Positions 1-64,000 of a stretch of DNA of 64,000 bases are shown one piece after another (the first letter of the stretch is position 1; each line of letters starts with the position of its first letter). The notes beneath the pieces were generated by a model, which saw only the letters and a list, made by a program, of their open reading frames with translations, was not told the origin of the DNA and did not search any database. Source of the stretch: an uncultured Hymenobacter sp. (GTDB taxonomy: Bacteria > Bacteroidota > Bacteroidia > Cytophagales > Hymenobacteraceae); the NCBI GenBank assembly GCA_913776615.1, contig CAJYPK010000040.1:1-64000 (forward strand), given 5' to 3'. The position numbers were made by a program, and so were the translations under genes.

Positions 1-89
1 TGTCGGTTGTCGCGTCCCGTGCCCAGTCGGCCACGCGTGTGCGGCTCGACTAACTGCCATTCCCGTTCGCTTAATTCGTGACGACGCAT
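1..89 (-). mobile_element. IS5-family-like transposase, N-terminal part (cut by window edge)
   Basis: Minus strand from ATG at 89 reads MRRHELSEREWQLVEPHTRGRLGTGRDNR, resembling the N-terminus of IS5/IS4-type transposases (xxLsDxEWxLlEPLLPxxxxxGRxxxDnR). Confidence 0.6.
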
Positions 90-98
90 GCCGCAAAG

Positions 99-905
99 CT
101 ACCGCCTTTGCTGTCCACAGACTTTAGCAAAAGTAGCACCCACTTCTGAAGAGAATTCAACTGCTGCTCTATTCCACCTGTACCCAAAAACATATCTGGC
201 TCCTTTTGAAAGTTTGAAAAGTCTTTTGAGATCATCCCCAAGCCCTGGATAGTCAGAAGCTGGATTAGGATCAAATACTGATGCGATTGTTCCAGCTAGC
301 CCTGGGACTAGAGTGGGACTCGTCATTGCATAAGACAATGCACTTGGGCCAAATCTTAATATACCGGCACCAAGTGCAGAGCCGAACAATGGTCCGCCTA
401 CAAATGCAAAGGCTTGAAGGTTGTTATTTTGTATTGTTTGCTCTGCGTGTACAGGATCTTTTCTGCGTAATTCAGCTTCATATTGTCTTATTTTTGATGG
501 AAGAGTGGACGCCCAATAAGGCTCAAATTCTAAGCCATCACGATCAATGCCATCAATTGGCCTATTGCTAGCAAATTGGTATGGAGTTAATTCAGAATAA
601 ATACCAGTTAGTGGATCAACTGAAAGAAATTTACTGACTATTGTAGCAGTAATAGTATCTGTTACGAGGACTTGATTTTGTTTGTCAAAGAGATAGTACC
701 GCTGCTTAGCTGGGTCTAATCCCACTTTCGCTACAGTGGCTGTCGTGTCTGGATTGGGCACGATAAGCATCATCCGTTGCTGGCGCTCTTGCGGAGTGCG
801 TAAGACCTTACCCTCGTAGCCAAAACGGGCATAGGGCGAATCTCCCTGTGCGAAGGCAGTCAGAGTAGCGAATAGGACAGTAAGAAAGGTAAGAAGTCGT
901 TTCAT
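99..905 (-). CDS. Secreted RHS-repeat-associated core domain protein (stand-alone, probably 3'-truncated)
   Basis: Signal peptide MKRLLTFLTVLFATLTAFAQ and RHS core signature FLSVDPLTGIYSELTPYQFASNRPIDGIDRDGLE; no upstream RHS/YD repeats in the ORF. Confidence 0.7.
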   Translation of the reverse strand: MKRLLTFLTVLFATLTAFAQGDSPYARFGYEGKVLRTPQERQQRMMLIVPNPDTTATVAKVGLDPAKQRYYLFDKQNQVLVTDTITATIVSKFLSVDPLTGIYSELTPYQFASNRPIDGIDRDGLEFEPYWASTLPSKIRQYEAELRRKDPVHAEQTIQNNNLQAFAFVGGPLFGSALGAGILRFGPSALSYAMTSPTLVPGLAGTIASVFDPNPASDYPGLGDDLKRLFKLSKGARYVFGYRWNRAAVEFSSEVGATFAKVCGQQRR

Positions 906-924
906 ACGAGAGAAAATAGCCGGT

Positions 925-1905
925 TTACTTGGCTGGGCGCTTTTGCATCAAGCTGACCCACTGCGCATAAGTCTGTGCGGAGAGAGTGTTGGCCCCTAGT
1001 GTGCGCAGCTTCGTTTGGTACACCACGTATTGTCGGTGCAGCGCATCCAGTTCGGCCCGCGTGGTTTTCTTGCTCGCCAGTAGCCGCTGCGCTTTATGAG
1101 CTAGGTAATTGGCTTTGAGCATGTAGGCGACCACATTAGGTCGGAAGTAAGCTAACGATAAGTCGGTGCAGCGCTCCGTAAAGGCGTCGAGGTGACCAAA
1201 CTTGTGCTCGTAGCCCAGGGCCAGTTGCGTGAGCAAAAAGGCTAGCGCTTCTTGCTCGGAGAGGGCTTTGAAGTAAGCCCCGCTCTTGATGGCCTCGGTG
1301 CTGATGCCTAGTTCAGTCATCAGCAAGCCATCGGAGGGCAGCTGGCCACTCGTCAGCTCGACATTGGCCCACTTGCCTTCTTCGTCCAAATGGCGAATCC
1401 AGGCGTGGCTTGGTCCCAGCGTCAGCCGGGCTTCCACACCGACCTGCTGCGCCAAACACTTGTAAAGCAATGGTAGGGAGAGGCAATTACCCGTGTGGTC
1501 CTGGATTGCCCGCGTGACGAAGGTATGGGCAAAATTCTCCTTGCCCGTAAAGTCGGCGAAATCGTAGCGAAAAGGCTGGTTGTTGTTCTGGGGCACCTTC
1601 TGAGTCATCCACATGAAGATGGCCCAGTTGCCGGCGGTGCGGTGCTGCTGCAGGTTTCGTTGCTGCACCATCTGCTGGCAGGTCTGCGCGGCCGTGCTGA
1701 GCTGCTGCTGAAATAGGGCCTCGTTGCGGGTGTTATCAAACCAAGCATTTTCTACCACGAACACAGCGTGCCGGAAGTCGGGCTTCTGTTTACCCGTTAG
1801 CATGGCTTGCAGCGTGGCGTAGGCGGCGGTATAAGCCGACGACTGGGCTGTTCCCACATAGGGGGAAAGGCACAGTAACCCGCAGAACAATAGAAGCGCC
1901 CGCAC
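925..1905 (-). CDS. Secreted transglutaminase-like/papain-like protein
   Basis: Signal peptide; Cys and His motifs TGNCLSLPLLYKCLAQQVGVEARLTLGPSHAWIRH. Confidence 0.55.
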   Translation of the reverse strand: MRALLLFCGLLCLSPYVGTAQSSAYTAAYATLQAMLTGKQKPDFRHAVFVVENAWFDNTRNEALFQQQLSTAAQTCQQMVQQRNLQQHRTAGNWAIFMWMTQKVPQNNNQPFRYDFADFTGKENFAHTFVTRAIQDHTGNCLSLPLLYKCLAQQVGVEARLTLGPSHAWIRHLDEEGKWANVELTSGQLPSDGLLMTELGISTEAIKSGAYFKALSEQEALAFLLTQLALGYEHKFGHLDAFTERCTDLSLAYFRPNVVAYMLKANYLAHKAQRLLASKKTTRAELDALHRQYVVYQTKLRTLGANTLSAQTYAQWVSLMQKRPAK

Positions 1906-1974
1906 AGGGATAGATAGTAGCTTGATGGAGCGAAGGTAATAACATGAACGATAGTTGAGAGACCATCTTAGAGA

Positions 1975-2192
1975 ATTAATGCATTATGTTAGCAGCACGT
2001 AACTGGCGCACCTTCGCCGCTTCGGTTAGTTGGTAGCGCAGGCAGGACTTCCTACTGCTACTTATAGAGCAATTTGGGATTGAGATTCAAGATATGTGCG
2101 GCGGCTTGGGTTGAGTGACTTTCGCTGGCCACGCGCAGGGCCTCGGCCTGAAAGACCGCATCGTATTTGCGGTATTTGTCGGACTTTTTCAT
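1975..2192 (-). pseudogene. IS3-family OrfA (helix-turn-helix) transposase remnant
   Basis: Minus strand from ATG at 2192: MKKSDKYRKYDAVFQAEALRVASESHSTQAAAHILNLNPKLLYK then stop at 2058-2060; further on, LTEAAKVRQLRAAN resembles a later part of OrfA. Confidence 0.6.
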
Positions 2193-2345
2193 GGAGAAAG
2201 AATGTGCTGCCCAGTTCTGTTTCGCTCAGCTAAACCACTTTAGGTTTCCATCTAAAACATGGGGAAACCCATGTCGGCTGTGGTTTGCCTGAGGTAGGAT
2301 AGTGGTACTGTTTGCCAATTAAGGCGCTGCTTTAATCTACTCGGA

Positions 2346-3200
2346 TCATTGTTGGCTGGCCTGCCGGCTCGTGTACCAGGCGTTGAGCCCCACGCCCAGC
2401 AGCACCAGCGCGATGCCGGGGTAGACAGAGGGCTTTACTTCGTCGCCAAATACAAAATAGCCCAGCGCGATGGCGTAGAGGAGGCCCAGATAGTCGAGCG
2501 CCGCCACGTAGTTGGCTTGCTGTTCCTGGAAAGCCTGCGTGACGCACCACAGCGCCACGTGGGTGAATAGCCCGGCCAGCGCCAGCCAGGCCCAGTCGGT
2601 GCCGCGGGGCAGCTTGAAATCGAAGAGCATCCAGACCGAGGCAATAGCCAGCGGCACGAGGTTGAAGTAAAAGACGGGTACCAGCGGCGCGATTTTATCG
2701 CCCGCCCGCCGCAGAAAGACGCTGCTCAGGCCCGACGATACGGCTGCGCCCACGCCCAGCAGTACCCCCGCCGATAGCAGCCCCGCCGTGCCCTTGGCCA
2801 GCACTACGCCCGCCACCGCCAAACCGTAAAATAGCCACTGCCAGGGCCGGAGCGGCTCGCCCACCAGCCAGATGGCCGCTACCGCCGTGACCACCGGCGC
2901 CAGGTAGCTGAGCGTGACGGCCCCGCCGATGGGGAGCACCCGGAGCGCCAAAAAGCCTAAAATGATGGAGCCCGCCCCGAAAATGCCCCGCGCCCAGAGG
3001 TTGAGCCGCGCCGCCGGGGGGCCCCACAGCGGCTCGTGGGTGCGCCGCAACTGCCATACGGTGAGGCTGAGCGAGATAAAGCAGCGGGCGAAGATAATCT
3101 CGGCGGTAGGCACCCCGTCGAGCTTCTTCACGGCGACGTTGACGAGGGCCAGCAGCGCCGTAGATGCCAGCATGTAGAGGATTCCGGGCGAAACGCGCAT
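2346..3200 (-). CDS. EamA/DMT-family transporter
   Basis: About ten hydrophobic segments with two EamA-like halves; start chosen at MRVSPGILYMLASTALLALVNVAVKKLDG. Confidence 0.8.
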   Translation of the reverse strand: MRVSPGILYMLASTALLALVNVAVKKLDGVPTAEIIFARCFISLSLTVWQLRRTHEPLWGPPAARLNLWARGIFGAGSIILGFLALRVLPIGGAVTLSYLAPVVTAVAAIWLVGEPLRPWQWLFYGLAVAGVVLAKGTAGLLSAGVLLGVGAAVSSGLSSVFLRRAGDKIAPLVPVFYFNLVPLAIASVWMLFDFKLPRGTDWAWLALAGLFTHVALWCVTQAFQEQQANYVAALDYLGLLYAIALGYFVFGDEVKPSVYPGIALVLLGVGLNAWYTSRQASQQ

Positions 3201-3340
3201 AGGGACAAAGCGGGGACGGCCCCGGCGCAGGGCACGTTTGGCGGGTACCAACCGTTGTTCTTAGTTCCCGGCGGGCTAGGTGTAGAACGGGCCCGCCGCT
3301 GCTTCGTTCCCGTATTTTCGGGTCGTCCTTTCCCGTGTTT

Positions 3341-3832
3341 ATGTTTAAGAATCCCGATAAGCCAGCCAAGACCTACACGCCCGCCGAGGCGCTGCCCAAA
3401 ATTGCCGCCTTCTGCGCCTACCAGGAACGCACCCAGAAAGAAGTAGCCGAAAAACTTAAAAGCTACGGGCTTGACGAGGACGAGGCGGGCGAAATTATCA
3501 TCCGCCTGGGCCGCGAAAAGCTGCTCGACGAGGAGCGCTACGCTCAATCCTACGCCCGCGGCAAGCACCGCACCAACGGCTGGGGCCGCCGCCGCATTAA
3601 ATTGGAGATGAAGGCGAAAGGCTTGAGCGAGTACTGCATCAAGAGCGGCCTAAAGGAGCTGGATGGCGACGAATACTACGATAAGCTCAAGCAGCTGCTG
3701 GGCCAGCGCGACGCCCGCGAAAAGGAAGCTCACCCCATGAAGCGCAAGATGAAGCTCATGGCCTACCTCACCCAGAAAGGCTACGAATCGGACCTGATTC
3801 AGGAGGCGCTGGGCGAGCTGGGCGGGGAGTAG
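3341..3832 (+). CDS. recX: Regulatory protein RecX family
   Basis: RecX-type repeats: ERTQKEVAEKLKSYGLDEDEAGEIIIRLGREKLLDEERYAQSYARGKHRTNGWGRRRIKLEMKAKGLS. Confidence 0.85.
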   Translation: MFKNPDKPAKTYTPAEALPKIAAFCAYQERTQKEVAEKLKSYGLDEDEAGEIIIRLGREKLLDEERYAQSYARGKHRTNGWGRRRIKLEMKAKGLSEYCIKSGLKELDGDEYYDKLKQLLGQRDAREKEAHPMKRKMKLMAYLTQKGYESDLIQEALGELGGE

Positions 3833-3912
3833 TCGGGGCCGGTTGGCCAGGGGGGCAACCCCGGCGTGTCAACTACGTTAGTGCTAATCTCACTAGTAGT
3901 ATTGACTTCATT

Positions 3913-4275
3913 ATGAGAATTGCAGTTGAAAAAGGACAGGAAAAAGGCTTTTTGCCCGATGGCCGCCATACCGTCACCATCACCAGTATTGAGGAGGGAA
4001 CCAGCGAGCACCAGCACGTGCCGTTTTTCGCCGCCCACATGGAAAATGAGGATGGCTTCGTGACCCAGCGCTTCTACGATTCGCCGGCTGGCCACCCCAT
4101 TATTCTGTCGCTTTACTCCGCCGTGGGTATCAAGCCCCAGGAGGGCAAAGACCTTGATACCAAGCAGCTCATTGGCAAGCAGCTCTCGGTGGAAGTAAGC
4201 GACCACCACTATACCGACCCGGCCAGCGGCAACGAGCGTAGCGTGCGGCAGGCCACGGGCTTCCGGGTGGCGTAG
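3913..4275 (+). CDS. Hypothetical protein
   Basis: Complete 120-aa ORF with coding-like composition; family not recognised. Confidence 0.6.
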   Translation: MRIAVEKGQEKGFLPDGRHTVTITSIEEGTSEHQHVPFFAAHMENEDGFVTQRFYDSPAGHPIILSLYSAVGIKPQEGKDLDTKQLIGKQLSVEVSDHHYTDPASGNERSVRQATGFRVA

Positions 4276-4323
4276 GCAGTGTTTGCGTAAGCTCTAAAAC
4301 AGCTGCAAGCTAAACCCGTTCGT

Positions 4324-4411
4324 CATGCTGAGCTTGCCGAAGCAGCTCGCGTGGTGCACTAACTTCTTCGGGAGATAAAGCGAGCGAGATGTTTCGGCAA
4401 GCTCAGCATGC
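4324..4411. repeat. Dispersed palindromic repeat, CATGCTGAGCTTGCCGAAGC family
   Basis: catgctgagcttgccgaagcagctcgc and gcgagatgtttcggcaagctcagcatg are inverted copies; related copies near 45600 and 60922. Confidence 0.75.
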
Positions 4412-4457
4412 CGGACGCACGGATGTAGTTGAATTGTATTGTACCTCGCCCAGTGGC

Positions 4458-5093
4458 CTACATCTTGCGCGCCGGCCCCGGCGCTACCAGGCGCTGGCCC
4501 ACGATAACGCGCCGCCCGGTGAGCGTGCGCAGCATGGGCACCAGAATCTGCTGGGCGTTGCGCTGGGTTTCGGCCAGGATGCCGCTTTGCAGGGCCGACT
4601 TGCGCACCTGGGCCTCGGCATAGCGGTAAGCTTCGTCCACGAGGCTGGCATCTTGGAAGAAACCGTTTTCGGTGCTGAAGACGCGGCTCTCGTTGTGATT
4701 CACTTGAAAAGCGCAGAGCTCCGGCTCGGGTAGGGTGAGGCGTACTACCGAATCGCCCTCAAACGTGACGTCCTGCGGGCGAATCTTGCGCAAATCGAGG
4801 CAGCCCACGGCCTCGCCGCCCACGACGAGGGCCGCCTTGGCATCGGGCAGGAAAGGATACTTGGCCGAGCGCTTGTACTCCACCACGTCCTTGAAGCGGT
4901 AGCGTACCAGCTCCAGCCTGCCCAGCGCCTCCACTTGGGTAAGTACGGTGTTGTGCGTCACCGTCACCTGCGGCTCGCGCGGGGTCAGCGGGTTGAGGCC
5001 CGCCAGCGTAGCGCCGATTTTGCGCCACAAAAACACGCCCAGCGTTACGAGAATAAGCAGCGGAATAAGACGACGAACGAGGCGGGGGAGCAT
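4458..5093 (-). CDS. DUF4230 domain-containing protein
   Basis: N-terminal TM helix followed by VTVTHNTVLTQVEALGRLELVRYRFKDVVEYKR, typical of DUF4230 proteins. Confidence 0.75.
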   Translation of the reverse strand: MLPRLVRRLIPLLILVTLGVFLWRKIGATLAGLNPLTPREPQVTVTHNTVLTQVEALGRLELVRYRFKDVVEYKRSAKYPFLPDAKAALVVGGEAVGCLDLRKIRPQDVTFEGDSVVRLTLPEPELCAFQVNHNESRVFSTENGFFQDASLVDEAYRYAEAQVRKSALQSGILAETQRNAQQILVPMLRTLTGRRVIVGQRLVAPGPARKM

Positions 5094-5246
5094 AGGCAGA
5101 AAAGAAGAAGAAGAAAGCGTGGAGCTTACTACGAACGGTTAGCAGGCCCGGGTAAGTGCCGGCTGGTCGGGTAAATCTGGGGCTCCAGGCCGGGTACGCA
5201 TACCCTAAAGCCCGCGCCGGGGTTGGCCGCCGCGTAGCTTTGGCTA

Positions 5247-6488
5247 GTGATACGTGCGCTTCCTCCTCTTCTTTCGGCGCTGGCCCGGCGGCTGTACCGC
5301 GGGCACCGGTGGCTGCTGCTGGGCCTGTGGCTGTTGGTGCAGGCCGCTTACCTAGTGAAATACCACGGCCCGCACTTCGCCAACGACAGCGCCCGCTACC
5401 TCGACTACGCCGCCAACCTGGCGGCGCACGGCCGGTATCAGCAGGAGCCCGGTGCGGTGACCGCGACCATCGCTAACAACGGCATTGCCAACTATCAGTA
5501 CGAGCACAATCAGCGCTACATTCTCTACCCGTGGTATCAAAGCGTCTGGCTGCGGCTCGGGGCCGGTTGGTGGGGGATTGTGCTGGGGCAGCTTATCGCG
5601 TCGGGTTTGGCGGCGCTGGCCCTGTACGCGGCCGTGCGGGAACTGGCGGGCGGGCGGCGCGGGGCCGCGGCACTGGCCACGGGCTTGTTTGTTGCGTGGC
5701 CCGACGTGCAGCAATTCAACTGTTACCTGCTCACCGAGTCGTTGTTTATCAGCTTGTCGGTGCTCTCGTTCTGGGCGCTGGTGCGGGTGCGGGCCGGGGG
5801 CTGGGGGGCGTGGGCGCGGCTGATTGGGCTGCTGGTGCTCACGGCCCTGGTGCGGCCCAACGGCTTCGTGGTAGCGGGCGCGGTGGGGCTGGCGGGGGCA
5901 GCCCAGCTGTACGCGCAGCGCCGACGGGTATTCTGGCTGGCGGTGGGGGCCGGGGTGCTGGCCTCGCCACTGCTGATTTGGGCGCTCAACCGTCAGCTGG
6001 TCAGCTTTCTCATCGTGGAAACGTACATGCGCGGCGAGCTCATGTTTGCCACGCCGGTGTGGGCCATTCACCCGGGCGCGCCGTTGGTGCCGCCGCCGGC
6101 CGGCTGGAGTCAACTAGCGCGGGTAGTGCATTTTGCCGCTCACAACCCCAGCTTCCTCGCCCGGCTGATGCTGGGTAAGCTGTTCGTTTTCTTCAGCAGT
6201 ATCAAGCCTTATTACTCGCTGGGGCATAAGCTGATGAGCGTGCTGGTGCTGTGGCCGCTCTACTGGCTGGCCGGGCGGGGGGCGCGCCGCCCGGCGGTGT
6301 GGCTGCCGGCGCGGGCCTTCCTGGTAGGCGCGCCGCTGCTGCAAGCCGGCGTGGTGATGCTCACCGTGGATGACTACGATGTGCGGTTTCTGGCCCCGGT
6401 GCTGCCGTTCATATTTATCCTGGCCGCGCTGGAGGTAACGGATTGGCTAGCAAGCTATCGGCTGCCGACTACCGTAGTGCCTTCTTAG
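5247..6488 (+). CDS. Polytopic membrane protein, glycosyltransferase-39/ArnT-like
   Basis: Multiple TM segments, N-terminal YLVKYHGPHFANDSARYLDYAANLAAHGRY, GT-C-like organisation. Confidence 0.6.
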   Translation: MIRALPPLLSALARRLYRGHRWLLLGLWLLVQAAYLVKYHGPHFANDSARYLDYAANLAAHGRYQQEPGAVTATIANNGIANYQYEHNQRYILYPWYQSVWLRLGAGWWGIVLGQLIASGLAALALYAAVRELAGGRRGAAALATGLFVAWPDVQQFNCYLLTESLFISLSVLSFWALVRVRAGGWGAWARLIGLLVLTALVRPNGFVVAGAVGLAGAAQLYAQRRRVFWLAVGAGVLASPLLIWALNRQLVSFLIVETYMRGELMFATPVWAIHPGAPLVPPPAGWSQLARVVHFAAHNPSFLARLMLGKLFVFFSSIKPYYSLGHKLMSVLVLWPLYWLAGRGARRPAVWLPARAFLVGAPLLQAGVVMLTVDDYDVRFLAPVLPFIFILAALEVTDWLASYRLPTTVVPS

Positions 6489-6532
6489 CCTTAGCGCAAG
6501 TATATTCGCGGGAATCCTTTCAATTCCCACCC

Positions 6533-7180
6533 ATGAAGAATTTTACCCGCTTACTGCTCGTGGCCCCGGTGCTGCTGCTCACCACGCAACTGGCGGCGGC
6601 CCAGACGGTCTACCAATCCATCAGTATCATCGGCCCCGCCGCCGTTGACTGGAATACTGACGTACCGCTTACGCTCGTGACTCCTGCCAACGTGCACCAA
6701 TGGACAACCACTTTACAGCTGCGCGCCGATCTGTTTAAATTTCGCGCCAACAATATGTGGACGGTAAACTGGGGTGCCTCCTCTTTCCCAACGGGCGTTG
6801 GAACGCAAGATGGGGCCAACATTCGGGTGACGACGGCGGGCTACTACAAGGTGACGTTTGATGATCAAACGGGGGCTTATCAAGTAGCGCCGGCTCCCTT
6901 GGCTGCTGCATCTGCCAGCAGCCCGGCACTAGCGCTGAGCCTGGCTCCCAATCCGGCCCACACCGTGCTGCGGGCCGCGTACGACTTACCCACGGCGGCG
7001 ACGGTAGTACTGACCGTGCGCAATTCCTTGGGCCAGCTAGTGGGCCAATTACCTAGCGTAAAGCAAGCGGCTGGCCGCCAAACCCAGCAGCTGAGCCAGC
7101 TCAATCTAACGGCGGGCGTGTACCTGGTGCAGGTGCAGGCCGATGCGCAGAGCCAGACGGCTCGGCTGGTAGTGGAATAA
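6533..7180 (+). CDS. Secreted SusF/SusE-like protein with T9SS C-terminal sorting domain
   Basis: Signal peptide MKNFTRLLLVAPVLLLTTQLAAAQ; C-terminal LSLAPNPAHTVLRAAYDL...GVYLVQVQADAQSQTARLVVE is T9SS type-A CTD-like. Confidence 0.75.
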   Translation: MKNFTRLLLVAPVLLLTTQLAAAQTVYQSISIIGPAAVDWNTDVPLTLVTPANVHQWTTTLQLRADLFKFRANNMWTVNWGASSFPTGVGTQDGANIRVTTAGYYKVTFDDQTGAYQVAPAPLAAASASSPALALSLAPNPAHTVLRAAYDLPTAATVVLTVRNSLGQLVGQLPSVKQAAGRQTQQLSQLNLTAGVYLVQVQADAQSQTARLVVE

Positions 7181-7196
7181 ACTAAGCAAACGCAAC

Positions 7197-7241
7197 AAAG
7201 CCCCGGTAGGCGTGGAGATAGTCTGCGTTTGCCGGGGCTTT
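7197..7241. terminator. Intrinsic terminator-like hairpin
   Basis: aaagccccgg ... ccggggcttt inverted repeat between convergent genes. Confidence 0.7.
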
Positions 7242-7263
7242 ATTGTGGGGGAATTTCTTATTA

Positions 7264-8235
7264 CTAGTTGAAGCCCGCCCACGCCTGGAGACCGCCGGTG
7301 TGCACGGCCACCACCGTGCTACCGGGTGGGAAGTGCTTTTTTTCAATCAAATCCAAGATTCCGAACAGCAGTTTACTGGTATAGATGGGGTCGAGCAGTA
7401 CGTCGTAAGCAGTCTGAAACTGCTGGCTGAACGCCCGCAAGTCGGCCGGAAGCTTGGCGTAGCCACCGAAGTGGTAGTCAGTGTGCAATTCGTAGTTGGC
7501 CAGCGCTTTACCGGTAGCGGCCTGGGTAAGCGCAGCAATTTCTGCCCGTAAAAAATCGGCTCCCTTGAGCGCCGCCACGCCCACGGCGCGGGCTGGGTAG
7601 CCGGCCTCGGCCAAGCCCAGGGCGAGGCCCGCCAGCGTGCCGCCGGTGCCGGCCGCGACGGCCACGGCGTCGAAGTCAGTGTGTTGGCGCAGCTCGGTGA
7701 TCAGCTCGGCCACGCCGCGCAGGGCCAGGGCATTGGTGCCGCCTTCGGGCAGCAGGTAGGCGGAGCCAAACTGCCGCTGCACATCGGCCAGAAACTCGGG
7801 CTCGGCCCGGCGGCGGTAGGTGGTGCGGTCGAGGTAGTGCAGGACCATCCCGTCGGCCGCGCAGCGGGCCAGGGTAGGGTTGAAGGGCAGATGCTCCTCG
7901 CCGCGCACCAGGCCGGTGGTGTCGAAACCGTAGATCCGGCCCGCTGCCGCCACGGCGGCCAGGTGGTTGGAATACGCCCCGCCGAAAGTGAGCAGTCGCG
8001 AATGGCCTTCGGCGCGGGCTTGCTGCAGGTTGTACTTCAGCTTGCGCGCCTTATTGCCCGGCAACTCAGGATTCAGCAAGTCATCGCGCCACAGTAGCAG
8101 GCGAACGCCCCGCGCCGCCGCCACCGGATGAACAATAGGTTGAAGCAATTGAGAAAATGCAGTATATAGGGTAAGCTTCAGCTTGCCCCCGTCATTCAGT
8201 TTGTAAAAACAAGCAAAAGCCCCGTCCTGCTGCAA
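7264..8235 (-). CDS. PLP-dependent 1-aminocyclopropane-1-carboxylate deaminase/D-cysteine desulfhydrase family (start over-extended)
   Basis: RDDLLNPELPGNKARKLKYNLQQA and TFGGAYSNHLAAVAAAG motifs, AAGTGGTLAGLALGL. The ORF 5' end overlaps a terminator and a repeat, so the true start is probably about 8110-8150. Confidence 0.8.
   Translation of the reverse strand: MQQDGAFACFYKLNDGGKLKLTLYTAFSQLLQPIVHPVAAARGVRLLLWRDDLLNPELPGNKARKLKYNLQQARAEGHSRLLTFGGAYSNHLAAVAAAGRIYGFDTTGLVRGEEHLPFNPTLARCAADGMVLHYLDRTTYRRRAEPEFLADVQRQFGSAYLLPEGGTNALALRGVAELITELRQHTDFDAVAVAAGTGGTLAGLALGLAEAGYPARAVGVAALKGADFLRAEIAALTQAATGKALANYELHTDYHFGGYAKLPADLRAFSQQFQTAYDVLLDPIYTSKLLFGILDLIEKKHFPPGSTVVAVHTGGLQAWAGFN
8165..8189. 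repeat. Half copy of the GTAGGGTAAGCTTTAGCTTGCCC repeat
   Basis: tatagggtaagcttcagcttgcccc matches one arm of the elements at 57211-57291 and 58596-58672. Confidence 0.6.
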
Positions 8236-8255
8236 AAACTCAGCAAGACGGGGCT
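8218..8255. terminator. Terminator-like hairpin
   Basis: agccccgtc ... gacggggct with a short run of t following. Confidence 0.6.
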
Positions 8256-8273
8256 CCTTTCTACAACGTCACG

Positions 8274-10844
8274 CTACGCGCCCACCTCGCGCCGGCGGAA
8301 GCCAAAGACCCCCGCCGCCACCACGGCCAGCAGCACGCCGATGCTGGAAAGCAGCGATATGGTATTCCCAATCTTATATTCCTTGGGCTCGAAAACGAAC
8401 TTGATTTCGTGCGAGCCGGCGGGTACCTGCATGGCGCGCAGCACCCAGTCGGCGCGGAAGTGCGGCACCGGCTGGCCGTCGAGGAAAGCCTGCCAGCCGT
8501 CGGCGTAGTACACCTCCGAGAAGACCACTGTGCCCGGCTGGGCGGCTGTATAGCGGTAGGTGAGGGCGTCGGGCGCGTAGCTGGTGAGGGCGATGGTAGC
8601 CGACGAATCGGGATACACGGCCGGCTTCACGCTGGGGAATTTCTTGGTATCGACCACTGCCGTTTGCTTGGCGTTGAGGGTGGTGAGGGCGGCCATTTCG
8701 GCGTCGGGGCCGTCCACGGCTTTCAGCTCGCGTACAAACCAGGCGTTGCCCAGGGCGCCGGGGTTGCGCTGCACCTGCTCGGTTTCACCCTGCTTCTGGG
8801 GCGGCAGGATGACGTAGCGAGTGTTGAGCATGTTGAGCACGCCGGTATTGTTCTGCGAAATCTGGCGCTCGATGAGGTCCTGGTAGCGGCGCAGCTTGGC
8901 CCCGTGGTAGCCCCCGATGCTCTTGTGGAAGTACGAGGTGCGGGCTTCGTTGAAAGGATTGCTCAGGTTGAAGACACGATAGCTGAGGTCTTTATCCTGG
9001 AGAATCTGGGCGTCGGCGGGCGAGGGCTGGAAGCTCTCGGCGATGGTTTCGGTCTGGAAATTTTTCTCGCCGAGGTAGCGCTTATCTACCGTCCAGAGGT
9101 CGAGCAGCACCAGCGCGGCCACGGCCAGCGCGGCCACGCGGACGTCGATTTTGCCCTTCAGGTAGAAATACAGCGCCGCCAGCGTGAGGCCCACGAAGAG
9201 CAGCCCGCGCCAGATGTCGTTGTGCAGCAAGTCGGCGCGGTCGGCGCGCAGGGCGCTCATCAGCTGGGGCGTGAAGCCGCTCTGGGTCAGGTTGGCGTCC
9301 TGCGGCGAGGCGTAGTCGAAGCTCAGGCTGGCTACCCAGGTCAGCAGCAGGAAGCCCGCCGTAACAGCCCCGGCGTACAGCAATTGCTTGATGCGAAACA
9401 AATTGTCGGGCGAATCGACGGCTACCGTGGGCGCGCCCGCGGCGGCGCGAGCGGCTTTAGCCAGGGCGGGGTGCAGGGGCTCGGCGGGCGCGGCAGCCGG
9501 TGCCCCGGCGGGTACCCCGGCCGTGCGCGGGCGCAGGATGCGGGACAGGGCCAGGGCCGCCAGCAGCGGCATGGCGAGCTGGGCAATGACGAGGCCCATG
9601 CTCACGGCGCGGAAGCTGCGGTAGCCGGGCAGGTAATCAAAAATCAGGTTGTTAATTGTCTCGAAGTTCTTGCCCCAGGCCAGCACGAACGACAGCAGCG
9701 TACCGGCCAGCAGCCAGTAGCGGGTGCGCTTATCGACCACGAACAAGCCGAGTACGAACAGGAAGCAGACCGTCACGCCCACGTATACCGGGCCGGCCAC
9801 GTAGCTCTGGTCGCCCCAGTAGGTGGGCATGTTGGCGAGGTATTCTTCGGGCAGGCCGGCGGCGGCGATGTGCGAGTCTTTACCCAGCGGCATGGCGCTG
9901 CTGCCCCCGTAGAAGTTGGGTACCAGCAGGGTCATGGTTTCGCCGATGCCGTAGCTGTAGGCAAAGGCGTAGTCGCGGTCTTGCTGCTTGGCGCTGGGCG
10001 CGGCGGCCTGCCCGGGCTGGGCCGGCAGGGCTTTGAGCTCGGAGGGCGAGCGGTTGCTGTACTTGCTGTACTCGTAGGTGGTGTAAAGGCGGCCGAAGCT
10101 CACGCCCACGGCCAGCAGCGCGCCCACGCCCAGCAGAACTACCCGGCTCAAAAAGTCGGGCAGGCGGCCAGCCCGGACGGCGGCGACCAATTCGATGATG
10201 CCGTAGATAACCACCAGCAAACCGAGGTAGTAGGTAATTTGCGGGTGATTGGCGCGCACGTTCATGGTGAGGCCCAGCGTGAAGAGGGCCGCGCCCAGCC
10301 ACTTATTCTGGCGCATGGCCAGCAGCAGGCCGCCCAGCACCAGCGGGGCGTAGGCCAGCGCCCACGATTTGGTATTGTGCCCGGCCGCCAGGATGGCGAG
10401 GTTATAGCTCGAAAAGCCCAGCGCCACCGCGCCGGCCACCGCCACCAGCGGGCGCACGCCCAGCGCCACCAGCAGCACGTAGCCGCAGAGCAGGGCTACG
10501 AACAGGTTGCTCACCACGCCGGGCAAACCCAGGGCGATAAACTTCTGCACGTACACGAATAAATCGCCGGGAAAATGCACCGAAATCAGGTACGTGGGCA
10601 TGCCGCTGAACATGGAGTTGGTCCACAGCGGCTCGTGGCCGTGCTCGGCGGCCCACTGCTGGGTTTCGCGGGCCCCGCCCTGAAACTGGGTGATGTCGTG
10701 CTGGGCCAGCGTCTGGTGGTCGAACACGATGGGCGCGAAGTAGGCCACGGCCAGCACCACGAAAAACAACACGGCCAGCACGTGCGGCCAGGCCCGCTGC
10801 CAAAGCGGCGCGGGCGCGGGAGAATAGGAAGTGGAAACGGCCAT
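8274..10844 (-). CDS. YfhO family membrane protein
   Basis: 856 aa, multiple TM segments, N-terminal GGARETQQWAAEHGHEPLWTNSMFSGMPTY and C-terminal YYADGWQAFLDGQPVPHFRADWVLRAMQVPAGSHEIKFVFEP. Confidence 0.85.
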   Translation of the reverse strand: MAVSTSYSPAPAPLWQRAWPHVLAVLFFVVLAVAYFAPIVFDHQTLAQHDITQFQGGARETQQWAAEHGHEPLWTNSMFSGMPTYLISVHFPGDLFVYVQKFIALGLPGVVSNLFVALLCGYVLLVALGVRPLVAVAGAVALGFSSYNLAILAAGHNTKSWALAYAPLVLGGLLLAMRQNKWLGAALFTLGLTMNVRANHPQITYYLGLLVVIYGIIELVAAVRAGRLPDFLSRVVLLGVGALLAVGVSFGRLYTTYEYSKYSNRSPSELKALPAQPGQAAAPSAKQQDRDYAFAYSYGIGETMTLLVPNFYGGSSAMPLGKDSHIAAAGLPEEYLANMPTYWGDQSYVAGPVYVGVTVCFLFVLGLFVVDKRTRYWLLAGTLLSFVLAWGKNFETINNLIFDYLPGYRSFRAVSMGLVIAQLAMPLLAALALSRILRPRTAGVPAGAPAAAPAEPLHPALAKAARAAAGAPTVAVDSPDNLFRIKQLLYAGAVTAGFLLLTWVASLSFDYASPQDANLTQSGFTPQLMSALRADRADLLHNDIWRGLLFVGLTLAALYFYLKGKIDVRVAALAVAALVLLDLWTVDKRYLGEKNFQTETIAESFQPSPADAQILQDKDLSYRVFNLSNPFNEARTSYFHKSIGGYHGAKLRRYQDLIERQISQNNTGVLNMLNTRYVILPPQKQGETEQVQRNPGALGNAWFVRELKAVDGPDAEMAALTTLNAKQTAVVDTKKFPSVKPAVYPDSSATIALTSYAPDALTYRYTAAQPGTVVFSEVYYADGWQAFLDGQPVPHFRADWVLRAMQVPAGSHEIKFVFEPKEYKIGNTISLLSSIGVLLAVVAAGVFGFRRREVGA

Positions 10845-10955
10845 CGGGCGCTTTAGCTACGAAAAGGCAAATGAAGCCCGAAGGTAGCGCCGGGGCGGGG
10901 AAGCCCCTTGGCGGGCCTGGCTTGTTCGCGTACTATTTGGTTACGGCCACCTCCT

Positions 10956-11166
10956 TACTGGCGCGAGTTTAGGCGGAGCCGTAACTCGTGCCTGCCTATG
11001 ACGTGGAGGCGGCGCCTCCACTGCCGCAACGCGGCAATGCTACGCTTGTACACTACTCAAGTTAAGGCTGACCCGACGCGAATTTGCCACTAGCGCGGCA
11101 GTGGAGGCGCCGCCTCCACATCATAGGCAGGCACGAGTTACGGCTCCGCCTAAACTCGCGCCAGTA
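10956..11166. repeat. MITE-like element with 72-bp inverted arms
   Basis: 10956-11027 and 11095-11166 are inverted copies with one mismatch by eye; 67-bp centre, no transposase ORF. Confidence 0.85.
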
Positions 11167-11650
11167 GCAAAGAAGCTACCCGGACTAAATTCTGGCCTAG
11201 CAGAGGCAATTCATTGCTGGCTAAGCACTTTAAACTATAGGCTAAAATTCTCCTGTATAACAGCCAACCAGCACACAGTACTTGGCTTTTACCTTCGTCG
11301 CAACGTACGGTCCACACCCCGCCAACACGGTCGCCTATAAACGGCGAACCCCCGGCTGGTGAGACAACCGAGGGTTCAAGAAGTGGGTGCAGGAACACCC
11401 AATCTTCTTACTCAAATGAAAGGGAAACCTGCGTTATAGCTACTGCAAAAATGGTGGAAACCAGTTTTGTGGGAGTTTGTGAAAGGTGTAGCTAAAGGCC
11501 TTGGCCTCTACTGCATCGCTCGCTTACTCCACTAGTTGGGATAAGGGGCCGGGCCGAATGCTTGGTCTTATATTTTACTTAAGACAAATATAACGGCTGA
11601 ACGTGAAAGCGCAGCAGAAGTTTAGCAGTAACTAGACGGTAGCAGGATGC

Positions 11651-12496
11651 TTACTTCAGCAGCACGGTGGCCGTTACCGGGAAATGATCCGACGGGTAAT
11701 GGCCGCGCATGGAATCGGTAATTACCGCGTAGTCGAGCACGGTGCTGCCAGGGCTCACGAAAATATAGTCGATGCGGTCGCGCAGCGGGGCGGTGAGCTC
11801 GAAGCCGTTGAAGGTGCCCACCGGGCCGTAGGCGGGGCGCTTGGTAATGAGGTAAGCATCGCCGAGTGCGCCTTGCAGGGTTTTTACCTGCTCGGTGTCG
11901 GGCGTCGAGTTGAGGTCGCCCACGCAGATAGTCGGCGCACCCTGGGCGATTTCCTTGATTTTCTTCACCATGAGCTGGCCCGACTGGCGGCGGGCTTCCA
12001 CGCCCTCGTGGTCGAAGTGCACGCTGAAGAAGAAGAACGTCTGCCCACTCTGGATATCCTTGAACTTAGCCCAGGTGCAGAGGCGGTTGCAGCAAGTGGC
12101 ATCCCAGCCCTTGGAGGGGCGGTCGGGCGTCTGGCTCAGCCAGAAGTCGCCGGTTTGCAGTAGTTGCAGGCGGGCTTTCTTGTAGAAGATGGCCGAGTGC
12201 TCGCCGGCTTCCTTGCCGTCGTCGCGGCCCCGGCCCACGAAAGCGTAGGCGGGCATGGCGGCCATATCGTTGAGCTGCCCGCGCAGGCCCTCCTGAATGC
12301 CGAACACGTCGAAATCGTAGTGCTGGACGAGGTTCTTTACCATTTCTTTACGATTGGGCCAGGCGTCGGCCCCGTCGTCGGGATTGTTGTAGCGCAGGTT
12401 GTAGCTAGCCACGCGCAGCGGCACGGGCGGCTTGCTGGCCGAGGCGGCGGAGCTGCCTAGTAAGAAAGTGGCTAAGAGCAGAATAAGGTAGCGCAT
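11651..12496 (-). CDS. Endonuclease/exonuclease/phosphatase family protein (secreted)
   Basis: RVASYNLRYNNPDDGADAWPNRKE, GIQEG, CVGDLNSTPDT, SDHFPVTATV motifs. Confidence 0.9.
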   Translation of the reverse strand: MRYLILLLATFLLGSSAASASKPPVPLRVASYNLRYNNPDDGADAWPNRKEMVKNLVQHYDFDVFGIQEGLRGQLNDMAAMPAYAFVGRGRDDGKEAGEHSAIFYKKARLQLLQTGDFWLSQTPDRPSKGWDATCCNRLCTWAKFKDIQSGQTFFFFSVHFDHEGVEARRQSGQLMVKKIKEIAQGAPTICVGDLNSTPDTEQVKTLQGALGDAYLITKRPAYGPVGTFNGFELTAPLRDRIDYIFVSPGSTVLDYAVITDSMRGHYPSDHFPVTATVLLK

Positions 12497-12840
12497 GGCA
12501 GGCTAAGAGGGGGGATACTGAACAGCCCGAAGGGAGGATGTTAGTACCAAATTAGGGCGACGGGGCGGTGCCCGGAGTATGCGGTTAGTGACCAACAACT
12601 GGCTTGAGAGTGGGCTGGGGCTATTTGCAGCGGCTTTTGGGGGGGAATTGCCTTGGCGAGAACGGGCTAGGCGGGTAGTCGCCCCGAAGCGAAAAAAGGC
12701 AGTTTTGGCGGGGTTGGTACGGCGAAAGCTGGCCTTGGTGTAAAAAGCTAGGTAGGCCCTGCTGGCCCCGATAGGTTTGAGGCATCCAAGTGAAAAGGCG
12801 CTCCCGATGGCGCGCACATTCCTTCGCTCGGGGTTGGCAT

Positions 12841-15318
12841 ATGAGGCAAAACGTTCGCTTTTTCAATCGCTGCGGTAGCCGGGTGGCGCTGGCTGGCAGC
12901 CTGGTGGGCTGGGCCTGCCTGGCCGCGGGGCCGAGCTTGGGCCAAGCCGCCCAGCCGGGTAGCCCGGCCCGCCCGGCGCAAACCGCCGGCGGTATCAGCG
13001 GTCAGGTGCGGAGCGCCACGGAGCCCGTGTCGTTTGCCACGGTGCTGCTGCTGGGGGCCGCCGACTCCACGGTGGTGCGGGCGCTGACCAGCGACGAGAA
13101 CGGCCACTTCGCCTTTACGGGCGTGGCGGCGGGCCGCTACCGGGTGCGGGCGTCCTTCGTGGCATATCGCACGGTGACTACGCCCGCGTTTCAGCTCGGG
13201 GCGCAGGCGGTGAATTTGGGGCCGCTACTCTTGCAGCCCAGCGACGTGGCCCTGGGCGAGGTGACCGTCACCGGCAGTAAGCCGCTCATCGAGCGCCGGC
13301 CCGACCGCCTCGTATTCAACGCCGGCAGCAGCGTGCGGGCCGCCACCGGCTCGGCCTGGGACCTGGTGCGCGTGACGCCCGGCGTAATGGCTACCTCGCA
13401 GGGCACGCTGAGCATCGCTGGCAAGAAAGGCGTGCAGGTGATGATCAACAACCGCCTGCGCCGCCTCTCGGCCGAGGAGCTGGCCGATTACCTCAAGCAG
13501 CTGCCCGGTACGGCGGTCGAAAGCATCGAGGTAATTACCAACCCGCCTGCCAACTACGACGCCGAGGGCAATGCCGGTCTACTCAACATCGTCACCAAGC
13601 ACAACGAAAACGAGGGCCTGAACGGTACCGCCCGGCTGGCTCCCGAGCAGGGCATTTTGCCCAAGCTCAGCGGCTCGGGCACGCTCAACTATCGCCGCGA
13701 CAAGCTCAACCTCTACGCCGCCTACAGTGGCCGCGTGGGCCGCGACCGCTTCAACGAGTCGGCCAAGCTGTTCTACGAAAATTCCATCTGGGACCAGCAA
13801 GATAAGATGACGCGCCGGGGCTACGGCCAGACGGGCTCGCTCGGGGCCGACTACTACATCAACAAGCGTAACGTGCTGGGAGTGCTACTCGAAGTGACGG
13901 CCTCCAACCGCCGCGCCGTCGATGACATCCGGGCCACGGCCTTCCGGCCCGGCCTGGCGCCGGACTCGATTTTGCTCACCAACGTCAATACCGGCATCGG
14001 GCGGGTACTGACTTCCATCAACACCAACTTCCGGCACGACCTGGCTACCCCGGGCGGCAGCCTGACCTTCGACCTGGACTACACGCCCTACCGGTCGAAC
14101 AACGACCAGCTGGCGCACACCGTAGCCCAGCGCCCCGAGCCCGGGGCCGGGCGGGTGACGGACTTCACGAGCTCCACTACCCAGCGCACCGACATCGGCT
14201 CCTTCAAAGTCGATTACGTGCGGCCGCTGGCTTCCGGCCTGCTGCTGGAGAGCGGGGCTAAGTTCAGCCTGAGCGACACCGACTACGACCTGCGCTTCGA
14301 CAATATCTACGGCGGCCAGCGGGTGAACGACCCCACCCGCACCAACCGCTTTTTCTACCGCGAAGCCATCGAGGCGGGCTACGCCACGGTGAGCCGCTCG
14401 GTGGGCAAGCTCAGCGCCAAGGCCGGCCTGCGGGCCGAATACACCCAGACGATGGGTCAGTCGTCGGCCACCGAGGTGCGCGTCAATCGCGATTATTTCC
14501 GACTGTTTCCCACGCTGTTTGCCCAGTACAAGGCCAGCGATACGCACGAGTACAAGTTCTCCTACGGGGTGCGCATCAACCGGCCGTCCTACGCCTACCT
14601 CAATCCGTTTGTCTTCTACCTCAGCCCGTACGTCACGGTGTCCGGCAATCCCTACCTGCGGCCGTCGTTCAGCCACACGGTGGAGGGCACCTACACGTTC
14701 CAGGGCAAGTACGAGCTGACGCTTTCGTACCAGCGCGTGCTCGACCCCTTCATGCAGGTGGCCCAGCTCAACAACACCACCAACGAAGTTGCCTTCGTGC
14801 GCCTCAACACCAACCCGCGCAACGTGTACAGCGCCACGCTCGTGGTGCCGGTGCAGGTGACTTCGGCCTGGAAAGTTGACGCCGTGCTCACGGGCTTTGC
14901 CCGCCAGGAAAGCATCATGTACCTGGGCTCCAGCCTCTCGTACTTCAAGCCCACGGTGATGGCCACGGCCACCAACACTTTCACCCTGCCCAAGAGCTTT
15001 GCCCTGCAAGTAGACCTCACCTACGTGTCGCCCTACCGCGAGTTTGTGCAGGTGATCGGGCCGGTGTCCGACGTTTCCTTCAGCGTGCGGAAGAAGTTTG
15101 CCAACGGCAGCTCGCTCAGCCTCAGCGTCAACGACATTTTTCTGGGTAATCCGCCGCATTACTCCACCGACTTTCCCGGCCAGCGGGGCGAGTACTACAA
15201 CACGAGCGAAACCCGCAACGTGGGCCTGGCCTACGTGTACCCCTTCGGCAATCAGAAGCTGAAAGCGGCCCGCGACCGGGCCACCGGCAATCAGGACGAG
15301 CGCGGGCGCACCAACTGA
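12841..15318 (+). CDS. TonB-dependent receptor-like outer membrane beta-barrel protein with carboxypeptidase-regulatory-like N-terminus
   Basis: GISGQVRSATEPVSFATVLLLGAADSTVVRALTSDENGHFAFTGVAAGRYRVRASF, plug VEVITNPPANYDAEGNAGLLNIVTK, C-terminal beta-barrel strands. Confidence 0.85.
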   Translation: MRQNVRFFNRCGSRVALAGSLVGWACLAAGPSLGQAAQPGSPARPAQTAGGISGQVRSATEPVSFATVLLLGAADSTVVRALTSDENGHFAFTGVAAGRYRVRASFVAYRTVTTPAFQLGAQAVNLGPLLLQPSDVALGEVTVTGSKPLIERRPDRLVFNAGSSVRAATGSAWDLVRVTPGVMATSQGTLSIAGKKGVQVMINNRLRRLSAEELADYLKQLPGTAVESIEVITNPPANYDAEGNAGLLNIVTKHNENEGLNGTARLAPEQGILPKLSGSGTLNYRRDKLNLYAAYSGRVGRDRFNESAKLFYENSIWDQQDKMTRRGYGQTGSLGADYYINKRNVLGVLLEVTASNRRAVDDIRATAFRPGLAPDSILLTNVNTGIGRVLTSINTNFRHDLATPGGSLTFDLDYTPYRSNNDQLAHTVAQRPEPGAGRVTDFTSSTTQRTDIGSFKVDYVRPLASGLLLESGAKFSLSDTDYDLRFDNIYGGQRVNDPTRTNRFFYREAIEAGYATVSRSVGKLSAKAGLRAEYTQTMGQSSATEVRVNRDYFRLFPTLFAQYKASDTHEYKFSYGVRINRPSYAYLNPFVFYLSPYVTVSGNPYLRPSFSHTVEGTYTFQGKYELTLSYQRVLDPFMQVAQLNNTTNEVAFVRLNTNPRNVYSATLVVPVQVTSAWKVDAVLTGFARQESIMYLGSSLSYFKPTVMATATNTFTLPKSFALQVDLTYVSPYREFVQVIGPVSDVSFSVRKKFANGSSLSLSVNDIFLGNPPHYSTDFPGQRGEYYNTSETRNVGLAYVYPFGNQKLKAARDRATGNQDERGRTN

Positions 15319-15454
15319 TTCCACCCTTTTTCCTTCTTCCTCCTTGACCTATCAGCGTGCTCCAGCCCGGAGGCCTACGGGTACCGGCATGCTCTAAGTG
15401 GCCAGTTGCTCAGGCCTGTATGAGCGAAAAAAACATTCCCTTTTTTCCAACCCC

Positions 15455-15670
15455 ATGAAAAACAAGAATCTGCTCTCGCTGCTCGAAAACGTGGCTCTCC
15501 AGCAAGAAAACGGTGATACCGCTGGCTTCGAAAACCTTGGTGTCGAGCTGGCTGCCAAGCTGAAAGGCGGTGCCGCTGGCCCCGACGACGAAGAATTCGC
15601 CTCGGTAAACGGCGTGTGCACCCAAAACACCGGCTGCGGCAAGGCCAGCAGCTCGCCGACTGTCGGCTAA
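15455..15670 (+). CDS. RiPP precursor peptide 1 (GG leader, CTQNTGCG core)
   Basis: MKNKNLLSLLENVALQQENGDTAGFENLGVELAAKLKGG|AAGPDDEEFASVNGVCTQNTGCGKASSSPTVG; paralogous to the next two ORFs and adjacent to rSAM and C39 exporter genes. Confidence 0.85.
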   Translation: MKNKNLLSLLENVALQQENGDTAGFENLGVELAAKLKGGAAGPDDEEFASVNGVCTQNTGCGKASSSPTVG

Positions 15671-15713
15671 GCCCTAACTACTAGCACTCCCTTTTCTCTC
15701 CACCTCTCTAGTT

Positions 15714-15726
15714 GCCGGTACCCGGC
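15714..15726 (+). promoter_or_regulatory. Conserved short hairpin upstream of precursor 2
   Basis: GCCGG-TAC-CCGGC, 8 nt before the ATG; same stem with changed loop upstream of precursor 3. Confidence 0.4.
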
Positions 15727-15734
15727 CTTACCTG

Positions 15735-15944
15735 ATGAAAAACAAGAATCTGCGCTCGCTACTCGACACCGTTGCCAGCCAACAAGAAAGCGGCGAAACG
15801 CCGGAAGTTGAAAACCTGGGCGCCGAGCTGGCCGCCAAGCTCAAGGGCGGCGTGGTCGGCGCGGGCACTGGTGCCGACGACGATGACTCGCTGGTGAAAA
15901 ACTCGGGGTGCACCCAGAATACGGGCTGCGGCGTGTCCGTCTAA
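15735..15944 (+). CDS. RiPP precursor peptide 2 (GG leader, CTQNTGCG core)
   Basis: MKNKNLRSLLDTVASQQESGETPEVENLGAELAAKLKGG|VVGAGTGADDDDSLVKNSGCTQNTGCGVSV. Confidence 0.85.
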   Translation: MKNKNLRSLLDTVASQQESGETPEVENLGAELAAKLKGGVVGAGTGADDDDSLVKNSGCTQNTGCGVSV

Positions 15945-15975
15945 CGCCGCTTCAATTTTCCTCCTTTTCTCAATT

Positions 15976-15988
15976 GCCGGCATCCGGC
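15976..15988 (+). promoter_or_regulatory. Conserved short hairpin upstream of precursor 3
   Basis: GCCGG-CAT-CCGGC, 10 nt before the ATG. Confidence 0.4.
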
Positions 15989-15998
15989 CCTATCAACC

Positions 15999-16214
15999 AT
16001 GAAAAACAAGAACCTGCTCTCGCTGCTCGAAACCGTTGCCCACCAGCAAGAAAACGGCGAAACTGCCGAATTTGAAAACCTTGGCCTCGAGCTGGCTGCC
16101 AAGCTGAAAGGCGGTGCCGCCGGCCCTGACGACGAGGAATTCGCCTCGGTAAACGGCGTGTGCACCCAGAACACCAGCTGCGGCAAGGCCAGCGTCTCGC
16201 CGACCGTGAGCTAA
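15999..16214 (+). CDS. RiPP precursor peptide 3 (GG leader, CTQNTSCG core)
   Basis: MKNKNLLSLLETVAHQQENGETAEFENLGLELAAKLKGG|AAGPDDEEFASVNGVCTQNTSCGKASVSPTVS. Confidence 0.85.
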   Translation: MKNKNLLSLLETVAHQQENGETAEFENLGLELAAKLKGGAAGPDDEEFASVNGVCTQNTSCGKASVSPTVS

Positions 16215-16234
16215 GCGGCGTCGCCTACGGTGAA

Positions 16235-16272
16235 AGCTCGCTGGCAGCCCCGAGGTGGGCTGCCAGCGAGCT
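16235..16272 (+). terminator. Strong hairpin after precursor array (attenuator/processing element candidate)
   Basis: Perfect 16-bp stem agctcgctggcagccc / gggctgccagcgagct, 6-nt loop, no T-tract after it. Confidence 0.65.
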
Positions 16273-16333
16273 AAAAGGTCACCACCCACTAGTTGTTTGA
16301 ACCGGCTCCGCCCGGGCTACCATTCCTACTTCT

Positions 16334-16600
16334 ATGCAACAGAAAAACCTCCAGTCGCTGCGCCATAAAGTAGCGGCGCAGCCCGCCGACGGCCAGGACG
16401 CGGAGCTGCTGACGCCGGAGCTCGCCGCCCAGCTCAAGAGCGGCTCGGCCTTCCCCACCGAGAGCCTGCTGACGGCCGAGCCCACCGGGCTGTGGCGCCT
16501 CGTCAGCCCCTGGCTGCACCGCCTCGAGCGGGCCATGACGCCCGCCGGCCGGATCGGCCAAGCCGCCGCCAGCCCGCGCGACCGGCCCAGCTACGACTAG
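16334..16600 (+). CDS. Divergent Cys-free RiPP precursor-like peptide 4
   Basis: MQQKNLQSLRHKVAAQPADGQDAELLTPELAAQLKSGSAFPTESLL...: leader resembles precursors 1-3 (KNLxSLxxxVAxQ, ELAAxLKxG) with an unrelated C-terminus. Confidence 0.65.
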   Translation: MQQKNLQSLRHKVAAQPADGQDAELLTPELAAQLKSGSAFPTESLLTAEPTGLWRLVSPWLHRLERAMTPAGRIGQAAASPRDRPSYD

Positions 16601-16656
16601 CCCCGCCGCCCCCGCCTCGTCAGCCCCATCTCTTCCTTTTCCTTTTCTCTGAACTC

Positions 16657-18018
16657 ATGGACTTCAAGCGCTCCTTTTACACCGTAGCCACCGGCCCGCT
16701 GGGTACCCCCGCCGCCGGCACCGACGGCCGCGCTATTCTTTTTTCCACGCGCACGGCCAAGACCCACGTGCTCAAGGCGCAGTATCTGGAGCACCTGGAC
16801 GCCGGGCGGTTCGACGAGCTGCCGGAGGAGGTGTTTGACGCCCTGGTGCAGGCCGAGGCCATCGTGCCGGCGCACGAAAACGAGCTGCAAGTAGTACTCA
16901 ACCGCTCCCGCTCGGCCGTCAACGACTCGCGCACGCTCAACTACGTCATCATGCCCTCGTCGCAGTGCCAGCTGGGCTGCGACTACTGCGGGCAGTCGCA
17001 CTCGAAGAGCTACATGAAGACCGACATCTACGATCAGATCGAGGCCCGGGCGCGCAAGATGATTGACCTGACCCAGCACAACGAGCTGCACGTGGGCTGG
17101 TTCGGGGCCGAGCCGCTCACCGGCCTGGCGCACATCCGCAAGGTGTCGCAGCGCCTCATGGCGCTGGCCGCCGAGCTGGGCATTGCCTACTCGGCCCACA
17201 TGGTCACCAACGGTCTGTCGCTCAAGCGGGCGGTGTTCGAGGAATTGTACCAGGAATACAAAATCAGCCGCTTCGAGGTGACGCTCGACGGCGACGCCGA
17301 GTCGCACGACAACCGCCGCCATACCAAGGCCGGCGAAAAGACTTTCGACCTCATTCTCAAAAACCTGGTGGACGTGGCCCACTCGCCCGTGTACGCCGGC
17401 AAGGGCTACCTGCTCACCATCCGCTGCAACGTGGACAGCCGCAACATCGACCGGGTGGTGCCGCTCATCAAGCTGCTGGCCAGCAAGGGGCTGAGCGATA
17501 AGGTACGCTTCTACACGGCTCCCGTGTATTCGTGGGGCAACGACGCCCACCTGCTTTCCTTGGAAAAAGCCGCGTATGGCGAGCGCGAAATCGACTTCAT
17601 GCTGGCCCAGCTGCAATACGGCTTCAAGGTGGTGCCCCTGCCCAGCCTGTCGCCCATCGTGTGCATCGCCGTGTCGAAAGACGCCGAGGTAATCGACTCG
17701 CAGGGGCAGATTTACAACTGCACCGAAATTCCGCTGGTGCCGCTCTACGAGAGCGCCGACTACCTGCTGGGCAACGTGCGCAAGCAGCCCGAAGTGTCGC
17801 TGCAAGAGCGCGCCTTCCACGACTGGCCCGGCGAAATCGAGAGCAACAAGGCCCTGTGGTGCTCGAAGTGCCGGATGCTGCCCGTGTGCGGCGGCGGCTG
17901 CCCCAAGGCCTGGCGCGAAGGCAACCCGCCCTGCCCCCCGGCCAAAGCCAACATCGAAGACCGGTTGGCCCTGGCTTACCTCTACACCAAAAACGGCCTC
18001 ACCACTTACGCCGACTAG
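16657..18018 (+). CDS. Radical SAM/SPASM peptide maturase
   Basis: CQLGCDYC (CX3CX2C); SPASM C-x13-G-x4-C (CIAVSKDAEVIDSQGQIYNC), CSKCRMLPVCGGGC (CX2CX5CX3C) and a later Cys. Confidence 0.9.
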   Translation: MDFKRSFYTVATGPLGTPAAGTDGRAILFSTRTAKTHVLKAQYLEHLDAGRFDELPEEVFDALVQAEAIVPAHENELQVVLNRSRSAVNDSRTLNYVIMPSSQCQLGCDYCGQSHSKSYMKTDIYDQIEARARKMIDLTQHNELHVGWFGAEPLTGLAHIRKVSQRLMALAAELGIAYSAHMVTNGLSLKRAVFEELYQEYKISRFEVTLDGDAESHDNRRHTKAGEKTFDLILKNLVDVAHSPVYAGKGYLLTIRCNVDSRNIDRVVPLIKLLASKGLSDKVRFYTAPVYSWGNDAHLLSLEKAAYGEREIDFMLAQLQYGFKVVPLPSLSPIVCIAVSKDAEVIDSQGQIYNCTEIPLVPLYESADYLLGNVRKQPEVSLQERAFHDWPGEIESNKALWCSKCRMLPVCGGGCPKAWREGNPPCPPAKANIEDRLALAYLYTKNGLTTYAD

Positions 18019-18020
18019 CC

Positions 18021-19052
18021 ATGACGATGCTTCACTCCGCGCCGCCGATCGTGCCCGCCGGCCTCGCGGCTTTGCACGCGCTGCTCAGCGCCGACGCCCT
18101 GCCCGCCGAGGCTGCCGCCCGCCGCCTCGCGCCCCGGCCCGACTTGTTCAACGACATCGTGGAGCAGGCCCGGCTGGCGCACTTCGACGTGACAACGGGC
18201 CGCGTCATCAAGTACATCATCGGGGCGTACGCTGTGGGCTTCCGGGCCGCCAAGGGCGGCGAGCTGCACACCGCCGCGATGGAGTTTGCCCGCGCCGAAG
18301 AGCTGCTGAAGGGGCCGCACACCGCGCACGACCCGCGGGCACTGGCCTTCCTGAATTGTCTTACGCTCCCGTATTGGGCTTATTATCACTACCGGCGGAG
18401 GGAGTTCGAGACTTCTATCGACCAGACCTTCGCCGCCATTGCCAACATCACGCAGCTGGAGGGCGAGATCCCGGTTTTTCACATGGCCCGCGTGCAGCAG
18501 CTGCACAACCTGAGCCGCGTGAGCTTCCGGCGCGGCGATACTGCCGCCGGGGCGCTGCTGGTGCAGGACCTGCTGCACTACCTCGCCACCGGCCAGCCGG
18601 GCAACCTGCCCGGCAGCTGGGCGCCCGAGCTACTGGCGCTTACGCCCCCTACGCTGCGGGCCGACATGTTCGGCCAGATTTTTCTGGAAATGGTCAGCCT
18701 GCTGCTGCGCGAGCCGGCGGCCGACCAGCGCCAGCAGCTATTTACCCTGGCCTTCGGCGAGCTGAGTAGCGTAGCGACGACGGCCGAGTTCTGGCCGCCC
18801 TACCAGGCGTGGCTCGCGGCCAGCGAGGCGCTGCTTTTCGGCGAGGAGCCCGCCTACGCGCCGCTGCTCGTGGCCTACCTGACCGCCGAGCCCGACCACC
18901 GTCTCGACGCGCTGCGCCTGGCGTTGCTGCTGGAGCTGCACCGCCGGCTGGCTGCGGCCACCGGCCCGGCGGCCGGGCTGCGGCCCCTGCTGCCCGCCTA
19001 CGCCCGCCGCACCCTCTGGCTCGACGCGCGCTCCCTGGCCCTGCTGGGGTAG
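18021..19052 (+). CDS. Orphan helical protein of the RiPP locus
   Basis: Complete 343-aa ORF starting 3 nt after the rSAM stop codon; helix-rich, TPR-like impression, no family recognised. Confidence 0.7.
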   Translation: MTMLHSAPPIVPAGLAALHALLSADALPAEAAARRLAPRPDLFNDIVEQARLAHFDVTTGRVIKYIIGAYAVGFRAAKGGELHTAAMEFARAEELLKGPHTAHDPRALAFLNCLTLPYWAYYHYRRREFETSIDQTFAAIANITQLEGEIPVFHMARVQQLHNLSRVSFRRGDTAAGALLVQDLLHYLATGQPGNLPGSWAPELLALTPPTLRADMFGQIFLEMVSLLLREPAADQRQQLFTLAFGELSSVATTAEFWPPYQAWLAASEALLFGEEPAYAPLLVAYLTAEPDHRLDALRLALLLELHRRLAAATGPAAGLRPLLPAYARRTLWLDARSLALLG

Positions 19053-19098
19053 GGGAGAGGCATCGTCTTGCTTTCCGTTTCTTTTCCGCCCCCTCGTT

Positions 19099-21339
19099 AT
19101 GCAGTTTAAATTCTACCGGCAACACGATGCCATGGACTGCGGGCCAACCTGCCTCAAGATGGTGGCCCGCCACTACGGCCGCACCCTCGACCTGGAGTAC
19201 CTGCGCAGCATCTGCTACCTCAACTCGGAAGGCGTGAGCATCCTCAGCGTGTCGGAGGCCGCCGAGCAAATTGGGCTGAAAACGCTGATGCTCAAGACCA
19301 GCTACGAGTACCTGGTCGAAAACGTGCCCTTGCCCTGCATCCTGCACTGGAACCAGAGTCACTTCATCATCCTGCTCGAAACTCACCAGACCGGCCTGCT
19401 CGGCCGCCTGCGCGGCGAGCCCGAGCGCATCACCATCGCCGACCCCAGCCACGGGGTCGTGACCATCGACCGGGCCACCTTCCTGCGGGGCTGGGCCAGC
19501 TCGGCCGACCACAAGGGCGTGCTGCTGGCCGTGGAGCCCTCGCGGCACTTCTACGTGGCCGAGGCCCCGGCCGAACACAGCCAGGGTATGGCCTTCCTGG
19601 GGCGCTACATCAAGCCTTATTACGGCTACCTGCTGCAACTGCTGCTGGGTATGACGCTGGGTAGCCTCATCTCGCTGGCCTTCCCGTTCCTGACGCAGTC
19701 GCTGGTCGATTTCGGCATCACCCGCCAGAACGAGAGCTTCATCGTGCTTATCCTGCTGGCGCAGCTCCTGTTGCTGCTCGGCCAGCTGATGGTGAGCGTG
19801 GTGCGCAACTGGATTCTGCTGCACATGAATACCCGCATCAGCATCAGCATTATCTCCGACTTTCTGCTCAAGCTGATGCGCCTGCCGGTGCGCTTCTTCG
19901 ATAGTAAGTCGGTGGGCGACATCACCCAGCGCATCAGCGACCACCACCGCATCGAGGTGTTTTTGACGGGTAATTCCATCAATACCCTGTTTTCGCTGGT
20001 CAACCTGCTGGTGTTTTCCGTGGTGCTGGGCTTGTACAGCCTGCCCATCCTGGGGCTGTTCGTGGCGGGTAGCTTGCTGATGCTGGGCTGGGCGCTGCTG
20101 TTCATGCGCCGGCGCAGCCACCTCGACTACCTGCGCTTTCAGGGCCAGCGCGACACCCAGGATAGCCTCTTCGAGATTATCCACGGCATGCAGGAAATCA
20201 AGCTCAACCACAGCGAAAGCTACCGCCGCTGGGAGTGGGAGAAAGTGCAGGTCAAGCTGTTCCGGCTCAACAACCGCAGCCTGGCCCTCGACCAGGCGCA
20301 GGACCTGGGCTCGTTCTTCTTCAACCAGGTCAAGAACGTGGTAATCACCTACCTGGCGGCCCGGTTGGTTATTCAGCACCAGCTCACGCTGGGCATGATG
20401 CTGAGTATTTCCTACATCATCGGGCAGATGAATGGCCCGCTCGACCAGCTGCTGAGCTTCGTCAAAATCGCCCAGGATGCCAAGCTCAGCCTTGACCGCC
20501 TGCGCGAGGTGCACGGCCGCCCCGACGAGGAGGGCGACCCCGTGACTGACGAGCAGAGTGCCCACCACGCGCTGCTGGCCGATCACAAAACCTGCCGCCC
20601 CGGCGACATCGTGCTCGAAAACGTGTCGTTCCGCTTCGAAGGCCCCAGCTCGCCGCTCGTGCTCAACGACGTCAGCCTGGTGATTCCCGAGGGCAAGGTG
20701 ACGGCCATCGTGGGCTCCAGCGGCAGCGGTAAAACTACGTTGCTCAAGCTGTTGCTCAAGTTTTACCCACCCAACGGCGGCCACATCGCCATCGGTGATG
20801 CCGACTTTGCCAGCATCTCGCCGCGCTGGTGGCGGCGGCAGGTGGGCACGGTGCTGCAAGAAGGCTACGTGTTTTCGGATACCATCGCCCGCAACATCGC
20901 CATGAACTCCGACGAGATCGACGCGGCCCGCATGCAGTACGCCGTGCGGGTGGCCAACATCGGCGAGTACGTGAAAAGCCTGCCGCTCCGCTTCACCACC
21001 AAAATCGGGCGCAGCGGCAACGGCCTCAGCGGCGGCCAGAAGCAGCGCCTGCTCATTGCGCGGGCCGTGTACAAAGACCCCCGCTACCTGTTTTTCGACG
21101 AGGCCACCAGCGCCCTCGACGCCAACAACGAAAGCGTGATCATGCACAACCTCCACGAGTTTTTCCACGGCCGCACCGTGGTCGTGGTGGCCCACCGCCT
21201 GAGTACCGTGCGCCACGCCGATCAGATCGTGGTGCTCGAAAAGGGCCAGGTGGTAGAAACCGGCTCGCACGAAGAGCTGGTGCTGCGCCGGGGACGGTAC
21301 TTCGACTTGGTGCGCAATCAGTTGGAGCTGGGGAATTAG
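19099..21339 (+). CDS. Peptidase-domain (C39) ABC transporter
   Basis: C39 motifs QHDAMDCGPTCLKMV, LHWNQSHFIIL, ITIADPSHG; Walker A VGSSGSGKTT, signature LSGGQKQR, Walker B YLFFDEATSALD. Confidence 0.95.
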   Translation: MQFKFYRQHDAMDCGPTCLKMVARHYGRTLDLEYLRSICYLNSEGVSILSVSEAAEQIGLKTLMLKTSYEYLVENVPLPCILHWNQSHFIILLETHQTGLLGRLRGEPERITIADPSHGVVTIDRATFLRGWASSADHKGVLLAVEPSRHFYVAEAPAEHSQGMAFLGRYIKPYYGYLLQLLLGMTLGSLISLAFPFLTQSLVDFGITRQNESFIVLILLAQLLLLLGQLMVSVVRNWILLHMNTRISISIISDFLLKLMRLPVRFFDSKSVGDITQRISDHHRIEVFLTGNSINTLFSLVNLLVFSVVLGLYSLPILGLFVAGSLLMLGWALLFMRRRSHLDYLRFQGQRDTQDSLFEIIHGMQEIKLNHSESYRRWEWEKVQVKLFRLNNRSLALDQAQDLGSFFFNQVKNVVITYLAARLVIQHQLTLGMMLSISYIIGQMNGPLDQLLSFVKIAQDAKLSLDRLREVHGRPDEEGDPVTDEQSAHHALLADHKTCRPGDIVLENVSFRFEGPSSPLVLNDVSLVIPEGKVTAIVGSSGSGKTTLLKLLLKFYPPNGGHIAIGDADFASISPRWWRRQVGTVLQEGYVFSDTIARNIAMNSDEIDAARMQYAVRVANIGEYVKSLPLRFTTKIGRSGNGLSGGQKQRLLIARAVYKDPRYLFFDEATSALDANNESVIMHNLHEFFHGRTVVVVAHRLSTVRHADQIVVLEKGQVVETGSHEELVLRRGRYFDLVRNQLELGN

Positions 21340-21420
21340 TGAAGGGTAGGAGGGTATGAAGGTAGTCTCGCGCCACTGGTTTTTAGGAGAGTTCATGACT
21401 CTTCTTTGCCCTAGCGTGGG

Positions 21421-21548
21421 CGCCTCACCCCCCGGCCCCCTCTCCGAAAAGGAGAGGGGGAGCCGACCGTAATTAAGCATCATAAGCGACTCAAACAGTC
21501 ATTAGGCTCCCCCTCTCCTTTTCGGAGAGGGGGTCGGGGGGTGAGGCG
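21421..21548. repeat. Nested palindromic repeat (44-bp arms)
   Basis: 21421-21464 and 21505-21548 are inverted copies with one mismatch; each arm contains the palindrome ccccctctccgaaaaggagaggggg. Confidence 0.85.
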
Positions 21549-21614
21549 CACACGTTAGGATAGGAAAAATTATAAAATTAAAGTTTTTACAATCTCTCAA
21601 AACCGCTAGTTAGT

Positions 21615-22097
21615 ATGCCAGAGCAATTCGACTTGCACCACCGCGAAGTGCAGGAAATCATGGGTCGCATGCCGGGCTGGGTGACGCGCTGGGCCTCGGC
21701 GGGGCTGCTGGGTGGCTTCCTGGTGCTGGCCGGCGCAACGCGCCTGGTGCGGTTTCCCGACGAGGTACCCGCCGCGGTCGTCGTTACGCGGGAGGCGGCG
21801 CAGGCACCGCGCATCCGGGTGCAGGTAGCCGTGGAGCAGGCGGCGGCCGTCCGGCCCGGGCAGGCCGTACTCATCGACCTGCAAGCCTACCCGGCCCGCC
21901 GCTACGGCTACCTGCCGGCCACCGTGCGCGAGGTGCTGCCCTTCACGGCGGCCCGCGCGGTGGAGGTGCGCGTGGCCGCCCCGGCCGATTGGCGCACGAC
22001 CACGGGGCAGGTCATTGCCAGCCAGCCGGTATTGAGGGGAACGGGCACGATTACGGTGAGTGAAAGCACGCTGTGGCAGCGGGTATTTCGGCAGTAG
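21615..22097 (+). CDS. Short HlyD/membrane-fusion-like protein
   Basis: Single N-terminal TM then VAVEQAAAVRPGQAVLIDLQAYPARRYGYLPATVREVLPF; 160 aa, directly after the ABC exporter. Confidence 0.6.
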   Translation: MPEQFDLHHREVQEIMGRMPGWVTRWASAGLLGGFLVLAGATRLVRFPDEVPAAVVVTREAAQAPRIRVQVAVEQAAAVRPGQAVLIDLQAYPARRYGYLPATVREVLPFTAARAVEVRVAAPADWRTTTGQVIASQPVLRGTGTITVSESTLWQRVFRQ

Positions 22098-22274
22098 TCC
22101 CGGAGCCTTAGGGTTGAAGTATAGCAGCGCGGTAGTAATTGTCCGGCTAAGTAGCTAGGGGAGTAGTTAGTACAGGTCATAAGGAGTACTTTGCGGGCTG
22201 ATAGTGAGCCGACCACCCATTCCTACTGGGGGCGTCGGCTCCTGTGGTTGCTCACGCTGCTCCCCGTCCTGCCC

Positions 22275-25200
22275 GTGCTACAAAATCTTTACTCCTTCCA
22301 CAAGCAACTCATTCTCCGTTTACCCGCCCAGCCGTTTGCGCAGGACATTGCCGAGGCCGACATCCAAGCCAGCCTACACGATGCTCGGTTTATGGAGAGC
22401 ATCTACCTGGCCTCGCCCGCGCTGCACGACGAGTGCGACAAGTGGCGCCGGGGTGAGCTCACCGACGCCCGCAAAGTAGCCCGGCTGCGTAGCTCGCTCA
22501 CGCGCTACTACGTGCGGGCGCGCAGCCGATGTACACCCTTCGGGCTGTTTGCGGGCTGCGCCGTGGCCGAGTGGGGGCCGGCCAGCCAGGTGGTGGTCGC
22601 CGCCGACAAGGCCAGCCGCCACACCCGCCTCGACATGCACTACCTCTGCGACCTGGCCCAGCAGCTGGCCGCCCACCCGGCCGTGCGGCCCCACCTGCGC
22701 TACTGGCCCAACACGAGCCTGTATCAGTTGGGAGAGGAGTTTCGCTTCGTGGAGCACCACTACGCGGCGGGCCGGCGGGTGCATCAGCTCAGCGCGGTGC
22801 AGGCCACGCCCTACCTGCAACGGCTGCTGGCCGCCGCCCAGGGCGGCGCCAGCTACCCGGCCCTGGTAGCCCTGCTGAGCGAAGCCGAGCCGGACGAGGC
22901 TACGCAGTTTATCGACGCGCTCATCGAGGCCCAGGTATTGATGCATGAACTGGAGCCGACCGTGACGGGCGAGGAGTTCTTTACCCACGTGCTGGCCGTG
23001 CTGGCGCGCGTGGGCGAGCAGTCGCCCGCCATCGCCGCCATTGCCGACCACCTCGAAGCCGTGCGCCAACAGCTCGCCGCCATCGACCAGAGCCCGGTCA
23101 ACCTCGCCCGGGCGTACACCAACATCGTGCTGGCCCTGACCCCGTTGGGGGTGGCCCTGGAGCCCGGCAAACTCTTTCAGGTAGACGCGGTGCCCGGCCT
23201 GGGCGAGTCGGCGACCCTGGATGCGGCGTGGCAGCGCGACCTGCTGGAAGCCGTTGAGGTACTGGCCCGCCTGGCGCCGCTGCCGGTGCAGCCCCGGCTG
23301 GCGGCGTTTCGCCAGCGCTTTCAGGCGCGCTACGAAACCCAGGAGGTGCCCCTGCTCGAAGCCCTTGACAACGAGAGTGGCATTTCCTACACCGAGTACG
23401 GCAGCAGCAGCTATTCGCCCCTCGTGCACGACTTAGTAACGGCCCCCGCGGGGGCGGCCTCGTCGAGCAGCGGCCGCGCCCGGGTGCAGCAGCAATTGCA
23501 CGAAAAGCTGCGCGAGGCCGAGCGCACCCAGCAGTACAGCCTCGACCTGGCCCTGGCCGACCTGCCACCCGTTTCGCCTACCAGCCCGCCGCTGCCGCCC
23601 TCGCTGGCCATCCTGTTTCGGGTGCTGGATGGGCAAAAGCTGCTCCTCGAAAGCGTGGGGGGCTCCAGCGCCGTCAACCTGCTGGGGCGCTTTGCCCACG
23701 CCGACCCGGCCATTGCTTCCCTTATTGAAGAGGTGGCCCGGCACGAGCAGGCCCACAACCCGGGCGTGGCCTTCGCCGAAATTTGCCACCTGCCCGTGAG
23801 CCGCGCCGGCAACCTGTTGCAGCGGCCCAGCTTCCGGGCGCTCGAAATTCCCTACCTGGCGCAGTCGGCCCTGCCCGCCGAAGGCCAGGTGCCGGTGCAA
23901 GACCTGCTGCTGTCGGTACGCCACGGCGAGCTGCGGCTGCGCTCGCGCACTACCGGCCAGGTGATTATACCCCGCCTGGGCACGGCCCATAATTTCACCC
24001 ACGAGGCGCTGCCCGTCTACCAGTTTCTCTGCGACCTGCAAACCCAGGGCTTGCAGGCCCAACTGGGGGTGGGGTGGGAGGCCGGGCCGGGCTCCGCCCG
24101 CTTTGTACCCCGCCTCACCTACCGCCGCGTGGTGCTGGCCCCCGCCTCGTGGCAGTTCACCGCTGCCGACCTGGCCCCGCTGCTGACCGATGAGGTAACG
24201 CTGGCCGCCCGCTGGCCGGCCTTCTGCCAGCAGTGGCGACTGCCCCGTTTTTTCACCCTGGCCGACGGCGACAACGAGCTGCTGGTCGATACCGCCAGCC
24301 CGCTGCTGGTGGCCACCTGGCTCGACACCGTCCGCCAGCGGCCGCAGGTGCTGCTCAAGGAGTTTTTGTTTGATCCCGCCGCCAGCCCCGTGCGCGACGC
24401 GGCGGGCCGGCCCTACCTGCCCCAGGTGCTGGCGGTGCTGCTGCGCCAGGCGCCGTGCTACCCGGGGCTGCCCCAGCCGCCGGCCCGGGCCGCGCAGCAG
24501 CTCGTGCAGCGCGAGTTTCCGCTGGGCTCCGAGTGGCTGTACTACAAGCTCTACTGCGGCCAGAAGGTAGCCAACCGCGTGCTACTGAGTGTGGTGCAGC
24601 CCTTAGCCGAAGAGCTGCTGGCGCAGGGCCTGATTGATAATTGGTTTTTTATTCGTTACGCCGACCCCGACAACCACCTGCGCCTGCGCCTGCACTTGTC
24701 CGACGTGGCGGGCCTGGGCGCCGTGGTGCAGCTGGTGGCGGCTCAGTTGCAGCCGCACTGCACCAGCGCGACCATCTGGAAGGTGCAAACCGACACCTAC
24801 CGCCGCGAGCTGGAGCGCTACGGTCCCCAGGCCATCGGCCTGGCCGAGCAGCTGTTTGGCTACCAGAGTACCGCCTACCTGGCCTGGCTGGCTACCGAGC
24901 CACCGGCCGACGACGACTGGCTGTTCGGCCTCACGGCCATGGCCGAGCTGCTGCACGCGTTCGACTACACTTTCCCGCAAAAAATAACCCTGCTGGCCGG
25001 GTTGCGTGAGTCGTTCGGCCGGGAGTTTGGGCTCGATAAAAAGCTTAAGCTTCAGCTCGATGCCAAGTTTCGGCAGGTGCGCCCGGCCATGCAACAGGCG
25101 CTGAGCGAAGTTGAAAGCTGGCCGCCGCCCGCCCCGCTCCGGGCCCTGGCCAGCCAGCTGGTGAGCCTGGCCGCCGAAGGCCAGCTCGCGGTGAGTACCG

Positions 25201-25337
25201 ACCACCTGCTCGGGGCCTACCTGCACATGCTGCTCAACCGCATTATTCCGGCCGAGGCCCGGCTGCACGAACTGGTGCTCTACGATTTTCTGGGGCGCCA
25301 CTACCAGTCGCAGCAGGCCTTACAGCGCGCTGGCTAG
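22275..25337 (+). CDS. LanB-type lantibiotic dehydratase (full length)
   Basis: LYSFHKQLILRLPAQPF N-terminus, RARSRCTPFGLFAGCAVAEW, C-terminal SpaB_C-like GSEWLYYKLYCGQKVANRVLL...NWFFIRYADPDNHLRLRLHL. ORF track opens at TTG 22191; GTG 22275 fits the family N-terminus better. Confidence 0.88.
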   Translation: MLQNLYSFHKQLILRLPAQPFAQDIAEADIQASLHDARFMESIYLASPALHDECDKWRRGELTDARKVARLRSSLTRYYVRARSRCTPFGLFAGCAVAEWGPASQVVVAADKASRHTRLDMHYLCDLAQQLAAHPAVRPHLRYWPNTSLYQLGEEFRFVEHHYAAGRRVHQLSAVQATPYLQRLLAAAQGGASYPALVALLSEAEPDEATQFIDALIEAQVLMHELEPTVTGEEFFTHVLAVLARVGEQSPAIAAIADHLEAVRQQLAAIDQSPVNLARAYTNIVLALTPLGVALEPGKLFQVDAVPGLGESATLDAAWQRDLLEAVEVLARLAPLPVQPRLAAFRQRFQARYETQEVPLLEALDNESGISYTEYGSSSYSPLVHDLVTAPAGAASSSSGRARVQQQLHEKLREAERTQQYSLDLALADLPPVSPTSPPLPPSLAILFRVLDGQKLLLESVGGSSAVNLLGRFAHADPAIASLIEEVARHEQAHNPGVAFAEICHLPVSRAGNLLQRPSFRALEIPYLAQSALPAEGQVPVQDLLLSVRHGELRLRSRTTGQVIIPRLGTAHNFTHEALPVYQFLCDLQTQGLQAQLGVGWEAGPGSARFVPRLTYRRVVLAPASWQFTAADLAPLLTDEVTLAARWPAFCQQWRLPRFFTLADGDNELLVDTASPLLVATWLDTVRQRPQVLLKEFLFDPAASPVRDAAGRPYLPQVLAVLLRQAPCYPGLPQPPARAAQQLVQREFPLGSEWLYYKLYCGQKVANRVLLSVVQPLAEELLAQGLIDNWFFIRYADPDNHLRLRLHLSDVAGLGAVVQLVAAQLQPHCTSATIWKVQTDTYRRELERYGPQAIGLAEQLFGYQSTAYLAWLATEPPADDDWLFGLTAMAELLHAFDYTFPQKITLLAGLRESFGREFGLDKKLKLQLDAKFRQVRPAMQQALSEVESWPPPAPLRALASQLVSLAAEGQLAVSTDHLLGAYLHMLLNRIIPAEARLHELVLYDFLGRHYQSQQALQRAG

Positions 25338-25352
25338 GGTGGGGCAGGGGAG

Positions 25353-26084
25353 TTACTTACGGCCGCCCACCACGTTTTGCTGGAGCGTTTCGAAAAAGGC
25401 GGCGCGGTACGTGTCGCCCAGCGGCACGTAGGCCTTCAGGCCCTTGAAGAATATCTGGTTGCCATCCAGCGCCTGAATCTTATTCAGGGCCACCAGGTAC
25501 GACTTGTGCACCCGCACAAACTGGCGGCTCGGCAGGCGCTCCTCCAGGTCTTTCATGTTGAGCAGCGTCACGATGCGGTCCTCCGCCGTGTTGATGGACA
25601 CGTAGTTCTTCATGCCCTCGACGTAGATAATATCGTCGAAGTTGATTTTGGTCATCTTGCCCTTGCTCTCCGTCTTCACGAAGATGTAGTCGGCTGGCTT
25701 TTCCGGGGCCTGCCAGCGGCTCGACGGCTCGATCGAAGCGTTGAGGGCTTTCTGGGCCGTTTTCAGGAAGCGCTCAAACGCGATGGGTTTGAGCAGGTAG
25801 TCAAAGGCTTCGAGCTCGAAGCTCTCCACGGCAAACTCGCTGTAGGCCGTGGTAAACACGATCCGGGTTTTGTCCTTGAGCAGGCGGGCGGCATCCAGGC
25901 CCGAAATCTGGGGCATGTGGATGTCCATAAACAGCAGATCCACGGGCTGATTCTGCACCACGCTCAGCGCCTCAATGGGGTCGGTGGTGCTACCTACCAG
26001 CGTGAGGAAGGGCGTCTTCTCGATGAACGTGCGCAGAATATCCAGCGCGCTTTGCTCGTCGTCTACTATAAAGCAGGAAATCAT
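25353..26084 (-). CDS. LytTR-family response regulator
   Basis: Receiver MISCFIVDDEQSALDIL, LLFMDIHMP; LytTR DIIYVEGMKNYVSINTAEDRIVTLLNMKDLEERLPSRQFVRVHKSYLVAL. Confidence 0.95.
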   Translation of the reverse strand: MISCFIVDDEQSALDILRTFIEKTPFLTLVGSTTDPIEALSVVQNQPVDLLFMDIHMPQISGLDAARLLKDKTRIVFTTAYSEFAVESFELEAFDYLLKPIAFERFLKTAQKALNASIEPSSRWQAPEKPADYIFVKTESKGKMTKINFDDIIYVEGMKNYVSINTAEDRIVTLLNMKDLEERLPSRQFVRVHKSYLVALNKIQALDGNQIFFKGLKAYVPLGDTYRAAFFETLQQNVVGGRK

Positions 26085-26087
26085 CGC

Positions 26088-27107
26088 TTAAAGGTCCAGC
26101 GTTAGATGGCAGGTATAAAACTCCGGTTCGTCGGTGGTCGTGAGCGTGTGGCGGCCGGGGTAGATCAGGGCCAGGCGCTTGCGCGTATTGGCGAGCCCAA
26201 TGCCCGTGCTTTTCTCCTTGGGGCCGTTGCGTTTCTTGTTATGCGTCAGGAAAGTTAGCTGATTTTGCACAACCGTCAGGCGAATGGCGAGCGGGTGGGC
26301 CGGGTCGGCCAGCTCGCCGTGCTTGAAGCAATTTTCGACAAACGTAATGAGTACCAGCGGCAGAATGAGCAGAAAATGCGTGCTGCCTTCCACGCTAAAA
26401 TCTATCTGCAATTTATTATTAAAGCGCAGTTGATTGATTTCAATATAATTGCGCAGGTGCTTTACTTCCTGGGCCAGCATCACCTTGCCGTTGACGTCTT
26501 CGTGCAGGGCGTAGCGCATGGTCTCCGAAAGCAGCAAAATGCCCTTGGCGGCGCTGGCCGAATGCGGGTAGACCTGGGCGTATAAAAAATTCAGGGAGTT
26601 AAATAAAAAGTGCGGATTAATCTGATTTCTTAGAAAAGCGAGGTTGGCTTCCAGCAGGCTGCGCTCGGCCAGGCGCAGCTGCTCTTCTTGCTGCCGCTTC
26701 TGCACTTCCAGCGCAATGGTGCTGCGGGCAAACCAGTAGCCCGCGCTGGCAAACAGAAAAAACGTGCCCCGGTACACCGAGGCAAACCACAGCGAGCGGG
26801 GCGTCGGCGCCGCAGTTGGCAGCATGTACTCGGTAAGTCCGGTGCGCAGCAGGGCGTAGCCCGCCAGCAGCCCCAGCGCCGCTAGCAGGTACCAGCCCCC
26901 GTGGCGGCGGGCGTACACGCGGGGCAGCAATAACCCACTATTGCTGTAAAAGAGGGCCGCATTAAGCGCATAATTCAGGAGTACGAACGTCCAGTTGAAA
27001 GTCTGGGAGTTGGTAGCCAGAATGATAGATTGCTCATAAATGATAAAGGCCACCCAAGCCAGGCAGTGAAACAGGAGTAATCTTACTTGTGGGCGGTGGA
27101 GCTGCAT
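26088..27107 (-). CDS. LytS-type sensor histidine kinase
   Basis: NLAFLRNQINPHFLFNSLNFLYAQ phospho-acceptor region, VLITFVENCFKHG and GIGLANTRKRLALIY; start taken at MQLHRPQVRLLL. Confidence 0.9.
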   Translation of the reverse strand: MQLHRPQVRLLLFHCLAWVAFIIYEQSIILATNSQTFNWTFVLLNYALNAALFYSNSGLLLPRVYARRHGGWYLLAALGLLAGYALLRTGLTEYMLPTAAPTPRSLWFASVYRGTFFLFASAGYWFARSTIALEVQKRQQEEQLRLAERSLLEANLAFLRNQINPHFLFNSLNFLYAQVYPHSASAAKGILLLSETMRYALHEDVNGKVMLAQEVKHLRNYIEINQLRFNNKLQIDFSVEGSTHFLLILPLVLITFVENCFKHGELADPAHPLAIRLTVVQNQLTFLTHNKKRNGPKEKSTGIGLANTRKRLALIYPGRHTLTTTDEPEFYTCHLTLDL

Positions 27108-27185
27108 GGCGCGAAAGTAGGACCGAAACCGTGGGCCGAGGCTGGGCAGGCAGCCAGGGTAAGCGCCGACCCCCGGGGGCAAACG

Positions 27186-27217
27186 AGCCGGTTGGTACCT
27201 AGCAAAAGCCGGTTGGT
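27186..27217 (+). promoter_or_regulatory. Putative LytTR regulator operator (direct repeat)
   Basis: AGCCGGTTGGT at 27186-27196 and again at 27207-27217; perfect 11-bp repeats, 21 bp start to start, between the kinase gene and the Cys-free precursor gene. Confidence 0.6.
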
Positions 27218-27249
27218 GTAAACTACTAGGGGGCGAAAGCAGGGGTAGG

Positions 27250-27257
27250 TAGGTTTG
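27250..27257 (+). promoter_or_regulatory. Bacteroidota -7 promoter element candidate
   Basis: TAGGTTTG matches TAnnTTTG; no convincing -33 TTG seen. Confidence 0.4.
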
Positions 27258-27317
27258 TCTCAGGGTAAGCGCTACCCCACTCTCTCACCTCTGTCTCATT
27301 TCCTTTTCTGCACGACG

Positions 27318-27470
27318 ATGAAAAATTTTGACGCTCCCGCCAAGTTCAAGCTCACCAAAACGATCATCACCCGCTACACCAAGCCGCAGGCCAGCGGTAA
27401 TCCCATGAGCACGAGCGATGTCACTGTGAAGACCACGGTATCGGTCAGCTCCATCTACGGCGGCTTCTAG
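27318..27470 (+). CDS. Cys-free lanthipeptide-like precursor peptide
   Basis: MKNFDAPAKFKLTKTIITRYTKPQASGNPMSTSDVTVKTTVSVSSIYGGF: class I-like leader (KFKLTKTII), Ser/Thr-rich C-terminus, no Cys; immediately before LanC-like gene. Confidence 0.75.
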   Translation: MKNFDAPAKFKLTKTIITRYTKPQASGNPMSTSDVTVKTTVSVSSIYGGF

Positions 27471-27476
27471 CGGCTC

Positions 27477-27510
27477 GGCCGGGGGCGGGCCAATGGGTCC
27501 GCCCCCGGCC
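27477..27510 (+). terminator. GC-rich hairpin between precursor and LanC-like gene
   Basis: 12-bp perfect stem ggccgggggcgg / ccgcccccggcc, 10-nt loop, no T-tract; starts 6 nt after the precursor stop. Confidence 0.6.
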
Positions 27511-27578
27511 GGGGATGCGTGCTCGCTGCCGGCTACCCCCTGTTCTATTTTCCTTCCCCGGCTTTGAGGCGATATCCC

Positions 27579-28760
27579 ATGTCCACGCTCTTTTCCTTTC
27601 GACAGCCCGGTGGTGCGCCACCCGTAGCCGCGCCCGAGCCGGCCGTGCCCGCGGCGCGGCGCAGCTGGGAAGCCGTGCACGCCCTGCTGACTGGCCCGGC
27701 GGCGGAGGCCTGCCCACCCCCGGCTTTTGCCAACCTGACGGCGTACCACTATTGCGTGCACCAGGCGTTGGAGCGCGGCAAGCCATTGCCCCCGATGCTG
27801 AGCCGGCGCTTCGACCAGCTGGCAGCCCAGCTGGCGCAGCAGGCCAACCAAGGCACGTGGCCCGTCGCGCAGCTCGACCAGGCTTGCGTGGCGGCGTGGC
27901 TCAACACCCAGCTGGCGACCAGCGGGCACGCCCGCCGGCTGACTATTTCGACCCGGCTCGATGAGGCCTTGTGCGCCGAGGCCCACCACTTACACCAGCA
28001 GCCCGATGCCGAGAGCCAGCGCCGGTTTTGGCGCGTGCTCCGCTACTTCAGCCTGCGCTTGCCCGCCGCCGCCGAAGCGCTGCCCGTACTGCAGGCGCTG
28101 CTGGCCCAGCCGCCCACTTCGTCGCCGGCCGAGCCGCTGGCCCTCGGGCTGGTCGAAGGCTTGGCGGCCGAGCTGCTGCTGCTGCTGAAGCTGCACAAAG
28201 CCGGGCTGCGGCACGCGAGCCTCGTGGCACGCATTCGTACCGGCATCAGCAAGCTGTTGGCCGTGCGGCACCCGGTCGATTTTTTGGAGGGGCACTACTC
28301 GGTTTTTCCCCACCAATTGCTGCCCGCTTCGGAGGAAGGAACCTTCAGCGCCGAGCTGAGCTGGCAGCGCGGCGACCTGGGGCAGTCGCTGCTGCTGTAC
28401 AAGGCGCACGAGCTGCTGCAAGACGACGAGCTCATCAAGATAGCCGAGCTGGTGGGGCTCAACACGCTGCTGCGCACCACTGCGTCGGCCACCGGCGTGG
28501 CCACGGCGGAGCTGGCTCGCGGGGCCGCCGGGCTTGCCCACCTGTACCGCAAGCTGTATCAGGCCAGCCGCTTGGCGGCCTACCGCGATGGCTACCAGCA
28601 CTGGCTCGGGCAAACCCACACCCTACTGCGCCAAGACCTGGCGGCCGGGCGCTACCAGGGGCAGGAGGGCGATTTGCTGCACGGCTTGGTTGGCATCGGC
28701 TTAGTCACGGTAGCGAGCCTGACCGACACCGAGCTGGGCTGGGATGCCCTCGTACTGTAG
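27579..28760 (+). CDS. LanC-like cyclase homologue lacking zinc ligands
   Basis: LanC-like landmarks GLVEGLAAELLLLLKL, SWQRGDLGQSLLLYKAHEL, LARGAAGLAHLYRKLYQ, LLHGLVGIGLVTVASL; the expected Cys and Cys-His ligands are replaced. Confidence 0.8.
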   Translation: MSTLFSFRQPGGAPPVAAPEPAVPAARRSWEAVHALLTGPAAEACPPPAFANLTAYHYCVHQALERGKPLPPMLSRRFDQLAAQLAQQANQGTWPVAQLDQACVAAWLNTQLATSGHARRLTISTRLDEALCAEAHHLHQQPDAESQRRFWRVLRYFSLRLPAAAEALPVLQALLAQPPTSSPAEPLALGLVEGLAAELLLLLKLHKAGLRHASLVARIRTGISKLLAVRHPVDFLEGHYSVFPHQLLPASEEGTFSAELSWQRGDLGQSLLLYKAHELLQDDELIKIAELVGLNTLLRTTASATGVATAELARGAAGLAHLYRKLYQASRLAAYRDGYQHWLGQTHTLLRQDLAAGRYQGQEGDLLHGLVGIGLVTVASLTDTELGWDALVL

Positions 28761-28809
28761 GCCGGTTGGCCCGCGGTGAAAAAGGGCAGCGTGCGACCTT
28801 TGCGCCGCC

Positions 28810-31449
28810 ATGCCTATTTCCTTCTCCCAACTTCCCGCCCTGCTAGGGGGCACGCTGCTGCAAGCCCCCGCCACCGACGCTACCCTTTCTACCCTGCTGC
28901 TCGATAGCCGCCGCGTGGGCCTCACCGAAGGAGCCGTGTTCTTTGCCCTGCGCGGCCCGCGCCACGATGGGCACCAGCACCTGGCGGCGCTCTACGCCAA
29001 GGGCGTGCGGCTGTTTGTGGTAAGCCACCCGCCGGCTAGCCTGGCCCCGTTTGCGGAGGCGGGCTTTGTACAAGTGCGCGAGGTGCTGGCGGCCTTGCAG
29101 ACGCTGGCGGCCCGGCGGCGCGCCGAGTTCGGCGGACCGGTGTGGGCCATTACGGGCTCCAATGGCAAGACCATCGTGAAAGAGTGGCTGGCCCAGGTGC
29201 TGGCACCCGACGAGGCCGTTTGCCGCTCGCCCAAGAGCTACAACTCGCAGGTGGGCGTGCCGCTGAGCGTGTGGGAGCTGGCTCCCGGCCGCCACACGCT
29301 GGGCGTGTTTGAGGCCGGTATATCGGAGCGCGGCGAGATGGAGCGGCTGGCCGCCGTTATCCGGCCCACGCACGGCATATTCACTACGCTGGGTACGGCC
29401 CACGACGCGGGCTTCGCCTCGGAGGCCGAAAAGCTGGCCGAAAAGCTGCGACTTTTCGAGCAGCCGGGCTTTGAGCTGCTCGTGTACTGCGCCGACCAGC
29501 CGGCCGTGCACGCCGCCGTGCAGGCGCGGGGCCTGCCCGCCCTGGCCTGGACGCGCCACGAGGTACCCGGCGCGGTGCTGCGCTTTCGCCTCAAGGCTAC
29601 TACTGCCGGCACCACCAGCGTGCGCGTGCGACTGAGCGAAGGAGCTGCTACGGCGCACTTCCCGGCCGAGCAGCCGGCTTGGCAGGCCACCCGCTTCACC
29701 CTGCCCTTCGCCGATGAGCCTTCGGTAGAAAATGCGCTGCACTGCCTGGCCGTGCTGCTCTGGCGCCAGCTCGACCCCGCCAAGGCCCTCACCCCGGCCG
29801 AGATCCAGTACCGGCTGCAACGCCTGCACCCGGTAGCTATGCGTCTCGAAATGAAGGCCGGTCGCCACGGCTGCTACCTTCTCGACGATACCTACAACAA
29901 CGACCTGGCCGGCCTGTCGCTGGCCCTCGACGCCCTGAGTCGCCAGGCCCGCCCGGGCGGCCGTACGCTCATCCTCAGCGACGTCCTCGAATCGGGCCTC
30001 GCCGGCCCCGAGCTCTACGCCCGCGTGCTGGCCCTGGTGCGGGCGCACGGCGTCACGCGCCTCATCGGGGTGGGGGAGGAGTTGGCTGCGCAATTAAAAA
30101 TTATGAATTATGAATTAGAAATTGAGGCAGCTACTCCGAAAAGAGAAGCAGCCTTGCCACAAAATCAATTCATAATTCATAATTCACAATTCATAATTCA
30201 AACCTTCCCCTCCACCGAAGCGCTGCTGGCTGAGCTGCGGCCGGCGGATTTTCAGAATGAGACCATTCTGATTAAGGGAGCCCGGCGCTTTGGCTTCGAG
30301 CGGGTGGTGGCGGCCTTGCAGCAGCCCCAGCACGGCACGGTGCTGGAAGTAAACCTCGATGCCCTGACGCACAACTTGCAGTACTACCGCCAGCTGCTGC
30401 TGCCCCGCACCCGGCTCATGGTGATGGTGAAGGCTTTTGCCTACGGGAGCGGTTCGTACGAAGTAGCCAGCCTACTGGAGTTTCAGCGCGCCGACTACCT
30501 GGCGGTGGCTTATGCCGACGAGGGCCAGCAGCTGCGCGACAATGGCATCAGCCTGCCCATCATGGTGCTCAACCCCGGCCCCGATTCCTTTGCCCAGCTG
30601 CGGCGCTACCGCCTGGAACCCGAAATCTACTCGCTCGAACGCCTGCACGATTACCTGCAAGCCGCCCGCGAGGCCCCGGCCGACGGGGCCGGCGCGCTGC
30701 CTCCTCTGCACCTCAAGCTCGATACTGGCATGCGCCGTTTGGGCTTTGCTGAAGAGGAATTACCCGAGCTGCTGGCCCTGCTGGCCAACCACCGCGCCGC
30801 CCTGCCCGTGGCCGGCATTATGACCCACCTGGCGGCGGCCGACGACCCGGCCCACGACGAGTTTACCCGGCAGCAGCTGGCCACGTTCCGGCGCATGGCC
30901 GCCGCTATCGAGGCGGTGCTCGGCTACCCGGCCCTCAAGCATGCGCTCAACTCGGCAGGCATCCGCCGCTTCCCGGAGGCGCAGCTCGACATGGTGCGCC
31001 TGGGCGTGGGGCTCTACGGGGTGGAGGCCGGTGCCGAGGATGCCGCCAATCTGCTACCGGTGAGTACGCTGAAAACCACTATCTCGCAGATTAAAACGCT
31101 GCCCGCCGGCTCTACCGTGGGCTACGGCCGCCGGGGCGCGGCCACGGGGCACGAGCGCCGGGTGGCTACCCTGGCCATCGGCTACGCCGATGGCTACGAC
31201 CGCCGCTTTTCCAACGGGGCCGGCCTGGTGCTGCTGCACGGTCGTCGCGCCCCGGTGGTGGGCTCGGTGTGCATGGACATGGTGATGGTAGACGTAACCG
31301 ACGTGCCCGAGGCTCGACCCGGCGATGTGGCCGTGGTGTTTGGCGAAAGCTTGAGCACGAGTGAGTTGGCCCAGCGTATCAACACCATTCCGTACGAGCT
31401 GCTGACCAATGTGAGCGAGCGCGTGAAGCGGGTTTTTGTGAGCGAATAA
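28810..31449 (+). CDS. Bifunctional UDP-N-acetylmuramoyl-tripeptide:D-Ala-D-Ala ligase/alanine racemase (MurF-Alr fusion)
   Basis: MurF part WAITGSNGKTIVKEWLAQVL, DDTYNNDLAGLSLALDAL; Alr part EVNLDALTHNLQYYRQLLLPRTRLMVMVKAFAYGSG, C-terminal GYGRRGAATGHERRVATLAIGYADGY. Confidence 0.95.
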   Translation: MPISFSQLPALLGGTLLQAPATDATLSTLLLDSRRVGLTEGAVFFALRGPRHDGHQHLAALYAKGVRLFVVSHPPASLAPFAEAGFVQVREVLAALQTLAARRRAEFGGPVWAITGSNGKTIVKEWLAQVLAPDEAVCRSPKSYNSQVGVPLSVWELAPGRHTLGVFEAGISERGEMERLAAVIRPTHGIFTTLGTAHDAGFASEAEKLAEKLRLFEQPGFELLVYCADQPAVHAAVQARGLPALAWTRHEVPGAVLRFRLKATTAGTTSVRVRLSEGAATAHFPAEQPAWQATRFTLPFADEPSVENALHCLAVLLWRQLDPAKALTPAEIQYRLQRLHPVAMRLEMKAGRHGCYLLDDTYNNDLAGLSLALDALSRQARPGGRTLILSDVLESGLAGPELYARVLALVRAHGVTRLIGVGEELAAQLKIMNYELEIEAATPKREAALPQNQFIIHNSQFIIQTFPSTEALLAELRPADFQNETILIKGARRFGFERVVAALQQPQHGTVLEVNLDALTHNLQYYRQLLLPRTRLMVMVKAFAYGSGSYEVASLLEFQRADYLAVAYADEGQQLRDNGISLPIMVLNPGPDSFAQLRRYRLEPEIYSLERLHDYLQAAREAPADGAGALPPLHLKLDTGMRRLGFAEEELPELLALLANHRAALPVAGIMTHLAAADDPAHDEFTRQQLATFRRMAAAIEAVLGYPALKHALNSAGIRRFPEAQLDMVRLGVGLYGVEAGAEDAANLLPVSTLKTTISQIKTLPAGSTVGYGRRGAATGHERRVATLAIGYADGYDRRFSNGAGLVLLHGRRAPVVGSVCMDMVMVDVTDVPEARPGDVAVVFGESLSTSELAQRINTIPYELLTNVSERVKRVFVSE
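30091..30201. repeat. AT-rich palindromic repeat inserted in frame in murF-alr
   Basis: caattaaaaattatgaattatgaattagaaattg ... caattcataattcataattcacaattcataattc; encodes LKIMNYELEIEAATPKREAALPQNQFIIHNSQFII. Confidence 0.8.
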
Positions 31450-31561
31450 GTTGGCCGGGGCGCAGCCCCCGGGCCTGGTGAGCGCCCCGGCAAATTCAAC
31501 GCAGTCGCACGGGCTGCCGTATGGAAACCGGAGGTTTACTTTTCCGGCCTCTCTTTCACCT

Positions 31562-32221
31562 ATGCACAAGCCTTTTCTCGCCCTGTTGGCGGCGGCCACG
31601 CTCCTTACCGCCACCAGCTGCAACGACCTCAAAAAGTCGGACGATAAAAACACGCTCAGCGATGCTACCGCCGATACGGCCGTGGTAGCCCGCACCGGCA
31701 AAACGGTGGGCGACGTAGCCACCGGCGCTGCCGACGCCGTCGATAGCGCCGCCAGCAAGGCTGGCTCGGCCATTAGCAACGCCTTCGATATTACGAAAGC
31801 CAAGTTGGCCGATATCAAGCTGCCCGAGGTGAGCGTCACCGGCGTGTCGGTGCGCGGCAACGACGACTACCAGGTGTATGGCCTGGAAGAGAAAGTGCTG
31901 TTCGACACCGACAAGGCCACCATCAAGCCCAGCGCGGCCGAGGCCCTGAAGCAAATCTCGGCTTCCATCAACAAGCGTTACCCGGGTAAGGATGTGCGCA
32001 TCCTGGGCTTTGCCGACTCGCGCGGCGACAAAAGCTACAACCGCGAGCTAAGCCAGCAGCGCGCCGAGGCCGTCAAAAACTACCTCGTTACCACCGATAA
32101 GATGCCCGCCGACCACCTTAGCACCGAGGCCTTCGGCGAAAGCCAGCCCGTTGCCACCAACGCCACCCCCGCCGGCCGCCAGGAAAACCGCCGCGTCGAA
32201 ATCGCCGTCCGCCTCCGCTGA
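31562..32221 (+). CDS. OmpA family lipoprotein
   Basis: Lipobox-like LLTATSC; OmpA domain VLFDTDKATIKPSAAEALKQISASINKRYPGKDVRILGFADSRGDKSYNRELSQQRAEAVKNYL. Confidence 0.9.
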   Translation: MHKPFLALLAAATLLTATSCNDLKKSDDKNTLSDATADTAVVARTGKTVGDVATGAADAVDSAASKAGSAISNAFDITKAKLADIKLPEVSVTGVSVRGNDDYQVYGLEEKVLFDTDKATIKPSAAEALKQISASINKRYPGKDVRILGFADSRGDKSYNRELSQQRAEAVKNYLVTTDKMPADHLSTEAFGESQPVATNATPAGRQENRRVEIAVRLR

Positions 32222-32222
32222 T

Positions 32223-32498
32223 CGCAGATTTAACGGATTTAACGGATTGCGCAGATACGCCCGCCAGCCTCCGGCGGCGGGCTGACTACTCGGGCGCATT
32301 GCTTAGCTGTCCCGCAGCGTAGGGTAAGCGGCAAAAGGATATTCCCCGATAAGTAATCGATAACGATACTCAAACCAGCCAAAAAGAAGAAAGGCCACCC
32401 GCCAGGGTGGCCTTTCTCAATAAAAGTCTGCTTAGTCAGCCCGCCGCCGGAGGCAGGCGGGCGTATCTGCGCAATCCGTTAAATCCGTTAAATCTGCG
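32223..32498. repeat. Paired inverted repeat, CGCAGATTTAACGGATTTAACGGATT family
   Basis: 65-bp arms 32223-32287 and 32434-32498, one mismatch by eye. Confidence 0.85.
32388..32417. terminator. Terminator-like hairpin
   Basis: agaaaggccaccc gcca gggtggcctttct, 13-bp stem. Confidence 0.75.
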
Positions 32499-32510
32499 GT
32501 CTTCTGCGGT

Positions 32511-33410
32511 CTATTTGTAAGAGTCAACCTCAGCCCGCATCATGGCATTGAAGCGCGAGCCGTTGTTGGCCAGCGTCACCAGGTTCCAGCCGCGGCCGAT
32601 GGCGTAGCTCCAGGTGCGGCTGTCCTTGAATTCAAAAGTCGGGCGCAGAATCTGGCCGTAGGGCGTGTAGTTGTCCATGAAGTTGGTGGTGTAGAACTTA
32701 TCACCGCTGACAATCCATTCCATTGCCACGTAGAAGCCCTCTTCGGGAGCCACCAGGTTGTAAGGCGACAAATCGACCGTAAACCACTCGCCGCCGCGGG
32801 CTGCCGACACGATTACGCTCTCGGTGAGCATGTCTTCGTTGGGAGCGTTATAGTTGCCGTTGGCCTTGTAAATCCGCACCCGGAACGGCTCGCGGGGGAA
32901 GCCGTTTTCCCCAATAAAGAACGATACCGAGCGGATAAGGCCGAGCTTCTTGGCCTTATCGTTTTTGCACATAAAGGCGTATTGACTGCCCGGCATCCCT
33001 TGAATCATACCCGCGCCCGGCGAGTTAGAGTGAGCCCCCAGGGTAGCCGGCTTCACGTCCTTCGCTACCGCTAGCACTTCGGCCAGCGCAATAGGCTGCT
33101 TGGGCAGCTGAATGATAATTTCTTCCATGTTGGCCCCGCGCTGCACGAACAGTGCCGTGCGCTTGTAGCCCAGTGCCATTACGACAACCGAGTCCTCGGT
33201 AACCTTGGTAGGCATAGCTAGCTGAAAATAGCCATATTCGTTGGTAAGGGCCCCGGTTTGCTCATCGCGCAGGTTGATAGAAGCAAAGGGAATCGGCTCT
33301 TGAGTTTTCTCGTCAACAACGCGGCCCGTGATGCGGCCCTCTTGCTGAGCCCAGCCCAGGGTCGGCAATAAGCCACCCAGCAATAGAATGAATAGTAAAC
33401 GCTTAATCAT
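32511..33410 (-). CDS. Carboxypeptidase-like regulatory domain protein, copy 1
   Basis: GRITGRVVDEKTQEPIPFASINLRDEQTGALTNEYGYFQL; paralogue of 35259..36179. Confidence 0.75.
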   Translation of the reverse strand: MIKRLLFILLLGGLLPTLGWAQQEGRITGRVVDEKTQEPIPFASINLRDEQTGALTNEYGYFQLAMPTKVTEDSVVVMALGYKRTALFVQRGANMEEIIIQLPKQPIALAEVLAVAKDVKPATLGAHSNSPGAGMIQGMPGSQYAFMCKNDKAKKLGLIRSVSFFIGENGFPREPFRVRIYKANGNYNAPNEDMLTESVIVSAARGGEWFTVDLSPYNLVAPEEGFYVAMEWIVSGDKFYTTNFMDNYTPYGQILRPTFEFKDSRTWSYAIGRGWNLVTLANNGSRFNAMMRAEVDSYK

Positions 33411-33732
33411 ACGGAAAGAGTAAAATGAATAAGAACGCGGCCCACAAATTTACTCGGGCCTGTCCGCATGTTGGGTAGGTTAAAAGGAAAATTTCTGGCA
33501 AATCTAGCGTGCAACCGGATACTATTTCCGCCTTTTCTTTCCAGGTGGGCTTAAATGGTATTTTTCCAATAATGGAATGTGCTGACAAATGGCAAATATT
33601 GGCAGTATTAACCGGCCCCCGCGCCCGGCGAGAGCCGACCTATCGAGCCCGCCCCTAACTTCGCCGCTGCTTTGCAAGCGCAGGTAATTTTACTTGTTGT
33701 CCTTTATCAAGTCCTTGGTATAAAGTTAAGAT

Positions 33733-35175
33733 ATGAAAAGCAGATGTCTGGCCTGGGCGATGGGGTGGCTGGTAACAATGGCAGGCAATGCGGCCCTGGC
33801 GCAAACGGCAGCTCCGGGCCGCGCCACGGTTGGCCCGCTCGAAGGCGTGTGGCGCGGGGCGCTGACGGTACCCGGGGGAGAGCTGGAATTGAAAGTGAGT
33901 GTCATAACGCTGGCTAACGGAGCTTATTACGCGGCGCTGGATGTGCCCATGCAAAAGGTGATGCGCTCGGCCGTTTCGGTGCGGCAGCCCGCAGGTACCG
34001 ATTCGGTCATCTTCGTAATACCGCAGACGAACAGCCGGTACCTGGCCCGCCGCTCGGCCGATGGCCAGCAATTGCAAGGCTTGTGGTGCCGGCCCGACTT
34101 GCGCACTCCCGTGCAGCTGCGCCGCACGCCGCTGCCCACCGTGGCCAAGCCCATCGCGCAGTCCACCGCCCCCTACCGGGAGGAAGAAGTAACTTTCTCC
34201 AACTTCGGGGCCCGGCTGCGGCTGGCCGGTACCCTTACCCTGCCGCACGGCGCGGGGCCCTTTCCGGCCGCCGTGCTGGTATCGGATTTGGGCCGGCAAG
34301 ACCGCGACGGCCTGGTGCCCGATAGTACCAAGCAACCCGACATGATGAGCTATCGGCTGCTAGGCTCCCTGGCCGACTACCTCACCCGCCACGGCGTAGC
34401 CGTGCTGCGCTACGACGACCGGGGCGTGGGCAAGTCGGCGGGATCCAACGAGGCCGCAACCCCCGCCCAGCGGGCTGCCGACGTGCAAGCCGCCCTCAAC
34501 TACCTGCGCACCCGCCCCGAAGTTGATTTGCTGCGCCTGGGCCTCGTGGGCCACGGGGAAGGCGCCAACATTGCGCTGCTGGCCGCGGCGCAGCCGCTGC
34601 CGCCCGCCTTCGTCATTGGACTAGGAGCTTACGGACTGCCCGGCCACGAAATTTTGCTGCAACAGGCTACGCTGGCCTGGCAGGCGCAGAAAGTATCGCC
34701 CGCTCAGCTTGAAACCAACGTGCGCCGCCAGCGCACGCTCTACGACCTCATTCGGTATTCTACCAACCCGGCTCAAACGCAGGCAATGATTACCAACCTC
34801 TTGCGCCAAGGAGAGCCTACCCTCTCGGCGGCGGGTGGGCAGCAGCAGGCGGCGGCGCTGCTCACGCCCTGGTACCGGTCGTTTCTGACCTTCGACCCGC
34901 TCGAAAACCTGGCGGCCGTGCAGTGCCCGGTGCTGCTTATCACGGGGCTGGCCGACGAGCAGGCCCCCGCCGCCCAGCACCTGGCCGCGCTGGAGCGCGA
35001 ACTGAAGGCTGGTGGTAATCATTCCGTTACCGCCTTCCGACCGGTGGGTGTCAACCACCTGCTTCAACCGCCGCCCGTGCAGTGGACCATGCTCAACGGT
35101 GAGATGAAGCCCATTTTCTCCCCCGCCGTGCAAGAGCAGATGCGCCAGTGGCTGGCCACCCAGATTGGGAAGTAA
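33733..35175 (+). CDS. Secreted alpha/beta hydrolase
   Basis: Signal peptide; VAVLRYDDRGVGKS and LRLGLVGHGEGANIALLAA motifs, late H in VGVNHLLQ. Confidence 0.8.
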   Translation: MKSRCLAWAMGWLVTMAGNAALAQTAAPGRATVGPLEGVWRGALTVPGGELELKVSVITLANGAYYAALDVPMQKVMRSAVSVRQPAGTDSVIFVIPQTNSRYLARRSADGQQLQGLWCRPDLRTPVQLRRTPLPTVAKPIAQSTAPYREEEVTFSNFGARLRLAGTLTLPHGAGPFPAAVLVSDLGRQDRDGLVPDSTKQPDMMSYRLLGSLADYLTRHGVAVLRYDDRGVGKSAGSNEAATPAQRAADVQAALNYLRTRPEVDLLRLGLVGHGEGANIALLAAAQPLPPAFVIGLGAYGLPGHEILLQQATLAWQAQKVSPAQLETNVRRQRTLYDLIRYSTNPAQTQAMITNLLRQGEPTLSAAGGQQQAAALLTPWYRSFLTFDPLENLAAVQCPVLLITGLADEQAPAAQHLAALERELKAGGNHSVTAFRPVGVNHLLQPPPVQWTMLNGEMKPIFSPAVQEQMRQWLATQIGK

Positions 35176-35197
35176 GCCACGCGTAGCCTGACACGAA

Positions 35198-35224
35198 AAA
35201 GGCCCGGCTAATTGCCGGGCCTTT
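35198..35224. terminator. Terminator-like hairpin
   Basis: aaaggcccggc taatt gccgggccttt. Confidence 0.75.
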
Positions 35225-35258
35225 GGTATTTTTTGCAGAATTGGGATCAGTAACCAGC

Positions 35259-36179
35259 CTACTTGATCATGTCCACTTCGGCCTTAATCATGGCGTTGTA
35301 GTGCTGGCCGGCGGCGGTGGCCATGGTCAGCAGCGTCCAGCCTTTGGCGATGGTGTAGCTCCACGTACGGCTCTCCTTAAACTCGAACGTGGGACGCATG
35401 ATCTGGCCGTAGGGCGTGTAGTTTTCATCCATGAAGTTGGTGTTGAAAAACTTGTCGCCGCTTACAATCCACTCCATTGCCACGAAGAAGCCTTCTTCGG
35501 GAGCCACTACGTTGTAGGGCGTCAAGTCAACGGTGTACCACTGGCCGCCTTTGGGCGCCGATACGACCACGTTTTCGGTCAGGATGTCGGTATTGGGAGA
35601 GTTATAGTTGCCGTCGGGCTTGTAGAGCCGCACCCGGAACGGCTCGCGCGGAAATCCATTTTCCCCGATGTAGAACGATACCGAGCGAATGTTGCCCAGC
35701 CGCCGGCTCTTGTCATTCTTAACGAAGAAGGCGTACTGCCCGCCCGGCTGGCCTTGCAGCAAGCCATCGCCGGGATTGTTGGAGTTGGCGCCGAGCTCCA
35801 GGTTTTTCACTTTGCCGCCCTTCACAATTACGTTGTTCAGCGCGATCGCCCGGCGGTTTACTTCCAGCACCATATTGGCTATCGGCTTGCCGCGCTCTAC
35901 CGCGATGGCCAGGTGCTCGTAGCCCAGGGCCATTACAATCAGCGAGTCCTTCTCATTTTTCACCGGCCCAGGCAGTTGGAAAACCCCAAACTCGTTGCTG
36001 AGCGCCCCGGTCTGGTCGTCTTTCAGGCTGAGCGAGGTAAAGGGTAGCGGCTCTTTGGTCGCCTTGTCGATGATTTTGCCAGACAGCAGCGCGGGGCCAG
36101 CGGCCGGCGTGGTCTGCGCTCGTAGCGCGCCGCTGGCCGCGCATACGAATAGTGCAAAATAAAATAAACGTTGAAACAT
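35259..36179 (-). CDS. Carboxypeptidase-like regulatory domain protein, copy 2
   Basis: SGKIIDKATKEPLPFTSLSLKDDQTGALSNEFGVFQL; full-length similarity to 32511..33410. Confidence 0.75.
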   Translation of the reverse strand: MFQRLFYFALFVCAASGALRAQTTPAAGPALLSGKIIDKATKEPLPFTSLSLKDDQTGALSNEFGVFQLPGPVKNEKDSLIVMALGYEHLAIAVERGKPIANMVLEVNRRAIALNNVIVKGGKVKNLELGANSNNPGDGLLQGQPGGQYAFFVKNDKSRRLGNIRSVSFYIGENGFPREPFRVRLYKPDGNYNSPNTDILTENVVVSAPKGGQWYTVDLTPYNVVAPEEGFFVAMEWIVSGDKFFNTNFMDENYTPYGQIMRPTFEFKESRTWSYTIAKGWTLLTMATAAGQHYNAMIKAEVDMIK

Positions 36180-36361
36180 TTGAGGGCGGTAAAGTTATTG
36201 GCTAGTGCAAAAATAAGCGAAATCGCGTATGATTGGCGCGCTTAAGTAGGACAAAACGTAGGGGTTATGGGTAGAAGCTAAAATTTCCCCGGATTGTGGC
36301 AATTGCCGTTGCTGCCGAGCAAAAAAAAGTACGTTAGCTGGCACCGGCAACGAATGAGCCG

Positions 36362-36369
36362 TATCTTTG
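36362..36369 (+). promoter_or_regulatory. -7 promoter element candidate for feoAB
   Basis: TATCTTTG matches TAnnTTTG; overlaps the TTG start of the ORF-track call, favouring GTG 36406. Confidence 0.5.
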
Positions 36370-36405
36370 TTTGAATTAAATCTAAATAATCTCAGCTCTC
36401 CACCC

Positions 36406-36687
36406 GTGGCTCTTTTCCGTCGCTCCGCCGCCGTTGCTGCTTCGCAGCCGGCCCCCGCTCGCCGCACTGCCAACGACTTGCGCCCCGGCGAAGCGGCCAC
36501 GGTATGCTGCCTCAAAGATCCCCAGATGGCCCTCAAGCTGCTCGAAATGGGGTGCATTCCCGGCACGCAGGTGCGCCTGGCGGGGCGCGCGCCCCTCGGC
36601 GATCCGCTCATGCTGGTGCTCGGCGACGAGGAGTATACCCTGTCGCTGCGGGTGAGCGAGGCCGTTACTATTCAGCTAAAAGACTAA
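36406..36687 (+). CDS. feoA: Ferrous iron transport protein A
   Basis: SH3-like FeoA: LRPGEAATVCCLKDPQMALKLLEMGCIPGTQVRLAGRAPLGDPLMLVLGDEEYTLSLRVSEAVTIQL; precedes feoB. Confidence 0.85.
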   Translation: MALFRRSAAVAASQPAPARRTANDLRPGEAATVCCLKDPQMALKLLEMGCIPGTQVRLAGRAPLGDPLMLVLGDEEYTLSLRVSEAVTIQLKD

Positions 36688-36698
36688 ATTTGAAGTAT

Positions 36699-38879
36699 AT
36701 GGCGGGTGCTATCCAGGACGCCGTGCGGCCGGCTACGCCGCAACCCGGCCCCGGGGGTGCGTTGCCCCCGGCCGAGCGCCTGCCCCGCCTGGCCCTCATC
36801 GGCAACCCCAACTCGGGCAAGACGTCGCTTTTCAATCAGCTCACGGGCCTCAATCAGAAAGTCGGTAACTTCCCCGGCGTAACGGTAGACCGTAAGACCG
36901 GCATTGCGGCCCTCGGTGGCCAGCGCCGGGCCGAGGTGGTGGATCTGCCCGGCACCTACTCGCTCTACCCCAAAAGCCTCGACGAGCGCGTCATCGCCGA
37001 CCTGCTCTACAACCCGCTGTCGCCCGACTATCCCGACTTTGTGGTGGTGACCGTGGACGCCAGCAACCTGCGCCGCAGCCTGCTGCTGTTCTCGCAGCTC
37101 GCCGACCTGGGTCTGCCCGCCATCCTGGCCCTCAACATGACGGACGTGGCCGCCGAGCGCGGCATCCAGATCGACCTGCCGGCGCTGGAGCGCGAGCTGG
37201 GCGTGCCCGTGGTGCCCATGAACGCCCGCAAGGGCGTGGGCCTGGCGGCGCTGCGCATTGTGATGGCCGACCGCCTGGCGGCCCGTCCGCCCGCCGGTCG
37301 CTTCTGGCAGCCCGCCGCCGAGCTGCGGCCGCTGCTGGCGGCCATTCGTACTCGCTTCGACCTGCCCAACGACTACCTGGCCCTGCACTACGCGCACCAG
37401 TTCGGGCAGCTGCACTTCCTGAGCGAGGCCGACCGCCACTACCTCACCGAGCTCACCCAGGAATACGGCTTCGACTCGACGGCCCAGCAGGCCAGCGAGA
37501 CGGTGGCCCGCTACGCGCACATCAACGAGCTGCTGCTCGAAGTAGTGACCGTGACGCGCACCGAGCGCCGCGAGCCGGCGTCCAACCGCATCGACAAGGT
37601 GCTGACGCACCGGGTATTCGGCTACCTGATTTTTCTGGCCATCCTGTTCTTGCTGTTTCAGGCCATCTTCGCCTGGGCGCAGTACCCGATGGACCTTATC
37701 GACCAGGGTATTTCGGCCCTGAGCGCGGCCATTCAGGAGCGGTTTAGTGGGCCGTTGGTGCGGCTGCTGACCGAGGGCGTGATTGCGGGGCTGGGGGGCG
37801 TGCTGATTTTCATTCCGCAGATTGCCCTGCTCTTCGCTTTCCTGGCGGTGCTGGAGGAAACGGGCTATATGGCCCGGGTTACTTTCTTGATGGATAAGCT
37901 GATGCGGCCCTTCGGGCTCAGCGGTAAGAGCGTGGTGCCGCTCATTTCGGGGCTGGCCTGCGCGGTGCCGGCCATCATGGGCGCCCGCACCATCGAGAGC
38001 TGGAAAGACCGGATGCTGACCATCTTCGTGACGCCGCTCATGTCGTGCTCGGCGCGCATTCCGGTGTATACCGTGCTGGTGGCGCTGGTGGTGCCCGACG
38101 AAAGCTGGCTGGGCATCTTCAACCTGCGCGGGCTGGTGCTGATGGGCCTCTACCTGCTGGGGCTGGGCTCGGCCCTGCTCTCGGCCCTGCTGCTGAAAAC
38201 GGTACTCAAGGCCCGCGAGCGCAGCTACTTCATCATGGAGTTTCCGGTGTACCGCTGGCCCCGCTGGAAAAACGTGGGCCTCACCATCGTGGAGAAGGTC
38301 AAGGCGTTCATTTTCCAGGCGGGTAAAGTCATCGTGGCCATTTCGGTGCTGCTGTGGGTGCTGGCCAGCTACGGCCCCGGCCAGCGCCAGGCCCAGGCCG
38401 AGGCGCAGGTGCAGCAAACGGCCCAGGCCCAGCGCTGGCCCGCCGCCGAAACGGAGCGCCGCGTAGCCTCGGCCCGCCTCGAAAACTCGTACGCCGGTAC
38501 CTTCGGCCACGTCATCGAGCCGGTGATTCGCCCGCTGGGCTTCGACTGGAAAATCGGCATTGCCCTGCTCACGTCTTTCGCCGCCCGCGAAGTATTTGTG
38601 GGTACCATGAGCACGATCTACAGCGTGGGCCAGGATGCCGACCTGGGCACCGTGCAGCAGAAGCTGGCCAACGAAAAGGACGCCAGCGGCCAGCCGTTTT
38701 TCACCCCAGCGCGGGCGCTGTCGCTGCTCGTATTCTACGTCTTCGCCATGCAGTGCATGAGCACGCTGGCCGTCACGTACCGCGAAACCAAAAGCTGGCG
38801 CTGGCCCCTGGGCCAGCTCGTGTACATGACCGGCCTGGCCTACGCCGCCTCCCTCTTCGTGTGGCAGCTCTTTGCGTAG
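36699..38879 (+). CDS. feoB: Ferrous iron transport protein B
   Basis: G1 GNPNSGKTSLFNQLTG, NFPGVTVDRKTG, VVDLPGTYSL, LALNMTD; Gate regions and C-terminal membrane domain. Confidence 0.95.
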   Translation: MAGAIQDAVRPATPQPGPGGALPPAERLPRLALIGNPNSGKTSLFNQLTGLNQKVGNFPGVTVDRKTGIAALGGQRRAEVVDLPGTYSLYPKSLDERVIADLLYNPLSPDYPDFVVVTVDASNLRRSLLLFSQLADLGLPAILALNMTDVAAERGIQIDLPALERELGVPVVPMNARKGVGLAALRIVMADRLAARPPAGRFWQPAAELRPLLAAIRTRFDLPNDYLALHYAHQFGQLHFLSEADRHYLTELTQEYGFDSTAQQASETVARYAHINELLLEVVTVTRTERREPASNRIDKVLTHRVFGYLIFLAILFLLFQAIFAWAQYPMDLIDQGISALSAAIQERFSGPLVRLLTEGVIAGLGGVLIFIPQIALLFAFLAVLEETGYMARVTFLMDKLMRPFGLSGKSVVPLISGLACAVPAIMGARTIESWKDRMLTIFVTPLMSCSARIPVYTVLVALVVPDESWLGIFNLRGLVLMGLYLLGLGSALLSALLLKTVLKARERSYFIMEFPVYRWPRWKNVGLTIVEKVKAFIFQAGKVIVAISVLLWVLASYGPGQRQAQAEAQVQQTAQAQRWPAAETERRVASARLENSYAGTFGHVIEPVIRPLGFDWKIGIALLTSFAAREVFVGTMSTIYSVGQDADLGTVQQKLANEKDASGQPFFTPARALSLLVFYVFAMQCMSTLAVTYRETKSWRWPLGQLVYMTGLAYAASLFVWQLFA

Positions 38880-38957
38880 GCTACCAGCCGACAGCGGCGA
38901 GCGATTATCTGCTCGTCAAACCAAGAGGGTGCCACTTACTAGATACTAGTTCAACCA

Positions 38958-39428
38958 ATGAGTTCCTACGAAACACTATTGCGCCTCGCCTTCCGCTCGC
39001 CTGAAGACGTTGCGCACTACCTCACGCCGGCCACGCTGGGCGCGGCGGCGGGCTTTGAGCGAGCCAGCCGGGCCGACCAGGCATTCCGCTTCGAGCAGTG
39101 GCGCCTGGGCGTGGCCACCAGCCTGCTGCGCCTGCTGGCCGATCTCGGCGACCACGACGCGGCCCGCCGCGCCGCCGACGTCCTGCACCGCGCCCTGAAC
39201 ACGGCCCGCTCGCCGCAGGACATCGACAAGCAGATCGGCAAGGAAAACAAGCTTTTCGAAGAGATTTATACCGACCTCTACGTCAACGACGAAGGCGAGG
39301 CCCTGCTCGACCTCTTTGCCCGTACGCTCGACGCCGATGCGCCCGACCTGCTGGCCCAGGTGCAAGCCGAAGCCGTTGACCTGGCCCGCGGTCTGGACTT
39401 TGAACGCAACGATGAGGACGAGGACTAA
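38958..39428 (+). CDS. Hypothetical protein
   Basis: Complete 156-aa ORF downstream of feoB, followed by a terminator. Confidence 0.7.
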   Translation: MSSYETLLRLAFRSPEDVAHYLTPATLGAAAGFERASRADQAFRFEQWRLGVATSLLRLLADLGDHDAARRAADVLHRALNTARSPQDIDKQIGKENKLFEEIYTDLYVNDEGEALLDLFARTLDADAPDLLAQVQAEAVDLARGLDFERNDEDED

Positions 39429-39450
39429 GGGTTGAAAAGCCCGGTACTAA

Positions 39451-39486
39451 AAAAGGCTCCCCGGCGATTGCCAGGGAGCCTTTTTT
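39451..39486. terminator. Terminator-like hairpin
   Basis: aaaaggctccc ... agggagcctttttt. Confidence 0.75.
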
Positions 39487-39506
39487 ATAGGCCGAAAATG
39501 CTTAAA

Positions 39507-40916
39507 CTAATTGTAGCCGGCATTTTGCACCAACAGCGAGTTGGCGTTGAGCTCGCGGAAGGGAATCGGGAATACTAAGCGGCTGGCGTTCCACGCGATA
39601 GTGGTGTTGGTAATCGGGTCGGTGGTGCTTTCCTGATTGCGCTTGAGGTCACCAAGGCGGAAGCCTTCAAAGGCCAGCTCGATGCGCCGCTCCCGCAGAA
39701 TATCACTGAGGGCGACGGTGGTGAGGGCCGGCAGGCCGGCGCGGGTCCGCACGGCGTTGACGTCGGCCAGCGGAGTGGCCCCCACCGGCGTGCCACCGGC
39801 CCGCAGGTTAGCCTCGGCGCGAGTGAGAAGCATCTCATCCAGGCGAATGAGCTTGATGTTACCGTACAGCGCATCGTACTTCCGGGTATAGGAAGGAACA
39901 GCGGTTGTGGGGGTAAGCGTAGTATAAAGCGTGGCGCGGTTGTCGCCCGTAGCGAATAAGCTCAGGAACTGCGGCTGGATGTTGACGTCGCCCCGGCGGT
40001 TGCGCGCATAGAAGGTATTGAGCTGATTGGTACCGCTTTGCGCGCTTATCTGGATGGTGAAAATATCTTCGGTCGTATTCGCTACCAAGTTGCTGGTCTG
40101 GTTGGTCGTCAGCGAATAGCCGAAGTTGTCGCCGTAGTAGCTATTCAGGCGGAACGAGCCGGCGATGGCCCGGTTGGCTGCGGCCGCGGCATTGGCAAAA
40201 TCGCCTTGTTGCAGGTACACCCGCGCCAGCACAGCCGCGCAGGCGTAGCGCGAAGCCGAAAAGGTGTTGAACCCACTGCTGGTGGTGAGACGGGCTTCCG
40301 CCGTCGTCAGGTCGGTAATCACCTGGGTATAAACGGCGGCCACGGTATTGCGAGCCACCGGCACGGCATCGGCAATGGTGAGGGTGGGGGTGAGCACGAG
40401 CGGCACGCCCAGGTTGTTGGCTGGGTTGCCGTCGTTCCAGTCGCGGCCAAACATCCGTACCAAGTCGAAATACAGGAGGCCCCGAATGAAGCGCGCTTCC
40501 CCCTCCGCGCTCGCCTGCTGCCCAGCCGTGGGCAGCTTGCCGAGGTTGGCCAGCACGTTGTTAGTGCGGTTGATAACGTCGTAGGCGCTCAGCCAGGTAG
40601 CGCTTACCTGGCTATTGGTAATGAGCAGCGCCTTGCGTTGCGCCTCCTGGGGCTGGGTGAAGGTGCCGACGAACCGGGCATCGCCGTTTTCGGCCAGCAG
40701 GTCGGTGATAAACTGCAAGTAGCCACCGTAGAGGTTGGTGCTTTGTAGGCCGGCGTAACAACCAACCAGCGCCGCTTGTACGTCGCTGGCATTGTTGAAG
40801 GCGTTGGCCGAATCGACAAACGTAACGGGCTGCACGTCGAGCTTGCTGTTGCAGCCAGGCAAGAGGCCGGTGGTCAGCAAAGCGGCTGCCAGCAGGCCAG
40901 GTACTATCTTTTTCAT
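39507..40916 (-). CDS. RagB/SusD family nutrient uptake lipoprotein
   Basis: Lipobox LLPGC; SusD-like ARFIRGLLYFDLVRMFG, YACAAVLARVYLQQGDFANAAAAANRAI. Confidence 0.92.
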   Translation of the reverse strand: MKKIVPGLLAAALLTTGLLPGCNSKLDVQPVTFVDSANAFNNASDVQAALVGCYAGLQSTNLYGGYLQFITDLLAENGDARFVGTFTQPQEAQRKALLITNSQVSATWLSAYDVINRTNNVLANLGKLPTAGQQASAEGEARFIRGLLYFDLVRMFGRDWNDGNPANNLGVPLVLTPTLTIADAVPVARNTVAAVYTQVITDLTTAEARLTTSSGFNTFSASRYACAAVLARVYLQQGDFANAAAAANRAIAGSFRLNSYYGDNFGYSLTTNQTSNLVANTTEDIFTIQISAQSGTNQLNTFYARNRRGDVNIQPQFLSLFATGDNRATLYTTLTPTTAVPSYTRKYDALYGNIKLIRLDEMLLTRAEANLRAGGTPVGATPLADVNAVRTRAGLPALTTVALSDILRERRIELAFEGFRLGDLKRNQESTTDPITNTTIAWNASRLVFPIPFRELNANSLLVQNAGYN

Positions 40917-40965
40917 AATCAATAAATACAAAGGCTAGGGATGGGTAGTAAAAGGCAGCCGCGTC

Positions 40966-43900
40966 TTAAAAGCCCAGGTTGATGCCCACCGTATAGGTCC
41001 GGGCCTGCGGGGCCGTGTAAAAGCCGATGCCCTGGCTGATGTTGTTGGAGGAGACGTTGCTGCCGCCCGTCACGTAATCGGCGCTTACTTCCGGATCCCA
41101 GCCGGTGTACTTGGTGAAAGTCAATAAATTATAGCCCTGCACGAAGAGGCGGGCCGACTGCACGAATGCGCGTTTGGCCAACGCACTGGGCAAGTTGTAG
41201 CCCAGCACTACCGAGCGCAGGCGGCCATAATCGCCGTTTTGCACAAACCGCGACGAGTTGCCGACGCCATTGCCGCCGTTATAAATTGCCTTGGGCACGT
41301 TGGTGATGTCGCCGGGCTTCTGCCAGCGGTTGAGCTGGTCACGCGTCTGGTTGTCGGGGCCGTTGCTGAAGCCGACCGAGAAGAAGGGGGCATCCGCGTC
41401 GTAAATCTGGTTGCCAAACACGCCGACGAGTGTAGCCGTGAGGTCAAATCCCTTAAAGGTAAAGGTGTTGGTAATACCGCCCGTCCAGGTGGGGTTGGGG
41501 TTGCCGACGGGCACGTTGGCCGCCAAGTTGATGGTTTCCGTCGTGTTGCGGTTGAGCGTGCCGTCCGTATTTATAGTATTGAAGTAATAGATGGCTTTGC
41601 CGTTGTCGGGGTTCACCCCCGCGTATTCGGGGCCAACGAATACCCCCAGCGGCTGGCCCGCCTGGGCGCGGTTGAGAAAGCTGCCCAGAATGTCGGGGCC
41701 CGCCAGGTCCAGAATCTTATTCCGGTTGATGGCCGCGTTGACGCTGGTCGTCCAGGTAAAGTCGCCCACGAAGTTGCGGGTGGTCAGCGTCAGCTCGATG
41801 CCCTGGTTGCGCAGAGTACCCACGTTTTTATTGAAGGTCGAGAAGCCCGAGGTGCCCGGCACGGGCTGGGCCAGCAGCAGGCCGTTGGTGTTCTTGCGGT
41901 AGATGTCCACCTCACCGCTGATGCGGTTGTCGAGCAAGCCGTATTCCAGGCCCGCGTCGTACTGCACCGTCGATTCCCAGTTCAGGAAGTCGTTACCCAA
42001 CTGCGAGGGCTGCTGGCCGGGCGTGCCTACGTAGCCCGCGTTGCGGCCCGTCCAGAGGCTGCGCGAGGCGAAGTTGCTGAAGCCCGCGTTGCCGGTTTTG
42101 CCAATGCTGGCCCGCAGCTTGAGCAGGCTCAGCACGTGGTTGTCTTTCAAAAAGCTTTCTTCCGACACAACCCAGCCAATGGAGCCCGCCGGGAAAATGC
42201 CGTAGCGGCGCTCGATGCCAAACCGCGACGAGCCATCGACCCGGGCACTACCGCCCAGCAGGTACTTGCCGGCAAAGGCATAGGAAGCCCGCCCGAAGTA
42301 CGAAACCAGCGTGTAGCCCGTGGTATAGGAAGTACCCGCCGTAATCTGCGAGGCATTGTCGATGGTGCGGTACGCATCGGAGGCAAACTGGGTACCGGTG
42401 ACGCTATTGCCCTTTATAGTGCTCGACTCGTAGCTCGTGCCGAGCGTGAAATCCAGCGCGTGGTTTTCGGCCAGCGTCTTCTTATAAGAGAAATAGTTGT
42501 TGGTAACTAGCTTGGTGTTGAGCGTGGTAGCATTGTATCCATAGCCATTGGTATTGCCCGTGTTGCGGGAAGTAACGCGCTTTAGGTACTGCTCTTCGTT
42601 TTGGCTGATGACATCGGTGCCTACTTCCGAGCGGAACAATAGATCCTTGCCCAGTTGGGCTTGCGCGTAGACGTTGCCCAGCAGGCGATACGCCGTAGTC
42701 GTGTAGGAGCCGCCCTCAATGCCCAGTAGCGGGTTATAATAGAAGGGAAAAGTAGTGTTAGGCAAGCCGGTGCTGGGGTCGAGGGCCCCGCTGGTCAGGC
42801 CCGAGCGGGGGTCGATCAGGGGAGTGATGGGGGCCAGTGCCACCGTCTGCATGGGCGAGCTGAAGGCATTGTCGTTGGGCAACCGGTTGTTGACCGAGCG
42901 GGTGGTCGTGGTGTTCAGGCCAAACGACAGCCAATCAGTAGCCTGGTGGTCGATGTTGAAACGGGAGGCAATGCGCTCATACTCATTGCCGACGATGATG
43001 CCCTTCTGCTTGCTGTACTGCCCCGAGAGGTAAAAGCGGGTTTTGTCGGTGCCGCCGCTGGTGTTGAAGTCGTACTGCTGAAAACCGGCCCGGCGCAGTA
43101 CCTGGTCCTGCCAGTTGGTGTCGTAAGTAAGCGGGTCGCTCGCGCCTGCGGCGTAGCCGCTGAGGCGCGTGGCGATGCTGGCCGCGGAGGCCCCCGCGTT
43201 GGTAAGCGCCTCGGTGATGAGCGTTACGTACTCCTGACTGTTCAAAAATTCCCGCTTGTGCGTGGGTTCGCTGAAACCACCCTGCACGTTGAAGTTGAAG
43301 CGAGTGCCGCCCGCTTTGCCCCGCTTCGTGGTGATGAGTACCACGCCGTTGGTGGCGCGCGAGCCGTAGATGGCCGAGGCCGAAGCGTCCTTCAGAATCG
43401 AGATGCTCTCGATGTCGTTGGGGTTGATGTCGGCGATGGGGTTAGTAGAAGCGCTGGTCGACGACAGGTTTTCGGCGGCGACCGGTACGCCGTCCACTAC
43501 GTACAGCGGCTGGGTAGAGCCGCTGACGCTCGATACCCCGCGCACCCGCACCCGAATGCCCTGCCCCAGCTTGCCGCTGCCAGTTTCGATAAATACCCCC
43601 GCTGCTTTGCCCTGAATGGACTGCTCCAGCGACTGAACCGGCTGGTTGCCCACCTCCTTGGTGCCGAGCTGCGCCACGGAGCCCGTGAGGTCGGCCTTGG
43701 TTTGGGTGCCGTAGCCCACTACTACCGCCTCCGCCAGGTCGGTAGCGCTGGCGGCCAGCGTCACGTCCAGGGTGCGGCGGCTGCCTACGGCGATAGTCTG
43801 GGTGGTGTAGCCCACCGAGCTGATGACGAGCGTAGCATTGGGCTGCACGGCCAGCGTAAAGCTGCCGTCGACCCCGCTGCTCACGCCGTTGCTGGTGCCT

Positions 43901-44028
43901 CGCTCGACGATGGTAGCCCCCGGTACCGGGCTGCCGTCGGTGCCCAGCACCCGGCCGCTAATAGCCTGCGTCTGGGCCAGTACCGGCAGACTCGCCACCA
44001 CTAGTATTGGTGTAAAAATGCTCCTCAT
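40966..44028 (-). CDS. SusC/RagA family TonB-linked outer membrane protein
   Basis: SGRVLGTDGSPVPGATI, plug VRGVSSVSGSTQPLYVVDGVP, DIESISILKDASASAIYGSRATNGVVLITTKRG. Confidence 0.97.
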   Translation of the reverse strand: MRSIFTPILVVASLPVLAQTQAISGRVLGTDGSPVPGATIVERGTSNGVSSGVDGSFTLAVQPNATLVISSVGYTTQTIAVGSRRTLDVTLAASATDLAEAVVVGYGTQTKADLTGSVAQLGTKEVGNQPVQSLEQSIQGKAAGVFIETGSGKLGQGIRVRVRGVSSVSGSTQPLYVVDGVPVAAENLSSTSASTNPIADINPNDIESISILKDASASAIYGSRATNGVVLITTKRGKAGGTRFNFNVQGGFSEPTHKREFLNSQEYVTLITEALTNAGASAASIATRLSGYAAGASDPLTYDTNWQDQVLRRAGFQQYDFNTSGGTDKTRFYLSGQYSKQKGIIVGNEYERIASRFNIDHQATDWLSFGLNTTTTRSVNNRLPNDNAFSSPMQTVALAPITPLIDPRSGLTSGALDPSTGLPNTTFPFYYNPLLGIEGGSYTTTAYRLLGNVYAQAQLGKDLLFRSEVGTDVISQNEEQYLKRVTSRNTGNTNGYGYNATTLNTKLVTNNYFSYKKTLAENHALDFTLGTSYESSTIKGNSVTGTQFASDAYRTIDNASQITAGTSYTTGYTLVSYFGRASYAFAGKYLLGGSARVDGSSRFGIERRYGIFPAGSIGWVVSEESFLKDNHVLSLLKLRASIGKTGNAGFSNFASRSLWTGRNAGYVGTPGQQPSQLGNDFLNWESTVQYDAGLEYGLLDNRISGEVDIYRKNTNGLLLAQPVPGTSGFSTFNKNVGTLRNQGIELTLTTRNFVGDFTWTTSVNAAINRNKILDLAGPDILGSFLNRAQAGQPLGVFVGPEYAGVNPDNGKAIYYFNTINTDGTLNRNTTETINLAANVPVGNPNPTWTGGITNTFTFKGFDLTATLVGVFGNQIYDADAPFFSVGFSNGPDNQTRDQLNRWQKPGDITNVPKAIYNGGNGVGNSSRFVQNGDYGRLRSVVLGYNLPSALAKRAFVQSARLFVQGYNLLTFTKYTGWDPEVSADYVTGGSNVSSNNISQGIGFYTAPQARTYTVGINLGF

Positions 44029-44311
44029 AAAAGTAGCTAGGTAAAATGTTGTGAAGGGAAGGCATAAGAAAAAAGCGGGTAGGTGGGAAAAATGGAAGGT
44101 TGCAAAATAAAGGTTAAATTGTTAACATTTTAACTAAAAATCTTCGGACACCGTCAAAAGCTATGGGGCAGCACTCTATTCCTCGCCGAATTTCTCGGGC
44201 AGTGCCTCATTTAGAAGAGTCATTTTCAGAAAGGTGAAATATCCGGCGGGCGACCGGCGAAGATTCTGGTGCCCCGGGTGCCGTATCACCCGATGCGCCC
44301 CGCCTGTTTCC

Positions 44312-44319
44312 TACCTTTG
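44312..44319 (+). promoter_or_regulatory. -7 promoter element candidate for rnd
   Basis: TACCTTTG matches TAnnTTTG, 8 nt before the ATG. Confidence 0.5.
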
Positions 44320-44327
44320 CGCCACGC

Positions 44328-45509
44328 ATGAAGCCCATTATTCACTATCTTACCACGGCGGCCCAGGTGGCCGACGCGGCCGCTCACTTTGCTACCCTGC
44401 CCCGCATCGCCATCGACTTAGAGTTTGATGACAACCGGTATCGCTACGGCCGGCACCTTGCCCTGATTCAAGTTTTTGATGGCCGGGAAGTGTACCTCAT
44501 CGACCCGCTGCCGCTGGAGCCCGAAATGGCTGCCGGCCTGGAGCCCCTATTTGCCGTGCTCCGCAATCCCGCCGTGGCCAAGGTGTTTCACTCCTGCAAA
44601 TCCGATATTCTGCTGCTCGACGAGCTCTTCGGTGTGCATTGCCGCAACATCGTCGATACCAGCGTCCAGTTTACTCTGCTGGCCCTGGAGGATAATAACA
44701 TTTCCCTGGGGCGGCTTATTCAGAGCGAGTTAGGCTTTGAGGTGGATAAGGGCGAGCAAAAATCCAACTGGCTCAAGCGCCCCCTCACCGAAGCGCAGAA
44801 AGAATACGCCGCCAACGACGTGCTCTATCTCTTCGAGCTTACCGATCGCCTCACCGCCCGCCTCCAGGAGCAGGGCCGCGCCCAGTGGGCCGCCGAGGAA
44901 AACCACGCCCTCGAAGCCGTGCGCTACGGCCGGGGCGAGCTGCGCCCTCACCTGCGCCTGGCGGGCAAGTACCGCGTAGCCCCCCAGGATTTGCCGCTGT
45001 TCCGCGAGCTGTACGCCCTGCGCGACCGCATCGCCCGGCAGCTCGACCGCCCCAGCTACATGGTGCTCAGCAACGACCGCCTGGCCGAGCTGGCGCACCA
45101 GCCCATTGCCTCGCACGGTGCGCTGCGCAACGCCAGCGGCCTGCACCCCGAGCTCAAGCGGGCGCCCTACGCCGACGAGCTAATCGCCCTGGCCACGGCC
45201 GAGCTGGCCCCCGATGGCCCGCCGCCCGCCGACCAGCGCCGGCCGCAGCCGTTCCGCCGGCGCTTCGGCGGCCCCATCGCCGCCAAGGCCGAGGCCCGCG
45301 AGACGCTGCTAATGAGCCTCAAGAACCACCTGGCTGCCGACTATAGCCCCGTGCTGGCCAATACCGTGCTCAGCAATCGCCTCATCGGCGACGTGGTAGA
45401 GCAGGGCAGCCTGGCGGCCCTGCGCCCCTGGCAGCGCCAGCTGCTGGGCGAAACGGCCGGCCAGCACGGCCTGGCGATTGCCGAGCTGGAAACGCCGTTG
45501 CAAGCCTAA
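44328..45509 (+). CDS. rnd: Ribonuclease D (HRDC domain)
   Basis: IAIDLEFDDNRYRYGRHLALIQV exonuclease motif, VFHSCKSDILLLDELFG, DVLYLFELTDRL. Confidence 0.88.
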   Translation: MKPIIHYLTTAAQVADAAAHFATLPRIAIDLEFDDNRYRYGRHLALIQVFDGREVYLIDPLPLEPEMAAGLEPLFAVLRNPAVAKVFHSCKSDILLLDELFGVHCRNIVDTSVQFTLLALEDNNISLGRLIQSELGFEVDKGEQKSNWLKRPLTEAQKEYAANDVLYLFELTDRLTARLQEQGRAQWAAEENHALEAVRYGRGELRPHLRLAGKYRVAPQDLPLFRELYALRDRIARQLDRPSYMVLSNDRLAELAHQPIASHGALRNASGLHPELKRAPYADELIALATAELAPDGPPPADQRRPQPFRRRFGGPIAAKAEARETLLMSLKNHLAADYSPVLANTVLSNRLIGDVVEQGSLAALRPWQRQLLGETAGQHGLAIAELETPLQA

Positions 45510-45599
45510 GCAGTAGCGCGCACGTCGTAGTGCGCGTTTCGTAGGTGATAAAATCAGCGTCGCCTCTGAAGGCGCTTTACGTAACTCATCAAGAATTCG

Positions 45600-45690
45600 T
45601 CATGCTGCGCTGGCCGAAGCATCTCGCTCGTCTTCTGTGGTCGCCACGACTCAACGGGACGCGCCGGGTGCTTCGGCCAGCGCCGTATAT
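45600..45690. repeat. Dispersed palindromic repeat, GTCATGCTGCGCTGGCCGAAGCATCTCGC family
   Basis: catgctgcgctggccgaagcatctcgc with inverted gtgcttcggccagcgccg; related to 4324 and 60922. Confidence 0.65.
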
Positions 45691-47635
45691 GAGCGGGGGG
45701 CGCCTGCTTTTCTGCCTGCTGGCCTTGCCCGCGCTGGCCCAGGAAAGCCCGGTGCTGCGCGGCCGGGTGCTTGATGCCGATACCCACCAGCCCATTCCCA
45801 ACGCGCAAATCGGCATCGGCAATAACCGCCTCGGTACGAGTACCAATACCGAGGGCCGCTTTGCGCTGCGCGTACCAGCGGCTTACCAGGGCAGCCAGCT
45901 AGAAGTGGCGCTGCTGGGCTACCGACCCTACCGCCGCCCGCTGCCGCCGCTGCCCACCGTCGACTTATTGATTGAGCTGCACCTCAGCCCGGCCAGCTTG
46001 GGTACGGTCACCGTGACGGCCTCGGCCGAAGGTATCGTGCGCGAGGCCGTGGCGCGGATTCCGCGCAATTATCCCGTGCGCCCTACCCAGCTCACGGGCT
46101 TCTACCGCGAGTCGGACGAGGAGGCTGTCCGCCAGCGCTACGACTATCTGGCCGAGGGCGTCTTGCGGGTGCACAAAGCCGGCTACCAGTACCCGCGTGA
46201 CCCCGGCACGGTGCAGGTGCTGCAAGCCCGCCGGGTAGAGTTGCGCCCGGCTCAGGACACCACCGCGCTGCCGCCCATCGACTGGATAGCCGGTCCCTTT
46301 ATTCCGCACCGTTTCGATTTTGTCCACGCCCGGGCCGAGTTTATTAGCGCGGCTCATTTCAAACACTACGTTTACCGCCTCAGCCCGCAGACTACGTTTC
46401 AGGGCCGGGCGGTGTACGTGGTAGCCTTCGAGCCCCGGCCGGGTACCAACCGGGCCAATTTCGCGGGTGAGGTGTACATCGACGAGCAGAGCTACGCTTT
46501 TCTGGGCGCTCGCTGGCACCTCACGCCGGTGGGCATCCGGCGCGAGCGACTGCTGGTATTCACCGCTACCGAGCGGGCGTACCGGGCGGAGTATCAGCCG
46601 TACGCCGGGCGTTACTACCTCAAGAGCATTTGGTACAATACCCTGGGCCGACCCCAGGCCGGGCGGGTGCGCCACCACCTGGCCGAGTTCGTGACCACGG
46701 CCATCGACACCGCGCAGGCCCCGGCCCCCGGCTACGAGGCGCGCACGCAGTACGCTGACGTTTTCTTGCAAAGCCCGGTGCCCTACGACTCCGCTTTCTG
46801 GCAGCACTACACCACGGTGCTGCCCTCGGCGGCTCTGCTCGACCAGGCCCGCCAGCGCCAGGCCGATACGCTGCTGCGCCGGTCTGCGCCGGCTGCCGGG
46901 GTACCCGCTGCCCCCAGGCGGCACTTGCTTCGCCACCTGCGCTACTCGTACGCCGGCGGCGTGCTCGCAGCCGCGTTGCCCGCCGCCGATTTGCGCGTAG
47001 CGCTGGCCCCGAGCGGCTCGCCCCTGCAAGCCGCCGTGCAGGCTCACACCACGGCCCAGCGGGCGACCGCGCAATATGCCTTCGGCGTGCAGTTTGACCT
47101 AACCCCCCACTGGGCGGCCTACGCCGCCACCCGCCACCTGCTGGGGCAGCTGCGCGGCGAGGGCTGGGAAGCCGGGCTGGGGTATACCCGTCAGCTCAAC
47201 TCGCACGGCCGGCCGCTGCGCGCCCGGGCCGGGCTGGCCTACCTGCGCCAGAGCGTGGGCCGCGAGCTGGGCACCGTGGCCAACCCCGACGCGAGCCTGC
47301 GCCTGGCTGGCACGCCGCTGGGGGCCGACCAGCTCACGCTTTCCCTCCAAGCCGTTACCGATGCCGTGCAGCCCCGGCTAGGGCTGGGCCTTGAACTAAG
47401 CCACCACTGGGAAGCCGTGGCCGACCTGGGTTACCTGCTGCCGCTGCGTACCCGCAGCCAACTGCTGATTGAGGAGAAAAAGGGCTTTTTCAGCTTCAAC
47501 CAGCACACTGCCGACCTCGACCTGCCGGCCGCCGAAGCCCGTTTGCTCGTGGCGGGCCAGCCCGCTACCAGTACTCCCTGGCAGCTCGGGCGCCTGCTGC
47601 TGAACGTGGGGGTACTCTACCGGTTGGGGCAATAA
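45689..47635 (+). CDS. Carboxypeptidase-like regulatory domain outer-membrane protein
   Basis: Signal peptide MSGGRLLFCLLALPALAQ, VLRGRVLDADTHQPIPNAQIGIGNNRLGTSTNTEGRFALRV; start moved from 45545 because upstream sequence is repeat. Confidence 0.75.
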   Translation: MSGGRLLFCLLALPALAQESPVLRGRVLDADTHQPIPNAQIGIGNNRLGTSTNTEGRFALRVPAAYQGSQLEVALLGYRPYRRPLPPLPTVDLLIELHLSPASLGTVTVTASAEGIVREAVARIPRNYPVRPTQLTGFYRESDEEAVRQRYDYLAEGVLRVHKAGYQYPRDPGTVQVLQARRVELRPAQDTTALPPIDWIAGPFIPHRFDFVHARAEFISAAHFKHYVYRLSPQTTFQGRAVYVVAFEPRPGTNRANFAGEVYIDEQSYAFLGARWHLTPVGIRRERLLVFTATERAYRAEYQPYAGRYYLKSIWYNTLGRPQAGRVRHHLAEFVTTAIDTAQAPAPGYEARTQYADVFLQSPVPYDSAFWQHYTTVLPSAALLDQARQRQADTLLRRSAPAAGVPAAPRRHLLRHLRYSYAGGVLAAALPAADLRVALAPSGSPLQAAVQAHTTAQRATAQYAFGVQFDLTPHWAAYAATRHLLGQLRGEGWEAGLGYTRQLNSHGRPLRARAGLAYLRQSVGRELGTVANPDASLRLAGTPLGADQLTLSLQAVTDAVQPRLGLGLELSHHWEAVADLGYLLPLRTRSQLLIEEKKGFFSFNQHTADLDLPAAEARLLVAGQPATSTPWQLGRLLLNVGVLYRLGQ

Positions 47636-47704
47636 AGCTGGGCGCGGGCGTTAATTTTGACGAATGCGCGGGCCGGAGTGGTCGGCCCCTACGAGCGTTT
47701 TGCC

Positions 47705-48790
47705 ATGACCGACCTCTTGCTACCTGCTCCTGGGCTACCGCCCGCCGCCCCGCGCCGCCGCTGGTGGGGCCTGGTGGCAGTTAGTGCGCTGGTGCTACTA
47801 GCGGGGCTGTTCGTGGCCTACCGCTGGCTGTTTGCCACCAACGTGCGAGCCGAAGTCGAAGGGCCGGCCTACCTGTACATCCGGCCGGGCGAGACGACGG
47901 CCGATATCTACGCCGACCTCGGTGAGCGGCTGGAGCGGCCCGGCGAATTTGTCTTGCTGGCCGGCCTGCGGCACTACGGCACGCCCGCCAGCCCGGTGCG
48001 CCCCGGCCGCTACACGCTGCCCGCCGGCCTGGGCAACCTGGCCCTGCTGCGCCTGCTGGCCGAAGGTCGGCAAGACACGCTGGCCTTTACGCTCAAGCCC
48101 TTTCATTACCTGCCGCAACTGCCGCGCCAGGCCGGCCGCCAGCTTAGCCTCGATACCGTGCAGCTACATAAACTTTTAGCTGACAATGCCTATCTGGTAA
48201 GCCGCTACGGCCTCGACACCGCCACCGTACGCACGCTGTTTATTCCGGGGACGCTGCGACTGTTTTGGCCCACGCCCGCAGCGGCCTTTCTCGATTCGGT
48301 AGCTGCCCGGCACCACCGCTTTTGGAATAATCGCCGGCTGGCCCAGGCCGACTCGCTGAAAATGAGTCCCGTGCAGGTGTCGGTACTGGCCAGCATCGTG
48401 CAGCGCGAAACGGCCCAGCCCACCGATAAGCCGCTCATCGCGGGCGTGTACCTCAACCGCCTGCGCCGGGGCCAGCCCTTGCAGGCCGACCCTACGCTGC
48501 TCTGGCCCCTGCACGGCCTGGGTACCCGCAAGCGGGTGCTCAACGTGGATAAGAAAGTAGATTCGCCCTACAATACGTACCGCCACAAGGGCCTGCCGCC
48601 CGGTCCCATCACCACGCCCTACCCGCAGGCGCTGGATGCCGTGCTGCGCCCCGCCCGTCACAACTACGTCTTCTTCTGCGCCCGCCCCGACGGCAGCGGC
48701 TTTTCCGATTTCGCCGAAACTTTTGCCGAGCATAAGCTCAACGCCCGCCGCTTTCAGCATCATTTGGATAGCTTGAAAATCAAACGGTAA
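47705..48790 (+). CDS. mltG: Endolytic transglycosylase MltG
   Basis: N-terminal [55 protein letters not shown]. Confidence 0.92.
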
Positions 48791-48876
48791 AGGAGCGTGC
48801 GCGTGCGATAACTGCCCGATTTCTTTTTAGAAATACGTTTTTTAAGGAGCTATTTATCCTACTTAATCGCTACCCT

Positions 48877-49323
48877 ATGCGTCTCGTTATTCAGCGCGTC
48901 CGCCAAGCGTCCGTCACGGTCGAGGGCCAAATCACCGGCCAGATTGGGCCTGGCCTGCTGGTACTGGCGGGCTGCGCCCCCACCGACGACGAGGCTGCCC
49001 TAGCCTGGATGGCACGCAAGCTGGTGAACCTGCGCATCTTTTCGGATGACAACGGCCAGATGAATCGCAGCGTGCTCGACGTGGGTGGGCAGATCCTCAT
49101 TGTCAGTCAGTTTACCTTGCTGGCCGATGCGCGCAAGGGCAACCGTCCCAGCTACGTCGGGGCCGCCCCGCCGGCCGTGGCCGAGCCGCTCTACGAGCGC
49201 TTCGTGGCTTTGGTAACGCAGGCCCTGGGCCAGCCCGTACCGACCGGCATCTTCGGGGCCGACATGCAGGTAAGCTTACTCAATGACGGCCCCGTAACCA
49301 TCGTGCTCGACTCGCCCAGTTAG
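48877..49323 (+). CDS. dtd: D-aminoacyl-tRNA deacylase
   Basis: [76 protein letters not shown]. Confidence 0.95.
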
Positions 49324-49340
49324 CTTTTACTTATTTCCCC

Positions 49341-49670
49341 ATGACCATCGAACAAGCCCAGGCCACGGTCGACGAGTGGATTACCACCACTGGCGTACGC
49401 TATTTCAGCGAGCTGACCAACCTTGCCATCCTCACCGAAGAAGTGGGGGAGGTGGCCCGCCTCATCGCCCGGCAGTACGGCGAGCAGTCATTCAAGGAGT
49501 CGGACAAGGGCCGCGAGCTAGGCGATGAGCTGGCCGATGTGCTGTTCGTCGTTATCTGCCTGGCCAACCAGACGGGCGTCAATCTCACCGAGGCCCTGGC
49601 CCGCAACCTAGCCAAGAAGACCCAGCGCGACGCCACCCGCCACCGCGACAACCCCAAGCTGAGCAGTTAG
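49341..49670 (+). CDS. MazG-like nucleotide pyrophosphohydrolase
   Basis: LTEEVGEVARLIAR, ELGDELADVLFVVICLANQTGVNL. Confidence 0.88.
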   Translation: MTIEQAQATVDEWITTTGVRYFSELTNLAILTEEVGEVARLIARQYGEQSFKESDKGRELGDELADVLFVVICLANQTGVNLTEALARNLAKKTQRDATRHRDNPKLSS

Positions 49671-49807
49671 CTTGTACGTTGGGAGCGGCGGGGCACTGTT
49701 GAACGTGACGCTCGACTAGCCCGCCCCGACGCATCACCAAGCCGGAGCTTGGTGTTACAGCAACTGTCCTCGGCTGTTTGCATCAAGTTTCCCGAGTAGC
49801 CCCAGGC

Positions 49808-49845
49808 ACAACTCATAACTTTTAACTTCTAACTCCTAACTCAAC
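49808..49845. repeat. AACTCATAACTTTTAACT-type dispersed repeat
   Basis: caactcataacttttaacttctaactcctaactcaac; related to sequences at 62350-62515. Confidence 0.55.
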
Positions 49846-49848
49846 GAA

Positions 49849-51012
49849 GTGACCTCGCAGCTAGCGCGTTTGCTGGCGGTGGCCGGGCTACCCAGCCGCC
49901 GCATCGTCGGCCTGATGTCGGGCACCTCGCTCGACGGCCTCGACGTGGCCCTGTGCCGCTGCACGGGCCACGGCTCCGCGCTGCGCGTCAGGTTGGAGCA
50001 GTTCGCCACTATACCCTACGAACCTGATTTTCAACGACGCTTACGGGCGGTCAGCCAGCCCACGGTGCTGCTGGAAGAAGTGGTCTTGCTCAATGCCGAG
50101 GTAGCCCGCCGGCACGCGGCTACCGTGCTGGCCTGCCTGGAAAGCTGGCGGGTCGCGCCCGCCGACATCGACGTGCTGGCCAGCCACGGGCAGACCATCT
50201 GGCACGCGCCGCGCCACCAGCACGGGCGGGCCGATTTTCCGCACCACGCCACGCTGCAAATCGGCGACGGCGACCACCTGGCCCAGCTCACGGGCATTAT
50301 CACGCTTTCCGACTTTCGGCAGAAGCACGTGGCCGCCGGCTACGAAGGCGCCCCGCTGGCCCCGTTTGGCGACGAGCTGCTATTTCGCCGGCCGGGTACC
50401 AATCGCCTGCTCCTCAACCTGGGCGGCATTGCCAATTTTACCGTGCTGCCCGCCGATGGCAGCCCCGCCCAGGCCACCGATACCGGTCCCGCCAATACCC
50501 TGCTCGACTACGTCGTGCGCCAGCACTACCCCGGCCAGGCCTACGACGCCGGTGGCCGGCTGGCCGCCCAGGGCCAGCCCCACGCCGGCCTGCTGGCGGC
50601 CTTGCTGAGTCACGAGTTTTTCGCGGCCGGCTTTCCCAAAACTACCGGTCCAGAGTTGTTTTCCCCCGCGTATCTGCAAGAAAGCCAGCGCCGTGCCGGG
50701 GCCGAAAATCTGTCCGCGCCCGACCTGCTGGCCACGTTAGTGGAGCTGACCGCCACCGCCGTGGCGCAAGCAGCCCACCACTATCTTGGTCCGGCCCCCG
50801 CCGCCGAAGTGCTGGTGAGTGGCGGCGGCGCACATAACGCCGCGCTAGTGGCCGCGCTGGCCCGCCACCTGCCCGCCGCCCGCCTACTCAGCACCGCCGA
50901 GGCGGGCGTGCCGCCCGACGCCAAGGAAGCGCTGCTCTTCGCCGTGCTGGCCAACGAGACCCTGGCTGGCCACCCGGCCCTGCGCCTGGGTAAAATCTCG
51001 CTGCCTGGCTAA
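49849..51012 (+). CDS. anmK: Anhydro-N-acetylmuramic acid kinase
   Basis: VGLMSGTSLDGLDVALC, LASHGQTIWHAP, NLGGIANFTVL, FDTGPAN-like TDTGPANTLLD, VSGGGAHN. Confidence 0.93.
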   Translation: MTSQLARLLAVAGLPSRRIVGLMSGTSLDGLDVALCRCTGHGSALRVRLEQFATIPYEPDFQRRLRAVSQPTVLLEEVVLLNAEVARRHAATVLACLESWRVAPADIDVLASHGQTIWHAPRHQHGRADFPHHATLQIGDGDHLAQLTGIITLSDFRQKHVAAGYEGAPLAPFGDELLFRRPGTNRLLLNLGGIANFTVLPADGSPAQATDTGPANTLLDYVVRQHYPGQAYDAGGRLAAQGQPHAGLLAALLSHEFFAAGFPKTTGPELFSPAYLQESQRRAGAENLSAPDLLATLVELTATAVAQAAHHYLGPAPAAEVLVSGGGAHNAALVAALARHLPAARLLSTAEAGVPPDAKEALLFAVLANETLAGHPALRLGKISLPG

Positions 51013-51041
51013 AGCTGCCCAAATTTCGTAGGCGTAGGCAG

Positions 51042-51842
51042 ATGAGATTTGTACCTGCCCACTTGCTCCCGCTCGCTGCCCTGCTGCCCCTGGCTGCCGC
51101 GCCCGCCGCCGCGCAAAATACCCGCCTGGTAGACCGTAATGCACTGGTTTGGCTCACCTACAACGGCGACCATAAAGTGGCTGAAAAATGGGCTGTTCAT
51201 ACCGAAGTTCAGGTGCGGCGGGTGCGCTTCGGCGCTGCCCCGCAGCAGTTACTGCTGCGCCTGGGAGGCGTGTATAGCCTGCCGCACGCCGTCAAGCTGG
51301 GCGGTGGCTATACTAATTTTACCACCTATCCCTACGGCCAGCACCCCAGCGCCGAACTGGGCGAGCCTACCCCCGAGCACCGCGCCTACGAGGACATCAC
51401 CTTCGGAACTGAGTATGGGCGGCTGCACCTGGCCCACCGCCTGCGCTTGGAGCAGCGCTGGCTGGGCCTGCTCGACCCCGGTCGCCCTACCCAAGTGGCT
51501 AGCTGGCAGTACCAAAATCGCGTTCGTTACCAGCTGGCGGGCCAACTACCATTGCAAGGCCCCGCGCTCGATGACCACGAGTGGTACGTCAATTTTTTCG
51601 ACGAATTATTTATCGGTTTCGGACCAAACGTCAACCAAAACGTCTTCAACCAAAACCGCATCTCGGCCGGGCTGGGGTACCAATTTACCGACGACTTTCA
51701 GTTGGAGTTGAACTACCTCAACCAGTGGACGCTGCAAGGCGACGAGGACGCTGCCACCGGCCGGCAGGTGTTTGAGAATAACAACGGCGTGCGCCTTAAC
51801 GTGGTGTACAATCTTTCTTTCAGCAGCGCGAAAGCCAACTAG
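51042..51842 (+). CDS. DUF2490 domain-containing protein
   Basis: Signal peptide; NALVWLTYNGDHKVAEKWAVHTEVQVRRVRF and C-terminal beta-barrel strands. Confidence 0.8.
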   Translation: MRFVPAHLLPLAALLPLAAAPAAAQNTRLVDRNALVWLTYNGDHKVAEKWAVHTEVQVRRVRFGAAPQQLLLRLGGVYSLPHAVKLGGGYTNFTTYPYGQHPSAELGEPTPEHRAYEDITFGTEYGRLHLAHRLRLEQRWLGLLDPGRPTQVASWQYQNRVRYQLAGQLPLQGPALDDHEWYVNFFDELFIGFGPNVNQNVFNQNRISAGLGYQFTDDFQLELNYLNQWTLQGDEDAATGRQVFENNNGVRLNVVYNLSFSSAKAN

Positions 51843-52291
51843 TGCCGCCGTAGCCCAAAGCCCAGCACGACCCGCGCCGTGGTATCGCGGAAGCTGACTT
51901 CGAGCAGCGCTGGCGGTGGGTGCGGGGGGCGCGCCGAGTCGCTGGCGAAGGCGAAGCGATAAAACCACTGGCTGGCCCGGCGGCCGTTGCCCAGGCGGGT
52001 ACCCAGCTGGTACAGCTCAATGGCTGCGCCGCGCGCCTGCCCCTGCTGCCACAGCGGCCGGGCTGCCGCCGCAAATGTCGCCACGGGCACGGCGGCCCGT
52101 ACCTCGGGTGCCAACCGCTGGTAGGCCGCCGGGTAGTCGGCGGCTAGTACTTCTACTAAAAACCGCCGCGCCACCTGCGCCTGGGTAGGGTGCACCAACG
52201 CTGCCGCCGGCTTAGTAGGCGGGTGGCCCAAGGCCCCGGTTGCTGCCCAGGCCACCCAGCACAATGAACGCAGAAAACGCAGGCGAGCCAT
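51839..52291 (-). CDS. Hypothetical secreted protein
   Basis: Signal-peptide-like N-terminus MARLRFLRSLCWVAWAATGALG; overlaps the convergent gene end by 4 nt (CTAG). Confidence 0.6.
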   Translation of the reverse strand: MARLRFLRSLCWVAWAATGALGHPPTKPAAALVHPTQAQVARRFLVEVLAADYPAAYQRLAPEVRAAVPVATFAAAARPLWQQGQARGAAIELYQLGTRLGNGRRASQWFYRFAFASDSARPPHPPPALLEVSFRDTTARVVLGFGLRRH

Positions 52292-52376
52292 GGGCCAAAA
52301 ATAAGTGGGGGCGGCTGGCCCGGTGCTAGACCGGGCCGCCGCCCCCACATCGGCCGGTAGCCGATAATAAGCTCAC

Positions 52377-55300
52377 TTACTCAATCACCACGCGGCGCGT
52401 CGCATTGAGGTCGGTACCGGTCAGTTGCAGCAAGTATACGCCCGCCGCCAGGCCAGTAGTCTCAATCTCAGTCTGGTTGAGGCGGCCCGGCAGCAGGGCG
52501 AGCGAGCGCGTAGTTACGAGCTGGCCCAGGCTGTTGCGCAGCGTGAGCGTAGCATCGGTGCGGGCGCCGAGGCCGTTGAGCTGCACGCGCAAGGGAGCCG
52601 CCGAAACGGGATTGGGGAACACACTAAGCTCGTAGCCCGCCGTTTGTTCGCGGGCGGCCAGGATCTGCACGCAGCTGATGTTGGCCTGGAAGCCAGCGGT
52701 CGCGTATGAGCTATTGCTTACAAAGCGTAGCGTAAGCGCCCCGCTGGTGTTCGTACTGCTAGCCCGAATGGTACCCAGGCCAGAGCTATACGCGCCGCTG
52801 TAGCCTCCTAGCAGGGGAGCGCTGGTATTCGGGCCGTCATAAATATACAGGTAGTCAGAATACAATTCGGTATTGAACGAGGTGAAGGTCAGCTGCGTCG
52901 CCATGCCCGTAGTGCCAGGCCGAATGGTCAGCGTGCCATTGGAGCTGTTGGCATAGTCGCCCGTGCCACCGTTGTCGTACACCGTGCCCGAGCAGGCGGT
53001 GATCGTGGTGCTGCCCATGAAGGGCACGGCATAGCCGTTGAAGCTGCTCGTTACGCTGAGCGCAACCGTGCCTACGTTGTTGCTTTCATCGGTTTCGGCC
53101 ACCGCGCCGGTGGGGTCGGCCACGAAAAGCAGGTAGTAGTTCCCAGCCTGGGTAGTTATGGGGATGGTGAGGCTGGCCGATCGGCTGGCGGCGATTCCAT
53201 AGCCGAGCGATCCTCCGGTAGAAGTGCCCAGCAGGACGTCAGTTTCGTCGAGAGTAGTATTCGTCGAAAGGTAAAAACCTACCGTGCTGCTGCTGGCCGT
53301 GGTAGTGCCACCGTTGAAGATGAAGCAGTTGGCGGCTACAGTGCCACCATTAGCTACGGCAGTGGGAGTAGCCGCGGGAGAGAGGATACTTAGGTCGGTT
53401 GTAGAGACGGATACTTGTAAGTACAATGCAACCAAGTTATTGGATTCGTTAGATTCCGTCAGCTGATTGAGGTAGTCAGCTACGCACAGTACGTAGTAAG
53501 AGCCCGCGGCTGTGTTCGCCGGGATGACCATGCTGCTGTACAGGGTAGCATAGTTGCCCGCGCTGATAGAGTTTGTCGAGGAGTTGCCAATGAGAATATC
53601 GCTGGCGTCGAGCGTGCTGTTGGTCGAGAGGTAATACCCTACCGTAGCCGGGCTGGCTGCTGTAGTGCCGGTATTGGCTAGGTAGCAAGTAGTAGTGACA
53701 GTGCTGCCTGCGAAAGCCTGGCTGGTGGATAAGCTGAACGCATAGGGGAATGACAAGTCGGGGCCCGTAGCCCGAATCGTAAGGCTGATGGCACTCACGT
53801 TGTTGCTCTCGTTAGTTTCGGCCAGCTGGTTGAGGTAGTCGGCCACGAACAGCACGTAGTAGGAGCCCGCGGCCGTGCCCGCCGGGATGGTGGCCGAGCC
53901 GTTGATGCTGCCATAGGAACCCGCGCCTACCGAACCGAGCGAGGAGTTGCCGATGAGAATGTCGCTGGCATCGAGCGTGCTGTTGGTCGAGAGGTAATAC
54001 CCTACCGTAGCCGGATTGGCCGTGATGTTACCCTGGTTGTAGACATAGCCCGAGGTGCTGACCGTAGTCCCCGCAGTTGTTTGCGAGGGCGAAATGTAGG
54101 CCGAGTAGAAGCTCAGGTCTACGCTGGGCGTTATGACGGTGAGGCTGACGGCGCTCACGTTATTGCTCTCGTTACTCTCGGCCAGCTGGTTGAGGTAGTC
54201 GGCCACGAACAGCACGTAGTAGGAGCCCGCGGCCGTGCCCACCGGGATGGTGGCCGAGCCGTTGATGTAGGAATAGTTATAATAACCCGGGCTCACCGAG
54301 CCGAGCGAGGAGTTGCCAATGAGAATATCGTTGGCGTCGAGCGTGCTGTTGGTCGAGAGGTAGTAGCCCACGGTGGCCGGGCTGGCCGTGATGTTACCCT
54401 GATTGTAGAGGTAGCCTGAGGTGCTGACCGTAGCTCCCGCAGTTGTTTGCGAGGGCGAAATATAGGTTGAGTATGGATACAGATCTACGCTGGGCGTTAC
54501 AACGGTGAGGCTGGCGGCGCTCACGTTATTGCTCTCGTTAGTCTCGGCCAGCTGGTTGAGGTAGTCGGCCACGAACAGCACGTAGTAGGAGCCCGCGGCC
54601 GTGCCCACCGGGATGGTGGCCGAGCCGTTGATGCTGCCATATGAACCCGCGCCTACCGAACCCAGCGAGGAGTTGCCAATGAGAATATCGTTGGCGTCGA
54701 GCGTGCTGTTGGTTGAGAGGTAGTAGCCCACGGTAGCTGGGCTGGCCGTGATGTTACCCTGGTTGTAGACATAGCCCGAGGTGCTGACCGCAGTTCCCGC
54801 AGTTGCTTGCGAGGGCGAAATGTAGGCCGAGTAGAAGCTCAGGTCTGCGCCGGACGCTATGATGGTGAGGCTGACGGCGCTCACGTTATTATTCTCATTG
54901 CTCTCGGCCAGCTGGTTGAGGTAGTCGGCCACGAACAGCATGTAGTAGGAGCCTGCGGCCGTACCCGCTGGGATGGTGGCCGAGCCGTTGATATAGGAGT
55001 AGTTATAATAACCCGTGCTCACTGAGCTGAGCGAGGAGTTGCCAATGAGAATGTCGCTGGCGTCGAGCGTGCTGTTGGTCGAGAGGTAGTAGCCTACCCG
55101 GGCCGGGCTGGCCGTGATATTACCCTGATTGTAGAGGTAGCCCGAAGTACTGATAACGTTGCCTGCGAAAGTCTGCGATGGGGAGATAGTCGCCCCGCTG
55201 ACGTATAAATCAACGGTAGGTGCAGCTACCGTAATACTTGCGTAATTCACGTTGTTATTCTCGTTAGTTTCGGTTACCTGGTTCAGATAATCGGCCACGA

Positions 55301-56759
55301 ACAGGACGTAGTACGTGCCGGCAGTCGTGCTTGCCGGAATGACAGGCGAACCATAGACGTAGCTGTAGTTATTGCCCGATAAGGAACTCACCGAAGAATT
55401 GCCGATAAGCACATCGTTGGCATCGAGCGTACTATTGGTGGAGAGATAGTAACCTACCGTAGCTGGGGTAGCCGTCGTAGTGCCCAGGTTGTTGAGGGAG
55501 CTTGAGCAGGAGACGGTATTGCCGGCCACTACCTGCGTTGAGCTCAGGTAAGGAGAATAAATAGTGAGGTCAACCGATGAGGTTACAACCGAAAGCGCCG
55601 CGGAAGCTACGTTATTGGTTTCCGAGCCTTCAGCTACCAGGTTGGTTGGGTCGGCTACGAATAACACATAGTAGGAGCCCGGGGTGGTGCCCGCAGGGAT
55701 GTTCAGGGTGGCGGAACGGCTAGCGCTCACGCCAGCCCCCAGGGCCGAGCCCTGGAGGGTTGTCAGGAGTACGTCGCTGGCATCCAGCGTCGCGTTGGTC
55801 GACAGGTAGAAGCCGATATTGCTGCTGCTGGCGCTTAGGGTACCCTGATTGTAGATGTAGGCGCTGGCCACTACCCCGGAGCCAGCCGAAACGCTGCTGC
55901 TATTCAGGCTCGGTTGCGATATAGCGAGGTCAGGGCTCCCGGCCTGGATCGTAACGGCCAGGCTGGTTACGTTATTGGTTTCGTCGCTTTCAGATACCTG
56001 ACTGAGGTAGTCGGCCACAAACAGGATGTAATAAGAGCCGACGGCGGTACTCGCCGGAATGCTCAGCGTAGTGTTACGGGTGGAGGAAGTCCCCGCGGCG
56101 AGGCTGCCCCCGTTGCTGTTGGCCAACAGCACGTCGTTGCTGCTGAGAACGTTATCGGTCGAAAGGTAATAGCCCAGGTTGCTGCTGCTAGCCAAGCTGC
56201 TCGTCGAGTTAACGATCGTCGCAGTAGCAGCCGTAGTACCACCCGCCTGCAGCGTGGTCGAACCCAGGTTGACGCTCGACACGGTGAGGTCGGGTAGCGC
56301 GGCCGCAGTTATGCAGCTGATAGTCGCCGTAAAGCCCGCTGCCTGATACACATCGTCCGAGGTAAGCCGGATGGTAAGGGCACCGCTGGTGTTCGAGGCG
56401 TACAAGGTGCCCGGGAGAGTAGTGCCGGTGAAGGTGCCCAGCAAGGGTGCCGAAGTCGAAGTGCCGTCGTACACGAACACAAAATCGTAGTTCACTTCCA
56501 AGGCGAAGGACGTGAAATCCAATTTGATGATGTTGCCGGCCGTGGCAGGCCGCAGCGTTACGGCGCCGTTAGAGTTTGGGGAGTAAACGTTACCGGCGCC
56601 CCCGTCGTCGGAAAGCGTACCTGAGCAGGTGGTATAACTGGCCGTGCCGGATGTCGGCACCGAGTAGGATTGGGCCTGGACCTGCTGGGGTCGCAGTCCC
56701 AGCCAGCTCATGCCCAACAGCACAGCCAGCACCCGGAAATAAAAAGTAAAAATCTTCAT
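52377..56759 (-). CDS. Secreted CUB/CARDB repeat protein with T9SS C-terminal domain
   Basis: Signal peptide; CUB-like CSGTLSDDGGAGNVYSPNSNGAVTLRP; nine CARDB repeats (GYYLSTNSTLDANDILIG...GSYYVLFVADYLNQLAESNESNNV); second CUB-like domain; CTD ELSVFPNPVSAAPLRVQ...GVYLLQLTGTDLNATRRVVIE. Confidence 0.92.
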   Translation of the reverse strand: MKIFTFYFRVLAVLLGMSWLGLRPQQVQAQSYSVPTSGTASYTTCSGTLSDDGGAGNVYSPNSNGAVTLRPATAGNIIKLDFTSFALEVNYDFVFVYDGTSTSAPLLGTFTGTTLPGTLYASNTSGALTIRLTSDDVYQAAGFTATISCITAAALPDLTVSSVNLGSTTLQAGGTTAATATIVNSTSSLASSSNLGYYLSTDNVLSSNDVLLANSNGGSLAAGTSSTRNTTLSIPASTAVGSYYILFVADYLSQVSESDETNNVTSLAVTIQAGSPDLAISQPSLNSSSVSAGSGVVASAYIYNQGTLSASSSNIGFYLSTNATLDASDVLLTTLQGSALGAGVSASRSATLNIPAGTTPGSYYVLFVADPTNLVAEGSETNNVASAALSVVTSSVDLTIYSPYLSSTQVVAGNTVSCSSSLNNLGTTTATPATVGYYLSTNSTLDANDVLIGNSSVSSLSGNNYSYVYGSPVIPASTTAGTYYVLFVADYLNQVTETNENNNVNYASITVAAPTVDLYVSGATISPSQTFAGNVISTSGYLYNQGNITASPARVGYYLSTNSTLDASDILIGNSSLSSVSTGYYNYSYINGSATIPAGTAAGSYYMLFVADYLNQLAESNENNNVSAVSLTIIASGADLSFYSAYISPSQATAGTAVSTSGYVYNQGNITASPATVGYYLSTNSTLDANDILIGNSSLGSVGAGSYGSINGSATIPVGTAAGSYYVLFVADYLNQLAETNESNNVSAASLTVVTPSVDLYPYSTYISPSQTTAGATVSTSGYLYNQGNITASPATVGYYLSTNSTLDANDILIGNSSLGSVSPGYYNYSYINGSATIPVGTAAGSYYVLFVADYLNQLAESNESNNVSAVSLTVITPSVDLSFYSAYISPSQTTAGTTVSTSGYVYNQGNITANPATVGYYLSTNSTLDASDILIGNSSLGSVGAGSYGSINGSATIPAGTAAGSYYVLFVADYLNQLAETNESNNVSAISLTIRATGPDLSFPYAFSLSTSQAFAGSTVTTTCYLANTGTTAASPATVGYYLSTNSTLDASDILIGNSSTNSISAGNYATLYSSMVIPANTAAGSYYVLCVADYLNQLTESNESNNLVALYLQVSVSTTDLSILSPAATPTAVANGGTVAANCFIFNGGTTTASSSTVGFYLSTNTTLDETDVLLGTSTGGSLGYGIAASRSASLTIPITTQAGNYYLLFVADPTGAVAETDESNNVGTVALSVTSSFNGYAVPFMGSTTITACSGTVYDNGGTGDYANSSNGTLTIRPGTTGMATQLTFTSFNTELYSDYLYIYDGPNTSAPLLGGYSGAYSSGLGTIRASSTNTSGALTLRFVSNSSYATAGFQANISCVQILAAREQTAGYELSVFPNPVSAAPLRVQLNGLGARTDATLTLRNSLGQLVTTRSLALLPGRLNQTEIETTGLAAGVYLLQLTGTDLNATRRVVIE

Positions 56760-56815
56760 TTAGAGAGGGAAAAGAGGGCGATGATGAATTGATGAGGTAA
56801 AAGTACTAGTATAAA

Positions 56816-56857
56816 AAAGCCTCTCAACTATTTTTGAAAAAATAGTTGAGAGGCTTT
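56816..56857. terminator. Long terminator-like hairpin
   Basis: aaagcctctcaactattttt g aaaaaatagttgagaggcttt. Confidence 0.75.
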
Positions 56858-56886
56858 AACAATGAAGTGTTTATCTACCTTCGTCT

Positions 56887-57201
56887 TTATTCCTTCTCGG
56901 CCGGGACCAGCACGAAAACATCCTCGCCGGGGCGCTTCATCAGGTACTTTTCGCGGGCAAATTTTTCAAGCAGGGCCGGTGAGCTCAGCAGCTCGGCGCG
57001 GTCTTGCTGCACCAGCTTGATGTTGGATTCATAATACTCCTTCTCGTTGCGCAATTCCTGCCACTTGTGGTACATGTCGTACTGCTTGCCCAGATCGTTG
57101 GAGTCAAACAGCGTCATCCACACCACGAAGCCGGCGCCCGTGAGAAAGTAGAAATTGCGCAGCACGCGCAGCAAAGGACTAAGAACCGAAGGAAGCTGCA
57201 T
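56887..57201 (-). CDS. FtsB/DivIC septum formation initiator family
   Basis: Short TM protein then coiled coil; LEKFAREKYLMKRPGEDVFVLVPAEKE. Confidence 0.85.
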   Translation of the reverse strand: MQLPSVLSPLLRVLRNFYFLTGAGFVVWMTLFDSNDLGKQYDMYHKWQELRNEKEYYESNIKLVQQDRAELLSSPALLEKFAREKYLMKRPGEDVFVLVPAEKE

Positions 57202-57210
57202 AGACTATAC

Positions 57211-57291
57211 ATGTAGGGTAAGCTTTAGCTTGCCCGGCGTGAGTGAGTCACGGCCCACCTCACGCCGGGCAAGCTAAAGCTTACCCTACAT
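57211..57291. repeat. 81-bp palindromic repeat, copy 1
   Basis: atgtagggtaagctttagcttgcccggcgtgag...ctcacgccgggcaagctaaagcttaccctacat. Confidence 0.9.
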
Positions 57292-57294
57292 TTT

Positions 57295-58661
<1,367 letters not shown>

Positions 58662-58672
<11 letters not shown>

Positions 58673-59726
58673 CGGCCAGCAGCTCAGCTAGTCGGGTGAA
58701 TAGTACCTCGTTGCCGGCTTGTTGGTAGCTCGCCAGGGCGGCTTCGAATTGCGGGAGGTCGGCCAGGAAGGCTTGCACGTTGGTCGCCGTGATGGCTTCG
58801 AAATGCCGGCCGTAACCCAGTTTCTCGATCTCGGCGGCATTCAGCCACTGCTCAAACTGGGCCGGAATGGGCACTGCGCACACCGGTTTGTGCAGGTACA
58901 CGGCCTCCGAAATCAGCGAAAAGCCGCCGTTGGTGAGCACGGCGCGGCAGCCGGCCAGCTCGGCGATGAAGCCGGATTCGGAGAAGGGACGCAGCAGCAC
59001 GTTGCCGTGGTTTTCGTCCTTATTGAAGCCGTACACCCGGAATTCCTGCCCGGGCAGCTGCTGCAAAATCTCTACCAGGTCGGTTTGGTTGGTGGCCGTT
59101 TGGTACACCAGCACGTACTCGCCCCGGCTGGGCTGCGCGGCCTGAATTTCGGGCCGGATAATACTGGGCACCAGCGTAGTATTCTCGGCGTAGCGCAGGC
59201 GCAGCGGCAGCTCGAAAAAGGTAGTGATAAGGTAATGCCGGGCGCGGGGCAGCTTGGCCCGCACAATGTAGCGGGCCAGGTCGTAATGCTCGCGCTCCTC
59301 GTCGGGGATGGTCACGTCGAGGTGGGTGCGGCTGATAATCTGCATATTGTCGATGCTGATCACCGGCACCCGCAACAGCTTGGCGAAGAAGTAGCTGAAC
59401 GACTCGAAATCCGAAATCACGACCTCGGGCCGGAAACCGTGCAGCAGCTGCCGGTACTGCCGGAAATTGACTTGCAGCGCTTCGGGCGCGTTACGCAGCG
59501 TGAGGCTGACGGTGCGCGATTTTGAGACCGCCAATTCCTTGTAGGCCAAGTGAAAGCCTTTGATTTCGAGCACGCGGCCGGGAAACGTTTTGTCGAGCAG
59601 CGTAAAGGCGCGGGAGCTGCTCACCACGCGCACATCGTGACCCTGCTGCAACAGCCAGGCAATAAGAACTTTGCTGCGCGTAGCGTGGCCGAGGCCCTCG
59701 CCGGGCACGCCGTAGAGAATAGTCAT
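58662..59726 (-). CDS. Glycosyltransferase-like protein (GT1/MurG-like fold)
   Basis: MTILYGVPGEGLGHATRSKVLIAWLLQQGHDVRVVSS, LTNGGFSLISEAVYLHKPVCAVPIPAQFEQWLNAAEIEKLGYG. Confidence 0.82.
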
Positions 59727-59922
59727 GGAAGAAAGAAGGGAAGGAACAGCCGGCAATTACGGCCCTGCTACTACGTTGGCCCACCGGGCTGGGTCGGGAA
59801 AAACCGACCGCTGGGCGATGTCGGGCGGGTGAATGTCCGCTGAATTGTTTCTTGCATCGCTAAGGAAGCCGGCTTGGCCCGGTTTTCGATTTACGGGCTC
59901 CGTGCTGTTGTCTTCGCTTTCT

Positions 59923-60879
59923 ATGCTGAACTTTTCAACTCTCTCTTCTCCGTTGCGGGTGCCGCTGGGCCGCGCCGCCCTGCTGTTCCTGCTAGCGGCT
60001 ACGGCCTGCACTGCCCCGCGCGGCATCACGACCTCGGGCAAGGTGACGCCCCAGGGCGAATTCCGGCTGGCTTACAACCAGGGCTTCAACGTAGGCACCG
60101 CCCCGCTGAGTAAGGCCGGCTCGGCCGTGCGCGATGCCGCCAGCCGGCTTGGCAACCAGGCTGGCAGCGGCGATACCGTGCGCTACTCGGGTGCCGTGAG
60201 CAGCGTGCAAACGGCGGCCTTGGCTTACCTGCTCGACCCCGTGCAGACTACCGCCGATTTCAGTATTCGCTACGGCGTGGTACCGCGCCTCGACGTGGGG
60301 TACAAATACGCGTTCGGCTCGCACGTATTCGACACGCAGTTCCAGCTGCTCGGCCCCACCGGCTCGGTCGAAGATCCTGCCCGCGGGGCGGCCAGCGGCA
60401 CCACCTACGCCAGCGTGGGGCTGCAATACGCTATTCAGCGGGCGGCGCTGCCCAGCCTGCCGTTTCTGTCCGACCTCAACAACCTGCTGGGCCTCTCCGC
60501 CTCGCGCCACGATATTCTGATTCCGCTCACGGTCAGCCAATCATTTGGTCCTGAAGAATCGATCGGGGCCATCAGCTACGGCGCGGTGTACGCCCACTCC
60601 TGGGTGAGCTACGGCTTTACCCCGAGCAACCTTTACGACCGCGCTGGCGGTAACAGATTGCCCGCCCTGCCGAAGCAGAGCCGGAATTTCTCGTCCTACG
60701 GGGTATTTCTGAACCTGAAGCTGGGCTACAAATACGTGTACGTAGTGCCCGCTCTCAGTATCTACTACCAAAACTACGGCACCTACACGCTGGTCGATGG
60801 CAGCTTGGCTTCGCTGAGCGGGGCTACGTTCGTGCCCTCGCTGGGCTTGCAATTCCGCATTCCCAACCTGTCGCGTTAG
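59923..60879 (+). CDS. Hypothetical lipoprotein/outer-membrane protein
   Basis: Lipobox-like LFLLAATACTAPRG; beta-strand-rich remainder. Confidence 0.65.
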   Translation: MLNFSTLSSPLRVPLGRAALLFLLAATACTAPRGITTSGKVTPQGEFRLAYNQGFNVGTAPLSKAGSAVRDAASRLGNQAGSGDTVRYSGAVSSVQTAALAYLLDPVQTTADFSIRYGVVPRLDVGYKYAFGSHVFDTQFQLLGPTGSVEDPARGAASGTTYASVGLQYAIQRAALPSLPFLSDLNNLLGLSASRHDILIPLTVSQSFGPEESIGAISYGAVYAHSWVSYGFTPSNLYDRAGGNRLPALPKQSRNFSSYGVFLNLKLGYKYVYVVPALSIYYQNYGTYTLVDGSLASLSGATFVPSLGLQFRIPNLSR

Positions 60880-60921
60880 TGAGAATGCTCCCTATTCTTC
60901 TGCCCATCATTCCACCTCGTT

Positions 60922-60960
60922 TGTCATGCTGAGCCTGCCGAAGCATGATAAGCGAGGTGA
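60922..60960. repeat. Dispersed repeat, GTCATGCTGAGCCTGCCGAAGCATGATAAGCGAGGTG
   Basis: Matches the 4324 family. Confidence 0.65.
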
Positions 60961-60993
60961 TTAAAAGGTGTAAGCGCAATATTCTAAGCAAAT

Positions 60994-61022
60994 AGGCCCC
61001 GACTCGCCAGAGTCGGGGCCTT
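60994..61022. terminator. Bidirectional terminator-like hairpin
   Basis: aggccccgactc gcca gagtcggggcctt. Confidence 0.75.
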
Positions 61023-61047
61023 GTCGTTTAAAGAAAGAGAATAGCCG

Positions 61048-62346
61048 CTAGGCAGCCTCGCCGACCGCTCCACCGGCCACTACCGTCAGCATGTCGGCAG
61101 GGTTGAGGTAGGTGCGGGCCAACTCTTGCAGCTCGGCGGCGGTAGCGGCCTGCGTGCGGCGCACAAGCTCGGCGTAGTAGTCGGAACGCAGGCCTTGCAG
61201 CACCACGTAGCGGTAGCGGTCGGCCTGCTCAAAGACGGTGGTAGTTTCGCCCAACAGCTTGCCCAAGGTGTAGTTTTTGACGGTTTCCAGCTCATCGTCG
61301 CCCAAGGGCTCGGTCTGGAGGCGGGTTAGCTCATGAGCGATTTCGTGGCGAGTAGCGGCGGCGCTCTCCCCGTTTACGTCGGTGCCGATAACCAGGGCCA
61401 TGGCCTCCTCGCGGGCCACTGCACTGGCGTGGATGCCGTAAGTAAAGCCCTTGTCTTCCCGAATGTTGCGCATCAGGCGCGAGCCGAAATACCCACCCAG
61501 AATTTTGATCAGTAGTAACAGCTCCGGCGTCTGGGTTTCGGTGAGGGCCGGCCAGCGGCGTCCTACCCGTAGCGAGGCCTGGATGCTGCCCTCAACTGGT
61601 ACCGTGACGAGGCCAGTGGGAGCGGTAGGCAGGGCCGCCGCTGGTGCGGCCGGCGCGGCCTCGGGGCCAGGGGCGGGTTGCCACTGACCCAGCACGGCGG
61701 CTACCTCGGCCGCGTGACCGGCCACATCGCCGCTCAAAAATATCTCGGCTCCCGCCGGCGCGTAGGCCGTGGCGTGGAAGGCCCGCAGCTCGTCGGCCGT
61801 GAGCTGGCTAAAGGAAGCCTCGTCGAACGGTCGCCCGTAGGCGGAGCCTGCTCCGAAGAGCTGGCGATTGAATTCCTCGGTGGCGCGGTAGCTGGTTTTC
61901 TGCCGCTCTACGCGCATATTCTGGCTCATGCGCTGCTGGGTTTGGCGCAGCTCGTCTTCGGGGAAAGCGGGTGCGGCCAGCACTTCGGCTACCAGCGGCA
62001 GCAGGGCGGGCAGGTGGCGAGCCAGGCAGTACAGCGTAAGCGTGGCGCGGTCGGGGCCCGCCTCGCAGTCGAGCGAGGCTCCGTAGAAGGCAACTGTATC
62101 GGCGATTTCGCGGGCCGAGCGGGTGGTCGTACCCTCGGTGAGCATGCGGGCAACTAGCTGCGCGAGGCTGGGCTGCGGCTCCTGGCGCTTGCCGGCGGGC
62201 AGCACCACTTGCAAGCGCAACACTGGCTGGGCATCGTGGGCCAGTACGTGCAGCCGGGCGCCATTGGGCAGGTGGCTCACCGTCGGCGTGGGCAGCACGA
62301 GCTGGGTAAGAGGATGGGTGGGTGGCGGCTGAAGTCGGTTGAGCAC
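61048..62346 (-). CDS. M16 family metallopeptidase-like protein
   Basis: Two-domain insulinase-like organisation: LPNGARLHVLAHDAQPVLRLQVVLPAGKRQEPQPSLAQLVARMLTEGT, GGYFGSRLMRNIREDKGFTYGIHAS. No HxxEH seen, consistent with the non-catalytic partner type. Confidence 0.85.
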   Translation of the reverse strand: MLNRLQPPPTHPLTQLVLPTPTVSHLPNGARLHVLAHDAQPVLRLQVVLPAGKRQEPQPSLAQLVARMLTEGTTTRSAREIADTVAFYGASLDCEAGPDRATLTLYCLARHLPALLPLVAEVLAAPAFPEDELRQTQQRMSQNMRVERQKTSYRATEEFNRQLFGAGSAYGRPFDEASFSQLTADELRAFHATAYAPAGAEIFLSGDVAGHAAEVAAVLGQWQPAPGPEAAPAAPAAALPTAPTGLVTVPVEGSIQASLRVGRRWPALTETQTPELLLLIKILGGYFGSRLMRNIREDKGFTYGIHASAVAREEAMALVIGTDVNGESAAATRHEIAHELTRLQTEPLGDDELETVKNYTLGKLLGETTTVFEQADRYRYVVLQGLRSDYYAELVRRTQAATAAELQELARTYLNPADMLTVVAGGAVGEAA

Positions 62347-62349
62347 GGG

Positions 62350-62515
62350 AGAAGAGTTATGAGTTAAAAGTTAAGAGTTATGAATTTGAAGCTGTGAGTG
62401 GAGCGAGCCAGGTAAGGAGGCTAGCTTACCAAAAATCAGGGCTGAGAAGCGGCGGCTGACTCAGCCCCAACCTCTCAGCCCCAACTCATAACTCACAACT
62501 TTTAACTCATAACTA
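62350..62515. repeat. Inverted pair of AACTCATAACTTTTAACTCATAACT repeats
   Basis: gagttatgagttaaaagttaagagttatgaa ... caactcataactcacaacttttaactcataacta. Confidence 0.7.
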
Positions 62516-63730
62516 ATTAGGCAGGGTGCCCTGCGTACCCCCAGCGCCGCGCTCGTCAAAGGCGTCGGCCAGCTTGTTGAGGTTGAAGTGCAGCGACACC
62601 CGGATGGTATTGGCCACGGGGTTGGCTTGGGCGTTGGGCACGAGGTAGGTGCCATCGACGCCGAATACCGACAGCCGGGCGCCCAGGCCGAAGCTCAGGT
62701 ATTGGCGATCGCCAGAGTTAGGATTCTCGTAGAAGTAGCCCACGCGGGCCGCGATGGTATTGTTGTACCAGTATTCGAGGCCGGTGTGCAGGTTGATTTC
62801 TTGCAATTCCCCCTTGAAGCCAGCCGGCGAATCGTGAAAGGAGCTGAAAATGCCCGCTACGATGCCCTGCTGCTGACGCTCGTCGTTGATCTGGCGCACG
62901 CGGTTTACCTGCGTGGCGTCGCTGGCGTTGTAAGGATCCTCGTAGTAGGGCGAGGGGATGAGCAGCTTGGTAGCGTCGAAAGCCAGCGTAATCTTGTTGT
63001 ACGAGTCAATTTCGCGGGTGATGGCCGTGCCCAGGCGCAGCTGCGTGGGCAGGAAGCTGGGGGTGCTGGGATTAGCATACACCATCTTGTTGCCGAGATT
63101 GGAGAGGGCCGCGCCAAAAGCCAGGTTGTACACGCCCGTGCCGATGGTGGCATCCTTGCTGTAATACGCGCCCAAGTCGGCGGCGAAAGAGTTGCCCGCC
63201 TGCGCATCATTGCCCGGCGTGTTACCCACCAGGTTGGAGCGCACGTAGCGCGCCGAAATGCCGAGGCCGAAGTTTTCGCCCAGCTTCTGCCCGTACGATA
63301 CGGAGAAGGCGTATTCCTTGGGGTCGAAGGTGCCGTTGGGCAGGTTGCTGCCGTCGCGGTAATCGATGCGGCCCAGGCTGAAATACATGAGCGAGGCCGC
63401 GATGGCGCCCCGGTCGCCCACCTTACCGTAGCCCGAGAGGTAGCTCAGGCTCATGTCGTCGGTTACCTGCCGCAGCCACGGCGAGTACGAGGGCGAGGCC
63501 GCGTACTTGTACTCGACAAAGCCCAGCTTGCCGGGGTTGTAAAACGCCGCGTTGGCATCGGGCGAAGTGGCTACCCCGGCATCGCCCAGGGCCGCGCCCC
63601 GGGCGTCGGGGCTGAGCGTCAGGATGGGCACCGCCGTGGTAATGGTGCGAATGGTAGTCTGGGCGAGCGCGGCCGAGGAGGTGAGCAGCACCAGCGCCGG
63701 CGCCAGACGTAGCGTACGAGAAAAGGTCAT
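62513..63730 (-). CDS. porV: Type IX secretion outer membrane protein PorV
   Basis: TTAVPILTLSPDARGAALGDAGVATSPDANAAFYNPGKLGFVEYKYAASPSYSPWLRQVTDDMSLSYLSGYGKV. Confidence 0.92.
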   Translation of the reverse strand: MTFSRTLRLAPALVLLTSSAALAQTTIRTITTAVPILTLSPDARGAALGDAGVATSPDANAAFYNPGKLGFVEYKYAASPSYSPWLRQVTDDMSLSYLSGYGKVGDRGAIAASLMYFSLGRIDYRDGSNLPNGTFDPKEYAFSVSYGQKLGENFGLGISARYVRSNLVGNTPGNDAQAGNSFAADLGAYYSKDATIGTGVYNLAFGAALSNLGNKMVYANPSTPSFLPTQLRLGTAITREIDSYNKITLAFDATKLLIPSPYYEDPYNASDATQVNRVRQINDERQQQGIVAGIFSSFHDSPAGFKGELQEINLHTGLEYWYNNTIAARVGYFYENPNSGDRQYLSFGLGARLSVFGVDGTYLVPNAQANPVANTIRVSLHFNLNKLADAFDERGAGGTQGTLPN

Positions 63731-63847
63731 ATAAGTCGGCAAATAGCTCGGTTACAAGAGGAGGCTGGCCGCTGGCCAAAAGTTGCAAGTGAAAAAGGAC
63801 GCCGCCAGCGCCAGCGCACGCCAACAACGTTAACTAGAAGAATGAGT

Positions 63848-64000
63848 TTAGTTCAACAAAACTAGCTTCTCAAATTTAGTCGCGGCCTGGCCATCGGGCG
63901 TGCGCACGCTCACCCGGTACACGTACACGCCGCGAGCCAACTGGTCGTTGTAGTCGTCGCGGCCGTTCCAGGTTAGCGCCGCATCCTGCAGGGTGCTGGG
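63848..64000 (-). CDS. porU: PorU C-terminus (T9SS sortase; cut by window edge)
   Basis: Minus strand reads PSTLQDAALTWNGRDDYNDQLARGVYVYRVSVRTPDGQAATKFEKLVLLN, typical PorU end, upstream of porV. Confidence 0.75.
   Translation of the reverse strand, partial: PSTLQDAALTWNGRDDYNDQLARGVYVYRVSVRTPDGQAATKFEKLVLLN

Follow-up and report, generated by a model that had tools for sequence, protein, structure and literature searches.

A candidate peptide-signalling or self-inducing peptide system with a zinc-less LanC-fold protein in Hymenobacter and some relatives

Described systems and the layout of the locus

The module described here has much in common with nisin biosynthesis (NisB/NisC with NisR/NisK), namely a LanB, a LanC-fold partner and a two-component system that is induced by the product, the induction being predicted in our case. 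It differs from the nisin system in that its LanC lacks the zinc ligands and His212, its precursor is Cys-free, its regulator is of the LytTR type and its kinase of the LytS type, and exporter, protease and immunity genes are not conserved with it. A LanC fold without zinc ligands is also found in class III LanKC enzymes such as ThurKC, where cyclisation requires Phe and Asp in the columns of Cys330 and His331 (PMC10604976). Those domains are fused to lyase and kinase domains and their Phe/Asp pair is functional, whereas the module LanC stands alone beside a LanB and its replacements are not conserved. LanCs that lack the C-CH triad have been reported from Bacteroidales clusters, one of which carries an HK/RR pair; these clusters lack a LanB and employ radical SAM enzymes, and the authors suggested that the proteins are closer to glycosidases (PMC10352776). 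A zinc-less LanC in Bacteroidota is thus by itself not new.

Class I lanthipeptides of Bacteroidota (LxLxKx5L leaders, PMC7268733; ChmA/RuiA, PMC9993889; pinensins) share the phylum, the LanB type and an FxLxK-like leader motif with the module, but their cores contain Cys, and GG leaders combined with C39 peptidases are frequent among them. Zinc sites are present in those canonical LanCs of this type that we examined. Lanthipeptide-type enzymes that adjoin Cys-less cores are known from the cyanotins, whose enzyme is a class II LanM and whose precursors are unrelated to those of the module (PMC7268733). Agr/Com quorum sensing (AgrA, ComE) resembles the module in its modified peptide, membrane kinase and LytTR regulator, and also in the direct-repeat operator in the peptide's own promoter and in the candidate small-RNA targets. 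The module differs by its Gram-negative host, the LanB-type modification and the LytS-type kinase, and its signalling is a prediction. To our knowledge, no two-component system is linked to the cyanotins. Linaridins are linear dehydrated RiPPs, but they are dehydrated by linaridin-type enzymes and not by a LanB, which is conserved in the module.

The stretch of DNA analysed here (the window, 64 kb) carries on its forward strand the gene of a full-length class I lantibiotic dehydratase LanB (22275..25337, reading frame open from 22191; PF04738 484 bits, PF14028 227 bits). Between LanB and the precursor peptide, the opposite strand encodes a LytTR-type response regulator (25353..26084; PF00072 and PF04397) and a LytS-type membrane histidine kinase whose N-terminal half, comprising the membrane/sensor part, is divergent (26088..27107; His_kinase PF06580, 78 bits). 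The kinase gene is divergent from the gene of the 50-aa precursor peptide (27318..27470, forward strand), and a promoter region of about 210 bp is common to both. Downstream on the forward strand lies the gene of a LanC-fold pseudo-cyclase of 393 aa (27579..28760), which lacks the zinc ligands and His212. An earlier note on this DNA had dealt with the peptide, LanB and the LanC-like protein; the two-component system between LanB and the peptide, the LytTR-type operator and the conservation of both go beyond it.

LanB is the end (25337) of a near-continuous gene run on the forward strand that begins at 12790 with the gene of an outer-membrane beta-barrel protein (12790..15318; CarboxypepD_reg and OMP_b-brl_3, PF14905 306 bits). 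The run contains three peptides that each have a GG leader and two Cys (15458-15670, 15735-15944 and 15999-16214), a shorter, Cys-free fourth ORF (16334-16600), a radical SAM/SPASM maturase (16651-18018; nearest to TIGR04463, far below its cut-off), an uncharacterised ORF (18018-19052), a C39-peptidase ABC exporter (19099-21339) and an HlyD-like fragment (21615-22097). The GG peptides and the maturase (15458-18018) probably belong to a separate RiPP pathway that neighbours the LanB/LanC module, since their homologues are nearly absent from the other module loci: searching these loci returned GG-peptide homologues at L060 only and the maturase gene at none. It is possible that the C39 exporter is common to both pathways.

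LanC-fold protein, precursor peptides and dehydratase

The assignment of the LanC-like protein is weak by sequence (PF05147 21.1 bits, cut-off 23.2 bits), and a phmmer search of PDB sequences matched no LanC chain. Its AlphaFold2 model (pLDDT 85) has the nisin cyclase NisC as top PDB fold match (2g02, TM 0.66/0.64), with LanC-like proteins ranking next. Judged by the modelled fold, an alpha/alpha toroid most like LanC, the assignment is firm. The earlier note had located the motifs SWQRGDLG (28359-28382) and LARGAAGLAHLY (28512-28547) in this protein and concluded that its zinc-site residues are lost. Both motifs lie where it had placed them, and the alignment confirms the loss: the columns of NisC Cys284, Cys330, His331 and His212 hold Q, A, R and E, whereas C, C, H and H were found in 14/14 zinc-type LanCs from the same family. 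The complete set occurs in no member of the module family, so that the loss applies to the whole clade of 29 proteins. Conserved Cys or His residues were also sought in the ligand columns of the module-family alignment and none was found, which rules out a hidden alternative metal site at these positions. A class III-like Phe/Asp replacement can be dismissed as well, as these residues are not conserved in the clade (Ala and Arg in the window protein).

The ligand and His212 columns drift (column-entropy percentiles 0.50-0.87), whereas the structural W and D within these motifs hardly vary. Additionally, the module clade has a fixed patch of its own, AELVGLNTLLR (residues 289-299), which zinc LanCs mostly lack; its residues E290, L291 and N295 are nearly absent from the latter. 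Together, the drifting ligand columns, the invariant W and D and the new patch indicate that selection acts on the fold and not on the zinc site. Mean LanC identity within the module family is 0.40. Very probably, as far as the alignments tell, the LanC-like protein works without zinc/thiol catalysis.

A tree of 69 LanCs unites the 29 module LanCs, all without the zinc site, in one clade with 100/100 support. This clade is nested inside the zinc LanCs, which means that the site was lost rather than primitively absent. The module-like LanC of L115 is more distant and stands apart from the module clade on a long branch. Relatives of LanC were found in 37 of 201 family genomes searched, and those of 27 genomes were assigned to the module clade, which excludes that the window protein is a sequence curiosity of one genome. 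A second, separate clade of 17 zinc-less proteins (group C, support 100/99) shows that loss of the zinc site happened on two or more occasions. Members of group C, found at L065-L067, L074, L076 and L112-L118 and in the window's own genome at L068:7854-9215, keep His212 and mostly carry Tyr in the His331 column. In several genomes they stand in tandem with a zinc LanC, together with C39 exporters and Cys-containing GG precursors, and such tandems might form LanC heterodimers.

The peptide encoded at 27318-27470, MKNFDAPAKFKLTKTIITRYTKPQASGNPMSTSDVTVKTTVSVSSIYGGF, contains no Cys and has nine Ser/Thr among its 21 C-terminal residues, as the earlier note had stated; this richness has a P of ~1e-4 when compared with the composition of neighbouring proteins. 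Its leader, MKN..AKFKLTKTIITRYTK, covers about residues 1-25 and is followed by a Ser/Thr-rich, Cys-free core that ends in [TS]-S-[ILV]. An FxLxK-like leader motif is present; the window peptide has no NCBIfam match, and a relative scores 11.7 bits against a cut-off of 22 bits (lant_leader_L1a). Homologous peptides were found in the equivalent place at all Hymenobacteraceae module loci and at L110/L111, and every complete-module Hymenobacteraceae locus has an ORF of 42-62 aa immediately 5′ of the LanC-like gene. The family has a conserved leader of the form MKN..AKFxFxKTxVTxFxK without a GG site, and variable, Ser/Thr-rich cores that end in [TS]-S-[ILV]. Ser and Thr make up 34% of the core in the 29-peptide family, and at L045 the precursors are present in three tandem copies.

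At background Cys frequency, one 50-aa peptide would be Cys-free with a chance of ~63%. A single Cys-less peptide is therefore to be expected by chance, and the informative part is the contrast with canonical precursors. None of 18 precursors associated with zinc-type LanCs of the same family is Cys-free (mean 3.1 Cys, GG leader), compared with 20 of the 29 module peptides (Fisher p = 1.4e-6). The total of 11 Cys in 1474 residues of the module peptides corresponds to the background rate; Cys in these precursors is irrelevant more than purged. One or two Cys occur in the precursors of seven loci with a zinc-less LanC (L045, L047, L048, L049, L052, L054 and L057). Since six of these seven belong to one derived subclade, Cys probably arrived later at these loci. 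The proposal of the earlier note that peptide and cyclase have lost thiol chemistry together holds for most precursors and fails as a strict rule, given these seven loci and group C, which lost zinc and kept Cys. Formation of (methyl)lanthionine in cis is impossible for a Cys-free core. The product need not be thioether-free at every locus, as some precursors do carry Cys.

Equivalents of NisB R83, R87, T89, D121, D299, R464, R786, R826 and H961 are present in 30/30 LanBs, and that of E823 in 29/30; among the 30 are the LanB of L119 and, for L041/L042, the closest LanB, which belongs to another type. By these residues, LanB is catalytically complete for both glutamylation and elimination, and it is likely that it acts on the Cys-free peptide. 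The window's own genome encodes one more full LanB, in whose vicinity no LanC was detected (L069, C56), and a long LanC-domain ORF that adjoins a LanB fragment (L070, C46).

Conservation of the module and its predicted operator

LanB, the LytTR regulator, the histidine kinase, the peptide and LanC occur together at 23 Hymenobacteraceae loci in varied genomic contexts, and the same five-gene set is present at L110/L111 in another family of the same order. In a more distant family, the gene set recurs at L119:7563-14054 with a LanC whose zinc site is intact and a candidate precursor that contains a single Cys; the ancestral module may plausibly have looked like this. A search for more module relatives with an intact zinc site yielded just one genome, of poor quality, and scanning its 18-kb region (L122) for the operator found none. 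At the H. siberiensis-type loci L041/L042, the peptide and LanC are kept and the module LanB or LytTR gene was not detected; L063 is likewise a partial locus. Mean pairwise identity in the module family is 0.80 for the response regulator, 0.72 for the kinase half and 0.42 for the sensor half, and the reading frames are open in more than 20 species. The open frames, the fixed LanB active sites, the operator at 25/25 loci and the new invariant LanC residues point to purifying selection on the zinc-less form. No conserved dedicated exporter, leader protease or immunity gene was found among the module loci compared. The lack of a conserved exporter and leader protease counts against a secreted signal, which needs both.

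The predicted operator of the window, CCGGTTGGT-N12-CCGGTTGGT-GTAA (27188..27221, forward strand), is located in the divergent promoter of the kinase and peptide genes. Its two directly repeated 9-bp halves are identical and stand 12 bp apart, and 32 bp downstream it is followed by TAGGTTTGT (27250..27258, forward strand), which matches the Bacteroidota -7 box TAnnTTTG. Direct repeats with such spacing have the geometry of LytTR-domain sites. The family operator, NGGGTTGGT-N12-NGGGTTGGTGTAAT with a TAnnTTTG box, was found in the kinase-peptide promoter of 25/25 loci tested, its consensus having been chosen after some of these loci had been inspected. It lies 115-156 bp from the peptide ATG (p<=0.015 per locus, dinucleotide shuffles), and the equivalent box, TAcgTTTG, stands at the same distance in most loci. 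A PWM built from these sites returned 49 sites in the regions and 0 in a reversed-sequence control; it also scored 38.9 and 44.4 bits at the peptides of L110/L111, both outside its training set. Across whole genomes, a site within one mismatch was present in 21/27 module-bearing and 6/25 module-less genomes, and five of the latter six are weak chance matches that score below 9 bits. The window's own genome (6.08 Mb), in which operators were counted by pattern and not by the matrix, has with 0-2 mismatches only the peptide site and a second direct-repeat site upstream of the outer-membrane beta-barrel gene (12710..12750, forward strand; PWM 28.5 bits). No site was seen at the peptide of the module-like locus L115. 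That the LytTR protein binds the direct repeat is, given this pattern, quite probable. The same repeat could be common to other LytTR proteins. A canonical LanB at L045 is also preceded by it, and at L041/L042 and L068 it occurs not far from GG precursors that belong to other clusters. Which genes stand together, that the LanC site is dead and LanB intact, and that the operator is there and conserved, can be read directly from the sequences.

The outer-membrane beta-barrel gene (12790..15318) is a candidate member of the regulon; homologues of its product are encoded at 16/31 loci, several of them preceded by the same site. Another is flxA, encoding the flexirubin tyrosine ammonia-lyase, which lies within ~10 kb of the module at L039:9828-11423, L057:6150-7748 and L064:1698-3299. 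All three module genomes that have flxA carry the site ~105 bp upstream of its start, and no operator was found at flxA of the sole module-less genome with this gene. In two bacterial families, NusG-like genes, recognised by reading the sequence, stand directly 3′ of the site (L110:10460-11032, L111:4976-5548 and L160:1879-2394) and possibly lead polysaccharide operons. The site also precedes two families of intergenic stretches that have no convincing ORF and are closed by strong intrinsic terminators, and no Rfam match was obtained for these candidate small RNAs. The first type (L161:1521-1740, L163:1545-1770, L165:1530-1730, L172:1584-1850, L174:6312-6550 and L183 ~1470-1735) consists of a LytTR-type site, a promoter box, a conserved GATACAATTGGTTTGGAAGAGAA and a strong terminator. 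A covariance model of five sequences identified one further copy, in G119, where the site stands at an unchanged distance. Hits above 90 bits were confined to module-bearing genomes; only these were used, as many weak matches of 30-42 bits in both kinds of genome are apparently terminator-like. The second type (L158, L159, L162, L164, L168, L170, L175 and L176) comprises one or two tandem AT-rich candidate transcripts, each behind a LytTR-type site and ended by a terminator. They are located on the 3′ side of a conserved 358-aa gene, with which they converge. Both families may be transcribed as small RNAs.

Proposed mechanism and alternative readings

The conserved two-component system and the operator in the peptide promoter suggest an autoregulated signal or a self-inducing peptide. 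LanB would glutamylate core Ser/Thr and then eliminate, which would yield a linear or non-thioether peptide containing dehydrobutyrine/dehydroalanine; we infer dehydration from the intact enzyme. The earlier note had proposed a linear dehydrated peptide, with the LanC-like protein as a chaperone, scaffold or non-zinc enzyme; a linear or non-thioether dehydrated peptide and a non-zinc LanC scaffold are the most likely chemistry. The LanC-fold partner would be a non-catalytic scaffold that binds the leader and LanB and presents the core. In nisin biosynthesis, one NisC and one prenisin assemble with a NisB dimer, and this assembly requires the FNLD box of the leader (PMC5294574). Since NisC is thus known to have a structural role, a protein that has lost its chemistry and kept its fold would most simply be a scaffold. 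The mature peptide would act on the membrane histidine kinase encoded beside its gene, and the kinase would activate the LytTR regulator. The latter would bind the direct repeat upstream of the peptide-LanC operon, presumably in a positive feedback. With a linked kinase and an operator in the peptide's own promoter, an autoregulatory loop is likely. The regulon would extend to the outer-membrane protein in this genome and to flxA, the candidate small RNAs and the NusG-like genes in relatives. We consider the explanation as a whole, a self-regulated RiPP module, to be evenly poised between right and wrong.

The pairing of peptide and kinase was assessed by partial Mantel tests, which are liberal. 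Once LanB and the kinase half are corrected for, core distance tracks the distance of the sensor half (partial r 0.41, p 0.0005), and leader distance does not (0.10, p 0.12). With another distance measure and more controls, the core-sensor correlation is 0.28, and it is gone among distant pairs, where core distances saturate. This covariation is suggestive only as a sign of pairing. We lean slightly towards the peptide being the ligand of the adjoining kinase.

In its most specific form, this would be a quorum-sensing-like system of Bacteroidota: the signal would be a linear dehydropeptide made by LanB with a pseudo-LanC as assembly scaffold, and the LytTR regulator would drive the peptide operon, two small-RNA families and genes for pigment and the cell surface, as a Gram-negative analogue of agr/RNAIII. 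We put this forward tentatively. Almost as well as a pure signal, a self-inducing antimicrobial would fit the data: a dehydrated antibacterial peptide that induces its own synthesis in the manner of nisin, with killing and not signalling under selection. The class I lanthipeptide enzymes, the variable cores behind a conserved leader, the precursor triplet of L045 and the sites at a canonical LanB and near GG precursors of other clusters would all suit such a compound. However, the module is not accompanied by a conserved immunity gene or dedicated exporter, the peptide and kinase are among its few constant parts, and the predicted regulon includes pigment, small-RNA and NusG-like genes. It seems a possible but rather doubtful reading.

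Less likely still is a metal-independent cyclase, in which the LanC-fold protein would close rings without zinc, using Lys, Tyr, His or carbon nucleophiles or an occasional Cys. ThurKC is able to cyclise although Ser726/Phe770/Asp771 replace its zinc ligands (PMC10604976), the clade has acquired an invariant patch, and the cores of seven loci contain Cys. The columns of ThurKC Phe770 and Asp771, however, hold eleven and seven different residues in the module family, and His212 is lost in every member.

The earlier note had named a second, Cys-containing precursor dedicated to this LanB/LanC pair as a possible objection, and Cys-containing GG precursors (15458-16214) do exist upstream. They could be the substrates of LanB/LanC, together with the radical SAM enzyme and the C39 exporter, the Cys-free peptide being incidental; the continuous gene run from 12790 to 25337 on one strand, the two Cys of each GG peptide and the homologous peptides at L060 speak for this. 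However, the GG peptides adjoin the maturase and exporter, nearly all other loci pair LanB/LanC with a peptide of the Cys-free type and have neither maturase nor GG peptides, and the conserved order is peptide-LanC-HK-RR, so that we regard this reading as improbable. Decay of a lanthipeptide cluster, with zinc site and Cys lost in a dying pathway, might be suggested by the divergent LanC and the partial loci L041/L042 and L063, but it is very improbable in view of frames open across more than 20 species, LanB active sites and operators retained throughout (E823 in all but one LanB) and new invariant LanC residues.

The combination of a zinc-less LanC with an intact LanB, precursors that mostly lack Cys, a two-component system and a conserved operator seems to be new, as no description of it was found in the open-licence literature searched; the same literature yielded no peptide quorum-sensing system in Bacteroidota. 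In Hymenobacter, a Gram-negative bacterium of soil and rock, and in some relatives, the module thus resembles a so far undescribed system based on a peptide signal or a self-inducing peptide. It provides a natural, selectively maintained non-catalytic LanC, so that a non-catalytic role of LanC becomes directly testable. If the signalling reading is true, Bacteroidota would have a RiPP signal whose operator and regulon are defined.
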